A stretch of 64,000 nucleotides of DNA from Thermobifida alba. Its GTDB lineage: Bacteria > Actinomycetota > Actinomycetes > Streptosporangiales > Streptosporangiaceae. A program made the translations under genes and the position numbers. Of this stretch, positions 1 through 64,000 are shown piece by piece. The notes under the pieces were generated by a model, which worked only from the letters and a program-made list of their open reading frames with translations, ran no database searches and had not been told where the DNA came from. The stretch is from NCBI RefSeq assembly GCF_023208015.1, contig NZ_CP051627.1:2480001-2544000 (forward strand), given 5' to 3'. Every line of letters starts with the position of its first letter. Position 1 is the stretch's first letter.

Positions 1-169
1 GGTGGCGTGCCGCCAGTTGCCGGGCCACCGCGAAACTGCGGTCGGTGCTGTGGTCGTCGACGATCACGGCCTCCACGCCGCGCATCGTCTGCTCCAGTAC
101 GGACCGCACCGCGGTGGGCAGCCGGTCCTGGTCGTTGTAGACGATGACGACCACGCTGACCTCGACCAT
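1..169 (-). CDS. Family 2 glycosyltransferase, N-terminal fragment (cut by window edge)
   Basis: Only the first 56 codons are visible; the gene continues beyond the left edge. The N-terminus MVEVSVVVIVYNDQDRLPT is the first beta-strand and nucleotide-binding turn of GT2 (GT-A fold) transferases, and VIVDDHSTD further on is the second conserved strand, with an Asp pair that contacts the sugar nucleotide. The fold transfers a sugar from UDP- or GDP-sugar donors to cell-surface or secondary acceptors; the acceptor cannot be told. The start is an ATG at 167-169. About 170 bases without a gene separate it from proB. Confidence 0.8.
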   Translation of the reverse strand, partial: MVEVSVVVIVYNDQDRLPTAVRSVLEQTMRGVEAVIVDDHSTDRSFAVARQLAARH

Positions 170-343
170 GAGTCCCCGTCCGTCCTGCGCAGGCTGCCGT
201 TCGCACGCCCCGTCCGCCGCGGGACGCGCGTACCGGAAGCCTACGGAAGACGAGGGAAAACACCGCCAGGGAAACGGAAAGACTCTCTCAAAGGCACATG
301 TCCGGACAAGGTTCTCCGGTCACCGCGGCGGTGGAGGCGGCGC

Positions 344-1507
344 TCAGTCCCGGGGGAGGTCTCCGTCGCCGTTGTGGAGCACCACCAGGTCGTCGCGGTG
401 CACGATCTCCCGGCTGTACTCGGAGCCGAGCTCCCGGGCCAGCCACCGGGTGGAGCGGCCCATCAGGTCGGGGATCTCGGCGGCGTCGTAGTTGACCAGG
501 CCGCGGGCGACGATGACGCCGTCCTCGTCGCGCAGGTCCACCGGGTCGCCCGCGCTGAAGTCGCCCTCCACCTTGACCACCCCGGCGGGGAGCAGGGACG
601 CCTTCTCCGTGACCACCGCGCGCACCGCCCCCGGGTCCAGGACCACGCTGCCGCGCCCGGCGGTGGCGTGGGCCAGCCAGAGCTGGCGGCTGGAGGGGCG
701 GCGGTGCTCCGCCGGGACGAAGAAGGTGCCGACCTGTTCCCCGTCCAGCGCGGCGCGCGCGTTGGCCGCCGAGGTCAGCACGGTGGCCACGCCCGCCTCC
801 GTGGCGATGCGCGCGGACTCGACCTTGGTGACCATGCCGCCGGTGCCGACCCCGCGCCTGCCCGCGCTGCCGAGGTCCACCCCGGCCAGGTCGTCAGGGC
901 CGTTGACCAGGCTGATCCGCCTGCTGGTGGGCAGGGACGGGTTGCCGTCGTAGAGGGCGTCCACGTCGGTCAGCAGCACCAGCACGTCCGCGCGGAGCAG
1001 GTGGGCGACGAGGGCGGCGAGCCGGTCGTTGTCGCCGAAGCGGATCTCGTGGGTGGCGACCGTGTCGTTCTCGTTGACGATCGGCACCGCGCCGATCTCC
1101 AGCAGCCGGCTCATGGCGCGCTGGGCGTTGCGGTACTGGGCGCGGCGCATCAGGTCGTCGGCGGTCAGCAGGATCTGCGCGGCGGTCAGCGAGTGCCGGG
1201 CGAACTCGGCGGTGTAGCGGGCCAGCAGCAGGCCCTGGCCGACGCTGGCCGCGGCCTGCTGGGTGGCCAGGTCGCGGGGGCGCCGGGTGAGGCCCAGCGG
1301 GGCCATGCCGGCGGCGACCGCTCCGGAGGAGACCAGCACCACCTCGGTGCCGGCGGTGCGGCGTGCCGCCAGTACGTCCGTGAGGTCGCGGATCCGGTCG
1401 TGGTCGATCCCGCCCTCCGGGGTGGTGAGGGAGGACGATCCCACCTTGACCACCACCCGTCGGGCCCGGGGGATCGCCGTCCGTGTCTGCCCGGCGCCTC
1501 TGCCCAC
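344..1507 (-). CDS. proB: Glutamate 5-kinase
   Basis: ProB phosphorylates L-glutamate with ATP, the first step of proline synthesis, in the cytoplasm. The 387-aa product starts RARRVVVKVGSSSLTTPEGG (amino-acid-kinase phosphate loop), has the VSSGAVAAGM and IVNENDTVA substrate motifs, GTGGMVTKVESA in the ATP site, and a C-terminal PUA domain (about the last 85 residues, ending in the MGRSTRWLARELG type segment). I chose the GTG at 1505-1507 because GAAAGGA lies about 9 bases upstream; an ATG just before it is out of frame. It follows obg by 28 bases, so cotranscription is likely. The usual partner proA is not next to it: a glycosyltransferase follows instead. Confidence 0.95.
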   Translation of the reverse strand: MGRGAGQTRTAIPRARRVVVKVGSSSLTTPEGGIDHDRIRDLTDVLAARRTAGTEVVLVSSGAVAAGMAPLGLTRRPRDLATQQAAASVGQGLLLARYTAEFARHSLTAAQILLTADDLMRRAQYRNAQRAMSRLLEIGAVPIVNENDTVATHEIRFGDNDRLAALVAHLLRADVLVLLTDVDALYDGNPSLPTSRRISLVNGPDDLAGVDLGSAGRRGVGTGGMVTKVESARIATEAGVATVLTSAANARAALDGEQVGTFFVPAEHRRPSSRQLWLAHATAGRGSVVLDPGAVRAVVTEKASLLPAGVVKVEGDFSAGDPVDLRDEDGVIVARGLVNYDAAEIPDLMGRSTRWLARELGSEYSREIVHRDDLVVLHNGDGDLPRD

Positions 1508-1535
1508 GTCATCTGTCCTTTCGCTGCTCAGGGGA

Positions 1536-2900
1536 TCAGCCCAGCCGGGGGTCGGTGCCGCGCGGTCCCAGGACGGTCTGCTCGGCGTCGACGGTGGGGT
1601 CCCAGTCGAAGACCACGGCGTCGTCCTCGTCGCCGATGTGGACCTCGGCGCCGTCGGTGGCTCCCGCCCGGGCGAGGGCCTCCTCGATGCCGAGGCGGTT
1701 GAGCCGGTCCGCGAGGTAGCCGACGGCCTCGTCGTTGGTGAAGTCGGTCTGGCGGACCCAGCGCGCGGGCTTGTCGCCCAGGACCCGGAAGACGTTGTCG
1801 CCGATCGGGACGACCTGGAACGCCTTCTCACCGATCTCGCGCGGGCGCAGCACCAGGCGGGTGGGTTCCTCGACGGGCCGGGCGGCGCGGGCCGCGGCCA
1901 CCTGCTCGCCGAGCGCGTACGCCAACTCCCGCAGCCCCTCGCGGGTGGCCGCGGAGATCTGCAGCACCCGGTAGCCGCGTTCGACGAGCATGGGCTTGAC
2001 GAGTTCGGCGAGTTCGCGGGCCTCGGGCACGTCGACCTTGTTCAACGCCACGAGGCGCGGCCGGTCGGACAGGTCGACACCGGTGCGCTCCCCGTAGACG
2101 GTCAGTTCCCGTTCCAGGACCTCCAGGTCGGTGACGGGGTCGCGGCCGGGTTCGTAGGTGGCGCAGTCCAGCACGTGCAGCAGGGTGGAGCAGCGTTCCA
2201 CGTGGCGCAGGAACTCCAGGCCCAGCCCCCTGCCCTCGCTGGCTCCGGGGATGAGGCCGGGCACGTCGGCGATCACGTACTGGGTCTGTCCGGCCTCGAC
2301 GACGCCGAGGTTGGGCACGAGCGTGGTGAACGGGTAGTCGGCGATCTTGGGGCGGGCCGCCGACAGCGCCGCGATCAGCGAGGACTTGCCCGCGCTGGGG
2401 AAACCGACCAGGCCCACGTCGGCGATGGTCTTGAGCTCCAGGCGGATGTCGAGTGCCTCGCCCGGTTCGCCTTTCAGCGCGAATCCGGGGGCTTTGCGCC
2501 GGGGGGAGGCGAGTGCGGCGTTGCCGAGTCCGCCGTGGCCGCCGCGGGCGACGACCAGTCGGGTGCCGTGGCCGACCAGGTCGGCGATGACCTCGCCGTC
2601 CAGGGTGGTCACCACGGTTCCGTCGGGGACCGGAAGGACCAGGTCGGCGCCGTTGGCTCCGGCGCGGTGCCCGCCCTGGCCGGGGGTCCCGTTGCCCGCC
2701 CTGCGGTGCGGGCGGCGCCGGTAGTCCAGCAGGGTGGCGGTGTTGCGGTCGACCTCCAGGATCACGTCACCGCCCCGGCCGCCGTTGCCGCCGTCGGGTC
2801 CGCCCAGCGGCTTGAACTTCTCGCGGTGGACGGAGGCACAGCCGTGCCCGCCGTCTCCGGCCTTGACGTGCAAGACCGCCTCGTCGACGAAATCGGACAT
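1536..2900 (-). CDS. obg: Obg family GTPase (CgtA)
   Basis: Essential GTPase that binds the 50S subunit and links ribosome assembly to GTP and (p)ppGpp levels. 454 aa, a normal length for actinobacteria. The glycine-rich Obg fold occupies about residues 1-158 ([20 protein letters not shown], later [13 protein letters not shown]). The G domain follows with [10 protein letters not shown] (G1), [12 protein letters not shown] (G3) and NKVD (G4). A C-terminal OCT domain contains the [14 protein letters not shown] segment. It lies downstream of rplU-rpmA, the classic actinobacterial L21-L27-Obg arrangement, but a hairpin at 2941-2969 separates it from rpmA and may reduce read-through. Confidence 0.96.
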
Positions 2901-2940
2901 GGTGCTGGCTCCTCGGTGCGTCTGGTGGTCGAACGCACGT

Positions 2941-2969
2941 GAGGCGGGCCAGTGGCACTGGCCCGCCTC
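2941..2969 (-). terminator. Hairpin between rpmA and obg
   Basis: The two arms GAGGCGGGCCAG and CTGGCCCGCCTC are exact complements around a 5-base loop, about 30 bases after the rpmA stop. No U-run follows. It may be a terminator or attenuator that sets obg expression below that of the two ribosomal protein genes. Confidence 0.6.
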
Positions 2970-3000
2970 ACGCTACTGCTGACGCGTCCTCTTCCCGGGC

Positions 3001-3267
3001 CTACTCGCTGGCGGCCGGGGTCGGGACGATGCTCACGGCCTTGCGGCCGCGCAGGTTTCCGAACTTGACCGTGCCCGCGACCAGTGCGAACAGGGTGTCG
3101 TCGCCGCCGCGGCCGACGTTGTCACCGGGGTGGAAACGGGTGCCGCGCTGACGGACGAGGATCTCGCCGGCGTTGACGACCTGACCGCCGAAGCGCTTGA
3201 CGCCGAGCCGCTTGGCGTTGGAGTCGCGTCCGTTACGGCTGGACGACGCGCCCTTCTTGTGTGCCAT
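3001..3267 (-). CDS. rpmA: 50S ribosomal protein L27
   Basis: Bacterial L27, whose N-terminus reaches the peptidyl transferase centre. 88 aa beginning [17 protein letters not shown], followed by the invariant [20 protein letters not shown] and [16 protein letters not shown]. The N-terminus already starts at the mature-type AHKKG, so no Firmicutes-style leader cleavage is expected. GAGGAGCGCGAG immediately before the ATG is the ribosome-binding site. It lies 15 bases after rplU and is surely cotranscribed with it. Confidence 0.98.
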
Positions 3268-3282
3268 CTCGCGCTCCTCCCG

Positions 3283-3594
3283 CTACTTCGCGGCGATGCC
3301 GGTGACGCGGATCCGGGTGTACTTCTGGCGGTGACCCAGACGCCGCTTGTAGCCGGTCTTGTTCTTGTACTTCAGAATGTTGATCTTGGGGCCCGTGGCC
3401 TCGCCGAGGACCTCGGCGGTGACCTGGTAGCCGCCCAGCTCGGCAGCGTCGCTGATGACCTTGCCGTCGTCCACGACAAGCAGCGGCTGCAGGTTGAGCG
3501 TGGCACCGGCCTCTTCGGCCACCTTGTCGATGGTCACGACGTCATCGACGGAGACCTTCTCCTGTCGGCCGCCCGCTCGCACGATCGCGTACAC
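3283..3594 (-). CDS. rplU: 50S ribosomal protein L21
   Basis: Binds 23S rRNA in the large subunit. The product contains VYAIVRAGGRQEKVSVDDV, LGEATGPKINILKYKNKTGY and RRLGHRQKYTRIRVTGI, all hallmarks of L21. I place the start at the GTG at 3592-3594 (VYAIV..., 103 aa, the usual family length): AGGAAG lies 10 bases upstream. An in-frame GTG at 3604-3606 would add four residues, but its would-be Shine-Dalgarno abuts the codon. First gene of the rplU-rpmA(-obg-proB) operon; about 230 bases separate it from rne. Confidence 0.96.
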   Translation of the reverse strand: MYAIVRAGGRQEKVSVDDVVTIDKVAEEAGATLNLQPLLVVDDGKVISDAAELGGYQVTAEVLGEATGPKINILKYKNKTGYKRRLGHRQKYTRIRVTGIAAK

Positions 3595-3791
3595 CGGGAA
3601 ACTCACTTCCTGCTCGCTTCAGAAAAGAATGCGCTCAAAATCGACCGCAAGTCGTCAACCCGCTCACCACCCGGAAAAGGCGGTAGGGGATTTCGAAAGG
3701 AGGTCTCGGGCGCGCGAACGTGTGGGGCGCGCCGACGCACCATTCTTCAGCCTACCACCCGCTCGTGGGGGGTGATGACGACGCGGTCGGC

Positions 3792-3815
3792 GCCGGGCGG
3801 GCGGACCCGCCCGGC
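3792..3815 (-). terminator. Terminator hairpin after rne
   Basis: Perfect 10-bp stem GCCGGGCGGG / CCCGCCCGGC with a 4-base loop, starting 8 bases after the RNase E stop codon. No U-tail, as is common in actinobacteria. It separates rne from the rplU promoter region (3607-3791), where I recognise nothing else. Confidence 0.75.
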
Positions 3816-3823
3816 GGACCGGG

Positions 3824-6610
3824 TCATCCGGCCTCGGCCACCGCCGTCTCGGAGACGACCACTCCGGCCTTGCGCCGGGTCCGGCGGCGCCGGGGGCGTT
3901 CGGCCACGGTCTCGGTCTGGTCGTCGTCCGCCTCTGCCGTCTGGACGGGGGCCACCTGCGCGGCGGACTCCTCGGCGCTCGGCTCGGCGGGTGCCGAATC
4001 CTGCTGCTGTTCGGGCGGCGGACCCGCGGCGCGCTTGGCCTTGCGGGCGGTCCGGCCCGGCGTGCCCTCCTCGGCGGACTGCGCGGACTCGGTCTGCGGG
4101 ACGGTCCCGGCCTCCGGCTGCGCCTTCTCGGCGGCCGCCTTGTCCGCACCGTTGTTGCCGTTGGCGGCCTTGTCCGCGCCGTTGTTGCCGTTCTTGTTCT
4201 TCTTCTTGCGCCCGCCGTTTCCGCCGGACCTGGACTCGACGAGATCGGTGTGCAGGATCAGGCCGCGGCCGTTGCAGTGCTCGCAGGTGTGCGAGAAGGC
4301 TTCCAGCAGCCCCTGGCCGACCCGTTTGCGGGTCATCTGCACCAGTCCCAGCGAGGTGACCTCGGCCACCTGGTGCTTGGTGCGGTCCCGGGACAGGCAC
4401 TCCAGCATGCGGCGCAGCACCAGGTCCCGGTTGCTCTCCAGCACCATGTCGATGAAGTCGATGACGATGATGCCGCCGATGTCGCGCAGCCGCAGCTGGC
4501 GCACGATCTCCTCGGCCGCCTCAAGGTTGTTCTTGGTGACCGTCTCCTCAAGGTTGCCGCCCTGACCGGTGAACTTGCCGGTGTTGACGTCGATGACCGT
4601 CATCGCCTCGGTGCGGTCGATGATCAGGGAGCCGCCGCTGGGCAGCCACACCTTGCGCTCCAGCGCCTTGGCGATCTGCTCGTCGATCCGGTAGGCCTCG
4701 AAGACGTCGCGCTCCTCGGTCCAGTGCGAGAGGCGGTCGGCCAGGTGCGGGGCGACGTGGTCGACGTACTCGCGGATGGTCTCCCAGGCGTCGTCGCCGG
4801 AGACGACGAGGCTGGAGAAGTCCTCGTTGAAAATGTCGCGGACCACCCGGATGGTGAGGTCGGGCTCACTGTTGAGCAGCGCCGGGGCGGTCGCCGACTT
4901 CGCCTTGCGCTTGATGGACTCCCACTGCTTGGCCAGGCGGGAGATGTCGCGCTCCAGCTCCTCCTCGCTGGCGCCCTCGGCCGCGGTGCGCACGATCACC
5001 CCGGCCCCGGTGGGCATGACCTTCTTGAGGATCTGCTTGAGGCGGGCGCGCTCCTTGTCGGGAAGCTTGCGGCTGATCCCGGTCATGGAGCCGTCGGGCA
5101 CGTACACCAGGTAGCGGCCGGGGAGGCTGATCTGGCTGGTCAGCCGGGCTCCCTTGTGGCCGAGGGGGTCCTTGGTGACCTGGACCAGGACGGACTGGCC
5201 CGACTTGAGCACCGACTCGATCCGGCGGGGCTGGCCCTCCAGGCCGGTGGCGTCCCAGTTCACCTCGCCGGCGTACAGCACGGCGTTGCGGCCCTTGCCG
5301 ATGTCGACGAAGGCCGCCTCCATCGAGGGCAGGACGTTCTGCACCCGGCCCAGGTAGACGTTGCCGACGTAGGACTTGTGGTCGGCGCGGTCGACGTAGT
5401 GCTCGACGAGCACGTTGTCCTCAAGCACGGCGATCTGGGTGCGCTCTCCGATGCGGCGCACCACCAGGTCGCGCTTGACGGACTCGCGGCGGGCCAGGAA
5501 CTCCGACTCGGTGATGATCGGGGGGCGGCGGCGCCCCTGTTCACGCCCCTCGCGGCGGCGCTGCCGCTTGGCCTCCAGACGGGTGGAGCCGCGCACCGCC
5601 TGGACCTCGTCCTCAATGGGGCGTTCGGTGCGTTCGGTGCGGGCGGGACGCACCCGGACCACCGTGTTGGGCGGGTCGTCGGGCTCGGGCTCGGTCGCGG
5701 CCTCGGTGCCCGAACGGCGGCGGCGACGGCGGCGGCGACGGCTGGTGCCCGTGCCCTCCTCCGCCTCTTCGGTCGTGCCGGTGGAGTCGGCCTCCGCCCC
5801 GGCGGAGTCGGTCCCGGTCTCCCCGGCGGTGTCGGCGCCGGTGTCGTCAGCGGTGTCGGCGGCGGTCTCCGCGCCGTCCGCGGTGTCGGTGTCGGCGCCC
5901 TCGCCGTCCTCGCCGCGGTTGCGGGCCCGGCGTCCGCCTCTGCGCCGCCGGCGGCGGGTGGGCCGCTCCTCCGCGGTCTCCTCGGCGTCCGTGTCGGGTG
6001 TCTCCTCGGTCTCTTCGGCCTCCTCCGCCGCGGTGTCGGAGTCGTCCGTTCCCGTCGACTCCACGACCGGGGGCTGGAAGAGCACCATGGGCGGCTGGAA
6101 GGTGACGGCGGCCACGGCTGCGGGGTCGGCGGCGTGCGGCTCGTCCGTTCCGGCCGCCTCAGCGCTCTGCGCGGCGCCGGCCCCCCCGACCGTGTCCGGG
6201 GCGCCCTGGTCGGGCGGCTCGGTGTCCTCGGCGTCGACGGCCCTGACCCGGCTGCGGGTACGGGTGCGCGGGGTGCGGGCCGTGGTCTTGCGGCTGCGCC
6301 GCTTCGACGCCGTCTCCTCGGCCGTCTCCTCGCCCGCGTCCGTGCCGGCCGCCTCCGGCGGGGCCTCCTCGGCGGTCACCAGCTCCACGGAGACGGCGGC
6401 CACGGTCGTGGGCGTCGACACCGGGATCGGGTCGGGTTCGGGCGGCGGTCCGGCGGGCCTGCTCGCGGCACGGCCCCGGCGCACCGGCTGGGCCAGGCGC
6501 ACCGTGCCGGACGTTCCCGCGACCGTCGAACCGTTCGGTCGTGTGGTTGTCTCTGTTTCAGTTGTCCCCTCGGTGCCGTCTGCACCGTTGTTGGGCTCGT
6601 TTTCGAGCAT
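3824..6610 (-). CDS. rne: Ribonuclease E/G family protein with long low-complexity ends
   Basis: Endoribonuclease that starts mRNA decay and rRNA/tRNA processing. 928 aa in three parts. Residues 1 to about 375 are acidic, Thr/Glu/Ala-rich and broken by Arg clusters such as RRRRRRRRRS, presumably disordered. From about 375 to 795 lies the catalytic core: S1-like RNA-binding region (SYVGNVYLGRVQNVLPSMEA), the metal-binding VIDVNTGKFTG and VIDFIDM segments, and a zinc-link CEHCNGRG. The remaining 133 residues hold KKKNKNG, two copies of a GNNGADKAA unit, and an RPRRRRTRRK basic patch that may bind RNA. In actinobacteria both extensions commonly scaffold degradosome partners. The ATG at 6608-6610 is the first in frame. 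Confidence 0.95.
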   Translation of the reverse strand: MLENEPNNGADGTEGTTETETTTRPNGSTVAGTSGTVRLAQPVRRGRAASRPAGPPPEPDPIPVSTPTTVAAVSVELVTAEEAPPEAAGTDAGEETAEETASKRRSRKTTARTPRTRTRSRVRAVDAEDTEPPDQGAPDTVGGAGAAQSAEAAGTDEPHAADPAAVAAVTFQPPMVLFQPPVVESTGTDDSDTAAEEAEETEETPDTDAEETAEERPTRRRRRRGGRRARNRGEDGEGADTDTADGAETAADTADDTGADTAGETGTDSAGAEADSTGTTEEAEEGTGTSRRRRRRRRRSGTEAATEPEPDDPPNTVVRVRPARTERTERPIEDEVQAVRGSTRLEAKRQRRREGREQGRRRPPIITESEFLARRESVKRDLVVRRIGERTQIAVLEDNVLVEHYVDRADHKSYVGNVYLGRVQNVLPSMEAAFVDIGKGRNAVLYAGEVNWDATGLEGQPRRIESVLKSGQSVLVQVTKDPLGHKGARLTSQISLPGRYLVYVPDGSMTGISRKLPDKERARLKQILKKVMPTGAGVIVRTAAEGASEEELERDISRLAKQWESIKRKAKSATAPALLNSEPDLTIRVVRDIFNEDFSSLVVSGDDAWETIREYVDHVAPHLADRLSHWTEERDVFEAYRIDEQIAKALERKVWLPSGGSLIIDRTEAMTVIDVNTGKFTGQGGNLEETVTKNNLEAAEEIVRQLRLRDIGGIIVIDFIDMVLESNRDLVLRRMLECLSRDRTKHQVAEVTSLGLVQMTRKRVGQGLLEAFSHTCEHCNGRGLILHTDLVESRSGGNGGRKKKNKNGNNGADKAANGNNGADKAAAEKAQPEAGTVPQTESAQSAEEGTPGRTARKAKRAAGPPPEQQQDSAPAEPSAEESAAQVAPVQTAEADDDQTETVAERPRRRRTRRKAGVVVSETAVAEAG

Positions 6611-6724
6611 CCGGGCGGTCTCCCGTCAAGTTCTCGGGCGCGGCCCCGCACGTGGTGCCCGGCCGCGGCGCGCAAGAACTGTCGTTGTCAATAATCCGCG
6701 CCGGCGTCGCGACCGCGACGCCGG

Positions 6725-7516
6725 TCAAAGTCCCTGAGGTGCGCTCACGTTCCCCGATCCGGACCGCGCCGAGGCGGATCCGGCGTGTGCGCTGACGACG
6801 GTGGCGCCTGACTCCGAGGCCGCGTTGTCCGCGGCGAGCGGGTCCGCGATGGTTCCGGAGTCCTCGTCGAGCGGCCCCTGCGCCAGCCTGGTCATCTTCG
6901 TCGATGACGGCGGGGCGAGGTCGGCGATCTGACGGAGGCCGGTCACCACGTCGTCGGGTCGTACGACAGGAGTGGTGTGCCGCACGATCAAGCGAAGTAT
7001 GGCATATGTCTCTTGTTGTTCCGTTGCGGCGCGCCTGTCGACGTCCAGCAGGAAGACGGGTGAGCGGGCGTCGAAGCGGCGGCGTCCCTTCTTGGTGAGC
7101 CTCTCCACCTCGATCCGCTCGGCCGCGAGGAACGCGGCCACGGCTGCCGCGGCGTCGTCGGGGTCGACGCCCGGAAGTTCGATTCGCCACTCCGACGCCT
7201 CCAGGCGGTCTGCCAGACCGCCCGCCGCTGCCGGGGCCACCGTGAGGATGTCGATGCCTTCGGGCATCGCCTCGTCGAGTCGCTCGCGCAACCGTTCGGG
7301 GTCCATCGGCTCGGCCAGAGTGAGTTCGCAATACTCCGCCTCACTCGCCACTCCCGTGGGGGCCGCGCCCGTGTAGGAGATCTTGGGATGAGGCGAGAAC
7401 CCCGCTGAGAAGGCCACGGGTACCTGGGCCCGGCGCAGCGCACGTTCCAGTACGCGGGCGATGTCGCGATGGCTCGCGAATCTCATCCGGTGGCGTTTGG
7501 CGTACCGCACGCGCAT
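6725..7516 (-). CDS. TIGR03936 (DUF2344) family radical SAM-associated protein
   Basis: The core motif set MRVRYAKRHRMRFASHRDIA, RVLERALRRAQVPVAFSAGF and SPHPKISYTGAAPTGVASEA is that of the TIGR03936 family, proteins of unknown function encoded beside, or fused to, the TIGR03960 radical SAM proteins. That partner lies just upstream (7975-9909). The C-terminal 50 residues are Ser/Ala-rich and probably disordered. The start is uncertain: I use the ATG at 7514-7516 (263 aa) because homology begins there, although a strong GAAAGGAG lies about 60 bases upstream and an in-frame GTG at 7607-7609 would give 294 aa. rne follows after about 110 bases. Confidence 0.85.
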   Translation of the reverse strand: MRVRYAKRHRMRFASHRDIARVLERALRRAQVPVAFSAGFSPHPKISYTGAAPTGVASEAEYCELTLAEPMDPERLRERLDEAMPEGIDILTVAPAAAGGLADRLEASEWRIELPGVDPDDAAAAVAAFLAAERIEVERLTKKGRRRFDARSPVFLLDVDRRAATEQQETYAILRLIVRHTTPVVRPDDVVTGLRQIADLAPPSSTKMTRLAQGPLDEDSGTIADPLAADNAASESGATVVSAHAGSASARSGSGNVSAPQGL

Positions 7517-7974
7517 CCGTTGGGCCTGGTGACCGGTGGAGAGCGAATCGGCGCCCTCAAGTGCGGGGGGCAGCTCTGCTCCTTTCCTCGGACTCCCGCG
7601 GGCCGGCACGGCAGGACCGTGTCCCCTCGGGAGAGGTTCGTCTTCTTTTCAGCCTACGGGGCGTGTCGGCGACTCCGCGCCACCGCCCTCATCGAGGTAC
7701 AACCCCTCGCGGCGAGCGTGTGTTCCGCCACAGTCAATGCTCTTCCCACTGCGACCGGAGTTGAAAAGCGCACCTTTTGGGACGGGCGGTCCGGCGACGG
7801 CGCGCCCCGGGCCCGTCCGCCGCCGGGGCGAAGGCGTGGGGCCCCGGGAAAAAGTCCCGGTCCGCTGCCAACCGATCCCGCCCCCGGTACGTCCAAGTAC
7901 GTGTACGGCCCGGCGCGAGCGGGGTGCCGGGCCGTACCCCGTCTCCCGGGGCACTTCCCGCGCAGCCCCGCCTC
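7517..7974. other. Gene-poor gap between the TIGR03936 and radical SAM genes
   Basis: No convincing gene. The minus strand carries the terminator at 7903-7937, a small CCGGGA-AAAAG-TCCCGG stem near 7844-7860, and a TTGACT near 7735 that could be a -35 box, but I cannot pair it with a good -10. A strong Shine-Dalgarno GAAAGGAG near 7580 suggests that translation of the next gene may begin upstream of the ATG at 7516. Confidence 0.4.
7903..7937 (-). terminator. Terminator hairpin after the radical SAM gene
   Basis: Perfect 12-bp stem GTACGGCCCGGC / GCCGGGCCGTAC with an 11-base loop, starting about 37 bases downstream of the stop codon at 7975. It implies that the following gene has its own promoter. 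Confidence 0.7.
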
Positions 7975-9909
7975 TCACACCACGCTCAGCGGCAGCAGTC
8001 GGCGCCCCGCGGTGTCGTGGGTCTGGATCTGGGTCCCCATGCTCGGGCAGACGCCGCAGTCGTAGCAAGGGCTCCACCGGCAGTCGTCGACCTCCACGGC
8101 CTCCTCGCCGTGCAGGGCGTCCTGCCAGTCCTGCCAGAGCCACTCCCGGTCCAGCCCCGCGTCCAGGTGGTCCCAGGGCAGTACCTCGTCGGCGTCGCGC
8201 TCGCGCACCGTGTACCAGTCCACGTCCACCGGCTCGTCGGCCAGCACCGCCTCGGCGGCGTCCATCCAGCGCTCGTAGGAGAAGTGCTCGCTCCAGCCGT
8301 CGAAGCGGCCCCCCTCGCGCCACACCCGTTCCACGACCCGGCCCAGTCGGCGGTCGCCGCGGGAGAGCAGCCCCTCGATGATGGAGGGCTTCCCCTCGTG
8401 GTAGCGCAGGCCGATCGACCTGCCGTACTCCCGGTCGGAGCGGAGCGCGTCCCGCAGCTTGCGCAGCCGGGCGTCGACGACCTCGTGCGGGGCCTGTCCC
8501 GCCCACTGGAAGGGGGTGTGCGGCTTGGGCACGAAACCGCCGATGGACACCGTGCAGCGGATGTCCCGGCGTCCGGTGACCTCGCGTCCGGCCCTGATGA
8601 CCTCGCGGGCCAGGTCGGCGATGGCCAGGACGTCGGCGTCCTCCTCGGTGGGCAGCCCGCACATGAAGTACAGCTTGACCTGTCGCCAGCCCGCGGCGTA
8701 GGCGGCGGTGACGGTGCGGATCAGGTCGGCCTCGGTGACCATCTTGTTGATGACCCGGCGCATCCGCTCGCTGCCGCCCTCGGGCGCGAAGGTGAGCCCG
8801 GAGCGGCGGCCGTTGCGGGTGAGCTCGTTGGCCAGGTCGATGTTGAAGGCGTCCACCCGGGTGGAGGGCAGGGACAGGCCGGTGTGGGTGCCCTCGTAGC
8901 GGTCGGCGAGGTTCCTGGTGATGTCGCCGATCTGGCTGTGGTCGGCGCTGGACAGCGACAGCAGGCCGACCTCCTGGAACCCCGAGGAGCGCACCCCCTG
9001 GTCGACCATCCGGGCGACGGCCTGCTCGCTGCGCTCGCGCACCGGACGGGTGATCATCCCGGCCTGGCAGAAGCGGCAGCCGCGGGTGCAGCCGCGGAAG
9101 ATCTCCACGCTGTAGCGCTCGTGGACGGACTCGGCGATCGGGACGATCGGGTTCTTGGGGTAGGGCCACCGGTCGAGGTCCATGACGGTGTGCTTGTGCA
9201 CCCGCCACGGCACCCCCTCCCGGTTGGGCGTGTACCGCTCGATGCGGCCGTCGGGCAGGTAGGTGACGTCGTAGAACTTGGGCACGTACACCCCGCCGGT
9301 GGCGGCCAGACGGGCCAGCAGCGCGTCGCGTCCGCCCGGGGAGCCCTCCCGGCGGAACTCGCGGACGATCTCGGTGATCGCCAGCGCGATCTCCTCGCCG
9401 TCGCCGAGGACGACGGCGTCGAGGAAGTCGGCGATGGGCTCGGGGTTGAACGCGGCGTGTCCGCCGGCCAGCACGATCGGGTGCTCGTCGGCGCGGTCTG
9501 CCGCGTGCAGCGGGATGCCCGCCAGGTCCAGCGCGGTGAGCAGGTTGGTGTAGCCCATCTCGCTGGCGAAGCTGACGCCCAGCAGGTCGAAGGCGGCCAG
9601 GGGGCGGTGCGCGTCCACGGTGAAGTGCGGCACCCCGTGCTCGCGCATGAGCTTCTCCAGGTCGGGCCAGACCGCGTAGGCGCGTTCGGCGAGCACTCCC
9701 TCGCGCTCGTTGAGGATCTCGTAGAGGATCTGGACGCCCTGGTTGGGGACACCCACCTCGTAGGCGTCGGGGTACATCAGCGCCCACCGCACCTCGGTGT
9801 CGTCCCACTCCTTGACGACGGAGTTCAGCTCACCCCCCACGTACTGGATCGGCTTCTGCACGTGCGGCAGCAGCGCTTCCAACTGCGGGAAGACGGATTC
9901 GACAGTCAT
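7975..9909 (-). CDS. TIGR03960 family radical SAM protein
   Basis: 644-aa cytoplasmic [4Fe-4S] radical SAM protein of unknown substrate. The N-terminal 230 residues resemble a cobalamin-binding-like domain (PDAYEVGVPNQGVQILYEIL, VLAGGHAAFNPEPIADFLDA). The CxxxCxxC cluster motif is in RGCTRGCRFCQAGMITRP, followed by SLPSTRVDAFN and GLTFAPEGGSERMRRVINKM as in B12-dependent radical SAM proteins such as MiaB-like and methylase families. A Cys cluster near the C-terminus (CYDCGVCPSMG) may hold a second iron-sulfur or metal centre. Together with TIGR03936 it forms a conserved actinobacterial pair. ATG at 9907-9909; only a weak GAGG precedes it. Confidence 0.92.
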   Translation of the reverse strand: MTVESVFPQLEALLPHVQKPIQYVGGELNSVVKEWDDTEVRWALMYPDAYEVGVPNQGVQILYEILNEREGVLAERAYAVWPDLEKLMREHGVPHFTVDAHRPLAAFDLLGVSFASEMGYTNLLTALDLAGIPLHAADRADEHPIVLAGGHAAFNPEPIADFLDAVVLGDGEEIALAITEIVREFRREGSPGGRDALLARLAATGGVYVPKFYDVTYLPDGRIERYTPNREGVPWRVHKHTVMDLDRWPYPKNPIVPIAESVHERYSVEIFRGCTRGCRFCQAGMITRPVRERSEQAVARMVDQGVRSSGFQEVGLLSLSSADHSQIGDITRNLADRYEGTHTGLSLPSTRVDAFNIDLANELTRNGRRSGLTFAPEGGSERMRRVINKMVTEADLIRTVTAAYAAGWRQVKLYFMCGLPTEEDADVLAIADLAREVIRAGREVTGRRDIRCTVSIGGFVPKPHTPFQWAGQAPHEVVDARLRKLRDALRSDREYGRSIGLRYHEGKPSIIEGLLSRGDRRLGRVVERVWREGGRFDGWSEHFSYERWMDAAEAVLADEPVDVDWYTVRERDADEVLPWDHLDAGLDREWLWQDWQDALHGEEAVEVDDCRWSPCYDCGVCPSMGTQIQTHDTAGRRLLPLSVV

Positions 9910-10148
9910 CGGAAAAAGGGCCTCACGTTCGCGGTCGCTCGGCGACGGACAGGAGACGGCGCCTGTTCCTGCCAGGATAGGCGCCCTCGGGGCAATGCGG
10001 TGAATCGCGGGAGCGGCCCCGGTGTCCCCGGGGTCGACCGGGCGGGCGGCGCCGTCGGGACCGCCGGCGGCCGCGGGACTCGCGCTGTGCTCCGCCGCGG
10101 CCCGTCCCGGCCCGCCGGGGGCGAGCCCTCTCCTCCGCCGGTCCGCGG

Positions 10149-11327
10149 TCACCGTGCCTCCCCGGTGCGCGCGTGCACCCCCAGGACCAGGCCGACCGCG
10201 GTGAGGTTGGCGACGGCCGCGCTGCCCCCGTAGGAGACGAACGGCAGCGGCAGTCCGGTGACCGGGCTGAGCCCCAGGGTCATGCCGATGTTGACGAACA
10301 CCTGGAAGCAGAACCAGGCCGCCACCCCGACGCAGACCAGGCGGCCGTAGGGCTGGTCGCAGCGGGCGGCGGTGCGCAGGACGCGCAGCAGCACCACGCC
10401 CAGCAGCACGATGACCGCGCACCCCCCGGCGAAGCCGAGCTCCTCGGCCACGACACTGAAGATGAAGTCGGTGTGCTGCTCGGGCACGAGCTTGCCGCTG
10501 GTCTGCCAGCCCTGGAACAGTCCGGCCCCGCCCAGCCCTCCCGAGCCGACCGCGATGAGCGCCTGGTTGACGTTGTACCCCGCCCCCAGCGGATCGGCGC
10601 CCGGGTCGAGGAACGAGACGAGCCGCGCCACTTGGTAGTCCTTGAGCAGGCCGAGCCACCACACCGCGAGCGCCCCCAGTGCGCCGCAGCCGAGCAGGCC
10701 CAGCGGCCAGCGCGGCGAGGCACCGGAGAGGGCGAGCATGGCCAGATGGATCACGCCCAGCACCAGCGCGCTGCCCAGGTCCGGTTGCAGCAGGACCAGC
10801 CCCGTCGGCACCGCCAGGACTCCCAGGCTGAGCAGCACCTCCCGGGCGGCGGGGGCGCGTGTCCGGTCGGGGGGTCCGCCCAGCACCGCGGCGACGGTCA
10901 GGATCAGCGCGATCTTGGCGGTCTCGGCGGGCTGGGCCTGGAGGCCGCCGACGGCGATCCAGGCCCGGGAGCCGTTGACGACCTCCCCCAGCGGGCCGAG
11001 CACCAGCAGCAGCGCGACGGTCACGGCCACGAGGAGCACCGGGGCGTAGGCGCGCACCCTCCGGTGGTCCACCGCGGCGACGGCGAGGCAGAGCGGCAGG
11101 GCCAGCAGGAGGTGTCCCAGATGCCGCCAGGCGTGCCCGGTGGGCCCCGGCGGCCCGCCCGGCTGGAGGGTGGCCGACCACACCATCAGGGCGCCCAGCA
11201 CGCCGAGGGTCAGCACCGCTGCCAGCAGCACCCAGTCGAGGCGGCGGGGCACGACCCGGGCGGTGAGCCGGACGAGGCGCGACAGCGGAGCGGGCAGTCG
11301 CACGGACTGGTCGAAACGGAGCGACAT
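10149..11327 (-). CDS. rodA: RodA/FtsW family peptidoglycan glycosyltransferase
   Basis: SEDS-family enzyme that polymerises lipid II glycan strands in the membrane. 392 aa with about ten hydrophobic segments. Family motifs are NGSRAWIAVGGLQAQPAE, LLQPDLGSALVL (catalytic Asp region) and GLPLPFVSYGGSAAVANL near the C-terminus. The ATG at 11325-11327 has GGAAAGG 6 bases upstream. It normally works with the class B PBP encoded just upstream (mrdA); here that gene is reduced to a 115-codon ORF ending 16 bases before the rodA start, so RodA must either use another PBP or act with the remnant. Confidence 0.93.
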   Translation of the reverse strand: MSLRFDQSVRLPAPLSRLVRLTARVVPRRLDWVLLAAVLTLGVLGALMVWSATLQPGGPPGPTGHAWRHLGHLLLALPLCLAVAAVDHRRVRAYAPVLLVAVTVALLLVLGPLGEVVNGSRAWIAVGGLQAQPAETAKIALILTVAAVLGGPPDRTRAPAAREVLLSLGVLAVPTGLVLLQPDLGSALVLGVIHLAMLALSGASPRWPLGLLGCGALGALAVWWLGLLKDYQVARLVSFLDPGADPLGAGYNVNQALIAVGSGGLGGAGLFQGWQTSGKLVPEQHTDFIFSVVAEELGFAGGCAVIVLLGVVLLRVLRTAARCDQPYGRLVCVGVAAWFCFQVFVNIGMTLGLSPVTGLPLPFVSYGGSAAVANLTAVGLVLGVHARTGEAR

Positions 11328-11343
11328 GCGGCGCCTTTCCGGA

Positions 11344-11691
11344 TCACTCGTCGACCGGACGGACCGCTCCGTCCGGCTGGTCCTCGAAAGGTCCGGCGAA
11401 GCGGGGTGCGGCGCCGTCGGCCGGCCGCATGCGTCCCCCGGCGCACCCGCCCCCGGCCCCGGCCGGGGGCCCGTGGCGCGCCGGCGGGCAGTCGGCGGTG
11501 TCCAGGAACCGCCCCTGGACGGCGGGGGCGACCACGTGGACGTGGTTGTTCTCGGCCAGCGCCCGGTAGTGCTCCCCCATCGGCACCTGGAGGTACCACA
11601 GCCGGCCCACGAGGAGCGCCAGCAGGCACACCACCAGCGCCTGGGCTGCGAGCACGGGCCAGTGCCCGCGGGCCCGCACCGGATCACCCAT
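11344..11691 (-). CDS. Truncated penicillin-binding protein 2 (mini-PBP2), transpeptidase domain absent
   Basis: 115 aa. After MGDPVRARGHWP comes one membrane segment (VLAAQALVVCLLALLVGRL) and WYLQVPMGEHYRALAENNHV, then VVAPAVQGRFLDT: this is the N-terminal anchor and first pedestal strand of elongation PBP2 (MrdA), just upstream of rodA where mrdA belongs. After FLDT the similarity stops and about 55 Pro/Gly-rich residues follow. I find no pedestal, SxxK, SxN or KTG box in any frame before rodA. The ATG at 11689-11691 has an excellent GGAGGGGA ribosome-binding site and overlaps the preceding ORF by 8 bases. It is either a decaying gene or a retained membrane microprotein; typical MrdA is 600-700 aa. 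Confidence 0.7.
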   Translation of the reverse strand: MGDPVRARGHWPVLAAQALVVCLLALLVGRLWYLQVPMGEHYRALAENNHVHVVAPAVQGRFLDTADCPPARHGPPAGAGGGCAGGRMRPADGAAPRFAGPFEDQPDGAVRPVDE

Positions 11692-11929
11692 CGGTTCCCC
11701 TCCCCTTCCGACCGCGCCGCGGCGCCGGTCGCGGCGGATCCGCCGGCGGGGGGAGCGTGCGCCGCCGGACGGGCCGCGGCCCCGGTGCGGGGCCGGACGG
11801 GACGGCAGAGGCGCCGCTGACCACCGCCGGGAGCGCGCCCCCCGCCCGCCCGCGCGGGGAGGCGGAGGCGTCCGCGGTTCCCGGTCCGGCCGCCGTGTCA
11901 CGGCCGGGGCCGACGGGTGTGGTGGTCAT
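11684..11929 (-). CDS. Pro/Arg-rich hypothetical ORF coupled to the mini-PBP2
   Basis: 81 aa starting MTTTPVGPGRDTAAGPGTAD and ending in a Pro/Arg-rich tail (RPVRRRTLPPPADPPRP, then RRGRKGRG). No membrane segment, no recognised family, probably disordered. The ATG at 11927-11929 has GAGG 6 bases upstream; the stop overlaps the start of the truncated PBP2 by 8 bases (ATGGGTGA), which suggests translational coupling. It occupies the position of mreD or mreC in related genomes but does not resemble either. Composition alone could explain such an ORF in GC-rich DNA, so it may not be real. Confidence 0.4.
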   Translation of the reverse strand: MTTTPVGPGRDTAAGPGTADASASPRGRAGGALPAVVSGASAVPSGPAPGPRPVRRRTLPPPADPPRPAPRRGRKGRGTDG

Positions 11930-12027
11930 GGGCATCCTCAGCGGTGTCGGACGGGCTACGGCTCGTCGGGCGGACGCGGCGCGGCCACGGGCGCCGCGGA
12001 GCGCTCCGTGACCCGCCACCCCCTAGC

Positions 12028-12053
12028 GTAACTCTCCGAAGTCACGTAGTTAC
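12028..12053. promoter_or_regulatory. Inverted repeat GTAACT-N14-AGTTAC upstream of the rodA remnant operon
   Basis: Two 6-bp arms (12028-12033 and 12048-12053) in one of the few less GC-rich stretches here, about 100 bases upstream of the ORF start at 11929 and just beyond the ndk terminator. On the minus strand it reads GTAACT...AGTTACGCTAG, so TACGCT could be a -10 box. It may be the old mreB promoter/operator now driving the rodA unit. No regulator can be named. Confidence 0.35.
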
Positions 12054-12090
12054 ACAAACGCGCCGGTTTGTCGCAACGTGCCGCAGACAG

Positions 12091-12128
12091 CACCGCGGCC
12101 GGACGGATGGTTCCGTCCGGCCGCGGTG
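12091..12128 (-). terminator. Terminator hairpin after ndk
   Basis: Perfect 17-bp stem CACCGCGGCCGGACGGA / TCCGTCCGGCCGCGGTG with a TGGT loop, 37 bases after the ndk stop. It closes the folC-DUF4233-ndk unit and isolates it from the rodA unit downstream. Confidence 0.85.
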
Positions 12129-12164
12129 CGGATGCGCTGTGCCGGTGTCCGGGGGCCGCCGAAC

Positions 12165-12572
12165 TCAGGCCAGGTCGGGGAAGAACAGTTTGATCTCGCG
12201 CTCGGCCGAGTAGGTGGAGTCCGAACCGTGCACGATGTTGGCCTGGACGTCCAGGCCGTAGTCACCGCGGATGGTGCCGGGGGCGGCCAGGACCGGGTCG
12301 GTCGCGCCAGCCAGGGAGCGGAACGCCTCGACCGCGCGGTTGCCCTCCACCACCATGGCGACCAGCGGACCGCCGGTGATGAACTCGACCAGCGAGGAGA
12401 AGAACGGCTTGTCGGTGTGCTCCTCGTAGTGGCTCCTGGCGGTCTCCTCGTCCAGGGTGCGCAGCTCAAGCGCGATGATCTTGAGTCCCTTGCGCTCGAT
12501 GCGGGAGATGACGTCGCCGACGATGTTGCGACGCACGCCGTCGGGCTTGATCAGGACAAGGGTGCGCTCCAC
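12165..12572 (-). CDS. ndk: Nucleoside diphosphate kinase
   Basis: Transfers the gamma-phosphate of ATP to NDPs through a phosphohistidine. 135 aa, the standard length: [20 protein letters not shown] at the start, [16 protein letters not shown] for nucleotide binding, and the active-site His in ANIVHGSDS. The start is the GTG at 12570-12572, with GAGGAG about 10 bases upstream; a longer reading to 12608 would add 12 residues with no homology. In actinobacteria ndk normally sits between folC/DUF4233 and mreB; here mreB is missing. Confidence 0.97.
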
Positions 12573-12716
12573 GGTTCTTCTCTCCTCGACGGGTCGTTCA
12601 CTGTGCACGGTGCCACCGGCCGGGCCCGCCGCTTCCGTGCGGCGTTCCGCCCCGGTGGTGGGTACCCTACCGGTTCGGCGGTCGCGTCCCGCGCGTTCCG
12701 GGCGGCAGCAGCCGGG

Positions 12717-13061
12717 TCAGGCTCCGCCCGCGTCCTGCGACGCGCCGCGCATCGCCTCGACGCGCCGTCCCAGGACCACCCCGGCGATCCACAGGCCGAC
12801 GAAGACGATGCCCAGGTAGGCGAGGCCCGGCACCACCAGGCCGCTGGCCAGGAACGCCGCCTGCAACACGCACGCGGCGTAGAAGCCCCAGGTGAAGCGC
12901 TGCAACGCGGCCAGGACCAGCGCAGCCAGGGCGAGACCGCCCCAGACTGCTCCGGCCAGGGCGGGCGAGTGTCCGCCGAGCTGGATGGCGACGGGGACGG
13001 CCAGTCCCAGCACCACCGCCTCGAAGGCCAGGACAACGGCGCAGACGGTCCGCACGGTCAC
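12717..13061 (-). CDS. DUF4233 family membrane protein
   Basis: 114-aa protein with four predicted membrane helices and a short hydrophilic C-terminus. The position between folC and ndk and the topology match the DUF4233 family, found almost only in actinobacteria at this locus; its function is unknown. The GTG start overlaps the folC stop by 4 bases (GTGA), so translation is coupled to folC. No catalytic motif is visible. Confidence 0.8.
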   Translation of the reverse strand: MTVRTVCAVVLAFEAVVLGLAVPVAIQLGGHSPALAGAVWGGLALAALVLAALQRFTWGFYAACVLQAAFLASGLVVPGLAYLGIVFVGLWIAGVVLGRRVEAMRGASQDAGGA

Positions 13062-14404
13062 TCCTTCTTCATCAGGTGGGTGGCGTCCCCCGCGGTGACC
13101 ACCGAGCCGGTCACCAGCACCCCGGCGCCGCCGAACTCGGTGTCCCGCTCGGCCAGGGTGACGGCCGCCTCGATGGCGTCGTCGAGACGGGCCGCCAGGT
13201 GGACGCGGTCGTCGCCGAAGACGTCCTCGGCGACGCGGTGGAGCTGCTCCGGCGGCAGCGCGCGCGGCGAGGAGTTGGCGGTGACCACGATCTCGTCGAG
13301 CAGCGGCTCCAGCGGCTCCAGGATCCCCTCGGCGTCCTTGTCCGCCAGGACCGCCACCACCCCGACCAGCCGGTCGAAGGAGAAGGCCTCGCGCACCGCC
13401 TCGGCCGTCGCGGCCATGCCCGCCGGGTTGTGCGCGGCGTCGACGAGGACGGTGGGGCTGGTCCGCACGATCTCCAGCCGTCCGGGCGAGGTGGCCGTGG
13501 CCAGGGCGGCACGCACCAGCTCGGGGTCGAGCCCCTCCTCACCCTCGGTGGGGGCGGCGAACGCCTCGACCGCGGCCACCGCCACGGCCGCGTTGGACGC
13601 CTGGTGGACGCCGAACAGCGGGAGGAAGATCCCGTCGTACCCCGCGCGCAGTCCCTTCACCGCGACCTGCTGGCCGCCGACGGCCAGGTCGCGGTGGACC
13701 ACGCCGAACTCCAGCCCCTCCCGCGCCACCTGGGCGCCCACCTCGGAGGCGCGGCGCAGCAGGGCCTGGGCGGCGGGCAGGGTCTGCTGGGCGAGCACCG
13801 CGACGCTGCCGGGCTTGATGATGCCCGCCTTCTCCGCGGCGATGCCCTCCACCGTGTCGGGCAGGTACTCCGTGTGGTCGACGGCGACGGGCGTGACGAC
13901 CGCGACGTCGGCCTCGACCACGTTGGTGGCGTCCCAGGCGCCGCCCATGCCCACCTCGACCACGGCCACGTCCACGGGCGCGTCGGCGAACGCCGCGTAC
14001 GCCATGACGGTGAGCACCTCGAAGAACGACATGGGCACGTCGCTTCGCTCGTCCACCATCCGCACGTACGGCAGCACGTCGGCGTAGAGGTCGGCGAACG
14101 CCTGCTCCGAGACGGGTTCGCCGTCGATGACGATGCGTTCGCGCATGCTCCTCAGGTGCGGGCTGGTGTAGCGTCCGACCCGCAGCTGCCGCTCGCGGAG
14201 CAGGGCGTCGATCATCCGCGCGGTGGAGGTCTTGCCGTTGGTCCCGGTCACGTGGATGACCCGGTAGTTGGTCTGGGGGTGGCCGAGCAGGTCCATGGCC
14301 GCGCGCATGCGGTCCAGTGTGGGGTGGATGACCGACTCGCCCGCGCGCGCGAGGATCTCCTTCTGCGCCTCCTGGTACTGCGGATGCACGTGTCCCCTGT
14401 TCAC
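13058..14404 (-). CDS. folC: Folylpolyglutamate synthase / dihydrofolate synthase
   Basis: Mur-ligase-fold enzyme that adds glutamate to dihydropteroate and folates with ATP. 448 aa. The P-loop is VTGTNGKTSTARMID, followed by GRYTSPHLRSMRERI (omega loop), VVEVGMGGAWDATNVV, VDHTEYLPDTVEGIAAEKAG and, in the C-terminal ligase domain, VLVDAAHNPAGM. The GTG start at 14402-14404 has GGAAA about 10 bases upstream. In Streptomyces-type genomes valS lies immediately upstream; here a divergent lipoprotein gene and clpX follow, so valS has moved. Confidence 0.95.
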   Translation of the reverse strand: MNRGHVHPQYQEAQKEILARAGESVIHPTLDRMRAAMDLLGHPQTNYRVIHVTGTNGKTSTARMIDALLRERQLRVGRYTSPHLRSMRERIVIDGEPVSEQAFADLYADVLPYVRMVDERSDVPMSFFEVLTVMAYAAFADAPVDVAVVEVGMGGAWDATNVVEADVAVVTPVAVDHTEYLPDTVEGIAAEKAGIIKPGSVAVLAQQTLPAAQALLRRASEVGAQVAREGLEFGVVHRDLAVGGQQVAVKGLRAGYDGIFLPLFGVHQASNAAVAVAAVEAFAAPTEGEEGLDPELVRAALATATSPGRLEIVRTSPTVLVDAAHNPAGMAATAEAVREAFSFDRLVGVVAVLADKDAEGILEPLEPLLDEIVVTANSSPRALPPEQLHRVAEDVFGDDRVHLAARLDDAIEAAVTLAERDTEFGGAGVLVTGSVVTAGDATHLMKKE

Positions 14405-14607
14405 AGCGTCGGTTTCCGGCGACTTGCGGTTTCAGCCTACCCCGGCGGCCGCCGCGCCCCTCCACCGCGGAGGCCGACGGGCCCCGGCCGCCCCGGTGCG
14501 CGGCCCGCCCCGCCCCTTGGCCTCTCTTTGCCGTCGCCGGTGCTCTGTCCCGCGCTCACCGGACAGTGGTGGAGGGGAGGTTGGCACCGGACGAGGGGAG
14601 TATCGGC

Positions 14608-15195
14608 ATGCGACGCGAGAGAAGCACCGGTTCCGGGCGCCTGTGGGCGGCGGGGACACTGGCGGCCGCGTTCGTCGCGGCGTCCGGCTGCGGCGGCGAC
14701 GTCACCCCCGATGAGGGCGGCGGCGATCCGCGTCCCACCGGAGCGCTGCAACAGGAGGACCCCACCAGTGCCTCTCCCACCCCCGAGGCCCCCGCGGGAG
14801 GCGTCGACCTGCTGGGCGCGCGCGACGCGGCGCTTCGGGAGTACCCCGGCGGCGTGGTCTACGACGTCGAACTGGAGGAGGACGGGCGCCAGTGGGACGT
14901 GGAACTGGTCCACCAGGGGACCGAACGCGAACTGGGGGTCGAGACGGGCAGCGGCAAGGTCTCCGAACTGGAGGGGGAGACCCCCGACGGTCCGGACACG
15001 AACCTGGCCGGCCTGTCCGCCGACAGCCTCGACACCGCTGTCGAGGCCGCCCTGGCGGAAAGCGGCGGCAGCCGGGCCACCGACGCCTCGGTGGACGAGG
15101 AGGACGGTCGACGGGTCTGGGAGATCGAGGTCGACGACGACCGGACGGTCGACGTCGACACCGAGAACGGTCAGGTCGTGGCGGTCGACTCCTGA
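14608..15195 (+). CDS. PepSY-domain lipoprotein
   Basis: 195 aa. Signal peptide with basic MRRERS, hydrophobic LWAAGTLAAAFVA and lipobox ASGC (Cys near residue 28), so it should be lipid-anchored outside the membrane. A Thr/Pro linker is followed by two PepSY-type repeats: VDLLGARDAALREYPGG... VYDVELEEDGRQWDVELVH and LDTAVEAALAE... RVWEIEVDDDRTVDVDTENG. PepSY domains often inhibit peptidases or bind the envelope. GAGGGGAG lies about 8 bases before the ATG. It is on the plus strand in an otherwise minus-strand block, inserted between folC and clpX. Confidence 0.8.
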   Translation: MRRERSTGSGRLWAAGTLAAAFVAASGCGGDVTPDEGGGDPRPTGALQQEDPTSASPTPEAPAGGVDLLGARDAALREYPGGVVYDVELEEDGRQWDVELVHQGTERELGVETGSGKVSELEGETPDGPDTNLAGLSADSLDTAVEAALAESGGSRATDASVDEEDGRRVWEIEVDDDRTVDVDTENGQVVAVDS

Positions 15196-15202
15196 CCGCC
15201 GT

Positions 15203-15237
15203 CCGCCGGTGGAGTGGCCGCACCGCCCCACCGGCGG
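15203..15237. terminator. Bidirectional hairpin between lipoprotein gene and clpX
   Basis: CCGCCGGTGG and CCACCGGCGG pair perfectly (10 bp) around a 15-base loop, between two convergent stop codons 46 bases apart. It can serve both genes. Confidence 0.6.
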
Positions 15238-15241
15238 CGGC

Positions 15242-16516
15242 TCAGGCGCTCTTCTCCTCGCGCTCCGGCGGCAGCGCGGTGCGCGGCACGATCGTCGGGT
15301 AGACGTGCTCCAGGACCGCCTCACGGGTGATGATCACCTGCGCGACGTCCTCGCGGCTGGGCACCTCGTACATCACCGAGAGCAGCACCTCCTCGATGAT
15401 GGCGCGCAGGCCGCGGGCCCCGGTGCCGCGGATGATCGCCTGCTCGGCGATGGCGTCGAGCGCGTCGGGAGTGAACTCCAACTCCACGTTGTCCAGCTCG
15501 AACAGCCGCTGGTACTGCTTGACCAGGGCGTTGCGCGGCTCGGTGAGGATCCGGATGAGCGCCTCGCGGTCGAGGTTGTGCACGCTGGTGATCACCGGGA
15601 GCCGTCCCACGAACTCCGGGATCATGCCGAACTTCAGCAGGTCCTCGGGCATGACCTCGCGGAACAGGTCGGCGCTCTCCATCTCCTTCTTGGAGCGCAG
15701 CACCGCATTGAACCCCATGCCCTGCTGGCCGGTGCGCGCCTCGATGATCTTCTCCAGCCCGGAGAACGCCCCGCCGCAGATGAAGAGCACGTTCGTGGTG
15801 TCGATCTGGATGAACTCCTGGTGCGGGTGCTTGCGGCCGCCCTGCGGGGGGACGCTCGCGGTGGTGCCCTCCAGGATCTTCAGCAGCGCCTGCTGCACCC
15901 CCTCGCCGGAGACGTCGCGGGTGATGGAGGGGTTCTCGCTCTTGCGCGCGACCTTGTCGACCTCGTCGATGTAGATGATGCCGGTCTCGGCCTTCTTGAC
16001 GTCGTAGTCGGCGGCCTGGATGAGCTTGAGCAGGATGTTCTCGACGTCCTCGCCCACGTAGCCGGCTTCGGTCAGGGCGGTGGCGTCGGCGATGGCGAAG
16101 GGGACGTTGAGGATCTTGGCCAGGGTCTGGGCCAGGAGCGTCTTGCCCGAACCGGTGGGACCGAGCAGCAGGATGTTGGACTTGGCGATCTCCACATCCT
16201 CGTCGCGGGGCCGCTCCCCCTCGGACCGCACCCGCTTGTAGTGGTTGTAGACCGCCACGGACAGGGCCTTCTTCGCCTGCTCCTGACCGATGACGTAGGA
16301 GTCGAGGAATTCGTAAATCTCCCGAGGTTTGGGAAGACTGTCCCATTTCAGCTCGGTCGCATCCGCGAATTCTTCCTCGATGATCTCGTTGCAGAGGTCG
16401 ATGCATTCATCGCAGATATACACACCGGGGCCCGCGATGAGCTTCTTCACCTGCTTCTGGCTCTTGCCGCAGAACGAGCACTTCAGCAGGTCTCCACCGT
16501 CGCCGATGCGTGCCAC
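15242..16516 (-). CDS. clpX: ATP-dependent Clp protease ATP-binding subunit ClpX
   Basis: AAA+ unfoldase that feeds substrates to ClpP1P2. 424 aa. N-terminal zinc-binding domain with CSFCGKSQ and CDECIDLC, Walker [13 protein letters not shown], Walker [10 protein letters not shown], pore loop GYVGED, and the IGF-type ClpP-docking region near the [10 protein letters not shown] stretch in the small domain. The GTG at 16514-16516 is chosen: AAGGAG lies 7 bases upstream and the product then matches family length. clpX is separated from clpP2 by 466 bases and a terminator, so it is not strictly in the clpP operon. Confidence 0.97.
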
Positions 16517-16982
16517 CCAGCCACTCCTTAAAACGTCGGCCGTCCCGTCACACGCCTCCTTCCCACCACCGCGGGTTCCAGACACCCTGGGTGCCCGACG
16601 CGGTCCGCGGGAAGGCGGGGCGATCCCGGCTCACCGGACGACCACCGATTTCCAGGATATGCCTTCCGCGTGGAGCCATTAACGGGACGGTCTGTGCGTC
16701 GCTCCTGTCGAGCCTAAGCGAAGCAGCGGACCGACCTCGCCGCCCCTCGGCTCCTGGTCCCCGGGCGCCCCGCGGTGGCGGACGCCACGCTCGGCACGGC
16801 TCCGCCGCCGGCGCGCACTCCCGCGGCGGCCGCTGCGCCGCCCGTCCCGGCCGTGCGGGGCCGGGACGCCGGACGGGGCGGTCCGTGCGTCCGTTCCGTC
16901 CGGAAGGGGGAGGAGGAGTGGGCCGGCCGCACCGCCCGCGGTGTCCGGCCGGCCCCTTCCCGTCGCCTCCGTGCCGCCGCTC
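16517..16982. other. Intergenic region between clpP2 and clpX
   Basis: No gene seen. It holds the clpP2 terminator (16920-16955), a second hairpin GTCCCGGCC-N6-GGCCGGGAC (16844-16867), and a likely clpX promoter: on the minus strand TATCCT near 16650 preceded 18 bases upstream by TTAATG. I see no clear ClgR or HspR site. Confidence 0.4.
16920..16955 (-). terminator. Terminator hairpin after clpP2
   Basis: GGGCCGGCCG pairs with CGGCCGGCCC, extended inside by CACCGC/GCGGTG with one unpaired base. It begins 27 bases after the clpP2 stop. Confidence 0.75.
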
Positions 16983-17651
16983 CTACTTGGCCGACGCCTT
17001 CCGGTAGGGGAGCACGTCGTCGACGATGCCGTACTCCTTGGCCTCCTCCGCGGTGAGGATCTTGTCCCGTTCGATGTCGCGGGAGATCTCCTCGACGCTG
17101 CGGCCGGTGTGCCGCGCGAGGGTGGTCTCCAGCTGGTTGCGGATGCGCATGATCTCGTTGGCCATGATCTCGACGTCACTGGCCTGGCCGTGCGTCCCCT
17201 CGGTGGCCGGCTGGTGGATCAGGATCCGCGAGTTGGGCAGCGCGGTGCGCTTGCCCTTGGTGCCGCCCGCGAGCAGGACGGCGGCCGCGGAGGCGGCCTG
17301 CCCGACGCAGACGGTCTGGATGTCGGGGCGCACGAACTGCATCGTGTCGTAGATCGCCATCAGCGAGGTGAAGGACCCACCCGGCGAGTTGATGTACAGG
17401 GTGATGTCGCGGTCGCTGTCGATGTGCTCCAGCGTCATCATCTGGGCGATGATGTCGTTGGCCGACGTGTCGTCGATCTGCACCCCCACGAAGATGATCC
17501 GCTCCTCGAAGAGCTTGTTGTAGGGGTTCATCTCCTTGACGCCGTACGTCGTGCGCTCGACGTAGGACGGGAGGACGTAGCGGCTCTGCGGAGCCGCCGG
17601 CGCCATCCCACCGCCGTAGCGGTAGTAGGAGCTGGGGTTGTACTCGCTCAT
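16983..17651 (-). CDS. clpP2: ATP-dependent Clp protease proteolytic subunit 2
   Basis: Serine peptidase subunit of the mixed ClpP1P2 barrel. 222 aa. Catalytic Ser in [16 protein letters not shown], His in LIHQPATEG, Asp in SRDIERDK; the N-terminal 35 residues ([15 protein letters not shown]...) are a propeptide-like extension. The start is the ATG at 17649-17651; ten further in-frame codons to 17681 lack homology. It follows clpP1 by 53 bases, in one operon. Confidence 0.96.
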
Positions 17652-17704
17652 TTCCTGGCCTTCCACACTGCGCCGGTCCAAAGGGCTGTTGGGGCGGGAG
17701 TCGT

Positions 17705-18340
17705 TCAGGACCGACCGCCCGTGACGTCGGGGGTGTTCGACAGCACCTCGTCGATGAAGCCGTACTCAAGGGCCTCCTGGGCGGTGAACCACCGGTCCCG
17801 GTCGGCGTCCTTCTCGATCTGCTCGACCGTCTGGCCGGTGTGCAGCGAGATACGCTCCAGGAACATCTTCTTCACGTAGAGCAGCTGGTCGGCCAGGATA
17901 CGGATGTCGGAGGCGGTTCCCCCGATGCCGCCCGACGGCTGGTGCATCATGATCCGGGTGTGCGGCAGCGCGTAGCGCTTGCCCCGCGTTCCGGCGCACA
18001 GCAGCATCTGGCCCATGGACGCGGCCAGTCCCATGCCGACGGTGCGGACGTCGTTGGGGATGTACTGCATGACGTCGTAGATCGCCATGCCCGCGGTGAC
18101 CGAACCGCCGGGCGAGTTGATGTACAGCGTGATGTCCCGCTCCCGGTCCTCGGCGGACAGCAGCAGCAGCTCACCGACGATGCGGTTGGCGATCTCGTCG
18201 TCGACCTGCTGGCCGAGGACGACGATGCGCTGCCTGAGCAGTCGCTGCGCCGTCTGGTCGAACATCGGCTGCACGGGAGCTTCGGCAGTACGGGCTTCGG
18301 TTCGCATGAACTCATTATGGGTCGGCGGCACTCTCGTCAC
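17705..18340 (-). CDS. clpP1: ATP-dependent Clp protease proteolytic subunit 1
   Basis: Partner of ClpP2. 211 aa from the GTG at 18338-18340. Catalytic Ser in [16 protein letters not shown], His in [11 protein letters not shown], Asp in [12 protein letters not shown]. The start is uncertain: the GTG at 18340 has GGAG four bases away, while an ATG at 18305-18307 ([10 protein letters not shown], 200 aa) has no obvious ribosome-binding site. The promoter region holds a ClgR-type operator (18422-18435), so the operon is probably activated by ClgR during protein stress. Confidence 0.95.
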
Positions 18341-18376
18341 CTGCTCCGCGGGATCGAAACGGTTGCGACGCTTGCG

Positions 18377-18382
18377 ACACTA
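18377..18382 (-). promoter_or_regulatory. Probable -10 box of clpP1P2
   Basis: Minus-strand TAGTGT about 37 bases upstream of the clpP1 GTG. The -35 region is weak, as expected of an activator-dependent promoter. Between it and the start lie two direct copies of TTGCGAC (18363-18369 and 18372-18378, plus-strand sense). Confidence 0.4.
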
Positions 18383-18421
18383 ACGCCGTTCCCCGACCTG
18401 CTCGCACCAGTTCCCTGTTCT

Positions 18422-18435
18422 GTTCGCTGTGAGCG
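18422..18435 (-). promoter_or_regulatory. ClgR-type operator upstream of clpP1P2
   Basis: The minus strand reads CGCTCACAGCGAAC, which fits the actinobacterial ClgR consensus as I recall it (CGCYNANRGCGWWS). It sits about 45 bases upstream of the proposed -10 box, a position suited to an activator. ClgR is known to control clpP1P2 in Streptomyces, Corynebacterium and Mycobacterium. Confidence 0.65.
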
Positions 18436-18483
18436 CAGGTGGCCCGGTCGGCCACCAGGGAGTTTCGCGTCTGGCGAAAAGCG

Positions 18484-18518
18484 GCGGGCCCCGCGTCCCT
18501 GGGGGACGCGGGGCCCGC
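18484..18518 (-). terminator. Terminator after tig
   Basis: Perfect 16-bp stem GCGGGCCCCGCGTCCC / GGGACGCGGGGCCCGC with a 3-base loop, about 18 bases after the tig stop. On the minus strand it is followed by CGCTTTTCG, one of the few hairpins here with a U-run. Confidence 0.9.
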
Positions 18519-18536
18519 GCACGACCGGTCGGCCGG

Positions 18537-19931
18537 TCACTCCTCGGTCTTGTCCGACTCCTCGGCCCGCTCCGCCTCCTCCGCGCCGGAGGCGACCGTG
18601 ACGGTCTCGGTCTGGGGGGCCGGGGCGGCCGGCGGCTCGACGGTGTTGCCGGACTCGTCGGTGATCCGGGCCTTGGACAGCACCAGGTCCAGCGCCTTGG
18701 CGCGCACGACCTCGACGTAGACGAGCTGGAGCTGGTTGGCCTGCATCAGGCTCTGGAAGAACTGGTCGGGCGAGATCCCCATGAGCTGGGCCTGCTCGAC
18801 GATGTACTGGGTCAGCTCCTCGTTGCCCGCGGCCAGCTCCTCCTGGGAGGCGAGCTGGTCGAGGATGAACCCGGTCTTGACGGCCTTGGCCGCGTTCTCG
18901 GCGAGCTCGGCCTCGAACTCCTCCTCGCTCTGCCCCTGGGACTCCAGGTAGGACTCCTTGGTCAGCCCGCTCTGGGAGAGCTGCCGCTCCAGGGCCTCGC
19001 GGCGGCGGTCGGCCTCCTGGGTGACCACGCTCTCGGGCAGCGGGATGTCCATGGAGTCCACGAGCTTGTCGAGGACGCGGTCGCGGGCCTGGGCGAGCTG
19101 CTGGCGCCGCAGCACCTCGCCGAGCCGCTCGGCCTCGCTGGCGCGCAGCTCCTCGATGGTGTCGAACTCGCTGGCCAGCTGGGCGAACTCGTCGTCCAGC
19201 TCGGGCAGCTCCTTGACCTTGACGCTGTGCACGGTGACGGTGACGTCGGCAGCGCGGCCCTCGTACTCGCCGCCCACCAGCGTGGTGGCGAAGGTGGCGG
19301 ACTCGCCCGCGCGCAGGCCCGTGATCGCGTCGTCGAGGCCCTCCAGCATGGTGTTGGTGCCGACCTCGTAGGAGATCCCGCTGGCCTGGACGTCTTCGAG
19401 CTTCTCGCCGTCGACCGCGGCGGACAGGTCGATGGAGACGTGGTCGCCGAGCTCGGCGGGCCGGTCGACGCCGGTGAGCGTGGCGAAGCGCTGGCGCAGC
19501 GCGTCGAGCCGCTCGTCGACCCGCTCGTCGGTGACCTCGGCGTCGTCGACGGTGACCTCGATGCCCTCGTAGCCGGTGACCTCGAACTTGGGCCGGACGT
19601 CGACCTCGGCGGTGAAGGCCAGCTCCTGGCCGTCCTCCAGCTTGGTGATCTCCACCTCGGGCTGGCCGAGGGCGAAGACCTCCTCCTTCTGCACGGCCTC
19701 GTTGTAGAGCTCGGGGACCGCGTGGTTGACCGCCTCGGTGAGCACCGCTCCACGGCCGACGTAGCGGTCGATGAGCCGCGCCGGCGCCTTTCCGGGCCGG
19801 AACCCCTTGATCCGGACCTGCTTGGCGAGCGACTTGTAGGTCACGTCGAAGGCGTGGTCGAGTTCCTCGAAGGGAACCTCGATGGTCAGCTTGACCCGGG
19901 TCGGGCTCAGCTCCTCGACATCGGTCTTCAC
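18537..19931 (-). CDS. tig: Trigger factor
   Basis: Ribosome-associated chaperone and peptidyl-prolyl isomerase. 464 aa. Ribosome-binding N-domain with the signature GFRPGKAPARLIDRYVG near residues 43-60, a PPIase (FKBP-like) domain about 155-245 (ELGDHVSIDLSAAVDGEKL... GGEYEGRAADVTVTVHSV), and a helical C-domain. The last 45 residues are acidic (ESDKTEE at the end). The ATG at 19929-19931 has GGAG upstream. Own promoter and terminator; it lies upstream of clpP1P2-clpX as in most bacteria. Confidence 0.96.
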   Translation of the reverse strand: MKTDVEELSPTRVKLTIEVPFEELDHAFDVTYKSLAKQVRIKGFRPGKAPARLIDRYVGRGAVLTEAVNHAVPELYNEAVQKEEVFALGQPEVEITKLEDGQELAFTAEVDVRPKFEVTGYEGIEVTVDDAEVTDERVDERLDALRQRFATLTGVDRPAELGDHVSIDLSAAVDGEKLEDVQASGISYEVGTNTMLEGLDDAITGLRAGESATFATTLVGGEYEGRAADVTVTVHSVKVKELPELDDEFAQLASEFDTIEELRASEAERLGEVLRRQQLAQARDRVLDKLVDSMDIPLPESVVTQEADRRREALERQLSQSGLTKESYLESQGQSEEEFEAELAENAAKAVKTGFILDQLASQEELAAGNEELTQYIVEQAQLMGISPDQFFQSLMQANQLQLVYVEVVRAKALDLVLSKARITDESGNTVEPPAAPAPQTETVTVASGAEEAERAEESDKTEE

Positions 19932-20077
19932 GGGGCGGTACTCCTAGGTTTCCGGCGGTGACGCCCGGCACGGCGCCCGCCGCACCGCGGCACGGCGGCG
20001 GCCGATGGGCGACGACCGGTGGGCGTCAAGAGACTGCTGTGATCTCCAGCATGGTCCTGCGGTCTGCGATCACGCTC

Positions 20078-20083
20078 AGTCTA
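20078..20083 (-). promoter_or_regulatory. Probable -10 box of tig
   Basis: TAGACT on the minus strand, about 145 bases before the tig start. The upstream -35 region is weak (TCGCCT/TTTCCC). The long leader has no structure that I recognise. Confidence 0.4.
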
Positions 20084-20101
20084 GGGCAGACGGGGAAAGG
20101 C

Positions 20102-20138
20102 GACGGCCCCGTCGGGACTGGGCGTCACGCGGGCCGTC
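20102..20138 (-). terminator. Weak hairpin after tRNA-Pro
   Basis: GACGGCCC and GGGCCGTC (8 bp) enclose 21 bases, just downstream of the tRNA-Pro 3' end. It may end tRNA transcription before the tig promoter. Confidence 0.4.
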
Positions 20139-20148
20139 GACGGTTTCG

Positions 20149-20223
20149 TCGGGGAGGCGGGATTCGAACCCGCGGCCTCATGCTCCCAAAGCATGCGCGC
20201 TAACCAAGCTGCGCCACTCCCCG
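20149..20223 (-). tRNA. tRNA-Pro (anticodon UGG)
   Basis: 75 nt on the minus strand. Acceptor stem CGGGGAG/CTCCCCG with discriminator A, D-arm with GGTTAG, anticodon stem ATGCT/AGCAT around TTTGGGA (anticodon TGG), and a T-arm GCGGGTTCGAATCCCGC. No CCA is encoded. It decodes CCA and, by wobble, other proline codons. Confidence 0.96.
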
Positions 20224-20278
20224 TGGGCCACGCGGGTTCGCGGCAAAGTGCACAACCCGCACCGCGGAGGCGGTAATC

Positions 20279-20308
20279 TTGTCTCCGTCGGCTCCACGAG
20301 TCTAGAGG
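20279..20308 (+). promoter_or_regulatory. Likely promoter of tRNA-Gly
   Basis: TTGTCT (20279-20284), an 18-base spacer and TAGAGG (20303-20308), ending 24 bases before the mature tRNA. The match to housekeeping -35/-10 boxes is good for this genome. Confidence 0.5.
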
Positions 20309-20331
20309 AAACTCGGAGGGGGCCGCGCCAT

Positions 20332-20402
20332 GCGGGTGTAGTTCAATGGTAGAACTCCAGCCTTCCAAGCTGGCCGTGCGGGTTCGATTCCCGTCACCCG
20401 CT
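20332..20402 (+). tRNA. tRNA-Gly (anticodon UCC)
   Basis: 71 nt. Acceptor stem GCGGGTG/CACCCGC with discriminator T, D-arm AGTTCAATGGTAGAACT, anticodon loop CTTCCAA between CCAGC and GCTGG (anticodon TCC), and T-arm with GGTTCGATTCC. CCA is not encoded. It is divergent from tRNA-Pro, 108 bases away. Confidence 0.96.
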
Positions 20403-20410
20403 CTGCACGA

Positions 20411-20450
20411 AAGGCCAGGTCAGAGGTGGTTCTCCACCCGGCCTGGCCTT
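20411..20450 (+). terminator. Terminator after tRNA-Gly
   Basis: AAGGCCAGG and CCTGGCCTT pair (9 bp), with an inner GGTGG-TTCT-CCACC hairpin. It starts 8 bases after the tRNA. Confidence 0.75.
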
Positions 20451-20862
20451 AGGTTTGCGCCCGGTGGCGGCCCCCGCGGCCGCCCCGTCCGGCACCACCC
20501 GCTCCACGCCGGGCGGCCGGTCGCGTCCCCACCGCTCCGCGTGGAGCGCCCCGGTGCGTTTCCCGGTCCGCGGGCCGTCCCACGGCCTGTCGCCGCTGTG
20601 TTCTCTGTCACTTTTCCGGCTGCTTCGGCGCCCTGCGCGGCAGGATCGGGCCCCCGCCTCCCCTCCGTCCGGCGCGACGAGTCGGCCCCGTGTCGCCCCT
20701 TCTCCCGTCACCGGTCGGGGGACGGCCCGGACGGGCTGCCCGCCCGCTTCGGGGGCAGGAGTATCGTCAATGGTCAGGACCGCACGACAGCGTCCGACAC
20801 GGAGTCCTCGGGCGCCCCTCGGCGTGCACGGTCGTGTGCCAGGGCTTTTCGATGGGTGAGAA
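20451..20862. other. Gene-poor stretch before the nucleotidyltransferase gene
   Basis: About 410 bases of GC-rich sequence with no supported gene on either strand. TATCGT near 20761 could be a -10 box for the gene at 20863. Nothing else stands out. Confidence 0.35.
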
Positions 20863-21366
20863 ATGACGGGAACCGATCCGACGCGGGAGGCCGCGCCCTC
20901 GCTGACGCTGGACTGGATCTCCCGGCCGGCCAGCGCGGAACGCCCCGCGGTCGTCACCGGGGCTTTCGACATCCTGCACGTGGGACATGTCCGCTACCTC
21001 AAAAGCGTGCGCGCCCGGGGCTTCCCCCTCGTCGTCGGGGTGGAGTCGGACGAGCGGGTGCGCGCCTGGAAGGGGCCGGGCCGTCCGGTCAACCCCGCCG
21101 AGGAGCGGGCCGAGGTCCTCGCCGAACTGGCCTGCGTGGACGGGGTGTTCATCATCTCCGGGCCGCCCAGCGCCGTCCACTGGCGGCAGTACGCCGACCT
21201 GCTCGCCCCGCTGCGCCCCGCGGCGCTGGCCTACACCGAGGGCGACCCCTACGCCGAGGCCAAGCAGCGCGGCGCCGCCGAACTGGGCGCGCTCGCCTGG
21301 GAGCTGCCGCTGACCCTGGGCCGGTCCACCACGGCGACCCTGGGGCAGCTGGCCCGCTCCCTGTAG
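20863..21366 (+). CDS. Adenylyl/cytidylyltransferase family protein
   Basis: 167 aa. The nucleotidyltransferase signature [20 protein letters not shown] (HxGH-type, here HVGH) near residues 32-51 binds the CTP or ATP triphosphate; [20 protein letters not shown] follows as in RfaE/HldE domain II and glycerol-3-phosphate cytidylyltransferases. Substrate unknown; the reaction would be NTP + sugar or polyol phosphate giving NDP-sugar or polyol. GGGTGAGAA precedes the ATG. It stands alone upstream of an ABC transporter, with 99 bases between. Confidence 0.8.
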
Positions 21367-21465
21367 GCCCGCGGGCCGCGAAGAACAGACCTGGACGACG
21401 GCCGGCCGCGGCCCACGGCGCGGCCGGCCGCTTCCGCCGTATCCCGCACGAAGGGTGGCTCAGCG

Positions 21466-23349
21466 ATGATGATGGGCGGTCCCCGCACGGTCCGGACACT
21501 GGTCAACGACGGTTCGGCCCGCAACGCGGCCCTCCGTCCGGACACCCTGCGGCGGGTCCTCGGCTACGCCCGCCCGCACTGGCGGCGCATCCTGCTGTTC
21601 CTGCTGGCCACGTCGGCCGGCTCCGGCATCGTCGTGGCCAACCCGCTGCTGCTCAAGACGATCATCGACCGCGGCATCGCCGGCGCCGACGCCTCCCTCG
21701 TGACCTGGCTGGCCGTGGCCGTGGCCGCGCTGGCCCTGCTGGAGACCGGGCTCAACCTGACCGGCCGGTGGCTGTCGGCGAGCATCGGCGAGGGCGTCAT
21801 CTACCTGCTGCGCACCCAGGCGTTCACGCACGTGCAGCGCATGCCGCTGGCGTTCTTCACCCGCACCCAGACCGGGTCGCTGATCAGCAGGCTCAACACC
21901 GACGTGGTGGGCGCGCAGAAGGCCATCACCTCGGTGCTGCAGTCGCTGGTCGCCAACGCGGTCAGCGTGGCGGCGGTGCTCAGCGCGATGTTCGCCCTGT
22001 CGTGGCAGCTCACCCTGGCCTCGCTGGCGGCGATCCCGCTGTTCCTGGTCCCCGCCAAGTACCTGGGCCGCCGCCTGGCCGGGGTGCACCGCGAGAGCAT
22101 GGACCTGAACGCGGAGATGAGCTCGCTGATGACCGAGCGCTTCAACGTGGGCGGCGCGATGCTGGTCAAACTGTACGGCCGCCCCGAGGAGGAGAGCGCC
22201 GAGTTCGCCGCCCGCGCCGGGCGGGTCCGCGACATCGGGGTCACCCAGAGCGTCTACGGCGGCCTGCTCTACTCCATGCTGGGGCTGATCACCGCGCTGG
22301 CCACCGCGATGGTCTACGGCGTGGGGGGCAACCTGGTGCTGCGCGACGCGTTCGAGATCGGCACCCTGGTGGCGCTGGCGACCCTGCTGACCCGGCTGTA
22401 CGGTCCGGTCACCGCGCTGTCCAACGTGCAGGTGGACGTCATGACGGCGCTGGTCAGCTTCGAGCGCGTGTTCGAGGTCCTGGACATGGAGCCGTCGGTG
22501 GCCGAGCCCGCGGACCCCGTCGAGCTGCCCCGGGGCGGGCTGTCGGTGGAGTTCGACCGGGTCTCCTTCCGCTACCCGGGGTCCGAGTCCTCGCTGGCGT
22601 CCCTGGAGCTGGTGCCGCAGCCGGAGCACGCCGACGACACCCAGGTGCTCAGCGACGTCTCGTTCACCGCGCGTCCCGGACAGCTGGTGGCCCTGGTCGG
22701 CCCGTCGGGGGCGGGCAAGACGACGCTGACCCACCTGGTGTCGCGGCTGTACGACCCGACCGAGGGCGTGGTCCGCATCGGCGGTGTCGACCTGCGCCGG
22801 GTGCGCGGCCAGGCGCTGCGGGACGCGGTGGGGGTGGTGACCCAGGACACCCAGCTGTTCCACGACACCATCGGGGCGAACCTGCGCTACGCCCGCCCGG
22901 ACGCCACCGACGAGGAGCTCGTCGCGGCGCTGCGCGCCGCCCAGCTGGGCCCGCTGCTGGAGGTGCTGCCCAACGGCCTGGACACGATGGTGGGGGACCG
23001 CGGCTACCGCCTGTCGGGCGGGGAGAAGCAGCGGCTGGCCATCGCCCGGCTGCTGTTGAAGGCCCCGTCGGTGGTGGTGCTGGACGAGGCCACCGCGCAC
23101 CTGGACTCCGAGTCGGAGGCCGCGGTGCAGGAGGCCCTGGCCGAGGCGCTGCGGGGGCGGACCTCACTGGTCATCGCCCACCGGCTGGCCACGGTGCGCG
23201 AGGCCGACCTGATCCTGGTGCTGGAGGACGGCCGCGTCCTGGAGCGCGGCACCCACGAGGAGCTGCTGGAGCGCGGCGGGCTGTACACCGCCCTGTACCG
23301 GACCCAGTTCGCCTCCCAGGACCGGGCGCGGCGCAGCGCGGCGGACTGA
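21466..23349 (+). CDS. ABC transporter, fused permease/ATP-binding protein (exporter type)
   Basis: 627-aa half-transporter that should work as a homodimer. Six membrane helices occupy about residues 38-320, with intracellular-loop sequence FTHVQRMPLAFFTRTQTGSL. The nucleotide-binding domain has Walker A VGPSGAGKTTLTHL, Q-loop VVTQDTQLF, signature YRLSGGEKQRLAIAR, Walker B SVVVLDEATAHLD and switch VIAHR. It is an MsbA/MdlB-like type IV exporter; the cargo is unknown. An 18-residue-scale insertion (SLELVPQPEHADDTQ) sits between the first strand and Walker A. A large hairpin follows the stop. Confidence 0.92.
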   Translation: MMMGGPRTVRTLVNDGSARNAALRPDTLRRVLGYARPHWRRILLFLLATSAGSGIVVANPLLLKTIIDRGIAGADASLVTWLAVAVAALALLETGLNLTGRWLSASIGEGVIYLLRTQAFTHVQRMPLAFFTRTQTGSLISRLNTDVVGAQKAITSVLQSLVANAVSVAAVLSAMFALSWQLTLASLAAIPLFLVPAKYLGRRLAGVHRESMDLNAEMSSLMTERFNVGGAMLVKLYGRPEEESAEFAARAGRVRDIGVTQSVYGGLLYSMLGLITALATAMVYGVGGNLVLRDAFEIGTLVALATLLTRLYGPVTALSNVQVDVMTALVSFERVFEVLDMEPSVAEPADPVELPRGGLSVEFDRVSFRYPGSESSLASLELVPQPEHADDTQVLSDVSFTARPGQLVALVGPSGAGKTTLTHLVSRLYDPTEGVVRIGGVDLRRVRGQALRDAVGVVTQDTQLFHDTIGANLRYARPDATDEELVAALRAAQLGPLLEVLPNGLDTMVGDRGYRLSGGEKQRLAIARLLLKAPSVVVLDEATAHLDSESEAAVQEALAEALRGRTSLVIAHRLATVREADLILVLEDGRVLERGTHEELLERGGLYTALYRTQFASQDRARRSAAD

Positions 23350-23378
23350 TCCGGTCCGCCGGGGCGGTCCCGGCCGGC

Positions 23379-23431
23379 GCACACGCCGCGGCCGCCCGGC
23401 CTCGTCCGGTCCGGGCGGCCGCGGCGTGTGC
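23379..23431. terminator. Bidirectional terminator, 21-bp perfect stem
   Basis: Arms at 23379-23399 and 23411-23431 are perfectly complementary over 21 bp around an 11-base loop. It begins 30 bases after the ABC gene and ends 3 bases from the stop of the convergent antitoxin-like gene, so it serves both. Confidence 0.88.
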
Positions 23432-23433
23432 GC

Positions 23434-23631
23434 TCAGCGCTCCTGGTCCTGCTCGCCCTGCTTCCTGACGTAGTCGCCGGCGGCCTCGTCGGCCTTGTCG
23501 ATGTGCTCGTCGTACTTGCCGCCGGTGCGCTGCTTGGCCTGCTCCGCCCCCTTGTCGAGGCCCTGCTCCACCTTGTCGCTGTGCTTTCCGGCCAGTTTTT
23601 TGGCCTTGTCGAAGGTGTCCCTGATTCCCAT
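23434..23631 (-). CDS. MT0933/Rv0909-type antitoxin-like small protein
   Basis: 65 aa, highly charged: MGIRDTFDKAKKLAGKHSDK, VEQGLDKGAEQAKQRTGGKY, then DEHIDKADEAAGDYVRKQG. The SDKVEQGLDK...TGGKYDEHIDKA pattern matches the MT0933-like antitoxin family (Pfam PF14013, from memory), known from Mycobacterium Rv0909. CsbD-like stress proteins look similar and are an alternative. No toxin gene is adjacent, which is usual for streptomycete members. GGAGGAGCACATG gives a strong ribosome-binding site. Confidence 0.75.
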   Translation of the reverse strand: MGIRDTFDKAKKLAGKHSDKVEQGLDKGAEQAKQRTGGKYDEHIDKADEAAGDYVRKQGEQDQER

Positions 23632-23769
23632 GTGCTCCTCCCCCGTACGGACACGAAGTCCCCGCTTCGCGTTCCGCTCTCCCCCTTCCCCGTCGACCAG
23701 TGCTTATGCCCGTTGCGGGGGTGCGTGCCCGGGTCGGGAGAGCGGGAGCGCTCCCCGGGCTCCGCGGGG

Positions 23770-25113
23770 TCACGCCCCCAGGACGACGCGCGCGACGGAG
23801 AAGTAGATGAGCAGACCGGTGGCGTCGACCAGGGTCGAGACCAGCGGCGCGGACACCACCGCGGGATCGACCCCGACCCGGCGGGCCAGCAGCGGCATGG
23901 TGCTGCCGATGATCGAGGCCCAGGCGCAGATCGCCACCACCGACAGCGCCACCACGGCCGCGATCCCGGTCCCCACCAGCAGGGAGCCGATGACGAGCGC
24001 GATCGTCGCGAGCATCACCCCCAGCAGCAGCCCGACCCGCGACTCCTTCCAGACGACCCGGTGCAGGTCGCGCAGCCGCACCTCGCCCACGGCCAGGGCG
24101 CGCACCACGGCGGTGGCCGACTGCGATCCGACGTTGCCCCCGGTACCGGTCAGCATCGGGACGAACAGCGCCAGCGCGGTCACCCGTTCCAGGGTCGCCT
24201 CGAACCCCTGCATCACGTTGACGGTCAGTGTGGAGGCGACGATGAGCAGCAGCAGCCACACCGCGCGGGCGCGGGCCAGGCGCAGCACGCCGACCGCGGC
24301 GTAGTGCCCCTGGATCGGTTGGGCTCCGGCCTGGCGGGCGATGTCCTCGGAGTCGGCCGCCTCGATCAGCTCCAGCGCGTCGTCGAAGGTGAGCAGGCCG
24401 ACGTAGCGTTCCTCGGAATCGACGACGGGCAGTGCGACGAGGTTGGCCTCCTGCATGAGGCGCGCGGCGTCCTCGGCCGGACCGGTGGCCTGGACGCGGG
24501 GCGTGAACACGTCCACCAAGTCCTTGAGGAGGGTGTCGGGGGCGCTGGTGACCAGGTCGCTGAGCTGCACCATGCCGGAGAGGCGGCGCCCGTTGTCGAC
24601 CACGGGCAGCACGTAGACGGTCTCGGCCTCGGCCCCTTTGGCGCGCACCACCTCCAGGGCGCGGGCGACCGTGAGGTCGCGGTGCAGGATCACCGTGTCG
24701 GGGGTCATGAACCGGCCGACGGAGTTCTCCGGGTAGCCCAGCAGCGCCGCGGTCATGCGGCGTTCGGCGGGGCTCAGCCCGGCCAGCGCCTTCGTGGCGA
24801 TCTTGGCCGGGGCCTCCCCGAGGAGCCGGGCCCGGTCGTCGGGCTCCATCTTCTCCAGCAGCTCCCGGAAGGCCGAGTCGCGCAGTCCTGCGAGGATCGC
24901 CTGCTGCTGTCCAGGGTCGAGCTCCTCGAAGACCTCCAGTTCGCGGTCCTTGTCCAGCAGCCGGAAGGGGACGGCGGCGCGTTCCGGGGGCAGGCGGGCC
25001 AGCGCGTCGGCGATCTCGTAGGGCTGGTGCTCGGCCAGCCACAGCCGCATCCCGACCAGGTCGTTGGTGTCGAGCAGGTCGGTCAACTCGATCGGCTTCT
25101 CGGCGTCGGTCAT
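23770..25113 (-). CDS. mgtE: Magnesium transporter MgtE
   Basis: Mg2+-gated channel of the inner membrane, 447 aa. The MgtE_N superhelix (about 15-130: LARLPPERAAVPFRLLDKDR, ELDPGQQQAILAGL) is followed by two CBS domains (about 140-260) and five membrane helices, with the selectivity segment PMLTGTGGNVGSQSATAVVR. The ATG at 25111-25113 is used; a longer in-frame extension to 25329 has no homology. No M-box riboswitch is visible in the 285-base upstream gap, so control is probably by the protein's own Mg2+ sensing. Confidence 0.94.
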   Translation of the reverse strand: MTDAEKPIELTDLLDTNDLVGMRLWLAEHQPYEIADALARLPPERAAVPFRLLDKDRELEVFEELDPGQQQAILAGLRDSAFRELLEKMEPDDRARLLGEAPAKIATKALAGLSPAERRMTAALLGYPENSVGRFMTPDTVILHRDLTVARALEVVRAKGAEAETVYVLPVVDNGRRLSGMVQLSDLVTSAPDTLLKDLVDVFTPRVQATGPAEDAARLMQEANLVALPVVDSEERYVGLLTFDDALELIEAADSEDIARQAGAQPIQGHYAAVGVLRLARARAVWLLLLIVASTLTVNVMQGFEATLERVTALALFVPMLTGTGGNVGSQSATAVVRALAVGEVRLRDLHRVVWKESRVGLLLGVMLATIALVIGSLLVGTGIAAVVALSVVAICAWASIIGSTMPLLARRVGVDPAVVSAPLVSTLVDATGLLIYFSVARVVLGA

Positions 25114-25398
25114 CTGAATCGCGGTGTGGAACCTCCGGGCTCGCGCGAGCCGGGGACACCGCACCTCCTCACAGCGGTCAGCGCGGGTGTGAACCGCAGC
25201 ACAGCGACCGGGACGATGGTGTCGCCGCCGGGACTGCGCGGACGGGCGCGGCGACACCGCCGGGACTGCGGAGAGGCGACGCTCCCGCGGCGGCGGGCAC
25301 GGACCCCAGCAGGAGAGTCTTCCCCACACACGCCCGGCGACGCGGAAGGTGCGCGGCCGCGTCCCAGAAAACCGTACGCCGCGCGGGAGGCAGGGGCG

Positions 25399-26505
25399 TC
25401 AGCGGGTCCGCCAGAGCACCACGAGGGCGCGGTCGTCGTTCTTGTCCTTGCTCAGCGTGTCGACCAACTGGTCGGCTCCGGGGCCGAAGCCCACGGCCAC
25501 CAGGCTCTCGGCCGCTCCCAGCAGGCGGTCCACGCCCGCGTCGAGGTCCTCCCCCGGGGTCTCGACGAGGCCGTCGGTGTAGAGCATGACGGCGTCGCCG
25601 GGGCGCAGGCGGCCCCGCACCGGCGGGTAGCTCATCTCCGGGACGACGCCGAGCACGACCCCCTTGGCCTCGGCGGTGCCCCACTCGCCGGTCGTGTGGT
25701 CGAACTGCACGGCGGGCGGGTGCCCGGCCGAGGCGAGCAGGTACTCCCCGGTGGTCAGGTCGACGCTCAGGTGCACGGCGGTGACGAAGCCCTCGCCGAC
25801 GGCGGTGCGGATCAGGTAGTCGTTGCAGTGCTCCAGGAACTCGCCGCGCGGCACCGCGCCGATGAGTCCGCCGAAGGCCCCGGAGAGCAGCAGCGCCCGG
25901 GTGCCCGCGTCGACGCCCTTGCCGGAGACGTCGACCACCGCGATGTCGAGCCGGTCGTCGCGGAGCATGGAGACCACGAAGTCGCCGCCGAAGGAGGAGC
26001 CGCCCGCCTGCCGCAGCACCTGGGTGGCGTGCCATCCGGCGGGCAGGTCGGGCAGCCGTCCCTGGGTGCGGATGCGGTCGCGCAGTTCCAGGAGCATCTT
26101 CTCGCCGTCGAGCCCCTGCACGCCGAGCCGTTCGCGCACCCCCGACAGCAGGTAGGCCACGACGCCGGTGACCCCGATGGTGACGGCCAGCCCGGGGCCC
26201 ACCTGGCTGAGGTCCAGCGCGTAGGCGGTGCAGGCGAGGACCACGGCCACGACCCCGAGCAGGAAGGCCAGGCTCCTCCGTTTGAGGAGCAGCCCCCCGG
26301 CCAGGACGGTGAGGATGACGGCGCTGGGCGGGAACCAGCCCTGCGGGCCCCACACCGCGCCCACCCCGATCCCGACGGCGAGCAGGACCAGGACGATGAG
26401 GACGAGGCGGTAGCGGAAGAGCACTTTGCGGCGGAGGAACGCGAGGACGCGCTCCGCCAGGGAGTGGGCGGAGCGCAGGAGGCGGGCGGGCGGCGAAGTG
26501 CTCAT
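25399..26505 (-). CDS. Membrane PP2C/SpoIIE-type serine phosphatase
   Basis: 368 aa. Residues 1-45 are basic (LLRSAHSLAERVLAFLRRK), then about four membrane helices (to about 145), then a PPM phosphatase domain with GGDFVVSMLRDD, VVDVSGKGVDAGTRALLL, ASAGHPPAVQFD and LYTDGLVETPGED, the metal-binding Asp set of SpoIIE/RsbU enzymes. It probably dephosphorylates an anti-anti-sigma factor in a membrane-signalled pathway; none is nearby. The ATG at 26503-26505 lacks a Shine-Dalgarno; TACAGT (26515-26520) lies 9 bases upstream, so the mRNA may be nearly leaderless. Confidence 0.9.
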   Translation of the reverse strand: MSTSPPARLLRSAHSLAERVLAFLRRKVLFRYRLVLIVLVLLAVGIGVGAVWGPQGWFPPSAVILTVLAGGLLLKRRSLAFLLGVVAVVLACTAYALDLSQVGPGLAVTIGVTGVVAYLLSGVRERLGVQGLDGEKMLLELRDRIRTQGRLPDLPAGWHATQVLRQAGGSSFGGDFVVSMLRDDRLDIAVVDVSGKGVDAGTRALLLSGAFGGLIGAVPRGEFLEHCNDYLIRTAVGEGFVTAVHLSVDLTTGEYLLASAGHPPAVQFDHTTGEWGTAEAKGVVLGVVPEMSYPPVRGRLRPGDAVMLYTDGLVETPGEDLDAGVDRLLGAAESLVAVGFGPGADQLVDTLSKDKNDDRALVVLWRTR

Positions 26506-26863
26506 CGTTGCCGAACTGTAGCGCGGGAAACCTACCCAAGCACGTCGTGCCGCGTCCACTCGCGGCGAGACCTCCCATAACGGACCAACCGATATCCGCG
26601 CAGCGCACACGCGTGGGAACGCACAGAACAGACCATGATTCAGTATGGGCCTCCCCAGCCCCGTCCGTCAGGGCCGCGGGCCGGTTCCCCGCCTGCGAGA
26701 AAAGCGAAAAACCTCTCATGTTCGTCCCGCGGTCCCGTCCGGGGCGTCACCTCCGCCCCTTCCCGCACGGATCGCCCCTGCCGTCCCACCGCTCTCCCGG
26801 CACGGGAATTCGGACGGAAAAACCGGTGGCGCGGACGGCGCCTCCCGCGGTAGGCAGGAGGCC
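26506..26863. other. Divergent intergenic region (phosphatase / acetyltransferase)
   Basis: 358 bases without a gene. At the left edge is the phosphatase -10 box TACAGT on the minus strand (26515-26520). On the plus strand CAGTATGGG near 26641 could be a -10 for the acetyltransferase, with a long leader. An AAAAGCGAAAAACC run near 26700 is unusually A-rich for this genome. Confidence 0.35.
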
Positions 26864-28129
26864 ATGCCCACTCCACACCGGCCCGCCGCGTCGGCCCCGT
26901 GGCCGGTCCGCCCCGTGACCGACGCCGAGTTCCCCGAGTTCTGCCGGACCTTCCACGAGGCCCTGCTCGCCGCCCCCGTGGACGAGGACCGCCTGGAGTC
27001 GCTGCGCGCCCGAACCGACCTGGACCGCGCGCTCGCCGCCTTCGACGGCGACCGGATCGTCGGCACCGCGCTGGCGTTCTCCTTCGAGGCGACACTGCCC
27101 GGGGGCAGCCGCCCGGTCGCGGGCGTCTCCGCGGTCGGGGTACTGCCCACGCACCGCCGCCGGGGCGTGCTCACCGCCCTGATGCGCCGCCAGTTGCACG
27201 ACATCCACGAACGCGGGGAGGAGGCGGTGGCCACGCTGTTCGCCTCCGAGGGCGGCATCTACGGGCGGTTCGGCTACGGTCTGGGCTCGCTGCTGGGCAC
27301 CGTCACGATCCGCCGCGGCGAGGGCGTACTGCGCGCGGACGCCCCGCGCGATCCCGGGCTGCGCCTCCGCATGGCGGCGCCCGCCGAGGTCCGTGCGGAG
27401 ATGGCGCGGGTGCACGCGGCCGCCCGGAGCGGCCGCGTCGGCGAGTTCCACCGGGACGGGGAATGGTGGGACCGGCTGTTCAGGCGCTTCGGCGAGCGGC
27501 ACAGCGGCTACGGCCCGGCCAAGTGCGTCATGGCGGAGGACGGCGCCGGACCGGCGGGGTACGCGCTGTACCGGACCCGGGAGGGCTACGACGCCCACGG
27601 CAACGCCGACGGCGCCCTGGAGGTGCTGGAACTGCACGCCACCCGGACGGCGGCGCTGGTGCAGCTGTGGGAGTTCCTGCTCAACCGGGACCTGGTGGGC
27701 AGCGTCACGGCGGACCTGCGCCCCGTCGACGACCCCCTGCTGTACCTGCTGGCGGACCGCCACCGGGCGCGGTGGACCCCCGGCACCGGGTTCTGGGGAC
27801 GGCTGGTGGACCTGCCCCGGGCGCTGTCGGAGCGCTCCTACGCGGCGCCGGTGGACGTGGTCGTCGAGGTGTCCGACGCGGTGTGCCCGTGGAACCGGGG
27901 GCGTTGGCGCCTCGTCGTCCAGGGCGGCTCCGCGCACTGTGCGCGTACCGACCGCGACGCCGACCTCTCCCTCGACGTGGAGGTGCTCAGCTCGGCGTAC
28001 CTGGGCGGCGAGCCGCTGACCGGGTACGCGGCCGCCGGCCTGGTGCGCCAGTCGCGCCCGGAGGCGGTCCTGGAGCTGTCCGCGGCTCTGACCACGCCGG
28101 CGGCGCCGCACTGCTCGGTCATCTTCTGA
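26864..28129 (+). CDS. Eis-like GNAT acetyltransferase
   Basis: 421 aa. N-terminal GNAT domain with the acetyl-CoA motif VLPTHRRRGVLTALMRRQLH, the GGIYGRFGYGL segment typical of Eis (Mycobacterium enhanced intracellular survival), a second GNAT-like region, and a sterol-carrier-like C-terminal domain ending in a free phenylalanine (CSVIF), whose terminal carboxylate is catalytic in Eis. Eis proteins are hexameric and acetylate amines, including aminoglycosides. AGGAGG lies just before the ATG at 26864. Stand-alone gene, convergent with rpiB. Confidence 0.88.
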   Translation: MPTPHRPAASAPWPVRPVTDAEFPEFCRTFHEALLAAPVDEDRLESLRARTDLDRALAAFDGDRIVGTALAFSFEATLPGGSRPVAGVSAVGVLPTHRRRGVLTALMRRQLHDIHERGEEAVATLFASEGGIYGRFGYGLGSLLGTVTIRRGEGVLRADAPRDPGLRLRMAAPAEVRAEMARVHAAARSGRVGEFHRDGEWWDRLFRRFGERHSGYGPAKCVMAEDGAGPAGYALYRTREGYDAHGNADGALEVLELHATRTAALVQLWEFLLNRDLVGSVTADLRPVDDPLLYLLADRHRARWTPGTGFWGRLVDLPRALSERSYAAPVDVVVEVSDAVCPWNRGRWRLVVQGGSAHCARTDRDADLSLDVEVLSSAYLGGEPLTGYAAAGLVRQSRPEAVLELSAALTTPAAPHCSVIF

Positions 28130-28407
28130 GTCCGCGGGGTGAGGACGGTGTCGCCGCCGGGCGACTGTCGCGGCGGGCCGCGGCGCGGTACCGTCCGGAG
28201 TGGTACGCCCGGTACCGTCCCGGCAGCCCTTCCGCCGCGCGGACGGGCGGGCGTCGCCTCCGGGCCGCTTCCCGGCGCGCCGCCCCCCTGCGCGCGGAGC
28301 ACGGCCCGGCCGCCCGGGGAGGCGAGAGGGGTCGGTGTCCGCCCACGGCAGCGCGGCGGACTCCCCCGCCCGGCTCCCCGGTGCCGGCCCGACGCGGCCG
28401 CTGCTTC

Positions 28408-28875
28408 CTACGGAAGGGGCGGGAGCTGTCCCGTGGTCTCGTAGTCGGAGAGCATCCGGATCCGGCGGCTGTGGCGTTCCTCGCCGCTGTACGGCGTGTC
28501 GAGGAAGGTCTCGACGAAGCCGGTGGCCTCCTCCAGGGAGTGCATCCGCGCGCCGATGCTGATCACGTTGGCGTCGTTGTGCTCGCGGGCGAGCCGGGCC
28601 GTCTCCTTGCTCCAGACCAGGGCCGAACGCACGCCCTTGACCTTGTTCGCGGCGATCTGCTCGCCGTTGCCGGAGCCGCCGAGCACGATACCGAGCGCCT
28701 CGGGGTCCTTGGCCACCCCCTCGGCGGCGCGCAGGACGAACGGGGGGTAGTCGTCGGCCGCGTCGTAGACGGCCGGGCCGGCGTCGACCACCTCGTGTCC
28801 GTGCTCCCGCAGCCAGGAGACGAGGTGCTGCTTGAGTTCGTAGCCGGCGTGGTCAGATCCGATGTAGATACGCAC
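28408..28875 (-). CDS. rpiB: Ribose-5-phosphate isomerase B
   Basis: Interconverts ribose-5-P and ribulose-5-P in the pentose phosphate pathway. 155 aa, family length. MRIYIGSDHAGYELKQHLV holds the substrate-binding Asp-His; GGSGNGEQIAANKVKGVRSA carries Glu where the E. coli enzyme has a Cys, as in the M. tuberculosis type; NVISIGARM closes the site. Stand-alone, with 278 bases of non-coding DNA between it and the convergent acetyltransferase gene; that stretch contains two GGTACCGTCC copies but no clear terminator. Confidence 0.95.
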   Translation of the reverse strand: MRIYIGSDHAGYELKQHLVSWLREHGHEVVDAGPAVYDAADDYPPFVLRAAEGVAKDPEALGIVLGGSGNGEQIAANKVKGVRSALVWSKETARLAREHNDANVISIGARMHSLEEATGFVETFLDTPYSGEERHSRRIRMLSDYETTGQLPPLP

Positions 28876-28972
28876 GCCTCCAGTTTCGCAGGTGCGCCGG
28901 GCAGCCGTGTCCCCGGGAGCGCCGTCCGGCGGTCGGCGACCGCCGGACGGTCGGAAGAGCCCTGCGGGCCGC

Positions 28973-29110
28973 TCAGTTCGCGGCGAAGGTGACCGCCGCG
29001 CCCAGCACGCCGAAGACCACGGCGGACAGGAGGAAGACCAGGTTGATGAACACCAGGAGCTTGACGTCCTTGCTCAGCGGGGCCGCCTTGGACTCCGTCT
29101 TCTTGCTCAA
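28973..29110 (-). CDS. Small single-span membrane protein (45 aa)
   Basis: A short ORF reading MSKKTESKAAPLSKDVKLLV, FINLVFLLSAVVFGVLGAAV, then TFAAN. The first 17 residues are basic and polar; residues 18-43 form one membrane helix. It starts at a TTG (29108-29110) with GAGGTGG about 8 bases upstream. No enzyme-like features; probably an accessory or regulatory membrane microprotein. The coding-like composition and the ribosome-binding site support it, but I recognise no family. Confidence 0.6.
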   Translation of the reverse strand: MSKKTESKAAPLSKDVKLLVFINLVFLLSAVVFGVLGAAVTFAAN

Positions 29111-29198
29111 CTCACACCACCTCGACAGAAACGGACAAAATACTCGCCAAGAACGATGCTACCGCCCGCCACCAGCGGGTATCGGGAGGGTAAAGCGG

Positions 29199-29366
29199 TC
29201 AGGCCCAGTGTGGAGGAACGTCGTTCAGCAACTCCTCGATGCGGGACCGGTCGTCCTGTTCGACGGCTTCGCCCCAGCCCGCACCGTACTCGTCGGAGGT
29301 GGTGTCGGGCAGGATCTCCAGTTCGTCGTCGAAGACGACCAGGCGCTCTTCGTCCGGTTCGCTCAT
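29199..29366 (-). CDS. Small acidic protein (55 aa)
   Basis: Reads MSEPDEERLVVFDDELEILP, DTTSDEYGAGWGEAVEQDDR, then SRIEELLNDVPPHWA. Strongly acidic, no membrane segment. A clear AAGGAG lies 7 bases before the ATG at 29364-29366, and it follows the DsbA-like gene's neighbourhood with its stop 89 bases from the membrane microprotein. I have no confident family; small acidic proteins like this are conserved near rpiB and pepN in actinobacteria. Confidence 0.7.
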   Translation of the reverse strand: MSEPDEERLVVFDDELEILPDTTSDEYGAGWGEAVEQDDRSRIEELLNDVPPHWA

Positions 29367-29390
29367 GTTCGCTCCTTCACACCGTCGCGG

Positions 29391-30005
29391 CTAGTCGAAG
29401 ATGGGGTCGCGGGTCCGGCTCCGCTTGAGTTCAAAGAACCCGTCGGTTCCCGCGACCAGCAGAACGCCGTCCCACAACCGACCGGCGGCCTCGCCCTTGG
29501 GGGCGGGGGACACAACGGGGCCGAAGAAGGCGACGTCCTCGACCGCGATCACGGGAGTGCCCACTTCCTGGCCGACCCTGTCCATGCCGTCATGGTGCGA
29601 CTTGCGCAGGGCCTCATCGTAGTCAGTGCTGTGCGCGGCTTCGATGAGGTCCGCCGGTTGCCCCGCGTCCGCCAGCGCCGCCGCGACGGTCTCCACGGAG
29701 CACGGCTCGGCGCGGTTGTGCAGCCGCGTGCCCAGGGCGGTGTAGAAGCGGCCCAGCTCCTCGTTGCCCAGGCGCTGCTCCACCGCGACGGCCACGCGCA
29801 CCCCCCACCATGCCTGCTCCCGGAGCATCTCCCGGTACTTCTCGGGCACGTCCTTGTCCTCGTTGAGCACGGCGAGGCTCATGACGTGCCAGCGGGCACG
29901 CACCGGGCGGACCTTCTCGACTTCCAGCAGCCAGCGCGACGTCATCCACGCCCACGGGCAGAGGGGGTCGAACCACAGGTCCGCTGGGATGCGCTCGTCA
30001 GTCAC
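29391..30005 (-). CDS. DsbA-fold oxidoreductase (mycothiol-dependent nitroreductase Rv2466c-like)
   Basis: 204-aa cytoplasmic thioredoxin-fold protein with a helical insertion. Active site FDPLCPWAWMTSRWL: CPWA, so only the first Cys of a CxxC is present; Rv2466c has CPWC. Other family features are WHVMSLAVLNEDKDVPEKY and the cis-Pro region VGTPVIAVEDVAFFGPVVSP. It probably reduces substrates with mycothiol by a monothiol mechanism. Start is the GTG at 30003-30005, with AAGGAGA upstream. It lies just upstream of the 55-aa acidic gene (24 bases) and is likely cotranscribed with it. Confidence 0.86.
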   Translation of the reverse strand: MTDERIPADLWFDPLCPWAWMTSRWLLEVEKVRPVRARWHVMSLAVLNEDKDVPEKYREMLREQAWWGVRVAVAVEQRLGNEELGRFYTALGTRLHNRAEPCSVETVAAALADAGQPADLIEAAHSTDYDEALRKSHHDGMDRVGQEVGTPVIAVEDVAFFGPVVSPAPKGEAAGRLWDGVLLVAGTDGFFELKRSRTRDPIFD

Positions 30006-30220
30006 CGTTGTCTCCTTACGCCTGTCACCAAAAAACCGGGCGCGCTCCTTAAAACGCCCAGCTCCCCAAGCAGAAACCACGGCGATCAGTTCCGCATTCC
30101 ACCCCCCGGCGTGGCAGGATCGGAGCTGATCATCAGACGGTGGCCGCCCGCCTGCTCCGCGTGGGCGCGGGGGCGGACGCCACCGCGGTCGACACCGAGA
30201 CAGGCTGTGAAGGGAGCGTC

Positions 30221-32761
30221 GTGGCGGGCAACCTGACACGTGAGGAGGCACGGGAGCGGGCGCGGATCCTCAGCGTCGACTCCTACGCCGTGGAACTCGA
30301 TCTCACCTCAAGCGACCAGACCTTCGCCTCCACCACCGTGGTCCGGTTCCGCTGTTCCGAACCGGGGGCGGCCAGCTTCGTGGACCTGGTGGCTCCGACC
30401 GTGCGCGAGATCACCCTGAACGGCGCCGCCCTGGACCCGGCCGAGGTGTTCGACGGGGAGCGGATCACCCTGCCCTCGCTGCAGGCCGACAACGAGCTGC
30501 GCGTCGTGGCCGACGCCGCCTACATGCGCACCGGCGAGGGCCTGCACCGGTTCGTGGACCCCGTCGACGGCAACGTCTACCTCTACAGCCAGTTCGAGAC
30601 CGCCGACGCGCACCGGATGTACGCCTGCTTCGACCAGCCCGACCTGAAGGCGACGTTCGAGCTGACCGTGCTGGCCCCCGCCGACTTCGAGGTGGTCTCC
30701 AACACCGCGCCCGACGTGGTGCGCGAGCCGGTCAAGAACGACACGGCGGTGCGCTGGCACTTCCCGCCGACCAAGCGGATGTCGACCTACATCACCGCGC
30801 TCATCGCCGGCCCCTACCACGTGGTGCGCGACGAGCACGACGGCATCCCGCTGGGCGTGTACTGCCGGGCCTCCCTCGCCCAGTGCCTCGACGCCGACGC
30901 GATCCTGGAGGTCACCAAGCAGGGCTTCGACTTCTTCCACCGGGTCTTCGGCGTCCGCTACCCCTTCGGCAAGTACGACCAGCTGTTCGTGCCGGAGTTC
31001 AACGCCGGGGCGATGGAGAACGCCGGCGCGGTCACCTTCCTGGAGGACTACGTCTTCCGCTCGCGGGTCACCGAGGCCCGCTACGAGCGCCGCGCCGAGA
31101 CGATCCTGCACGAGATGGCGCACATGTGGTTCGGCAACCTGGTCACCATGCGCTGGTGGGACGACCTGTGGCTGAACGAGTCGTTCGCCACGTTCGCCAG
31201 CGTGTACTGCCAGGCCGAGGCGACCCGGTGGAGGGACGCCTGGACCACCTTCGCCAACGTGGAGAAGGCGTGGGCGCTGCGCCAGGACCAGCTGCCCTCC
31301 ACCCACCCGATCGCCGCGGACATGCCCGACATGCAGGCGGTCGAGGTCAACTTCGACGGCATCACCTACGCCAAGGGCGCCTCGGTACTCAAGCAGCTGG
31401 TGGCCTACGTGGGCGTGGACGAGTTCTTCGCCGGGGTGCGCGCCTACTTCGACGAGCACGCCTGGGGCAACACGGAGCTGTCGGACCTGCTGGCGAAGCT
31501 GGAGGAGGCCTCCGGGCGCGACCTGTCGAACTGGTCGCGGGAGTGGCTGGAGACCGCGGGAGTCAACACCATGCGCCCGGAGTTCGAGGTGGACGCCGAC
31601 GGCAACTTCACCTCCTTCGCGGTGCTCCAGGAGGCCCCGGCCGAGCATCCGACGCTGCGCTCGCACCGCCTGGCCATCGGCCTGTACGACCGCACCGACA
31701 AGGGAATCGTGCGCCGGGAGCGGGTGGAGCTGGACGTCACCGGGGAGCGCACCGAGGTGCCCGAGCTCGTCGGCCGGGCCCAGCCCGACCTGGTGCTGAT
31801 CAACGACGACGACCTCACCTTCATCAAGCTGCGGCTGGACGAGCGGAGCCTGCGCACGGTGGTGGAGAGCGTCGGCGAGATCGTCGAGTCGCTGCCCCGC
31901 GCGCTGGCCTTCGCCGCGGCCTGGGACATGACCCGCGACGGGGAGATGCCCGCGCGCGACTACGTGCGCCTGGTCGGCGCCAACCTGGCCGGGGTCGACG
32001 ACGTGGCGGTGGCCCAGACCCTCCAGCGCCAGGCGGTCTCCGCGCTCGTCAACTACGTCGACCCGGCCTGGCAGGAGGAGGGCTTCGACCTGCTGGCCAC
32101 CCGGCTGCGGGAGCTCCTCACCTCCGCCGAGCCCGGCAGCGACCTGCAACTGGTCTACGCCCACGGGTTCGCCGACGCGGCGCGCTCCGCCGAGCACCTG
32201 TCGCTGCTGCGCGGCCTCTACGACGGCGCGATCGAGGTGGACGGGCTGAAGGTCGACACCGACCTGCGGTGGACGCTGCTGCGCCGCCTGGTCGCGGCCG
32301 GGGCCGCCGGGGAGGAGGAGATCGCCGCCGAACTGGAGCGCGACGCCACCGCCGCGGGCGAGCGGGCCGCCGCGGGCTGCCGGGCGGCCATCCCCACCGC
32401 CGACGCCAAGGCAGCGGCCTGGGAGCGGATCACCGGCGGCACCCTGGCCAACGCGGAGTTCCGCGCGACCCTCGGCGGGTTCACCGAGCCCGCGCACGCC
32501 GAACTGCTCCGCCCCTACGTGGACCGCTACTTCGGGCAGCTCGCTGAGGCGTGGGCCAAGTGGACCGGCGAGTTCGCGCAGACCTTCGCCGAGTTCGCCT
32601 ACCCGGGCTACCTGGTCGAGGAGGAGACGCTGCGCCGCACCGACGCCTACCTGGAGTCGGAGGACCCGGCTCCGGCGCTGCGCCGCCTGCTGCTGGAGGG
32701 ACGCGCGGGCGTGGAGCGCGCCCTGCACGCCCGGGCCCAGGACGCCGCGGCGGCGGGCTGA
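30221..32761 (+). CDS. pepN: Aminopeptidase N (M1 family)
   Basis: Zinc metallo-aminopeptidase, 846 aa, cytoplasmic. Substrate motif GAMEN in VPEFNAGAMENAGAVTFLED; zinc site HEMAHMWFGN with the third ligand Glu in LWLNESFATF 18 residues on; catalytic Tyr region in the following helix. The C-terminal half is the helical ERAP1-like domain. The GTG at 30221 (VAGNLTREEARERARIL) has GAAGGGAG 8 bases upstream; 27 upstream codons lack homology. Divergent from the DsbA-like gene; a perfect palindrome follows it. Confidence 0.96.
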   Translation: MAGNLTREEARERARILSVDSYAVELDLTSSDQTFASTTVVRFRCSEPGAASFVDLVAPTVREITLNGAALDPAEVFDGERITLPSLQADNELRVVADAAYMRTGEGLHRFVDPVDGNVYLYSQFETADAHRMYACFDQPDLKATFELTVLAPADFEVVSNTAPDVVREPVKNDTAVRWHFPPTKRMSTYITALIAGPYHVVRDEHDGIPLGVYCRASLAQCLDADAILEVTKQGFDFFHRVFGVRYPFGKYDQLFVPEFNAGAMENAGAVTFLEDYVFRSRVTEARYERRAETILHEMAHMWFGNLVTMRWWDDLWLNESFATFASVYCQAEATRWRDAWTTFANVEKAWALRQDQLPSTHPIAADMPDMQAVEVNFDGITYAKGASVLKQLVAYVGVDEFFAGVRAYFDEHAWGNTELSDLLAKLEEASGRDLSNWSREWLETAGVNTMRPEFEVDADGNFTSFAVLQEAPAEHPTLRSHRLAIGLYDRTDKGIVRRERVELDVTGERTEVPELVGRAQPDLVLINDDDLTFIKLRLDERSLRTVVESVGEIVESLPRALAFAAAWDMTRDGEMPARDYVRLVGANLAGVDDVAVAQTLQRQAVSALVNYVDPAWQEEGFDLLATRLRELLTSAEPGSDLQLVYAHGFADAARSAEHLSLLRGLYDGAIEVDGLKVDTDLRWTLLRRLVAAGAAGEEEIAAELERDATAAGERAAAGCRAAIPTADAKAAAWERITGGTLANAEFRATLGGFTEPAHAELLRPYVDRYFGQLAEAWAKWTGEFAQTFAEFAYPGYLVEEETLRRTDAYLESEDPAPALRRLLLEGRAGVERALHARAQDAAAAG

Positions 32762-32777
32762 GGCACGCCGCCCGCCC

Positions 32778-32811
32778 GACGGCCGCCGCACCCCGGGGTG
32801 CGGCGGCCGTC
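32778..32811. terminator. Bidirectional terminator palindrome
   Basis: 34-bp perfect palindrome (17 + 17) between the convergent pepN and malQ genes, 16 bases after the pepN stop. It would form a 15-bp hairpin with a CCGG loop in either transcript. Confidence 0.85.
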
Positions 32812-32840
32812 GCCGTCCGCGGGGCCGGCGGCCTCCGGCG

Positions 32841-34955
32841 CTACTGTCCCGGGCGCGGGTCGAGCATCGGAGGCCTCGGGCGGCGCGGGGCGGACAGCTG
32901 CCCGCCGGGGCGGGGCCGCGGGGACAGGTCCGCCAGGTCGCCCAGGGCGGCGCGCACCGACACGACCCGCTCCGGGTTGGTGACCAGGTCCTCCAGGAAC
33001 ACCGGTTCGCCCTCGCCGTCGGTCAGCGGGATGCGCCAGTTCGGGTATCCGCTGCTGGTCCCCGGCTGGTTCTGCATGCGGTGGTCGCCGACCAGGTCGG
33101 TCAGGGCCACGCCGACCAGTGCGGAGGGGGTGCGCGCCAGATAGCCGTGCAGGGCGGTGACCACCGCGGCGGGGTCGGCCACCGGGTCGACCGACGGATC
33201 CAGCAGGCCCAGCTCCACCAGCAGTGCACGCCAGGCGGCGACCCGAGCCTCGGCGTCGGCGCGTTCCTCCTCCACCGGGCGGGTCAGCAGGTTGAGGTGG
33301 GCGCGCAGTTCCACGTGCTCGGCCATGACGTAGGAGGCGACCGGCGGCAGGTCGTGGGTGGCCACGGTGGCCAGGCAGTCGGTGCGCCAGGTCTCGGGGC
33401 GGCGCAGGGCCCCCTGCCCGTCGTGTTCGAACCACAGCACCGAGGTGCCCAGCACCCCGCGTTCGCCCAGGTGGTCGCGGACCCACGGTTCGACGGTGCC
33501 CAGGTCCTCGCCCACCACCAGGACGCCGGACTCGTGGGCGGCCAGCAGCAGCGCGCCGACCATTCCCTCGTGGTCGTAGCGCACGTAGGCGCCGTCGGCC
33601 GCCGAGGCGCCCTCGGGCACCCACCACAGCCGGAACAGCCCCATGACGTGGTCCATGCGGATGCCGCCGGCGTGCCGCGCCACCTGGCGCAGCTGCTCCA
33701 GGAAGGGGCCGTAGCCCCGCTCGGCGAGGCGGACCGGGTGCCAGGGCGGCTGTCCCCAGTCCTGTCCCTGCTGGTTGAACTCGTCCGGGGGCGCCCCGAT
33801 GTGGACGCCGGGAACGAGCGTGTCGCGGTACATCCACGCGTCCGCGCCGCCGCTCTGCGCGCCCACCGCGAGGTCGTGCACGATCCCGATGTCCATCCCG
33901 GCCCGGCGGGCGCCCGCCTGGGCGTCGGCGAGCTGTCCGTCCAGGATCCACTGCGCCCAGCGGTGGAAGTCGACCCGCCGCCGGCGGCGCCGCGCCTCGT
34001 CGCGGACCGCCTCGGATCCGGGGTCGCGCAGCGGTTCGGGCCAGCGGCGGTGGTCGGGGCCGTACTCCTCGGCGATCGCGCACCAGGTGGCGTAGGACTC
34101 CAGCGCCTCGCCCTCCCGGTCCAGGTAGGCGCGGAAGGCCTCCTCCCGGTCGGTGGAGCGCCGCACCCCGTGGAGGATCTCCAGCGCGGCGCGTTTGGCC
34201 TGCCAGACCGCGTCGCGGTCCAGCAGGTCGGCGGTGCGTCCCCGGTCGCGCAGCGGACGGGCGAGCCGCTGGATCGTCTCGCGCTGCACGGAGTTGAGCC
34301 GAGCGTACTCGGGGACGTCCTCGATCCGCAGGTAGAGAGGGCTGGCGTAGCGGCGGCCCACCGGCAGGTAGGGGGAGTCCTGCAGGGGCGGCAGCGGTTC
34401 GGTGGCGTGGAGCGGGTTGACGAGGGTGAAGGACGCGCCCAGGTCGCGGGCCGCCCAGGCGGACAGTTCGGCGAGGTCGTGCAGGTCCCCCAGGGCCCAG
34501 GAGACGCGGGAGCGGACCGAGTACAGCTGCGTCATCAGGCCCCACACACGGCGGCGCGTGGAGCGCGCCAGCCGGTCGGGCACCACCAGCAGGGGAACGG
34601 CGCGGCGGCCGCGGTCGTGCTCCACGTGCAGCCGGTGCACGCCCAGTGGAAGGGCCGCCCCGATCTCGGCGTGCCCCCCGTCGGCGAGTTCCACCCGGGT
34701 GCGGGCGCCGGCGGGGAGCGTCAGCTGCGGGACGCGTCCCCGGCGGACGACGACGGCCGGGGGCAGCGGGTGCGCGGCCCGGTGCTCCCGGAGCTCGGCG
34801 AGGGCGGCGGCGGGGTCGCTGACGTCCACTCCCAGGGCGGTGAGCACGTGGCGCAGGGTGTCCACGGAGACCGTGGTCCAGGTCCCCCGCCAGTCCACGT
34901 AGTTCGTCGAGACGCCGTGCTCCTCGGCCAGCCGGACCAGTTCAGCATCGCTCAC
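32841..34955 (-). CDS. malQ: 4-alpha-glucanotransferase (amylomaltase, GH77)
   Basis: Transfers alpha-1,4-glucan segments in glycogen and maltodextrin metabolism. 704 aa, the long actinobacterial form with an N-terminal extension (about 1-130) ahead of the barrel. Catalytic nucleophile Asp in GGIRMDHVMGLFR, acid/base Glu in VLVVGEDLGTVEP, third Asp in VATHDLPPVAS; other family motifs are NPLHATEPLPPLQDSPYLP and DEFNQQGQDWGQPPW. GTG start at 34953-34955. Stand-alone gene. Confidence 0.94.
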   Translation of the reverse strand: MSDAELVRLAEEHGVSTNYVDWRGTWTTVSVDTLRHVLTALGVDVSDPAAALAELREHRAAHPLPPAVVVRRGRVPQLTLPAGARTRVELADGGHAEIGAALPLGVHRLHVEHDRGRRAVPLLVVPDRLARSTRRRVWGLMTQLYSVRSRVSWALGDLHDLAELSAWAARDLGASFTLVNPLHATEPLPPLQDSPYLPVGRRYASPLYLRIEDVPEYARLNSVQRETIQRLARPLRDRGRTADLLDRDAVWQAKRAALEILHGVRRSTDREEAFRAYLDREGEALESYATWCAIAEEYGPDHRRWPEPLRDPGSEAVRDEARRRRRRVDFHRWAQWILDGQLADAQAGARRAGMDIGIVHDLAVGAQSGGADAWMYRDTLVPGVHIGAPPDEFNQQGQDWGQPPWHPVRLAERGYGPFLEQLRQVARHAGGIRMDHVMGLFRLWWVPEGASAADGAYVRYDHEGMVGALLLAAHESGVLVVGEDLGTVEPWVRDHLGERGVLGTSVLWFEHDGQGALRRPETWRTDCLATVATHDLPPVASYVMAEHVELRAHLNLLTRPVEEERADAEARVAAWRALLVELGLLDPSVDPVADPAAVVTALHGYLARTPSALVGVALTDLVGDHRMQNQPGTSSGYPNWRIPLTDGEGEPVFLEDLVTNPERVVSVRAALGDLADLSPRPRPGGQLSAPRRPRPPMLDPRPGQ

Positions 34956-35110
34956 ACCACCCGATCATGCCGCAGCGCGGCCCTGATCAGCGGGATCTGC
35001 GGCCCGCCAGTCGCGAAGTCGTCCGGTTTTCGCCGCTTCGGCGAAGATCCGCTCTGGTGTGGGCCGAAAGACGGGAAAAGTCATCCCATGAATCCGGTCA
35101 TACTGTTCTG

Positions 35111-36358
35111 GTGCTCAACTCCTACCGTCCGTTGCTGTCCGTCCCCCATCTGCCCGGGCTCTTCGCCTGGTCGCTGGCGGCCCGGCTGAACATCGCCGGA
35201 CTGCCGATCGGCATCACCTTCCTGGTGGCCGACTGGACCGGCTCCTACGCCCTGGCCGGAGCGGTCAGCACCACCCTGACCGTGGGGGCCGCGGTGGCCG
35301 GACCGCTGCGCGGCCGCAGCGCCGACCGGGGACGCACCGACCGGCTCATGGCCCTGTGCGGACTCTGCTACGGGGTCGGGCTGGTGGCGCTGGCCCTGCT
35401 GCCCGCCGCGCTGTGGTGGCTGGCCTTCCCCCTGTCCCTGGTCACCGGTCTGTTCACGCCTCCGGCCTCCCAGGTGGGCCGTGCGCTGTGGCCCCGGCTG
35501 ACCTCGGGGCGGACCCGCACCGCCATGTACGCGGCCGAGTCCACTTTCCAGGAACTCGTGTTCGTCCTGGGGCCGCTGGTGGCGGCCGCGGCCGTGGGCG
35601 TGGGCGGGGGCGCCGGGGCGGTGCTGCTGATCGCTGCGGTGTCGGTGGCGGGCTCCGGGGGGTTCGCCCTGACGATCCGCAGGGCGGGCCTGGCCTCCCC
35701 TCCGGCGTCCGGCCCCGACACCGCGGACCACGCGCGGCGGCACCGGTCCCTGCTGCTGCGGCCGGAGCTGTCGCTGCTGGTCGCCGTGTGCATGCTGCTG
35801 ATCGCCGGGCTGGCGGCGGTGGACCTCGTCATCGTGGCCTGGGCGCGGGAGATGGGCCGTCCCGGCGTCGCCGGGGTGCTCGCCGCCCTCTGGTCCTTCG
35901 GTTCCCTGGTCGGCGGACTGGTCGCGGGCGGGCTGGCGGGCCCGCCGCGGCTGAGCCGCCGGGCGTTCGCCGCCACGGCGGGCGTCGCGCTGCTGATCCC
36001 GCTGCTGCCGCCGGTGCTGGAACTGCCCTCGCCGTGGCTGCTGATCCCGGTGCTGTTCGTCGCCGGCCTGGCGATCGCCCCGACGCTGGCGGCGGCCACC
36101 GAGCGGATCAGCGACGCCGCTCCGGCCCACCGGCGCGCCGAGGCGTTCGGCTGGATGAACACCGGCATCACCACCGGGGTGGCGTTCTCCGCCCCGGTGA
36201 CCGGGTGGCTGGTGGACTCGGGCGGTCCCGCCCTGGGCGTGGTGGGCGGCACGGTCATGGTGCTGCTGGCCGCCGCGCTCACCCTGGGCGTGGGACGGCT
36301 GGGCGGCACGGTTCCCGGCGACCCGGACGGCGGGGGCGGGGAGCGGGACGACGGGTAG
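35111..36358 (+). CDS. Major facilitator superfamily transporter
   Basis: 415 aa with about twelve membrane helices. Cytoplasmic loop 2-3 motif RGRSADRGRTDRLMA (MFS signature) and an AEAFGWMNTGITTGVAFSAP segment common to drug-efflux-type members. Substrate unknown. The GTG at 35111 has no Shine-Dalgarno; instead TACTGT (35101-35106) lies 4 bases upstream, so a leaderless mRNA is likely. The hydrophilic last 25 residues are Gly/Asp-rich. Confidence 0.85.
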   Translation: MLNSYRPLLSVPHLPGLFAWSLAARLNIAGLPIGITFLVADWTGSYALAGAVSTTLTVGAAVAGPLRGRSADRGRTDRLMALCGLCYGVGLVALALLPAALWWLAFPLSLVTGLFTPPASQVGRALWPRLTSGRTRTAMYAAESTFQELVFVLGPLVAAAAVGVGGGAGAVLLIAAVSVAGSGGFALTIRRAGLASPPASGPDTADHARRHRSLLLRPELSLLVAVCMLLIAGLAAVDLVIVAWAREMGRPGVAGVLAALWSFGSLVGGLVAGGLAGPPRLSRRAFAATAGVALLIPLLPPVLELPSPWLLIPVLFVAGLAIAPTLAAATERISDAAPAHRRAEAFGWMNTGITTGVAFSAPVTGWLVDSGGPALGVVGGTVMVLLAAALTLGVGRLGGTVPGDPDGGGGERDDG

Positions 36359-36370
36359 CCCCGGGAGTGC

Positions 36371-36396
36371 GCCTCCCGCTCCCGCCGGCGGGAGGC
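36371..36396. terminator. Hairpin between convergent MFS and amidase genes
   Basis: GCCTCCCGC pairs with GCGGGAGGC (9 bp, 8-base loop); an alternative CTCCCGCC/GGCGGGAG palindrome overlaps it. It lies in the 60-base gap between two stop codons. Confidence 0.65.
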
Positions 36397-36418
36397 GGCC
36401 GCGGGGTCCGGCGCCGGT

Positions 36419-37858
36419 CTAGCGGCGCCAGATCCCGGGGGTGCGGTCCAGCCACGGGCGGGCCGCCTCCAGTTGGGCGGACAGGGACAGCAGCGTGCCC
36501 TCCGCGCCGATCCGCCCGGCGAGCATCACGCCGACGGGCAGCCCGTCGGCGGTGGTGTGCAGCGGGAGGGTCACCGCGGGCTGGCCGGTGATGTTGTAGA
36601 CGTTGCCGAACGGGGTGAACGCGTTCATCCGCGCGAACTCCTCCGCCGGGTCCCCGGTGGCGGTGAAGTGCCCCAGCGGTACCGGGGGCGTGGCCAGCGT
36701 GGGGGTGAGGACCGCGTCGTAGGGGGCGAACACGGTCAGCGCGAGGCGGGCGAAGCGGCGCAGCTGCGCGACGGCCTCCACGTAGTCGGGGGCGGGGACG
36801 GCCCGTCCCCGCTCCCGCAGCCAGCGGGTCAGCGGGCGCAGCCGGTGCTCCTGCCCGTCCGGGACGGGGGCCGAGGCGGCCGCCACCGCCCACACGGTCG
36901 CGAAGTGGTCCATGTGGGAGCCGTCGAAGGGCGGTGTGATCTCGGTGACGTCGTGTCCCAGCTCCTCCAGCAGCCGGGCGGTCCCGTGGTGGGCCGCCAG
37001 CACGTCGGGGTGCACCTCGGTCCCGGGCAGCGGCGGGGTGGCGAAGCACGCCAGGCGCAGTCGGCCGGGGTCGCGCCGCGTGTGGGACAGGAAGGTCTCG
37101 CCCGCGGGCAGCGGCGGCGCCGGGAACGGGTCGCCGACGTCGCCGAGTGTGAGCGCGTCGAGCAGCAGGGCCGCGTCGGCGACCGTGCGGGCCAGCGGAC
37201 CGGTGACGGACAGTCCGATCGGGTCGGCGGTGCGCAGCGGCGCCGCGGTGACCCGGCCCCGGGTGGGTTTGATCCCGTACAGCCCGCACACGCTGGCGGG
37301 GATGCGGATCGAGCCGCCGCCGTCGCCGCCCTGGGCGAACGGCGCCAGTCCGGCGGCCACCGCGGCCGCCGCGCCGCCGCTGGAGCCGCCCGCCGAACGG
37401 GTCGTGTCCCACGGGGTGCGGGCGGGCGGGGCCACCTCGTTCTCGGTGTAGCAGGGCAGCCCGAACTCGGGGGTGTTGGTCTTGCCGGGCAGGACCGCCC
37501 CGGCGCGCCGCAGTTCGGCGACGTAGCCCTCGTCGGCGTCGGCGACGTGGTCGGCGAACACGCGCGACCCCCGGGTGCAGCGCACCCCGGCGACCATGTC
37601 CAGGTCCTTGACCGGCACGCACAGGCCCAGCAGCGCCGGCAGCCGCTCCGGGTCCTCCGCGAACAGCTGCTTCTCCGCGTTGCGGGCCTGCTGCCGGGCC
37701 AGTTCCGGCGTGACCGTGACGAAGGCGCCGACCTCGTCGCCGAGCCGTTCGATCCGGTCCAGGTAGTGGTCGGTGACCTCGACGGGCGACAGCTCCCTGC
37801 GGCGGAACAGCGCTGCCTGCCGCACCGCGGTCAGGTCGTGGATCTCGCTCACGGGCAC
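36419..37858 (-). CDS. Amidase signature family hydrolase
   Basis: 479 aa. The Ser-cisSer-Lys catalytic triad is visible: Lys in CVPVKDLDMVAG, cis-Ser in GGDGGGSIRIPASVCG, and nucleophile-region SAGGSSGGAAAAVAAG. Full domain length, no transamidation partners nearby, so a stand-alone amidase rather than GatA; resembles 6-aminohexanoate-cyclic-dimer-type hydrolases. The substrate cannot be told. The GTG at 37856-37858 or the in-frame GTG six bases later (37850-37852) may be used; TACCCT ends only two bases upstream, so translation is probably leaderless from the second. Confidence 0.88.
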   Translation of the reverse strand: MPVSEIHDLTAVRQAALFRRRELSPVEVTDHYLDRIERLGDEVGAFVTVTPELARQQARNAEKQLFAEDPERLPALLGLCVPVKDLDMVAGVRCTRGSRVFADHVADADEGYVAELRRAGAVLPGKTNTPEFGLPCYTENEVAPPARTPWDTTRSAGGSSGGAAAAVAAGLAPFAQGGDGGGSIRIPASVCGLYGIKPTRGRVTAAPLRTADPIGLSVTGPLARTVADAALLLDALTLGDVGDPFPAPPLPAGETFLSHTRRDPGRLRLACFATPPLPGTEVHPDVLAAHHGTARLLEELGHDVTEITPPFDGSHMDHFATVWAVAAASAPVPDGQEHRLRPLTRWLRERGRAVPAPDYVEAVAQLRRFARLALTVFAPYDAVLTPTLATPPVPLGHFTATGDPAEEFARMNAFTPFGNVYNITGQPAVTLPLHTTADGLPVGVMLAGRIGAEGTLLSLSAQLEAARPWLDRTPGIWRR

Positions 37859-38034
37859 CGAGGGTAGACGGGGCCGGCGGCCCGCGGGACGTCGGAAAGT
37901 CCCCTACGTCCCGGACGAAAACGGGCGAGTATTCATTCTTCCCAGGTAGCGGGGGAGAAACACCCGTAGGAAAGCGTCGGGAGGGGAACAAAAGTATGAG
38001 CCCTGGCGGACTAGGACCGCGCTCCGGATCGAAC

Positions 38035-38040
38035 TACCCT
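38035..38040 (+). promoter_or_regulatory. -10 box of the NERD-like gene
   Basis: TACCCT 8 bases upstream of the GTG at 38049. Transcription should start within a base or two of the start codon, giving a leaderless mRNA. Confidence 0.55.
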
Positions 38041-38048
38041 TCTGAGAC

Positions 38049-38867
38049 GTGGAATCGGCAACCAGCACCAGACCGGACGAGCCCCCGACCGCCGACGGCA
38101 AGGACCGGCGGGAGAACGGGGCCCCCTCCCCCTTCACCCGGCCCACCAGCAGTCCCACGGCCCCCAGGACGGACGTGCTGGTGCGGACCTACCGCTCGCT
38201 GCTGCGACCGGACACGGTGCGCCGCTGGCTGCCCCGGGCCGTCGCCTGCCTGGCGGCCGCGGTGGCCCTGGGACTGCTGTTCAGCAGCTGGCGCGTGGGC
38301 GTGACCGCCGGGGCCGCGGTGCTCGTCGGATTCATCGTCCACACCTCCCAGCGCCAGTCCGAGGTCCCGCAGTGGCGCAGGCCCTCCTCCGCCCAGCGGC
38401 GCACCGAGGCGCAGCTGAAGGTCATGCAGCGCTTCGGCTACCGGGTGCTGCACGCCCGGCGCATCCAGGACGGCAACGGCCAGATCGACCACTTCATCGT
38501 GGGGCGGCGCGGCGCCTTCGCCATCGACTCCGAGTCCTGGGACAAGCGGCTGCCGCTCCGCAACAAACTGGAGAAGCTCTACCACGGCCGGTTCTCCAAG
38601 AACGAGCGCATCGACGAGGCGCTGGCCGAGGCGCGCAACGCCGAACGGCTGATCAGCGAGGAACTGGGCCGCGAGATCAAGGTGCGCGCCGCGCTGGCGA
38701 TCTACGGCCCCAGCATGCCCTGGGACAGCCACCGGCTGCGCGGGGTCGACATCATCGTCGGCACCAAGGTCCGCAAGTGGCTGCGCAGCGGCAAGGACCG
38801 GCTGACCGAGGAGGAGATCGAGGAGATCTACCGGGCAGCCCAGAAGGTCCTGCCGCCGCGGTACTGA
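38049..38867 (+). CDS. NERD-domain-like membrane protein
   Basis: 272 aa. The N-terminal 65 residues are polar and Pro-rich, then two membrane segments (about 65-100), then a cytoplasmic domain: AEAQLKVMQRFGYRVLHARR, NGQIDHFIVGRRGAFAIDSE, SWDKRLPL. The D-H-F-I-V...G..AIDSE pattern is that of the nuclease-related NERD domain, with the IDH and DSE acids in place. Function unknown; NERD proteins are often linked to DNA uptake or processing. GTG start without Shine-Dalgarno. Confidence 0.75.
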   Translation: MESATSTRPDEPPTADGKDRRENGAPSPFTRPTSSPTAPRTDVLVRTYRSLLRPDTVRRWLPRAVACLAAAVALGLLFSSWRVGVTAGAAVLVGFIVHTSQRQSEVPQWRRPSSAQRRTEAQLKVMQRFGYRVLHARRIQDGNGQIDHFIVGRRGAFAIDSESWDKRLPLRNKLEKLYHGRFSKNERIDEALAEARNAERLISEELGREIKVRAALAIYGPSMPWDSHRLRGVDIIVGTKVRKWLRSGKDRLTEEEIEEIYRAAQKVLPPRY

Positions 38868-38897
38868 CCCCGCACCGCCGTTCGCGCCAAGGCGGCG

Positions 38898-38959
38898 GCC
38901 GCAGACACCCGGCCTTCCCGGCGCCGCGCACGGCTCCGGGAAGGCCGGGTGTCTGCGGC
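38898..38959 (+). terminator. Terminator, 24-bp perfect stem
   Basis: Arms 38898-38921 and 38936-38959 are complementary over 24 bp with a 14-base loop, 30 bases after the NERD-like gene. It is the longest perfect stem in the window. Confidence 0.88.
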
Positions 38960-39119
38960 GTCGACGGTCGACCGGGGGGACTACCATCGGTAGAACGACT
39001 CCAGTTTCGACCCGGTGCGGCACCCTCCACAGGGCACGCCGCGCGGACCGTCGGCGGGGACCCCACCGTTTCCGTCCCGTCGCCGGTGCCGGTTCTTCTC
39101 TCGACGGGAGCAGACTTCC

Positions 39120-40991
39120 ATGCCCGCGCTTCGTTCACGGACGGTCACCCACGGCAGGAACATGGCCGGTGCGCGCGCGCTGCTGCGCGCCACCGGCGTG
39201 GCACGTGAGGACTTCGGCAAACCCATCGTGGCGGTGGCCAACAGCTTCACCCAGTTCGTGCCCGGACACGTGCACCTGCGCGAGGTCGCCGACGTCGTGG
39301 CCGACGCGGTGCGCGCGGCGGGCGGTGTGCCGCGCGAGTTCAACACCATCGCGGTCGACGACGGCATCGCCATGGGCCACGGCGGCATGCTGTACTCCCT
39401 GCCCAGTCGCGAACTGATCGCCGACGCCGTGGAGTACATGGTCAACGCGCACTGCGCCGACGCCCTGGTGTGCGTGTCCAACTGCGACAAGATCACCCCC
39501 GGCATGCTGCTGGCCGCGCTGCGGCTGAACATCCCCACCGTGTTCGTCTCCGGCGGGCCGATGGAGGCCGGGAAGGTCACCGTCGTCGACGGCACCGCCA
39601 CCACGGTGCGCAAGCTCGACCTGATCAACCCGATGATCGCCGCCGCCGACGAGAGCGTCTCGCAGAGCGAGCTGGACGCCCTGGAGGAGGCGGCCTGCCC
39701 CACCTGCGGCTCCTGCTCGGGCATGTTCACCGCCAACTCGATGAACTGCCTGACCGAGGCCATCGGCCTGGCGCTGCCCGGCAACGGCACCGTGCTCGCC
39801 ACGCACACCGCGCGCAAGCAGCTCTACCAGGACGCGGGGCGGCTCGTCGTGGAGGCGGCGCGCCGCTACTACGAGGAGGACGACGAGTCGGTGCTGCCGC
39901 TGTCCATCGCCTCCCCGGCGGCGTTCGGCAACGCGATGGCGCTGGACGTGGCGATGGGCGGCTCCACCAACACGATCCTGCACCTGCTGGCCGCGGCCAC
40001 CGAGGCGGGCGTGGACTTCGGGCTGGACGAGATCGACGCGCTGTCGCGCCGGGTGCCGTGCCTGTGCAAGGTCGCCCCGAACACCGACCGGTACCACATC
40101 GAGGACGTGCACCGGGCGGGCGGCATCCCCGCGATCCTGGGCGAGCTGGCCCGCGCCGGGCTGCTGGACACCTCGCTGCCCACGGTGCACGGCATGACGG
40201 TCGGCGAGTACCTGGACGCCTGGGACATCGCCTCGCCGAACGTGCGCCCCGAGGCGGTGGAGCTGTTCCACGCCGCCCCCGGCGGGAAGCGCAGCACCGA
40301 GGCGTTCTCGCAGAACACCCGGTGGGACTCGCTGGACCTGGACCGCGTCTCCGGATGCATCCGCTCGGTCGAGCACGCCTACACCGCCGACGGCGGCCTG
40401 GCCGTGCTCAAGGGCAACCTCGCTCCCGACGGCGCGATCGTCAAGACCGCCGGCGTGGAGGAGGAGCTGTGGACCTTCAGCGGTCCGGCCAAGGTGTTCG
40501 AGAGCCAGGAGGACGCCGTGGACGGCATCCTCAACAAGGCGGTCCAGCCCGGTGACGTGGTGGTCATCCGCTACGAGGGCCCCAAGGGCGGTCCGGGCAT
40601 GCAGGAGATGCTGTACCCGACGAGCTTCCTCAAGGGCCGTGGGCTGGGCAAGGCGTGCGCGCTGGTCACCGACGGCCGGTTCTCCGGCGGCACCTCGGGG
40701 CTGTCCATCGGGCACGCCTCCCCCGAGGCGGCGGCCGGGGGCGACATCGCCCTGGTCGAGGACGGCGACATCATCACCATCGACATCCCCAACCGGTCGA
40801 TCACCCTTGAGGTCGCCGAGGACGAGCTGAACACCCGCCGGGAGCGGCTGCTCAAGGAGCTGGGCGGGTTCCGGCCGCGGGACCGGCAGCGGCCGGTGAG
40901 CGCGGCGCTGCGCGCCTACGCGGCGATGGCCACCTCGGCCTCCACCGGTGCGGCCCGCGACGTCACCCAGGTCGAGCGGCACCGCTCCTGA
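39120..40991 (+). CDS. ilvD: Dihydroxy-acid dehydratase
   Basis: Iron-sulfur enzyme of isoleucine/valine synthesis that dehydrates 2,3-dihydroxy acids. 623 aa, the E. coli-length form. Cluster ligands are in [12 protein letters not shown] and [21 protein letters not shown] and PEGGSER-type loops are replaced by the usual [21 protein letters not shown]-terminal [20 protein letters not shown] holds the substrate carboxylate site. ATG at 39120, with GGGAGCAG about 9 bases upstream. A TACCAT in a CTACC-ATC-GGTAG dyad near 38981 is a likely promoter; I see no leader peptide rich in branched-chain residues. Confidence 0.96.
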
Positions 40992-41000
40992 GACCCGTGC

Positions 41001-41032
41001 GGCGGGGCCCGGCCACGTGGCCGGGCCCCGCC
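41001..41032. terminator. Bidirectional terminator palindrome
   Basis: 32-bp perfect palindrome between the convergent ilvD and FmdB-type genes, 9 bases after ilvD. Confidence 0.85.
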
Positions 41033-41049
41033 CGTGTCACGGGGACGGG

Positions 41050-41253
41050 TCAGCCGCAGCAGCCGCCCCCGCAGCAGCCGCCCCCGGCCGGGCGCGGGCT
41101 CTGGGCCAGGCCGCTCACCCCGACGGTGGACAGCAGCTTGACGGTGTCGTCGTGCCCGTGCGGGCACTCGGCCGGTTCGTTGGCCTCGGCCATGGGCCGG
41201 GACACTTCGAAGGTCTCGCCGCAGGCGCGGCAGCGGAACTCGTAACGAGGCAT
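41050..41253 (-). CDS. FmdB family zinc-ribbon protein
   Basis: 67 aa. The zinc ribbon reads MPRYEFRCRACGETFEVSRP and then AECPHGH: a CxxC followed by a C-P-H-G-H half-knuckle. The tail GGGCCGGGCCG is Cys/Gly-rich and may bind a metal. FmdB proteins are regulators or accessory factors of unknown target. ATG at 41251-41253. It follows the HNH gene in the same direction with a gap of 148 bases. Confidence 0.88.
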   Translation of the reverse strand: MPRYEFRCRACGETFEVSRPMAEANEPAECPHGHDDTVKLLSTVGVSGLAQSPRPAGGGCCGGGCCG

Positions 41254-41401
41254 GGGATCAGCATACGACCGGGCGGTACGGCGGTTCGGGAGCCGTTCGG
41301 CGCGGACCGGGGCTCGGGACGCCCCCGTCGGTGGTCGGTGCTGTCGAGCGCTGGGGGCCCGGGGCCGGGTGGGACCGGGACCGGCCCCGGGAGCCCAGTG
41401 C

Positions 41402-41947
41402 TCAGACCCGCACTCTGGCCATGTAGGGGGCCCAGAGGGGGTCGCTGTGGTTCTCGCCGTTGATGAGGCGCCAGTGGACGCCCCGCGGAACCGTGGGGGT
41501 GACGTTCAGTTTCCAACCGAGCTCGTCGAGGAGCCGGTCGGCCTTACGGTGGTTGCAGGACCGGCAGGCCGCCACCACGTTCTCCCAGACGTGCTGGCCT
41601 CCGCGGCTGCGGGGGATGACGTGGTCGATGGTCTCGGCGCGCCTGTCGCAGTAGGCGCAGTGGTAGTTGTCGCGCCGCATGAGCGCCACCCTGGTCAGGG
41701 GGACCCTGCGCCGGTAGGGCACCCGGATGTAGCGGCGTAGTCGGATGACCGACGGCACCGACAGCGAGGCGGTGGTCGAGCGGAGCACGGCTCCCGTGGA
41801 GTCGCCGTGCACGACCTCGGCCTTCTCCCGCAGGACCAGCAGGACCGCGCGTCGCAGCGGCACCGTCGTCAGTGGTTCGTAGCTGGCGTTGAGCAGCAGC
41901 ACGTGACGGCGGACTGGACCGCCCTCCGTACCGCGTGAGGCGTTCAT
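41402..41947 (-). CDS. HNH endonuclease family protein
   Basis: 181 aa. The HNH fold has a zinc CAYC...CRSCN set around TIDHVIPRSRGGQHVWENVV. The N-terminal half (HVLLLNASYEPLTTVPLRRA, then VLLVLREKAEVVHGDS) is the conserved leader of the stand-alone actinobacterial HNH family that is present in most species and not tied to phage. The role is probably in DNA metabolism; unknown. ATG at 41945-41947 with CCGGAGG five bases upstream, both inside a perfect 20-bp palindrome (41937-41956), so its translation may be controlled by RNA folding. Confidence 0.9.
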   Translation of the reverse strand: MNASRGTEGGPVRRHVLLLNASYEPLTTVPLRRAVLLVLREKAEVVHGDSTGAVLRSTTASLSVPSVIRLRRYIRVPYRRRVPLTRVALMRRDNYHCAYCDRRAETIDHVIPRSRGGQHVWENVVAACRSCNHRKADRLLDELGWKLNVTPTVPRGVHWRLINGENHSDPLWAPYMARVRV

Positions 41948-41956
41948 GAACGCCTC
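41937..41956 (-). promoter_or_regulatory. Perfect 20-bp palindrome over the HNH gene start codon
   Basis: In the mRNA the sequence GAGGCGTT-CATG-AACGCCTC folds into an 8-bp stem: the Shine-Dalgarno GAGG pairs with the CCTC of codons 4-5 and the ATG sits in the 4-base loop. As DNA it is an exact palindrome that could also be an operator. Confidence 0.7.
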
Positions 41957-42243
41957 CGGGCGGCCGACGTGTCGGCCCCCCGTGTTTCCTCCCCGGCCAG
42001 CCTGTCAGCCAGCCAGGAGACCTCCCTGTGGACCGGCCGGACGGCCGGCACTCTTCGCGTTGCCACACGGACCTCCCGTGGGTGGTTCCCGCCGAGTGAT
42101 GTCCCTCATTCAGTTTGCTTGGTCGGGGTTGGCCGCCGCCACCCCATTTCACCGCCGTGCTACCGAAAAACCTCCACTTCACGTCCCCGGGGCGGACAGC
42201 GGCCCGCTCCGGGCGCCGCGGCGCTGCGGCTAGAGTGCTGGGC
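41948..42243. other. Divergent region between HNH and prolyl oligopeptidase genes
   Basis: About 296 bases. The left end contains half the start-codon palindrome, the right end the oligopeptidase -10 box. ATTCAGTTTGCTT (near 42110) and CGAAAAACC (near 42164) are less GC-rich spots that may be promoter elements. No gene is seen. Confidence 0.35.
42231..42236 (+). promoter_or_regulatory. -10 box of the prolyl oligopeptidase gene
   Basis: TAGAGT ends 7 bases before the ATG at 42244. No Shine-Dalgarno lies between, so the mRNA is probably leaderless. Confidence 0.6.
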
Positions 42244-44355
42244 ATGTCCCCTCTTGCCTCCTACCCGTTCGCCGAGCGCTGGGAACTGTCCGAGGTCCTG
42301 CACGGCCGCACCGTCACCGACCCCTACCGCTGGCTTGAGGAGGCCGGTTCGGCCGCCGCCAAGGAGTGGTCGCGGGCCCAGGACTCCCTGTTCGACGAGG
42401 TCTCCGCCACGTGGGCCGCGACCGGCTGGTTCCGCGACCGGCTGCGCGCCCTGCTGGGGGCCGGGTACGTGGGCTCCCCGGTCTGGCGCGGGCAGCGTCG
42501 CCTGTTCGTGCGGCGTGCCGCCGGCCAGGAGCACGGCGTGCTGTACGTCCGCGACGGCTCGGGGCCCGAACGGGTGCTCATCGACCCCACCGTGGTGAAC
42601 CCGGCGGGCACCACCACCCTGGACGCCTGGGTTCCCGATCCGCGGGGGCGGCTGCTGGCCTACCAGTTGTCGGAGAGCGGCGACGAGCAGTCCCGGCTGT
42701 GGGTCATGGACATCGACACCGGGGCGGTCGTGGACGGTCCGATCGACCGGTGCTCCTACTCCCCCGTCGCCTGGCTGCCCGACCGCGACGCGTTCTACTA
42801 CGTGCGCCGACTGCCCCCGCACCAGGTGCCGGAGGGTGAGGAGCAGTACCACCGGCGGGTCTACCTGCACCGGGTGGGCACCTCCCCCGACTCCGACACG
42901 CTGGTCTTCGGGGAGGGGCGGGACAAGACCGAGTACTTCGGGGTGTCGGTGAGCCGGGACGGGCGGTGGCTGACGCTGGCCGCCTCGCCGGGCACCGCGC
43001 CGCGCAACGACGTCTGGATCGCGGACCTGGCCGCGTCCTCCCCCGAGGCACCGGCCCTCACCGAGGTGCAGACGGGAGTGGACGCCGAGACGTTCCCCCA
43101 CGTGGGCCGCGACGGCCGACTGTACCTGTTCACCGACCGCGACTCGCCGCGCGGCCGGCTGTGCGTGGCCGATCCCACCTCCCCCGGCCCGGAGCACTGG
43201 CGCACGCTGCTCGACAGCGACCCGGAGGCGGTGCTCGGCGGGTACGCGATCCTGGACGGCGCGGAACTGGACGCGCCGGTGCTGCTGGCGCTCTGGGAGC
43301 GGCACGCGCTCAGCGAGATCAGTGTGCACGACCTGGCGACGGGGGAGCGGGTGCGCACCCTCGACCTGCCCGGGCTGGGGTCGGTGGGCGGTTTCACCAC
43401 CCGCCCCGAGGGCGGCGCCGAGGCGTGGTTCGCCTACACCGACACCACCTCCCCGACGGCGGTGTACCGCTACGACGCGCGTACCGGCGAGGTGTCCCTG
43501 TGGGAGGGGCCGCCCGGGGTAGTGGACCCCCCGCGGGTCCGCACCGAGCAGGTCACCTACACCTCCCGCGACGGAACGCCGGTGCGGATGCTGGTGGTCT
43601 CCCCGCCCGACGCCGAGGGGCCCCGGCCGACCGTCCTGTACGGCTACGGCGGTTTCGCGATCTCGCTGACCCCCGCCTACTCGGCGTCGGCGCTGGCGTG
43701 GGTGGAGGCGGGCGGCGTCTACGCGGTCGCGTCCCTGCGCGGCGGCCTGGAGGAGGGCGAGGAGTGGCACCGGGCCGGAATGCTCGGCAACAAGCAGAAC
43801 GTGTTCGACGACTGCCACGCCGCCGCCGAGTACCTGGTCGACGCGGGGATCACCACCCGGGAGCAGCTCGCCGTGATGGGCGGCAGCAACGGGGGGCTGC
43901 TGGTCGGCGCGGCGATCACCCAGCGTCCGGACCTGTACGCCGCCGCGGTGTGCTCGGCCCCGCTGCTGGACATGGTGCGCTACGAGCGGTTCGGCCTGGG
44001 GCAGCTGTGGAGCGTGGAGTACGGCAGCGCCGACGACCCCGAGGCGCTGGGCTGGCTGCTCGCCTACTCCCCGTACCACAACGTGCGTGAGGGGGTGCGT
44101 TATCCGGCGACCCTGTTCACGGTCTTCGACAACGACACCCGGGTGGACCCGCTGCACGCCCGCAAGATGTGCGCGGCGTTGCAGCACGCCACGTCGGCGC
44201 CGCTCGAACAGGCCCCGATCCTGCTGCGCCGGGAGGCCGAGGTCGGGCACAGCTCCCGTTCGGTGAGCCGCAGTGTCCGGCTGGGTGCGGACCAGTTGGC
44301 CTTCCTCGCCCACCACACCGGGCTGCGGGTCCCCGGGGCCGCCCGGAACGACTGA
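42244..44355 (+). CDS. Prolyl oligopeptidase family serine peptidase (S9A)
   Basis: 703 aa, no signal peptide. The N-terminal segment YPFAERWELSEVLHGRTVTD, PYRWLEE is typical of S9A; a seven-bladed propeller follows (about 75-420), then the alpha/beta hydrolase. Catalytic Ser in VMGGSNGGLLVG, Asp in VFDNDTRVDPLHARK and His in EVGHSS. It cleaves short proline-containing peptides in the cytoplasm. GGFAISLTPAYSASALAW precedes the GGLEEGEEWH oxyanion loop. ATG at 42244, leaderless promoter. Confidence 0.95.
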   Translation: MSPLASYPFAERWELSEVLHGRTVTDPYRWLEEAGSAAAKEWSRAQDSLFDEVSATWAATGWFRDRLRALLGAGYVGSPVWRGQRRLFVRRAAGQEHGVLYVRDGSGPERVLIDPTVVNPAGTTTLDAWVPDPRGRLLAYQLSESGDEQSRLWVMDIDTGAVVDGPIDRCSYSPVAWLPDRDAFYYVRRLPPHQVPEGEEQYHRRVYLHRVGTSPDSDTLVFGEGRDKTEYFGVSVSRDGRWLTLAASPGTAPRNDVWIADLAASSPEAPALTEVQTGVDAETFPHVGRDGRLYLFTDRDSPRGRLCVADPTSPGPEHWRTLLDSDPEAVLGGYAILDGAELDAPVLLALWERHALSEISVHDLATGERVRTLDLPGLGSVGGFTTRPEGGAEAWFAYTDTTSPTAVYRYDARTGEVSLWEGPPGVVDPPRVRTEQVTYTSRDGTPVRMLVVSPPDAEGPRPTVLYGYGGFAISLTPAYSASALAWVEAGGVYAVASLRGGLEEGEEWHRAGMLGNKQNVFDDCHAAAEYLVDAGITTREQLAVMGGSNGGLLVGAAITQRPDLYAAAVCSAPLLDMVRYERFGLGQLWSVEYGSADDPEALGWLLAYSPYHNVREGVRYPATLFTVFDNDTRVDPLHARKMCAALQHATSAPLEQAPILLRREAEVGHSSRSVSRSVRLGADQLAFLAHHTGLRVPGAARND

Positions 44356-44357
44356 GA

Positions 44358-44394
44358 GCAAACCCCGGTCACGGGCCCCGCGGCCGGGGTTTGC
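44358..44394 (+). terminator. Terminator after prolyl oligopeptidase
   Basis: 11-bp stem GCAAACCCCGG / CCGGGGTTTGC enclosing 15 bases, starting 3 bases after the stop. Confidence 0.8.
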
Positions 44395-44434
44395 CACAAT
44401 CGGGGAAGAGCACGACCGACGGAGGGTGGCAGGA

Positions 44435-44881
44435 GTGGGCGCAGCAGCCGTGACAGACGGCACCGGCAGCACAACGGGCACCGCACGGCGCCACGTCCAC
44501 GTGGGGCAGGTCCGCTTCGCCGACCTGGACCCGCTGAACCACGTCAACAACGTGCGGATGCTGACCTACCTGGAGGACGCCCGCATCTCCTTCCTGCACT
44601 GGGACGACGAGGACGGCCCGGGGGCCTTCGGCAACCTGGTGGTGGCCCGGCACGAGGCCGACTACCTGCGGCCGCTGACACTGCGCCGCGCCCCCTTCCG
44701 GGTGGAGACGTGGGTGACCGAGATCAGGAACGCCAGCTTCACCCTGCGCTACGAGATCCTCGACGACGACGCGGTGTACCTGAGGGCGCTGTCGGTCCTG
44801 GTCGCCTACGACCTGGCCGAGCAGCGCCCGCGCCGTCTCAGCCCGGCCGAGCGCGCCCACCTGGAGCGGTATCTCGCCTGA
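44435..44881 (+). CDS. Acyl-CoA thioesterase (hotdog fold)
   Basis: 148 aa. VHVGQVRFADLDPLNHVNNV carries the active-site Asp (DLDPLNHVNN) of the 4-hydroxybenzoyl-CoA-thioesterase-like family; ARHEADYLRPLTLRRAPFRV and ASFTLRYEIL form the hotdog strands. It hydrolyses acyl-CoA thioesters; the substrate is unknown. The GTG at 44435 is chosen for GGAGG 8 bases upstream; GTG 44450 is an alternative. Confidence 0.85.
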   Translation: MGAAAVTDGTGSTTGTARRHVHVGQVRFADLDPLNHVNNVRMLTYLEDARISFLHWDDEDGPGAFGNLVVARHEADYLRPLTLRRAPFRVETWVTEIRNASFTLRYEILDDDAVYLRALSVLVAYDLAEQRPRRLSPAERAHLERYLA

Positions 44882-44916
44882 TGGGGGCCGGTCCGAGGGG
44901 CCGACCGGCGCTTGTC

Positions 44917-44922
44917 TAGCCT
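44917..44922 (+). promoter_or_regulatory. -10 box of the second MFS gene
   Basis: TAGCCT ends 6 bases before the GTG at 44929, consistent with a leaderless transcript; there is no Shine-Dalgarno. Confidence 0.55.
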
Positions 44923-44928
44923 TTCTGC

Positions 44929-46116
44929 GTGGGGAAACGTTGGCTGATCCTGTGTCTGGCGGTCGTCGCGCAGATGGCGAGCCTGTCGGCGCTGTTCGGG
45001 GTGGCGTTCGTCCTCCCGGAGCTGCGGCAGACGTACGGGATCACCGTCACCCAGGCGGGCACCCTGGCCGGACTGCCCAGCCTCGGCCTGCTGCTGACCC
45101 TGCTGGGCTGGGGCGTGCTCATCGACCGCTACGGCGAGCGCGTCACCATGACGGCGAGCCTGACGCTCACCGCGTGCCTCCTCGCCCTGTTCCCGACGGT
45201 GGACACACCGCTGGGCGCGGGGATCCTGCTGTTCGGCGTGGGGGCGGCGGGCGGACCGGTGAACGCGGCGAGCGGCCGGCTCGTCATGGGCTGGTTCGCG
45301 GCGCGGGAGCGGGGGCTGGCGATGGGGCTGCGGCAGACCGCGCAGCCGCTGGGCATGGGGATGTCGGCAGCGCTGCTGCCGGTGCTCGCCCACCACCACG
45401 GTTTCGCCGTGGCGATGCTGCTCCCGGCGGTCCTGGCGGTGGCCGTCCTTCCCCTGGTGGTGCTGTTCGCGGTGCCTCCGGGAGGCACCCGGGCGGCGGG
45501 TGCCGCGCGGGTGCGGCCGGCCGCGGACTCGTCGCCCTACCGGCACGCCACGATCTGGCGGGTGCACGGGGTGAGCATGCTGCTGGGGGTGCCGCAGTTC
45601 ACCGTGGTGACGTACGCGCTGGTGTACCTGGTGGAGCAGCACTCCTGGAGTGCGCCGACGGCGGGGGCGCTGCTGGCGGCGGTGCAGGTTCCCGGTGCGC
45701 TGGCCCGTCTGGGGGCGGGGGTCTGGTCGGACCGGGTGGGCAGCCGTCTGGGGCCGGTGCGGATCATCGCCGGGTGCGGGGCGGTGTCGCTGGTGCTGCT
45801 CGCCGCGGTGTCGCCGCTGCCGGAGGCGGCCGTGGTGCTGCTGGTCGTCGCGGCGGTGCTGACCATGAGCCACAACGGGTTGACGTTCACGGCGGTGGCC
45901 GAGACCGCCGGTATGGGGTGGGCGGGCCGGGCGATGGCGGCGCAGAACTCGTTGCAGGCGGTCAGTTCCTCGTTGACCCCCGTGGTGATGGGGGCGCTGG
46001 TCGACTGGTTCGACTACCGCGCGGCCTTCGTCGCGGCGGCGCTGTTCGGCGCCGCCGCGATCGCCGTGGTCCCCGTGGCGCCGCGGTCCGGCGGCCGGGC
46101 CGCGGCCCGGCCGTGA
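44929..46116 (+). CDS. Major facilitator superfamily transporter
   Basis: 395 aa, twelve predicted helices, beginning MGKRWLILCLAVVAQMASLS. Loop 2-3 signature GVLIDRYGERVTM; the segment GRLVMGWFAARERGLAMGLR is typical of the CynX/NarK-like nitrate, cyanate or oxalate MFS groups. Substrate unknown. It follows the thioesterase by 47 bases but has its own -10 box; no link to it is implied. Confidence 0.85.
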   Translation: MGKRWLILCLAVVAQMASLSALFGVAFVLPELRQTYGITVTQAGTLAGLPSLGLLLTLLGWGVLIDRYGERVTMTASLTLTACLLALFPTVDTPLGAGILLFGVGAAGGPVNAASGRLVMGWFAARERGLAMGLRQTAQPLGMGMSAALLPVLAHHHGFAVAMLLPAVLAVAVLPLVVLFAVPPGGTRAAGAARVRPAADSSPYRHATIWRVHGVSMLLGVPQFTVVTYALVYLVEQHSWSAPTAGALLAAVQVPGALARLGAGVWSDRVGSRLGPVRIIAGCGAVSLVLLAAVSPLPEAAVVLLVVAAVLTMSHNGLTFTAVAETAGMGWAGRAMAAQNSLQAVSSSLTPVVMGALVDWFDYRAAFVAAALFGAAAIAVVPVAPRSGGRAAARP

Positions 46117-46152
46117 CGGTCCCGTTCCGGGTCGGTTCGCGCCGTCGGGCGG

Positions 46153-46644
46153 TCAGCTCAGGGAGACCCGGATCGTCTCGCCCTCGTCGCCGTCCCGGCG
46201 GTCGCGGCTGGTGATGGTGAAGGACCGGTTGATCACGGGAGGTTCGGCGTCCTCCGGCACGTTCACCAGGCCGTAGGCGGCGCGGACCAGGTACTCCCAC
46301 AGCGGCTGTTCCAGGTGGGGTGGCAGGTCGAGGTCGTCGACGGCCGCGCGCATGTGCGTCAGCCAGCGGTCGCGCTCCTCGGCCCCGATGCGGTACGGGA
46401 AGTGCCGCATCCTCAGCCGCGGATGGCCGCGCCGTTCGCTGTAGGTGCTCGGGCCGCCCCAGTACTGCATGAGGAACAGGCGCAGCCGTTCCTCGGCGGG
46501 CCCCAGGTCGGCCTCGGGGTACATGGGGCGCAGGACGGGGTCGGCGGCGACCCCCTCGTAGAAGCGGCGGGCCAGGCGGGTGAACGCCTCCTCGCCGCCG
46601 ACCGCCTCGTAGAAGGTCACTTGGTCATCGTGCTGGGAAGTCAT
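46153..46644 (-). CDS. glbO: Group II truncated haemoglobin (HbO)
   Basis: 163 aa. FYEAVGGEEAFTRLARRFYE starts the globin: Tyr B10 in RRFYEG, Tyr CD1 in RPMYPE, proximal His in RMRHFPYR, Trp G8 in RDRWLTHM, the set that marks trHbO. The sequence is very close, from memory, to the crystallised thermostable haemoglobin of Thermobifida fusca. About 40 residues after the globin core (RSFTITSRDRRDGDEGETIR) are an extra tail. It may bind O2 or detoxify NO. TACCCT lies 9 bases before the ATG, so little or no leader. Confidence 0.95.
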   Translation of the reverse strand: MTSQHDDQVTFYEAVGGEEAFTRLARRFYEGVAADPVLRPMYPEADLGPAEERLRLFLMQYWGGPSTYSERRGHPRLRMRHFPYRIGAEERDRWLTHMRAAVDDLDLPPHLEQPLWEYLVRAAYGLVNVPEDAEPPVINRSFTITSRDRRDGDEGETIRVSLS

Positions 46645-46653
46645 AGCGCCTAC

Positions 46654-46659
46654 AGGGTA
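46654..46659 (-). promoter_or_regulatory. -10 box of glbO
   Basis: Minus-strand TACCCT, 9 bases upstream of the glbO ATG. Confidence 0.5.
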
Positions 46660-46680
46660 TGCGGTGGCGGCCCCGGGCCC

Positions 46681-46717
46681 GCCGCGGGTTCCGCCCGCAA
46701 GGGGCGGAACCCGCGGC
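46681..46717 (-). terminator. Terminator after ettA
   Basis: Perfect 16-bp stem GCCGCGGGTTCCGCCC / GGGCGGAACCCGCGGC with a 5-base loop, 40 bases after the ettA stop and just before the glbO promoter. Confidence 0.85.
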
Positions 46718-46756
46718 GTGTGCGCGAAGCGGCCAGGACGGCGGGCGTGGGACCGG

Positions 46757-48421
46757 TCAGTCGCGGGTGAGCTTGCGGTGCGTGACGGCGTGCGGGCGGG
46801 CCGCCTCGGGGCCGAGACGTTCGACCTTGTTCTTCTCGTACTGTTCGAAGTTGCCCTCGAACCAGAACCAGTCGGCGCCGCCCTCCCAGGCGAGGATGTG
46901 GGTGGCGACCCGGTCCAGGAACCAGCGGTCGTGGCTGGTGATCACGGCGCAGCCGGGGAAGTCCAGCAGCGCGTTCTCCAGCGAGCCGAGGGTCTCGACG
47001 TCCAGGTCGTTGGTGGGCTCGTCCAGCAGCAGCAGGTTGCCGCCCTGCTTGAGGGTCAGGGCCAGGTTGACCCGGTTGCGTTCGCCGCCGGACAGCACCC
47101 CGGCCTTCTTCTGCTGGTCGGAGCCCTTGAACCCGAACGCGGCCACGTAGGCGCGGCTGGGGATCTCCACGTTGCCGACCCGGATGAAGCTCTCGCCGTC
47201 GGAGATGACCTCCCAGACGTTCTTGTCGTCGTCGATCCGTCCGCGGTACTGGTCGACGTAGGAGATCTGGACGGTGTCGCCGATGGTGATGGAGCCGCTG
47301 TCGGGCTGCTCCTCGCCGACGATCATCTTGAACAGTGTGGTCTTGCCCACGCCGTTGGGGCCGATGACACCGACGATGCCGTTGGGCGGCAGGGAGAAGG
47401 TCAGGTCCTCGATGAGGACGCGGTCGCCGAAGCCCTTGGTGAGGTTCTTGACCTCGACCACGGTGCTGCCCAGGCGCGGACCCGGCGGGATCTGGATCTC
47501 CTCGAAGTCCAGCTTGCGGGTCTTGGCGGCCTCGGCGGCCATCTCCTCGTAGCGCTGCAGGCGGGCCTTGCTCTTGGACTGGCGGGCCTTGGGGTTGGAG
47601 CGGACCCACTCCAGCTCCTCCTGGAGGCGCTTCTTGCGCTTGGCGTCCTTGGCGCCCTCGACCTTGAGCCGGTCGGCCTTGGTCTGCAGGTAGGTGGTGT
47701 AGTTGCCCTCGTAGGGGTAGAGCCGTCCGCGGTCGATCTCCAGGATCCAGGTGGCGACGTTGTCCAGGAAGTAGCGGTCGTGGGTGATCGCGATGATCGT
47801 GCCCGGGTACTTCTCCAGGTGCTGCTCCAGCCACTGCACGCTCTCGGCGTCCAGGTGGTTGGTGGGCTCGTCCAGCAGCAGCAGGTCGGGCTGCTCCAGC
47901 AGCAGCTTGCACAGGGCCACGCGGCGCTTCTCACCGCCGGAGAGCACCGAGACGTCGGCGTCGGCGGGCGGGCAGCGCAGCGCGTCCATGGCCTGGGCGA
48001 GCTGGCTGTCCAGGTCCCAGGCGTTGCGGTGGTCCAGGGCGTCCTGGAGCTTGCCCATCTCTTCGAGCAGCTCGTCGGAGTAGTCCGTAGCCATCTTCTC
48101 GGCGATCTCGTTGAAGCGGTCGAGCATCGCCTTCGTCTCCGCGACACCGTCCTGGACGTTCTCCAGGACCGTCTTGGCGGGGTCGAGCTGCGGTTCCTGG
48201 GCGAGCAGGCCGACGGTGTACCCGGGCATGAGGCGTGCCTCGCCGTTGGACGGCTGCTCGATGCCGGCCATCAGTTTCAGCAGCGTGGACTTACCCGCGC
48301 CGTTGGGACCCACGACGCCGATCTTGGCGCCGGGGAGGAAGGAGCCCGAGACGTCGTCCAGGACAACCTTGTCACCGTGCGCCTTGCGCACGTTTCGCAT
48401 CGTGTAGATGTACTCCGCCAT
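46757..48421 (-). CDS. ettA: Energy-dependent translational throttle protein EttA (ABC-F)
   Basis: 554-aa ABC-F protein with two ATP-binding domains and no membrane part; it binds the ribosomal E site and gates elongation by the ADP/ATP ratio. First domain: VVGPNGAGKSTLLKL, SVLSGGEKRRVALC, LLLLDEPTNHLD; arm insert about 95-140; inter-domain linker with RKKRLQEELEWVRSNPKARQ, SKSKARLQRY; second domain: VIGPNGVGKTTLFKM, LSGGERNRVNLA, LLLLDEPTNDLD. ATG at 48419-48421 with GGGAGAC and a TAGGCT -10 box close upstream. It looks monocistronic. Confidence 0.95.
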   Translation of the reverse strand: MAEYIYTMRNVRKAHGDKVVLDDVSGSFLPGAKIGVVGPNGAGKSTLLKLMAGIEQPSNGEARLMPGYTVGLLAQEPQLDPAKTVLENVQDGVAETKAMLDRFNEIAEKMATDYSDELLEEMGKLQDALDHRNAWDLDSQLAQAMDALRCPPADADVSVLSGGEKRRVALCKLLLEQPDLLLLDEPTNHLDAESVQWLEQHLEKYPGTIIAITHDRYFLDNVATWILEIDRGRLYPYEGNYTTYLQTKADRLKVEGAKDAKRKKRLQEELEWVRSNPKARQSKSKARLQRYEEMAAEAAKTRKLDFEEIQIPPGPRLGSTVVEVKNLTKGFGDRVLIEDLTFSLPPNGIVGVIGPNGVGKTTLFKMIVGEEQPDSGSITIGDTVQISYVDQYRGRIDDDKNVWEVISDGESFIRVGNVEIPSRAYVAAFGFKGSDQQKKAGVLSGGERNRVNLALTLKQGGNLLLLDEPTNDLDVETLGSLENALLDFPGCAVITSHDRWFLDRVATHILAWEGGADWFWFEGNFEQYEKNKVERLGPEAARPHAVTHRKLTRD

Positions 48422-48537
48422 GTCTCCCAGCCTAGGCTGTTCGGCCGCCTGCACCGGCCAGCTCCGCGCGGGCCGAGCGGGCCCGGGCGGTGGAGCGCTC
48501 CGGGGCGCGGCGTCCGGCGGCGCGGCCGCCCCCGGGG

Positions 48538-49620
48538 TCACCGGCCGCCGTCCAGGGGCGGCCGAACGGTCGCGTCGCCGTCCCCGAGGGGGGCGCATTC
48601 GGCGAGCTGGTCGGGGGTGAAGCCCTCCCAGCGGTGGGGCGGCAGTCCGCAGTGCACCGCCCTGCGGACGAGCCGGGCCATGGAGTAGTCCGGTTCGGCC
48701 TCCAGCGCCCGGTCCAGCGCCGCGTCGGCCAGGAGCGGGTCGTCGTTCTGCCAGGCGGCGAACCCGAGCAGGGACGCGGGCGCCGCGGCGTAGGCGGGGT
48801 CGACGCGGCGCAGCACGTGCGACCACAGGCCGACGTGCGCGACGGCGTGCTCCCGGTGGATGTGGGCCCAGGCCTCGTCCCGGACGCGCAGGTCGACCAG
48901 GAGGACGCCCAGCCAGGCCACGGTCGCGGGGTCGGGCGGTGCACCGTCCAGCGCCGCGGACACCACGGACCGCACCGTGCGGACCCCCTCGGCGGTGAAG
49001 GCGGCGTGCCGGGGGGCCGGGAAGGCCCCCCACAGCCGGGCGCAGCGTTCCTCCGCGTCCCGGGTGGCCCGGGCCATCTCCGCGCGTTCGGCGCCGTCGA
49101 CGGGAGCCACGAGGGCCAGGAGTTCGCCCCGGTCGGAGCGGACCCGCAGTCCCGCCGCGACCGCCGCGGCGGGGATGGTGGAGCGGTGCACGTCGTAGGC
49201 CACTCCCTCGGGGGGACAGCCGTCGGTGTCGGGGCGGGGGTGGGACCAGTAGCGATCCCCGGTGATGCGGAGCGTCTCGGCGACGGCGGCGCCGAGGTCG
49301 ACCAGGCGGTCGCGGGTGGCCAGCAGGTAGGGGGTGACCGGCTCCTCGGGCCCGTAGCCGAGGACGACCGCCCGCGAGCAGCCCTGGCCGACGAAGGAGC
49401 GGGCGAGGCGCTCGGCGAGTGCGCGGGGCCCGTGGCCGGTTCCGGTGAGGGGGCCGCAGCCCGAGGCGAAGTCGATGGAGCCGTCGCGGCGGTCGGTGCC
49501 CAGGACGAGCACGCAGTCGGAGGGGTGGAAGCCGACCAGGTAGGGGACGGCCGCGATCAGGTCGACCGGGTTGCGCACGGAGAGGCGGACGGGGAAGCGG
49601 AAGTGCTCTTCGGTGGTCAT
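48538..49620 (-). CDS. DUF4192 family protein
   Basis: 360 aa, cytoplasmic. FPVRLSVRNPVDLIAAVPYL and VGFHPSDCVLVLGTDRRDGS are the family's opening motifs; YDVHRSTIPAAAVAAGLRV, DRGELLALVAPVDG and ASLLGFAAWQNDDPLLADAA follow. Only actinobacteria have this family; its function is unknown. ATG at 49618-49620 with GGGAG upstream; a longer reading would add six codons. Confidence 0.88.
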   Translation of the reverse strand: MTTEEHFRFPVRLSVRNPVDLIAAVPYLVGFHPSDCVLVLGTDRRDGSIDFASGCGPLTGTGHGPRALAERLARSFVGQGCSRAVVLGYGPEEPVTPYLLATRDRLVDLGAAVAETLRITGDRYWSHPRPDTDGCPPEGVAYDVHRSTIPAAAVAAGLRVRSDRGELLALVAPVDGAERAEMARATRDAEERCARLWGAFPAPRHAAFTAEGVRTVRSVVSAALDGAPPDPATVAWLGVLLVDLRVRDEAWAHIHREHAVAHVGLWSHVLRRVDPAYAAAPASLLGFAAWQNDDPLLADAALDRALEAEPDYSMARLVRRAVHCGLPPHRWEGFTPDQLAECAPLGDGDATVRPPLDGGR

Positions 49621-49684
49621 GCTCCCACTCTCCGTCACCGTCCCCGGGCGGTCGCAAGCCGGATCCGCGCCCTGTGGACGGGGG

Positions 49685-51031
49685 TCAGGAGCCGCGGGCC
49701 TCGGCGGGCGGGTCGTTGGCGGACCGGACGGGGATCCCCACCGCCTTGGCCACGGGCAGGCAGACGCGGTCGCGTCCGGAGTCCTTGGCCCGGTACAGCG
49801 CCAGGTCGGCGGCGGCCATGAGTTCCAGCAGGTCCCGTCCGTGCACCCGGAGCAGAGCCACCCCGATGGAGACGGTGACGGTCACCGTGGTGTCGTTGAC
49901 CGGCAGCGCCGTGCGCCCCACCCGGGTGCGCAGCCGCTCGGCGACCCGGCACGCCTCGGCCATGTCCGCCCCGGGCAGCAGGACCACGAACTCCTCGCCG
50001 CCGAACCGGCCGACCACGTCGTACTGGCGGAGCTGGTGGTTGAGCGCGGTGGCGACACCCAGCAGCACCTGGTCGCCGATCAGGTGCCCGTGGGTGTCGT
50101 TGACCTTCTTGAAGTGGTCGATGTCGACGATGAGGACGGCCAGCGGACAGCCGGTGCGCAGCGCCCGCGCCAGCTCGGTCTTGGCCACCCGCTCCCAGGC
50201 GACCGCGTTGAGCAGCCCGGTCTTGGGGTCGGTGCGCGCCGCCGTCTGGAGCTGCTGGAAGAGCAGGCTGCGCTGGAGCAGCAGCACCGGGGGCAGCACC
50301 ACCAGGAGCAGGAGGAGCGACAGCGCGCACAGCACGGACACGATCAGCCCCACGCACACCTCGACCGCGTCGAGCAGCAGCGACTCGGAGTCCCACACCG
50401 TGGTGCGGCGGGGCTCCTCGGGGACGCTGAGCCGGAGCGCCCCGGCGATGAGCACGGTGTTGCACACGGTGAACAGGACCGCGCACAGCACCGCGGCCCC
50501 GATGCCCTCCCCGCTGATCAGCGCGCTGCCCCCGGCTGCTCCGGCGACCCCGTCGAGCAGGACCACCGGTCCGGGGACCAGGGCGTGGAACACGGTGGAG
50601 GCGGAGAACCCGGCGAGTGCGACCACCGCCGCGCTGAACACGCGGCGGAACACGACGGCGCGCTGGATCCGGTACTGCATGAGCAGGTACAGCGGGATCG
50701 GCGTGAGGAGGGCGTACAGCGGCGGCAGCAGCAGCACGACCGGGATCCACCAGGTGCCCAGCAGGTCGCGCACCATCCCCTGGGGCATGCCCAGGCGGCG
50801 CATCGCCTCGACGCAGACCGCGCCGGAGGCGACCACGGCCGCCGCGGTGAGCAGCTCCTCCGCGCGCAGGACGGTGGTGCACAGTCCGACCACCGCCAGC
50901 AGCACGTCGACGGCGACGAGCGTCACCACGTACCCGACCACGGCCCGCGGCTGGGTGAACAGCGCCCACTCCCGGGGACGGAACAGCACTCGACAGTTAC
51001 TTTCAGCAGTCGGATGCCGGGTGAGTGTCAT
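49685..51031 (-). CDS. Membrane-bound diguanylate cyclase (GGDEF)
   Basis: 448 aa. Eight or nine membrane helices occupy about residues 30-265, with no recognised sensor domain. The GGDEF domain reads DPKTGLLNAVAWERVAKTEL, VLIVDIDHFKKVNDTHGHLI, VGRFGGEEFVVLLPGADMAE. The active site is GGEEF and an RxxD inhibition site (RQYD) lies five residues before it, so it should make c-di-GMP and be inhibited by it. No EAL or HD-GYP domain is present. ATG at 51029-51031. The promoter at 51149-51176 is in an A+T-rich patch. Confidence 0.93.
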   Translation of the reverse strand: MTLTRHPTAESNCRVLFRPREWALFTQPRAVVGYVVTLVAVDVLLAVVGLCTTVLRAEELLTAAAVVASGAVCVEAMRRLGMPQGMVRDLLGTWWIPVVLLLPPLYALLTPIPLYLLMQYRIQRAVVFRRVFSAAVVALAGFSASTVFHALVPGPVVLLDGVAGAAGGSALISGEGIGAAVLCAVLFTVCNTVLIAGALRLSVPEEPRRTTVWDSESLLLDAVEVCVGLIVSVLCALSLLLLLVVLPPVLLLQRSLLFQQLQTAARTDPKTGLLNAVAWERVAKTELARALRTGCPLAVLIVDIDHFKKVNDTHGHLIGDQVLLGVATALNHQLRQYDVVGRFGGEEFVVLLPGADMAEACRVAERLRTRVGRTALPVNDTTVTVTVSIGVALLRVHGRDLLELMAAADLALYRAKDSGRDRVCLPVAKAVGIPVRSANDPPAEARGS

Positions 51032-51148
51032 CGGGGCCTCCTCGCTGTCGGCCGACCCGGTACGGCGGGCACACCGGCTCCGCCGCCGCCCGGTCCTGTC
51101 CTCCGGTCCTGCCCGGGAAAACGGAGCACCAATGGGAGACTACTTTAG

Positions 51149-51176
51149 GTAATATTCTAATCGCCATTCGTGAAAA
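51149..51176 (-). promoter_or_regulatory. Candidate promoter of the diguanylate cyclase gene
   Basis: Minus strand: TTTTCA (51171-51176), 16-base spacer, TATTAC (51149-51154). Alternative -10 boxes TAGAAT and TAAAGT overlap. The patch 51140-51165 is the most A+T-rich in the window. The leader to the ATG would be about 110 bases. Confidence 0.45.
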
Positions 51177-51300
51177 CCGCCGGAGAACCGGCACATCGAA
51201 ACCGGTTTCCACTCCCGCGGCACGTCCCTCGACGGACATCCGGGACATCGCGGAAGAAGCCCCCGGCCGGGGCCGCGCCCTGCTGCGCCCGCACCGAAAC

Positions 51301-51338
51301 GCGCCCGCGCCGCGGGCCTCAGCCTGCGGCGCGGGCGC
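51301..51338 (-). terminator. Terminator after the dynamin-like GTPase pair
   Basis: 13-bp stem GCGCCCGCGCCGC / GCGGCGCGGGCGC with an inner GGC/GCC, 27 bases after the GTPase stop. The remaining bases 51177-51300 hold nothing I recognise. Confidence 0.78.
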
Positions 51339-51365
51339 GAAAACCGGCTCGTGGACGGGACGGCG

Positions 51366-53426
51366 TCACCCGCGTCCGGCGGGCCGCGCCTCCTCCAGCG
51401 CCTGGCAGTACCGCTCGTAGGTGCGCAGCTCGGCCTCCAGCGGCGCGACGACCCGCTCCACCGCGATCCGTTTGACCTGCTCGGCGCCGTGCATCTCGAC
51501 GTACTCGCGGCGGCGTGCGGCCTCGACCGCGACGAGGTTGCGGCAGCCCACCCCGGCCAGCCAGCCCAGCAGCAGGGAGGCGAGGGCCAGCGCGGCGGCC
51601 AGGAGCAGCAGCGCCGGTCCGGTCAGCCCTCCGCCGACCCAGCCGACCAGCAGCACGCCCAGCCACACCAGTCCGCCTCCGGCGGACGCGACCAGCAGGT
51701 ACTGCACGATCCGCACCGCCTGCCACCAGGAGGGCGCGGTGCTCTCGTCGGGAAGGACGCCCGCGATCGCCGCACCCAGTTCGTCGGGGAGCGTCTCCAG
51801 GTTCGTCCGCCCGGCGGTACGCACCCGCTGCGGCCACGGGTCCGGCAGGGAACCGGCCGCCGCCTCGGCCGCCGTGGCGATCGCGGTGGCGATCTCGGCA
51901 CGCTGCGCCCCCACCGGCCCGGTGCTCGGCTGCGCCGCGTCCTCGGTGAGGAAGTCCAGTTGGGCGACGCGCAGCGGGTCGCGGCGCAACCGCCGCACCC
52001 ACCGGGGCAGCGGCCATCCCACGGCCCGGGCCCCGCGGCGCTCGTGCGCGGCCTCCACCGCCTCCGCGACCGCCTCGACCCCGCTGGCCTCGGCCAGCCG
52101 GTCCACCAGGGCGGCCCGGGCGGGCGGGGGGAGTTCGGCGGTGCCGCCCGCCTCTCCGTAGGCGGCGAAGCCGGTCACCACCTGGTCCAGGTCCGCGACG
52201 AGGCGGTCCACGGCGGCACGGCGGTCGGCGACGGTCTCCACGAGGAGCTGGCGCAGCTCCCGCAGCCCCTCCCCGGTGACCGCCGAGGTGGTCAGCACCC
52301 GCGGCTGCACCCCCGACTCGTTCTCCAGCAGCCTGCGCAGGTCGGTCAGGAGCTCCTCGGCCTCCTCCGGGTCGATCCGGTCGATCTGGTTGAGCACCGC
52401 CACCATCACCGCCCCGTGCCCCGACATCTCGGCCAGGTAGCGGTGGTGGACGGCCGCGTCGGCGTACTTCTGCGGGTCCAGGACCCAGATCAGCAGGTCG
52501 GCGGTCCTGATGAGGTGGTCGGACTCGGCGGTCTGCGAGGCGCGCACGGAGTCGTGGTCGGGCAGGTCCAGCAGGATGAGGCCGGTGATGTCGGAGTCGT
52601 CCCGGTCGAGTTCGCTGACCCGGGAGTGCCGGTAGCGGGGCGGCACTCCCAGCCAGCCGAGCAGGTCGTCGGCCCCTTCCGTCCCCCACACGCAGGCGTG
52701 CGCGGCGGTGGTGGTCGGCCGGGTGACGCCCACCCGGGACAGCTCCAGCCCGCACAGCGCGTTGAACAGCGAGGACTTGCCGCTTCCGGTTCCTCCGGCC
52801 AGGGCGATCACGGTGTGGTCGGCGGACAGCCGCAGCCGCGCCCCGGCGTGCTTGAGCAGCCCCCGCGCGCGTTCGATGAGCTCGGGGTCGAAATGGCCGC
52901 GGCCCACCTCGACGAGGACGGCCAGCGCGTCGAGCTTGGAGATCAGCTCCGCGCGGGTGGTGGCCGGCATCGGCTGCCACAGTTCGCGGCGGGTGGGCTG
53001 GTACTCCTCCTCGTCGACGTCCCAGGAGGAGGCGGGCGCGGCGGCGGGCCGGTGGGCGAGCGTGGGCAGCGGGCCGGTGCGGCGCCCGGCGATCATCTCG
53101 CCCTCCTCGACCTGTGCGAGGCTGTCCACCCAGCCTGCCAGGTTGTCCGGGTCGTCGGGGTCGGAGCGCCCCCTCGCGGGGGCCTCCTCGGCGTCCACCG
53201 CCGTGGCGGGCGTGCCGTGGGACGGTGTGGCGTGTCGGCCCCGCGACGGCGGGGCACCGCTGTCGGCCGGGGCGGCGGGCACCCGGTAGCGGAACCCGTC
53301 GGGGGTCTCGCCGGCGGCACGCGGCCCGCCGTCCGGGGACGGGCGGCCGCCCTCCAGGTGGTCGGCTTCGCGGTCCGCCATGTCAGGTTCCCGCCCGGGG
53401 TGAGCGGAGTGGGGAGGGGTTGTCAT
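51366..53426 (-). CDS. Membrane dynamin-like GTPase (second of pair)
   Basis: 686 aa. About 120 disordered residues are followed by a G domain: LAGGTGSGKSSLFNAL (G1), TRPTTTAA (G2), LLDLPDHDSV (G3), VLNQIDRID (G4). A helical stretch and two membrane helices follow near residues 570-640 (IVQYLLVASAGGGLVWLGVL, then LLLLAAALALASLLLGWLAG), and a charged tail. The layout matches streptomycete DynB-type bacterial dynamins or YfjP-like GTPases. Its ATG overlaps the upstream gene's stop by 4 bases (ATGA), so the two are coupled and probably act as a pair in the membrane. Confidence 0.82.
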   Translation of the reverse strand: MTTPPHSAHPGREPDMADREADHLEGGRPSPDGGPRAAGETPDGFRYRVPAAPADSGAPPSRGRHATPSHGTPATAVDAEEAPARGRSDPDDPDNLAGWVDSLAQVEEGEMIAGRRTGPLPTLAHRPAAAPASSWDVDEEEYQPTRRELWQPMPATTRAELISKLDALAVLVEVGRGHFDPELIERARGLLKHAGARLRLSADHTVIALAGGTGSGKSSLFNALCGLELSRVGVTRPTTTAAHACVWGTEGADDLLGWLGVPPRYRHSRVSELDRDDSDITGLILLDLPDHDSVRASQTAESDHLIRTADLLIWVLDPQKYADAAVHHRYLAEMSGHGAVMVAVLNQIDRIDPEEAEELLTDLRRLLENESGVQPRVLTTSAVTGEGLRELRQLLVETVADRRAAVDRLVADLDQVVTGFAAYGEAGGTAELPPPARAALVDRLAEASGVEAVAEAVEAAHERRGARAVGWPLPRWVRRLRRDPLRVAQLDFLTEDAAQPSTGPVGAQRAEIATAIATAAEAAAGSLPDPWPQRVRTAGRTNLETLPDELGAAIAGVLPDESTAPSWWQAVRIVQYLLVASAGGGLVWLGVLLVGWVGGGLTGPALLLLAAALALASLLLGWLAGVGCRNLVAVEAARRREYVEMHGAEQVKRIAVERVVAPLEAELRTYERYCQALEEARPAGRG

Positions 53427-55282
53427 CGTGCAATCTCAAGGTGGTCCGTGGCCTGGTGGAGCTGTAGGGATTCGGAGTGGTCCGGCAGGTTGGTCGCGGC
53501 CAGCGCCTCCGCGAAGCGGAGTTTCTCGGCCTCGAACAGTGCGCTGACGCGCGTGCGCAGGTCGTCGCGTGCCCGCTGCCCGATGACGCGGAGCGGTTCC
53601 GCGCCGAACAGTGCCTTGAGCAGCCGGTTCGGTGCGGCGTTGGGCGGCGGGGGGACGGCGCTGTCGTGGTCGGAGATGCCGAAGCCGAGCAGGCCGACGG
53701 TCAGGACGAGGCCGAACGCCTCGACGTCGTAGGTGAAGAACCGCGACACCGAGCGCTTGGCCACCCCGTCGGAGGAGATGAGTTCGGTGATCCGGGCCTG
53801 CCAGTCGGCGACGGCGGTGCGGACCCGGTAGGCGAAGTCCGCGGGGAGCCGGTCGATGGTGTGGCGTTCGGCGAGGGCGAGCGCCCCGGGGATCTGCCGC
53901 CAGTGCTGCATCGCCGTCTCGATCGCGTGCTCCGCGGCGGCGACCACGAGCGCCTCCACCGCGTCGCGGATCGCCTGCTCCAGGGCGTGCACCCGGGTGC
54001 GGTCCTCGGCCTGCGTCCGGGCGCCGCGCCGGTTGCGGATCCGCAGGGAACGCGCCAGTTCGCCGCTGGCGGCGATGTCCTGCCAGCGGGCGAGCACGTT
54101 GCCGCGCAGCAGCGAGCCGTCGGAGGTGCCTCGGTCGACCTCGGCCAGGGCGTCGGCGAACGCGGCGCTCGCGGAGGTGGCCAGCGTCCGCCCCACCTCG
54201 GCCTGCGTCTCGACGTACTTGGCGAGTTCGGGGATGCGGGTGCGGAAGCTGTCGAGCACGCCGAGGAGGGTGCGGCGCGCGATCCGCTCCCGCTCCACCT
54301 CGTCCCCGGCGACGTCGGCGAGGTATCCGCGGATCTGGTCCGCGGTGTTGGCGGTGAACCGGCCGCCGGCGATCTGGTCGGTCTCGGGGATGACGAAGCG
54401 GGGCGCCGCCCCCAGGCCGTTGGCCTCCAGCATCGCCCCGAAGTGGGCGACGATCTGCTGTCGGCCGCGCCGGGGCACCCGGGACAGCACCACCGCCAGC
54501 GAGGTGTCGCGGTCCCGGGCGACCTGGAGGAACTGCCAGACCCGGGCGTCGGCGTAGCGTTTGCTGGTGGTGACGAACACCCACAGGTCGGCCGCATCCA
54601 GGAACTTCGCGGCGAACTCGTGGTGCGCGGCGACGGCGGAGTCCACGTCGGGGGTGTCCAGCAGCGCCACGCCCTCGGGCATGTGCTCGGTGGCGGCGAG
54701 CACCAGCATCCCGTCCTTGCCGGGCATGGCCAGTCCCTGCTGTCGGACCCGGGGCAGCGACGGCAGGAACGAGGCCTCGCTGAACCAGTCCACGTCCGCC
54801 GGGTTGCAGGCCAGCACGGGGCTGTTGGTGGTGGGGCGGCGCACCCCGGTGGTGGTCACCTGGGCGCCCACCAGGCTGTTGACCAGGGTGGACTTTCCGG
54901 CTCCGGTGGAACCCGCGACGGCGATCAGCAGGGGGACGTCGGTCCGGCGCACCCGCGGGAGCACGTAGTCGTTGAGCTGGTCGAGGACGTCGCTGCGCGC
55001 GGTGCGCCCCTCCTCGGCTCCGGGCAGGCCGTCGGCGAACTCGATCGCGCGGATCCTGTCCCGCAGCGCTTCGAGGTTCTGTTCCAGTCGGGTGTCCCGA
55101 GCCGTCGCTCCGCGGTGCGCCCCTCCCCTGCCGCTCCTGCGGGAACGCGCCGCAGCGGACGCACCGGTCGGGACGCTCCCGCCCCGGGCCGTGTCGCTTC
55201 CCCGATCCGCGCTGCTCGGGAAGGGGTCCGGCATCGGTTCACCTGGTCCTGTCGCTTCCGGCACGGCAGGCGGCCGGGTCAT
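53423..55282 (-). CDS. Dynamin-like GTPase (first of pair)
   Basis: 619 aa from the ATG at 55280-55282 (GAAGGGCGG upstream). In-frame GTG 55316-55318 and codons as far as 55417 are alternatives; longer starts run into cobA. G1 AVAGSTGAGKSTLVNSLVG, G2 RRPTTNSPV, G3 LLDTPDVDS; G4 is degenerate (VVLSRVPRRG where NKxD/TKxD is expected). A long helical region and a hydrophobic FGLVLTVGLLGFG that could insert in a membrane follow. Similar to streptomycete DynA-type proteins. Coupled to the downstream GTPase. Confidence 0.8.
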   Translation of the reverse strand: MTRPPAVPEATGPGEPMPDPFPSSADRGSDTARGGSVPTGASAAARSRRSGRGGAHRGATARDTRLEQNLEALRDRIRAIEFADGLPGAEEGRTARSDVLDQLNDYVLPRVRRTDVPLLIAVAGSTGAGKSTLVNSLVGAQVTTTGVRRPTTNSPVLACNPADVDWFSEASFLPSLPRVRQQGLAMPGKDGMLVLAATEHMPEGVALLDTPDVDSAVAAHHEFAAKFLDAADLWVFVTTSKRYADARVWQFLQVARDRDTSLAVVLSRVPRRGRQQIVAHFGAMLEANGLGAAPRFVIPETDQIAGGRFTANTADQIRGYLADVAGDEVERERIARRTLLGVLDSFRTRIPELAKYVETQAEVGRTLATSASAAFADALAEVDRGTSDGSLLRGNVLARWQDIAASGELARSLRIRNRRGARTQAEDRTRVHALEQAIRDAVEALVVAAAEHAIETAMQHWRQIPGALALAERHTIDRLPADFAYRVRTAVADWQARITELISSDGVAKRSVSRFFTYDVEAFGLVLTVGLLGFGISDHDSAVPPPPNAAPNRLLKALFGAEPLRVIGQRARDDLRTRVSALFEAEKLRFAEALAATNLPDHSESLQLHQATDHLEIAR

Positions 55283-55343
55283 GGCGATTCCGCCCTTCTC
55301 GTCGGTATTCGTCGTCACAGCACCCGATTCCCCGCGGCCTTCG

Positions 55344-56624
55344 TCAGCCCCGGCCGGTTCTCCCGCCGGGAGCGGTCGGAGCTTCCGTGGCGTTTTGACC
55401 TCTGTGCAGTATGTCAAGCTCTCGGGCCGTGTTCACCACTTCTCCGATAACGAGCACCGCCGGAGGTCGCACCCCGGCGGCCGCGACCGCCTCCTCAGCC
55501 GTCTCCAGGGTGGCCACCACGGTGGCCTGGGTCGGCAGGGTGGCCTCCTGGACGACGGCGATCGGGGTACGGGGATCACGACCGTACCCGATGAGCGCGT
55601 CGGCGATCCGGCCGATGCGTTCGACCCCCATGAGCGCGACGATGGTGCCGCCGCTGCGGGCGAGCGCGGACCAGTCCACGGTGGACCGCTCGTCCCCCGG
55701 GGCGACGTGGGCGGAGACGATGTGCAGGTGCTGGGCGACGCCGCGGTGCGTGACGGGGATGCCCGCACTCGCGGGAGCGGCGAGCGCGCTGGTCACTCCG
55801 GGGACCACGGTGACCGGGACGCCCGCGGCGACGCACGCCGCGACCTCCTCGCCGCCGCGGCCGAACAGGAAGGAGTCGCCGCCCTTGAGCCGGACCACGA
55901 ACTTGCCCTGCCGCGCCCGGTCGACGAGCACCTCGTTGATGCTCTCCTGGGACATCGAGCGGCCGTAGGGGATCTTGGCCGCGTCGATGACCTCCACGTC
56001 GCCGGGCAGCTGGTCGAGCAGGCTGGTGGGGGCGAGCCGGTCCACCACGACCACGTCGGCCTGCGCCAGCAGCTGCCGGCCGCGCACCGTGATCAGTCCG
56101 GGGTCGCCCGGGCCGCCGCCGACCAGGGCCACGCCGCGCATCGGGGCGCGTCCCCGGCGGGCGTCCAGGGAGCCCTCGGCCAGCCCGTCGACGATGGCGT
56201 CGCGCAGTCCCGCGGCACGCAGGGGGTCGCCGCCCGCGATCACTCCGACGGTGATCCCCGCGGCGCTTCCGGTGGCGGGGGTCCAGGCGCTGGAGGAGTG
56301 GCGTTCGTCGGCGCGGACCGACCAGATGCGCGCGGCCTCGGCCTCGGCCGTCACCGCCGCGTTGACCTCCGCGGAGTCGGTCGCCGCGTGGACCAGCCAG
56401 AAGCGGCCGAGCGCGGTGACGTCGCCGGGGCGGTAGGCGCGCCGCTCCCAGCGCACCCGACCGGTCTCGGCGAGCCCTTCCAGCATGGTGGTGGCCTGCG
56501 GCGAGACCACCGTGACCCGCGCTCCCGCCTCCAGCAGCACGGGGACCCGGCGCTGGGCGACGCGTCCCCCGCCCACCACGAGCACCTCCCGCCCCTGCAG
56601 TCGCAAACCGAGGAGATACGTCAC
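55344..56624 (-). CDS. cysG: Fused siroheme synthase: precorrin-2 dehydrogenase/ferrochelatase plus uroporphyrinogen-III methyltransferase
   Basis: 426 aa. N-terminal NAD-binding module [20 protein letters not shown], with the catalytic-type Asp in [14 protein letters not shown] domain from about 185: [69 protein letters not shown]. It converts uroporphyrinogen III to precorrin-2 and siroheme, and feeds the cobalamin pathway. The GTG at 56622-56624 has GGAGG 9 bases upstream. It is cotranscribed perhaps from a promoter over 200 bases upstream (56625-56947). Confidence 0.92.
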
Positions 56625-56947
56625 CGAGGCAGCCTCCAGATCCCGTTTCCAGCCCCTGGCGTCCGAGGGTTGTGCCACGTTCGTGTCCCGGGTCGTGGTG
56701 GACGCCTGTCCCGCCCGGTCCGTCCCCGGCGTCCGGCGGGGACGGCGGGGGATGTCGCGTGATCTGTTCAGGAGCGGTTCGGCACCGGATTCCGGCCGTG
56801 TGGACGAAACGGGGCACAACGAAAACCCCTATTCCAGACCCGGTCCCAAAATACCCTGCTGGTCACTCCTTTACCGCTACTACTCCCCAACGAGCGCGGT
56901 CGGCTTGCTCCCGGCGGTGCCCGGCGGCCGCGCCGCACGGGGCGCGG
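56625..56947 (-). other. Long leader region upstream of cysG
   Basis: Over 200 bases with no gene. A TATTTT near 56850 (minus strand) is a possible -10, followed by A+T-richer GGGGTTTTCGTTGTG. I looked for a cobalamin riboswitch (B12 box, GCCACTG) and did not find one. Another unknown leader RNA is possible. Confidence 0.35.
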
Positions 56948-56952
56948 CCGCC
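56923..56952 (-). terminator. Second hairpin downstream of the BluB-CobT gene
   Basis: GGCGGCCGCGCC / GGCGCGGCCGCC (12 bp) with a 6-base loop. It shares bases 56948-56952 with the next hairpin, so the two are mutually exclusive at their base. Confidence 0.55.
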
Positions 56953-56982
56953 GCCGTCGGCGTCCGGTGCCGACGGCGGCGG
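56948..56982 (-). terminator. Terminator after the BluB-CobT gene
   Basis: 14-bp perfect stem CCGCCGCCGTCGGC / GCCGACGGCGGCGG with a 7-base loop, 10 bases after the stop. Confidence 0.8.
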
Positions 56983-56992
56983 GGTCCGCTCA

Positions 56993-59389
56993 TCAGTCGC
57001 TCTGGGTCACCCCGGCGGCCTCGAAGGTCGCCACGTCCCGCAGAGCGCGTGCGGCGCTCTGCACCAACGGCAGCGCCAGCAGCGCCCCGGAGCCCTCCCC
57101 CAGCCGCAGGTCCAGGTCGACCAGGGGGCGCAGCCCCAGGTGCTCCAGTGCCACGGAGTGCCCCGGCTCGCTGGAACGGTGCCCGGCGACACAGGCCAGG
57201 CGCGCGTCGGGGGCCAGCGCCACCGCGGCCAGGGCCGCGGCTCCGGCGATGACCCCGTCCAGCACGACCGGGACCCGCAGGAACGCCGCCCCCAGGATGA
57301 ATCCGGCCAGGGCCGCGTGCTCCAGGCCGCCCACGGCGGCGAGCACGCCCACGGGGTCGGACACGTCGATCCGGTTGGCCTCCAGCGCCGCGCGGACGAC
57401 CGCCACCTTGTGCTCGTACACGGCGTCGTCGACGCCGGTCCCCCGGCCGGTGACCTCGGCGGCGTCGCGGCCGGTGAACGCCGAGACCAGCGCGGCCGAC
57501 GCGGTGGTGTTGGCGATGCCCATGTCGCCGGTGAGCAGGCAGCGGTTGCCCGCTGCCACCAGGTCCCGGGCGACCTCGATGCCCGCCTCGATGGCGTACT
57601 CGGCCTGCAGCCGGGTCATCGCCGGGCCCCTGGTCATGTCGGCGGTGCCGCGGGCGATCTTGCGGGGCAGCAGCCCCGGCACGGCCGGCAGGTCGTCGAC
57701 CACCCCCACGTCCACCACGGTGACCTCGGCCCCGACCTGCGCGGCGAAGGCGTTGACCACCGCGCCTCCGGCGAGGAAGTTGTGCACCATCTGCGTGGTG
57801 ACCTCCTGCGGCCAGGCGGTCACCCCCTGGGCGTGGACGCCGTGATCGGCGGCGAACACCGCGACGGCGGCGGGTTCGGGCAGTGGCGCCGGGCACTCCC
57901 CAGCCAGCCCGGCCAACTGCACCGAGACGTCTTCGAGCACGCCCAGCGAGCCGGCCGGCTTGGTCATACGGGCCTGGCGTTCCCGGGCCTCCTCCACGGC
58001 CCGCTGGTTGAGCGGGCCGATCCCGGCGATCGTCTCCTCCAGCAAACTGGTGGACTCCTCCCCCGGCAGGCCGCGCCGGCCGTACTGCTCCCAGTGCACC
58101 GCCCAGGCCAGCGGGCGGCGCTGCGCCCAGCCGCCCAGGGACAGCTCGGGTTCGGGCGGGAACTCCTCCACGTAGCCGACGCACAGGTAGGCGACGATCT
58201 CCAGGTGCGGCGGCAGGTCCAGTTCCCGGGCGAGCTCCCGTTCGGAGAAGAAGCTCACCCAGCCCACGCCGAGCCCCTCGGCCCGCGCGGCCAGCCACAG
58301 GTTCTCCACGGCCAGCGCGGTGGAGTAGGCCGCGGTCTGCGGCTGGACGTGCCGCCCCAGCGTGTGCCGTCCGCCCCGGGTGGGGTCGACGGTGACCACG
58401 ATATTGAGCGGGGTGTCCAGGATCGCCTCGACCTTGAGCCCGGAGAAGGTGCGCGCCCGCGCCCCGGGCAGGGCCCGGGCGTAGGCTTCGCGCTGCCGCT
58501 GCACGAGCTCGCGGACCCGGGCCCGGGTGCCGCGGTCGTGGATGACCACGAAGTCCCACGGCTGGGAGAAGCCGACGGAGGGCGCGTGGTGGGCGGCTTC
58601 CAGGACGCGGACCAGGACGTCGTCGGGGACGGGGTCGGGGCGGAATCCCACCCGGACGTCGCGGCGCTCCCGGATGGCCCGGTACACGGCCTCGCGTTCG
58701 ACGTCGCTGTAGGCGTGGGCGGCGGGGTCCGCGGAGGGCGCGGTCTCGTGCGGCGCGGCCGGCTCCGCGGCCGGCTCCGCGGCCGGTTCGCCGGCCGGTT
58801 CGGCGACGACCTCGTCGGGGTCGTAGCCGACCGGTTCCTCCTCGGTCGCGGCCGGGGAGGCCGGGGCGGCTCCGGCCGCCTCGGCCGCTTCGGGTTCGGG
58901 CGGGAGTGCCGCGGGCTGTGCGTTCACGGGGTGGCTGGGACCTTCGGGTTGTGCGGTTGCGGGATCGGTGGGCGGGGCGGGCGGTTCGAGGCCGTGCGGT
59001 GCGGCGCGCTCCCCGGCCGTCGGGCGCAGCGGGACGACGGTGCGCGCGGCCGGCTCCGCGGCGGGGGCGCCGCCCTCCTGGGCGGGCCGGTCCGGCGCCG
59101 TCCGGTCCCGGTGCGGTCGGGCGTCGGGCCGCACGGTCGCGCCGGGCGCCGGCCGGACGGCCGGCGGCGCGGGGGGCGGGCGCAGGCCGGCGCCCCGCCC
59201 CGCCTCGGGCAGGCCGTCCAGCAGTCCGCCCGGTGACCGGGGGCCGTCGGGCGGGTGCACCGCGGCCCAGCGGCCTTGCGGGGACGGTTCGGACACGGCA
59301 CGGACGTCCCAGGCGGGCCCTCTCCGGGCCCGTCCCTGGCCGGCGTCCCGTTCGTCTCCGGGAACGCTGTCTGTGCGGTCACCGCTCAA
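56993..59389 (-). CDS. BluB-CobT fusion: 5,6-dimethylbenzimidazole synthase and DMB phosphoribosyltransferase
   Basis: 798 aa. Residues 1 to about 225 are Pro/Ala/Glu-rich with no fold (repeat AEPAAEPAAEPAA). BluB from about 228 to 430: REAVYRAIRERRDVRVGFRP, APSVGFSQPWDFVVIHDRG, GRHTLGRHVQPQTAAYST; it cuts FMN with O2 to give DMB. CobT from about 455: LNQRAVEEARERQARMTKPA, GSLGVLEDVSVQLAG, FAADHGVHAQGVTAWPQEVT, catalytic Glu in RLGEGSGALLALPLVQSAA; it makes alpha-ribazole phosphate. Channelled lower-ligand synthesis for B12 is implied. TTG start at 59387-59389, with GGAGG five bases upstream. Confidence 0.92.
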   Translation of the reverse strand: MSGDRTDSVPGDERDAGQGRARRGPAWDVRAVSEPSPQGRWAAVHPPDGPRSPGGLLDGLPEAGRGAGLRPPPAPPAVRPAPGATVRPDARPHRDRTAPDRPAQEGGAPAAEPAARTVVPLRPTAGERAAPHGLEPPAPPTDPATAQPEGPSHPVNAQPAALPPEPEAAEAAGAAPASPAATEEEPVGYDPDEVVAEPAGEPAAEPAAEPAAPHETAPSADPAAHAYSDVEREAVYRAIRERRDVRVGFRPDPVPDDVLVRVLEAAHHAPSVGFSQPWDFVVIHDRGTRARVRELVQRQREAYARALPGARARTFSGLKVEAILDTPLNIVVTVDPTRGGRHTLGRHVQPQTAAYSTALAVENLWLAARAEGLGVGWVSFFSERELARELDLPPHLEIVAYLCVGYVEEFPPEPELSLGGWAQRRPLAWAVHWEQYGRRGLPGEESTSLLEETIAGIGPLNQRAVEEARERQARMTKPAGSLGVLEDVSVQLAGLAGECPAPLPEPAAVAVFAADHGVHAQGVTAWPQEVTTQMVHNFLAGGAVVNAFAAQVGAEVTVVDVGVVDDLPAVPGLLPRKIARGTADMTRGPAMTRLQAEYAIEAGIEVARDLVAAGNRCLLTGDMGIANTTASAALVSAFTGRDAAEVTGRGTGVDDAVYEHKVAVVRAALEANRIDVSDPVGVLAAVGGLEHAALAGFILGAAFLRVPVVLDGVIAGAAALAAVALAPDARLACVAGHRSSEPGHSVALEHLGLRPLVDLDLRLGEGSGALLALPLVQSAARALRDVATFEAAGVTQSD

Positions 59390-59506
59390 GGGTTCCTCCG
59401 TGGTCGCTGGTCGGTCTCGGTCTTCGGGCGACGGCGTGTGGCTCCTCGGTCACGCCGGACCTCCGCGGCACGGTGGAGGGGCCGGGGCGCCGGACATCTC
59501 CTCCAC

Positions 59507-60517
59507 TCAGAGCAACTCTGCCAGAAGTGCCACGAGCCGCGCGTTGGTCTCGGCCGCTCGGACCGCGATGCGTAGATAGTCCTTTCCCAGGCCGGGGAAG
59601 GTGTCGCCGCGGCGCACCGCGACACCGCGTCCGCGCAGTCGCGTGCGGAGCAGGTCCGCCCCGGGGGTCCGCACGAGCAGGAACGAAGCGCGGGGGTCGG
59701 GGGTGACGGCCAGTCCCAGGGCGGTGAGGTCCTCGGCCAGGCGGGTGCGCCGTCCGGCGAGGTCGACCGCCCAGGACTCGGCTTCGGCGAGCGCCCGGGG
59801 GGTGCTGCACTCGCGCGCCGCCACCAGCGCCGGCGTGGAGACCGACCACAGCGGCTGGGCCTCGGCCAGGCGGCGGACCAGCGGGGGCTCGGCCAGCAGG
59901 TAGCCGACGCGCAGCCCGGCCAGTCCCCAGGTCTTGGTGAGGCTGCGCACGACCACCAGGCCGGGCAGGTCGGCGCGGCCGGCCAGGGACTCCGGTTCCC
60001 CGGGGACGCAGTCGGCGAACGCCTCGTCCACGACGAGGACGCGGCCCGGCCGGGCGAGGGCGGCCAGGGTCCCGGCGGGGTGCAGCACCGACGTGGGGTT
60101 GGTGGGGTTGCCGACCATGACGAGGTCGGCGTCGTCGGGGACGGCGCCGGGGTCGAGGGTGAAGTCGCCGTCCAGCACGACCCGCTCGACCGGGTGTCCG
60201 GCGGCGCGCAGAGCCGCCTCGGGTTCGGTGAACTGGGGGTGCACCACGACCGCGCGACGCGGGGTGAGCGCACGCGCCAGCAGCACGAACGCCTCGGCCG
60301 CGCCCGCGGTGAGCAGGACCTCGGCGGTCGTCCGGCGGTGGCGGCGGGCCACCGCGCGCCGGGCCGGTTCCGGGTCGGGGTAGGCGGCCAGGTCGGCGAC
60401 GGAGGCGGCGAGGCGTTCGGCCAGCCAGCGCGGCGGGGTGCGGTCGCGCACGTTGACCGCGAAGTCGAGCAGGCCGGGCCCGACCTCGGTGTCGCCGTGG
60501 TGGCGCAGATCGACCAT
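59507..60517 (-). CDS. CobC/CobD-like PLP-dependent decarboxylase/aminotransferase
   Basis: 336 aa, fold type I. PLP lysine in VRSLTKTWGLAGLRVGYLL; NPTNPTS and VDEAFADCVPGEPESL bind cofactor. It resembles threonine-phosphate decarboxylase (CobD/CobC) and histidinol-phosphate aminotransferase; the position beside CobT supports synthesis of (R)-1-aminopropan-2-ol phosphate for the cobalamin nucleotide loop. ATG at 60515-60517 with GAGGACAC upstream. It lies 117 bases from the BluB-CobT gene in the same direction. Confidence 0.84.
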   Translation of the reverse strand: MVDLRHHGDTEVGPGLLDFAVNVRDRTPPRWLAERLAASVADLAAYPDPEPARRAVARRHRRTTAEVLLTAGAAEAFVLLARALTPRRAVVVHPQFTEPEAALRAAGHPVERVVLDGDFTLDPGAVPDDADLVMVGNPTNPTSVLHPAGTLAALARPGRVLVVDEAFADCVPGEPESLAGRADLPGLVVVRSLTKTWGLAGLRVGYLLAEPPLVRRLAEAQPLWSVSTPALVAARECSTPRALAEAESWAVDLAGRRTRLAEDLTALGLAVTPDPRASFLLVRTPGADLLRTRLRGRGVAVRRGDTFPGLGKDYLRIAVRAAETNARLVALLAELL

Positions 60518-60705
60518 GTGTCCTCGCGCTCCTCGAGACGCTGGATGGCTTCCGTCGCACGAAACCTACCGCCCGGGTCCGTCCCGGGCCGTTCCTCCCC
60601 TGCTCCGCCGCACCCGGGCGGTGCCGTACGTGGCGGAGCGACCACGGAGTGTCGGCGGTTCGCCGGGCCGCGGCCGGGCTGCGCGGAGGCGGCCCGGTGC
60701 CCGGG

Positions 60706-61278
60706 TCAACCGACCAGGTCGGGGCGGATGACGCTATAGACGGCCAGGTCGGTGCGTCCGCGGTGGAGCGGCATGGCGTTGCGTTCGATGCCCTCGTAGA
60801 CGTATCCGGCCTTCTCCGCGACGCGGCGCGAGGCGGTGTTGTCCGTGGCGGCCTTCAACGCGATCCGTTCGAACCCCTGGTCCAGCAGCACCCAGTGGGT
60901 GACGGCGACGACCGCCTCGGGAGCCAGGCCGCGGCCGCGCGCGTCCGGCGCCATCAGGTAGCCGATCTCGGTGGTGCGCGCCGCCCAGTTGGTGCGGACC
61001 ACCCCGAAGGACCCGACATAGCGTCCGGTCCGGCGGCACACGGCCGCCCAGTGCTGGCCGTCTCCGGTCGCCCGGGTGGCCGGGGCGGTGTCGACGCACC
61101 AGGTGACGGCGTCGGACCGGGTGTAGGGGCGGCCGGGCGCGGGGATCGGCAGCCAGCGCTGGGTGAGCGGGTCGCTGGCCGCGCGCAGCACGTCGTCGAC
61201 GTCGTTCTCGGTGAAGGCGCGCAGGACCAGGCGCTCGGTCTCCAGGATGACGCTGGGCATGATCGGGCCGGTGGACAC
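60706..61278 (-). CDS. GNAT acetyltransferase, RimJ/RimL type
   Basis: 190 aa. ILETERLVLRAFTENDVDDV opens the domain; acetyl-CoA motif PDARGRGLAPEAVVAVTHWV and NTASRRVAEKAGYVYEG close it. Members acetylate protein N-termini or small amines; the target is unknown. The GTG at 61276-61278 has GAGGAG five bases upstream. No link with the neighbouring cobalamin genes is evident. Confidence 0.86.
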   Translation of the reverse strand: MSTGPIMPSVILETERLVLRAFTENDVDDVLRAASDPLTQRWLPIPAPGRPYTRSDAVTWCVDTAPATRATGDGQHWAAVCRRTGRYVGSFGVVRTNWAARTTEIGYLMAPDARGRGLAPEAVVAVTHWVLLDQGFERIALKAATDNTASRRVAEKAGYVYEGIERNAMPLHRGRTDLAVYSVIRPDLVG

Positions 61279-61503
61279 ACTCGCTCCTCTGCGGGCCGGG
61301 CGGCCGGCCGCGGTGCGACGGCCGCCCCGTTCCCGGTGACCCCGCTCCGCCACCGGACGACTGCTGTGGGCCAGTGTGCCAAGGCCGTCCGGCCCCGGCC
61401 AAGCAGCGCCCCGCCGGGGTCGCCGCCCCCGTTTCCGGGGAGCGGCCACGGTTTGGCAGGGTGTTGGACGAATGTCCCCTACCCCGTCCTCCCGGAGCGT
61501 TTC

Positions 61504-61647
61504 GTGGTCTGGCTCTTACTCGTCGGCGTCCTGCTCGCGGTGCTCGCCCCCCTGCTGCTGCTCTTCGCCCGCCTCACCCGCCTGCCGCCGCCCACCGCGA
61601 CGCCCCGACGCGTCCCGCACGACGCCGGGGGCGGCGCGGCCGGCTGA
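61504..61647 (+). CDS. Small membrane protein (47 aa), uncertain
   Basis: Reads MVWLLLVGVLLAVLAPLLLL then FARLTRLPPPTATPRR. One membrane helix, then a basic Pro-rich tail. GTG start with GGAG six bases upstream. Codon 5 is TTA, a very rare leucine codon in this DNA. No family; might be spurious. Confidence 0.4.
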   Translation: MVWLLLVGVLLAVLAPLLLLFARLTRLPPPTATPRRVPHDAGGGAAG

Positions 61648-61680
61648 CCCGGTCCGCCGTCGGGACCGGCCCCGCGCCTC

Positions 61681-61947
61681 TCACGCGGCCACCCGGGCCA
61701 GCAGCCAGACGCCGGTGGCGGAGTCGTACCGCAGCTCGTAGAGCCCGAGGTCCGCTCCGGCCCCGGCACGCACCCGCCAGAAGACCCGCTCCGGCCGCCT
61801 CCCGTCCCCGGTGAAGTCCGCGCGCACCGTGACCCAGTGGTCGAGGACCTGCCGGACCACGTGGACGCGCCCCTGCCAGACGAACCGCGTCGGCCGCCCG
61901 TCCCTGTCCCACACCCGCACTGGCACGCCGTAGCCCTGTCCCGTCAT
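61681..61947 (-). CDS. DUF6504 family protein
   Basis: 88 aa from the ATG at 61945-61947, which has GGGAG 5 bases upstream; 12 further in-frame codons are less likely. PVRVWDRDGRPTRFVWQGRV, a VFWRVRAGAGADLGLYELRY segment and VWLLARV match my memory of DUF6504, a family often encoded near Y-family DNA polymerases in actinobacteria. No polymerase is adjacent here. The upstream SOS box (62016-62031) suggests DNA-damage control. Confidence 0.75.
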   Translation of the reverse strand: MTGQGYGVPVRVWDRDGRPTRFVWQGRVHVVRQVLDHWVTVRADFTGDGRRPERVFWRVRAGAGADLGLYELRYDSATGVWLLARVAA

Positions 61948-62015
61948 CACCGCTCCCATGAACCCCCCAGCACAAGCGCGCACGCGGCCGACCAGCGTTC
62001 AGGCCACAACCGAAT

Positions 62016-62031
62016 TCGAACACACGTTCTA
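62016..62031. promoter_or_regulatory. LexA-type SOS box
   Basis: TCGAAC-ACAC-GTTCTA: one mismatch from the Gram-positive SOS consensus TCGAAC-N4-GTTCGA. It is 69 bases upstream of the DUF6504 start and 215 bases from the kinase start, in an unusually A+T-rich patch, so LexA control of the DUF6504 gene is the likelier reading. Confidence 0.6.
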
Positions 62032-62194
62032 ATGATAGGGGAGGGTGCCGCGGGGCAGGGGCGAAACCGCCGATGTTCCCGGGTTTCCGAGCTCCGCGCC
62101 CCCACTCTCGCGAAATCGCCTTCCGCCGCTCCCCCGTGGTTGACTTCCGGCATCCCGAGACACCGCGCTCCCCGCCGCCCCGCCCCGGGCTCGC

Positions 62195-62200
62195 TAGGCT
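62195..62200 (+). promoter_or_regulatory. Probable -10 box of the kinase gene
   Basis: TAGGCT about 45 bases before the GTG at 62246. The -35 region is unclear. Confidence 0.4.
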
Positions 62201-62245
62201 GTGGGAGGCGAACCGCACCCCTCATCACATAAGGAACCCCCAACT

Positions 62246-64000
62246 GTGACGCGAAACGGGCACGAGCGCGCCAGACCCCTCCGCACCGGCGACCCGACCG
62301 AACTGGGCGACTACCGCATCGTCGGGCGTCTGGGCCGGGGCGGCATGGGAACGGTCTACCTCGGCAGGGACGCGGCCAGGCGCCTCGTCGCGGTCAAGCT
62401 GATCCACCCGGACCTCAGCGAGGACCCCGCGTTCCGGCAGCGCTTCGCGCGCGAGGTGGCGGCGGCCCGCCGGGTCGCCCGGTTCTCCACCGCCGCGGTG
62501 CTGGACGCGCGGCTGGACAGCGACCCGCTGTTCATCGTCTCCGAGTACGTTCCGGGCCCCAACCTGGCCGAGGCGGTCAAGACCGACGGCCCCATGCACG
62601 GCGGCACCCTGGAGAGCCTGGCCGTGGGGGTCGCGGCGGCGCTCACCGCGATCCACGGCGCGGGCGTGGTGCACCGCGACCTCAAACCCGCCAACGTACT
62701 GCTGTCCACGGTGGGGCCGAAGGTGATCGACTTCGGGATCGCCCGGGCGCTGGACGACGACAGCGCGGTCACCCGCTCCAGCCAGATCATGGGCACCCCG
62801 TCCTACCTCGCCCCGGAGATCATCGCGGGCGACCCTCCCGGACCGCCGTCCGACATCTTCTCCTGGGGCTGCCTGGTCGCCTACGCCGGAACCGGGCGCA
62901 CGCCCTTCAACGCGCCCACCGTCCCGGCGGTGCTGCACCAGATCATCTCCGGGCAGCCCGACCTGTCGGGGCTCGACCCGGCGCTGCGGGAACTCGTGGA
63001 GAGCGCGCTGGACAAGTTCCCCGACAACCGTCCCACCGCCCAGCAGCTGCTCAACCGGCTGGTGGGGCAAGAGGAGCCGAGTCCCGACGCCGTCCACGAG
63101 ACCGTGGTCCGCTCCTGGACCCCGCCGTCCGTGGCGCGCCCGGAGTCCGCTCCCTCGGGTCCGCAGCCGGCCCCGCCCGCGACCACCCCGCCGACCGGGC
63201 AGCCCGCGGCCGCTGCCGCCCTGCCGCCCGTGGCCACCCCGTCGGCCGGGCAGCCCGCGGCTGCCCCGAACCGGGAGCCCGTCCCCCCGCCGCCGGGCAC
63301 TCCCCCGGTCGGGCAGCCCACCGCCGCCCCGCCCCCGGCCGGCGTCCTCCCGGCCGCACCGCCGTTCGCCGCCCCGCCCCCGGCGGGCACTCCTCCGGCC
63401 GGGCAGCCCGCGCCGGCCACCGCACCCCTGTCCGGCGGTTTCGGCGCCTTCCCCCAGGGCGCCCCGCCGTCCACCCCCACCCCGCCGGGCGGCCAGCCGC
63501 CCCCGGCAGCCGACTCCCCGCAGCCCGAACGGCCCCGCCGGCCCCTCCCGCTGCGGGCGGTGGGGGCGGGTGCAGGCGTGCTGGTCCTGGCCGCCGCGGC
63601 GGCCCTGGGCGGCGCGTGGCTGTTCGGCGGCCGCGAGATGCCGCAGGGCATCCAGATCTACGCCGACGACTTCACCTCCCCCCAGGGCTGGGACGACCGC
63701 GACTTCGACCCCTCGGACACCTTCTACTGGCGGGGCTACTACCAGGGCGGCTACGCGCTCAGCGCCGACGGGGACTCCCGGACCTCCACCGGCCACCCCG
63801 CCCCCGTCTACGACCTGCCGACCCGGGTGCGGGTCAGCGCCGCCGCCCGGGTGCTGTCCGGCCCCGACTACGGGACCTACGGGCTGTACTGCTTCCGCAA
63901 CGACGACGGGGACGACACCGTCACCTCCTACTACGCCAGCGTGCGGGTGGACGGCACCGCGGCCCAGATCCGCCGCGACGGGGGCGAGGAAGGCTCCACC
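62246..64000 (+). CDS. Receptor-type serine/threonine protein kinase, N-terminal 585 codons (cut by window edge)
   Basis: Open to the right edge. Kinase domain about 15-285: LGRGGMGTVYLGRD (Gly loop), VAVKLI (Lys), GVVHRDLKPANVLL (catalytic loop), KVIDFGIARAL (DFG), GTPSYLAPEII (activation/APE). A linker of about 145 residues rich in Pro contains repeated xPPxGQPxA units. One membrane helix (AVGAGAGVLVLAAAAALGGA) near residue 440 is followed by an extracellular domain that does not resemble PASTA; IYADDFTSPQGWDDRDF starts a beta-rich laminin-G or concanavalin-like sheet. GTG start with AAGGA upstream. Confidence 0.9.
   Translation, partial: MTRNGHERARPLRTGDPTELGDYRIVGRLGRGGMGTVYLGRDAARRLVAVKLIHPDLSEDPAFRQRFAREVAAARRVARFSTAAVLDARLDSDPLFIVSEYVPGPNLAEAVKTDGPMHGGTLESLAVGVAAALTAIHGAGVVHRDLKPANVLLSTVGPKVIDFGIARALDDDSAVTRSSQIMGTPSYLAPEIIAGDPPGPPSDIFSWGCLVAYAGTGRTPFNAPTVPAVLHQIISGQPDLSGLDPALRELVESALDKFPDNRPTAQQLLNRLVGQEEPSPDAVHETVVRSWTPPSVARPESAPSGPQPAPPATTPPTGQPAAAAALPPVATPSAGQPAAAPNREPVPPPPGTPPVGQPTAAPPPAGVLPAAPPFAAPPPAGTPPAGQPAPATAPLSGGFGAFPQGAPPSTPTPPGGQPPPAADSPQPERPRRPLPLRAVGAGAGVLVLAAAAALGGAWLFGGREMPQGIQIYADDFTSPQGWDDRDFDPSDTFYWRGYYQGGYALSADGDSRTSTGHPAPVYDLPTRVRVSAAARVLSGPDYGTYGLYCFRNDDGDDTVTSYYASVRVDGTAAQIRRDGGEEGST

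Follow-up and report, generated by a model that had tools for sequence, protein, structure and literature searches.

The 115-codon open reading frame (ORF) directly before rodA in the window (the whole 64,000-nucleotide stretch of Thermobifida alba DNA analysed) is, on alignment with its relatives, a real PBP2 gene (mrdA) shortened by internal in-frame loss. Its product, referred to here as mini-PBP2, would with a probability of roughly 0.6 be a class B PBP of which only a membrane activator for RodA is left, a reading that draws on four species and on 38-codon anchors, next to a RodA that itself looks somewhat relaxed. The sequence evidence for this reading consists of the anatomy of the ORF, repeated in-frame loss, genome searches that did not recover the lost parts, constraint on the membrane anchor, and retention of both the former promoter region and the gene order.

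The slot between ndk and rodA

The studied genome (G000) is a single contig of 4.90 Mb. The slot lies on the minus strand, as do the features of the window described below, and measures 837 bases from the ndk stop to the rodA ATG, in agreement with the room of about 840 bases reported in an earlier note on this DNA; it holds one credible gene. Its upstream flank is ndk (12165..12608), which is 90-93% identical to ndk of the three congeners G001-G003. At the other end lies the partner gene rodA (10149..11327), which is intact and encodes a SEDS glycosyltransferase (PF01098, 320 bits). The mini-PBP2 gene, a transpeptidase-less mrdA of 115 aa with an ATG start, was delimited from the ORF and its relatives at 11344..11691, and 16 bases (11343-11328) separate its stop from the rodA ATG; the ORF coordinates, the quoted sequence WYLQVPMGEHYRALAENN and the 16-base gap are all as first described. 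The ribosome-binding site proposed earlier corresponds to a G-rich, Shine-Dalgarno-like stretch at 11692..11709, and comparable stretches precede the ATG in G001, G002 and G003, all of these being recognised by eye. Within the ORF, an apparently constrained anchor (residues 12-49; 11545..11658), made up of the transmembrane helix and the juxtamembrane stretch, is followed by a Gly/Ala/Pro-rich, unconstrained-looking linker (codons 65-104; 11380..11499) with a second-position GC of 0.80, and by the retained PBP2 C-terminal end with the stop (11344..11379; QPDGAVRPVDE against RPDGTVRPLDK in G001). A sigma-70 consensus promoter, a consensus of little weight for actinobacteria, was not found in 11340-12200, and an Rfam scan of 10000-14500 gave no family above threshold.

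Identity of mini-PBP2

A phmmer search of the PDB matched residues 15-64 of mini-PBP2 to MrdA (7kis, E 2.5e-4), and a Pfam search of the same protein returned no family at E<=1. Homology to PBP2 is secured by the relatives, since 33 of the 38 anchor residues are identical to those of the full-length G001 PBP2. Mini-PBP2 keeps the N-terminus, the transmembrane helix with its juxtamembrane stretch, and ~11 codons at the very end of the gene, while the pedestal body and the transpeptidase domain are gone. When the short proteins of G000, G002 and G003 (the minis) were each aligned to the G001 PBP2, every one was found to keep the start, the helix and the residues to at least 58, and to end with the last PBP2 residues in the same frame. 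A single hydrophobic peak is present in each mini (residues 13-31 in G000), and this helix is homologous to that of PBP2, as judged by hydrophobicity and, for G000, by the match to MrdA in the PDB.

The C-terminal ends of the minis are QPDGAVRPVDE in G000, VRPGGTVRLLDE and GDGTAARPADE, compared with VRPDGTVRPLDK in G001. In the nucleotide comparison, the final 33 nt of the G000 gene match the end of the G001 PBP2 gene in frame at 85%, and the final 71 nt of the G002 gene match at 79%; the G003 match is weak (23 nt only, 74%). The G000 tail also resembles, by palindromy, the hairpin behind ndk; that it sits right at the stop nevertheless favours descent from PBP2. The junctions of the internal loss differ among the three minis. 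The kept C-terminal end and the same frame thus indicate internal in-frame loss rather than a mere stump. Hence, the earlier description of a PBP2 membrane-anchor ORF stands as regards homology of the anchor, but its picture of an N-terminal remnant does not, since the C-terminal PBP2 end has also been kept.

PF00905, the domain that carries the SxxK, SxN and KTG boxes, is absent from the three minis in Pfam searches, which bears out the original observation that mini-PBP2 lacks these boxes; the only families returned were unrelated and sub-threshold (G002 and G003), with none for G000. PF03717, the PBP dimerisation or pedestal domain, is likewise absent from all three in Pfam. The G001 PBP2, used as a control, gave 210 bits for PF00905 and 105.6 bits for PF03717, with STFK at 355, SCN at 409 and KTG at 619. 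Judged by its position before rodA and its homologous N-terminus, mini-PBP2 is a class B PBP (PBP2/MrdA) by descent; by its lack of PF00905 and PF03717, it is not a class B PBP enzyme.

Gene content in the genus and its relatives

The genus was sampled by four species, G000 and the congeners G001, G002 and G003. In the outgroup G026 the order is ndk-mreB-mreC-mreD-mrdA-rodA, with MreD assigned from its place in the row and from a Pfam match below threshold. The order in G001 is ndk-mreB-full PBP2 (705 aa)-rodA, and the gap of 111 bases between mreB and PBP2 therefore leaves no room for mreC or mreD. G002 has ndk-mreB-mini-PBP2 (99 aa)-rodA, and G003 has ndk-mini-PBP2 (121 aa)-rodA with mreB absent. 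A mini-PBP2 (115, 99 and 121 aa) accordingly precedes an intact rodA in three of the four genomes and a full PBP2 does so in one, with a stop-to-rodA distance of 14-16 bases in all four. Stops or frameshifts in the anchor ORF, which would have spoken for decay, were looked for in the three congeners and not found. An assembly error was rejected as a source of the short ORF, as G000 consists of a single contig and short versions are seen in three different assemblies. A small ORF just downstream of rodA in G002 (L011 1-200) has, by eye, the look of an antitoxin-type DNA-binding protein.

Whole-genome searches of G000 did not find a relocated mrdA, mreB, mreC or mreD, so that, as far as these searches reach, the absence of the genes noted at the locus extends to the genome, and G000 does not carry an mre cluster in the sense of mreB, mreC and mreD together. 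The sole G000 match to the MreB profile is a 623-aa frame, presumably DnaK going by its size, and a true MreB is present only in G001 and G002. Profiles for MreC and MreD, each built from 12 outgroup loci, found nothing in the four genus genomes save one MreD row in G000 (E 0.07); they matched three of three outgroup genomes that are themselves profile rows and not independent, which shows that the search works but says nothing of its reach. With Pfam MreC, none of the four genus genomes exceeded the cut-off, compared with 8 of 14 control genomes. Second matches to the MreB profile (~60 bits) occur at G001:C9:35368-36132 (L175) and G002:C1:4351743-4352510 (L176), ~23 kb from a SEDS gene beside a transpeptidase gene, a pair taken here to be ftsW-ftsI; among the matches listed, none is in G000 or G003.

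Genes with a PF00905 transpeptidase domain number seven in G000, G002 and G003 and eight in G001, where the count includes the mrdA beside rodA. A family census covered 150 genomes with a completeness of 90 or more, with an anchor match in 148, and among the 133 with a best anchor match listed, frames below 600 aa were found only in G000, G002 and G003. In a contig scan, 52 of the best 80 named outgroup loci, a set from which the genus itself is absent, had a PBP2 anchor, in every case 1802-2338 bases before rodA and never short; the other 28 had no anchor match.

History of the losses

A species tree was built from an alignment of 13,876 columns over 33 proteins encoded in this region (best matches rather than curated orthologues), leaving out rodA by a composition filter, with a G026 match for 19 of the 33 and fewer in two other outgroups. 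G002 is outermost in this tree (support 100), followed by G001 and then by G000 with G003 (support 80); in the anchor, the latter two have an identical pair of replacements relative to G001 and G002. Of 15 arrangements compared in topology tests, two were unrejected by AU (p 0.84 and 0.21). The three topologies that place G001 outside the mini-bearers, for which a single truncation suffices, were rejected by AU (p 0.0017, 0.0034 and 0.0040), and the SH test agreed (p 0.032 or less). On these trees, PBP2 has therefore lost its enzyme part at least twice, barring a regain in G001.

That G001 took up a complete mrdA again was considered and is improbable, as there is no sign of recent import. The catalytic part of the G001 PBP2 is roughly equidistant from the 15 nearest outgroup loci (53-58%; 44-54% for 7 more distant ones) and not especially close to any of them; it tracks RodA, and the G001 anchor groups with the genus.

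The proposal that a single deletion removed the genes does not hold, as the intermediates G001 and G002 rule out one event. The relatives point to steps instead: mreCD was found in none of the four genomes, two of them lack a true mreB, and loss of the PBP2 domain occurred two or more times. The mre cluster of the genus would thus have been dismantled in steps, mreCD first, followed in some lineages by mreB and the enzyme part of PBP2.

The mreB relic and former promoter region

Behind the old mreB leader, a decayed relic of the 5' end of mreB, ~25 codons long, lies at 11929-11855, where 10 of 25 aa are identical to G001 MreB. The statement in the earlier note that no MreB-, MreC- or MreD-like sequence is present in the slot hence needs correction in its MreB part. 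The relic is inside a 288-nt block with 76.7% identity to the leader and start of G001 mreB, and this leader is kept upstream of mini-PBP2 in both species without mreB. The relic frame (11929-11684) is open for 81 codons and ends in a stop that overlaps the ATG of mini-PBP2; no likeness to MreB was seen beyond roughly codon 25. The conserved former promoter region includes a 26-nt palindrome, GTAACT-N14-AGTTAC (12028..12053), which occurs at one place per genome in G000, G001 and G003, in front of mreB or of the place that mreB used to occupy. The exact pattern is absent from G002, where it is one base off. The palindrome is possibly the site of a single-target regulator.

Selection on the anchor

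The relic raises the possibility that mini-PBP2 is a decaying pseudogene, made of 5' and 3' leftovers of mrdA cut too recently for similarity to fade. The adjoining mreB relic is a remnant of just this kind, the linker has a neutral look, and mreB and, mildly, rodA are relaxed in the genus. However, each of at least two truncations yielded a product in frame with a start, a Shine-Dalgarno-like stretch, a helix and a stop, and the anchor changes at a rate no higher than in full-length proteins.

The ratio of anchor distance to folC distance has a median of 1.18 over the six pairs in the genus, three of which involve the full G001 protein, and is 0.81, 1.02 and 1.34 for the mini-mini pairs. In outgroups with a full PBP2 it is 1.42 (36 pairs, with 9 of 14 loci used); the five loci left out, in which the anchor aligned over fewer than 30 columns, are more divergent than the rest, and the outgroup value therefore errs, if at all, on the low side. 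Comparison of 1.18 with 1.42 therefore gives no relaxation of the anchor, and the 38-residue anchor is, on this ratio, evolving no faster than in full-length PBP2s. The MreB/folC ratio is 1.38 in the single pair G001-G002 compared with a median of 0.33 in 91 outgroup pairs, by which MreB is relaxed in the genus; relative to folC, MreB of G001 and G002 (L039 7057-8091 and L040 8595-9629) evolves ~4x faster than in outgroups. The rodA/folC ratio of 2.33 (six genus pairs) against 1.50 (105 outgroup pairs), with overlapping ranges, gives a RodA that looks somewhat relaxed in the genus.

At codons where G001 and G002 agree, G000 has amino-acid changes at 2 of 28 in the anchor compared with 14 of 21 in the mreB relic (p 2e-5), and T at the second codon position is kept at 15 of 16 anchor sites in G000 (the same in G003) compared with 1 of 9 in the relic (p 7e-5); for G000 these relic contrasts are overstated if the PBP2 cut postdates the loss of mreB, a dependence from which the anchor/folC ratio is free. 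Against the activator reading, 5 of 28 such codons in the G003 anchor have changed amino acids; 6 carry silent changes. Decay at the locus is largely loss of T at second codon positions; second-position GC is 0.37 in the anchor, 0.80 in the G000 linker, 0.54 in the G003 linker and 0.84 in the relic. With a relic-like linker in G000 and a preserved anchor, it is the helix and its margin that are under constraint.

Anchor dN/dS, computed over 38 codons by a simple counting method that is biased in GC-rich genomes, is 0.11 for G000-G003, 0.14 for G002-G003 and 0.25 for G000-G002; against the activator reading stands the value of 0.55, not significant, for G000-G001. The dN/dS of rodA in the genus is 0.34-0.82. 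Overall, the earlier suggestion that rodA and the PBP2 anchor stayed as a unit agrees with the kept gene order and with an anchor that looks constrained in the substitution tests, and the pseudogene explanation is rated as quite unlikely.

An alternative, also unlikely, is that the ORF is a leader for rodA, whose expression would need translation up to 16 bases before it, the peptide itself being inert. The stop-to-rodA distance of 14-16 bases in every genome fits such coupling, as do the open frame and the retention of both ends of the old gene. Coupling requires a frame and not a sequence, yet the helix looks constrained and the linker free (second-position GC 0.37 vs 0.80). The preferred reading remains that the anchor acts as protein, on RodA.

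RodA and the proposed role of mini-PBP2

G000 RodA (PF01098, 320 bits) matched 8tj3_B at E 1e-60, with the catalytic-Asp segment EQHTDFIF aligned, and HTDFIF or HTDFVF is present in RodA of all four genus genomes. By this domain and the conserved catalytic Asp together, RodA is a SEDS glycosyltransferase. The entry 8tj3 is presumably the E. coli RodA-PBP2 complex. The G001 PBP2 matches 8tj3_C, 22-82 on 22-82, such that residue 47 corresponds to residue 47 if the alignment is gap-free. All three minis are homologous to the G001 PBP2 to at least residue 58, past the point that would match residue 47.

In the excerpted text of PMC10449877, D262 of RodA is given as the catalytic Asp, and the PBP2 helix packs on TM8/TM9 of RodA in the E. 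coli structure. There, a fusion of RodA with PBP2 truncated at residue 47 was stimulated to the same extent as the full-length fusion; binding and stimulation of RodA by the PBP2 helix are reported for E. coli and, by citation, for T. thermophilus. Against the activator reading, FRET experiments in E. coli, as excerpted from PMC7793260, led to the conclusion that the PBP2 helix alone does not give the wild-type interaction and that the periplasmic domain contributes. Also against it, polymerisation by RodA next to an inactive PBP2 is described in a passage of PMC6207328 as leading to a toxic futile cycle.

In the proposed mechanism, the RodA polymerase would have stayed together with the part of PBP2 that packs on it, namely the helix and the first residues outside the membrane. 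Mini-PBP2 would be made as a small protein, bind RodA and stimulate glycan polymerisation, so that a transpeptidase-less PBP2 keeps RodA stable or active. Cross-linking would be left to other transpeptidases, and seven transpeptidase-domain genes remain in G000. That the anchor serves some partner other than the RodA of the locus, either another SEDS protein or the localisation of some membrane protein, is highly improbable: three further SEDS-family matches are present in each of the four genomes, but every mini has retained its place next to rodA, and its anchor has the residues of the PBP2 that belongs to this RodA.

Comparison with known systems

Mini-PBP2 shares with PBP2/MrdA, the class B partner of RodA (PDB 7kis, 8tj3 and 6pl5), its position before rodA, a cytoplasmic tail, one transmembrane helix, the start of the juxtamembrane pedestal and the C-terminal tail. 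It differs in having no pedestal body, PF03717 or PF00905 and hence no SxxK, SxN and KTG active site. As in the RodA-PBP2-helix fusion of PMC10449877 (as excerpted), RodA is accompanied here by a PBP2 truncated close to the outer end of the helix; whereas that fusion was engineered, mini-PBP2 is a natural, separate polypeptide extending some 50-75 residues past the corresponding point. RagB (YrrS) of Bacillus subtilis, in the portion of PMC12457691 consulted, is a RodA-interacting proposed stimulator and in this resembles the role proposed here, but it is described as a distinct regulator and not as a stripped PBP; the likeness is by description only. Searches of open-licence full texts brought up no description of such a protein.

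The mreBCD-pbp2-sfr cluster of Streptomyces (PMC4416010, in part) has the same slot and order as the outgroup G026; compared with it, G000 has lost mreC and mreD, retains mreB as a relic and has a stripped PBP2. The same excerpt describes the cluster as a spore-wall synthesising complex, with tip growth independent of it, and the spore-wall role is also given in a passage of PMC4255298. "Elongasome", the name first applied to the lost genes, is therefore probably wrong, and by analogy it may be the spore wall, and not growth, that is affected by the change.

Implications

The order in which an mre system is lost can be read inside one genus, intermediates included. Glycan polymerisation and cross-linking are thought to be built together into SEDS-bPBP pairs. 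The odds are about even that in this genus a class B PBP has turned, at least two times, into a pure membrane activator and that the partner with which a RodA-type polymerase works has no transpeptidase, polymerisation being naturally split from cross-linking in a one-helix, beta-lactam-blind RodA complex. If true, this would be the natural counterpart of a test-tube construct and would define the minimum that RodA needs from PBP2. It would also allow one to test directly whether a SEDS polymerase is able to function in the cell when the transpeptidase of its own pair is missing.
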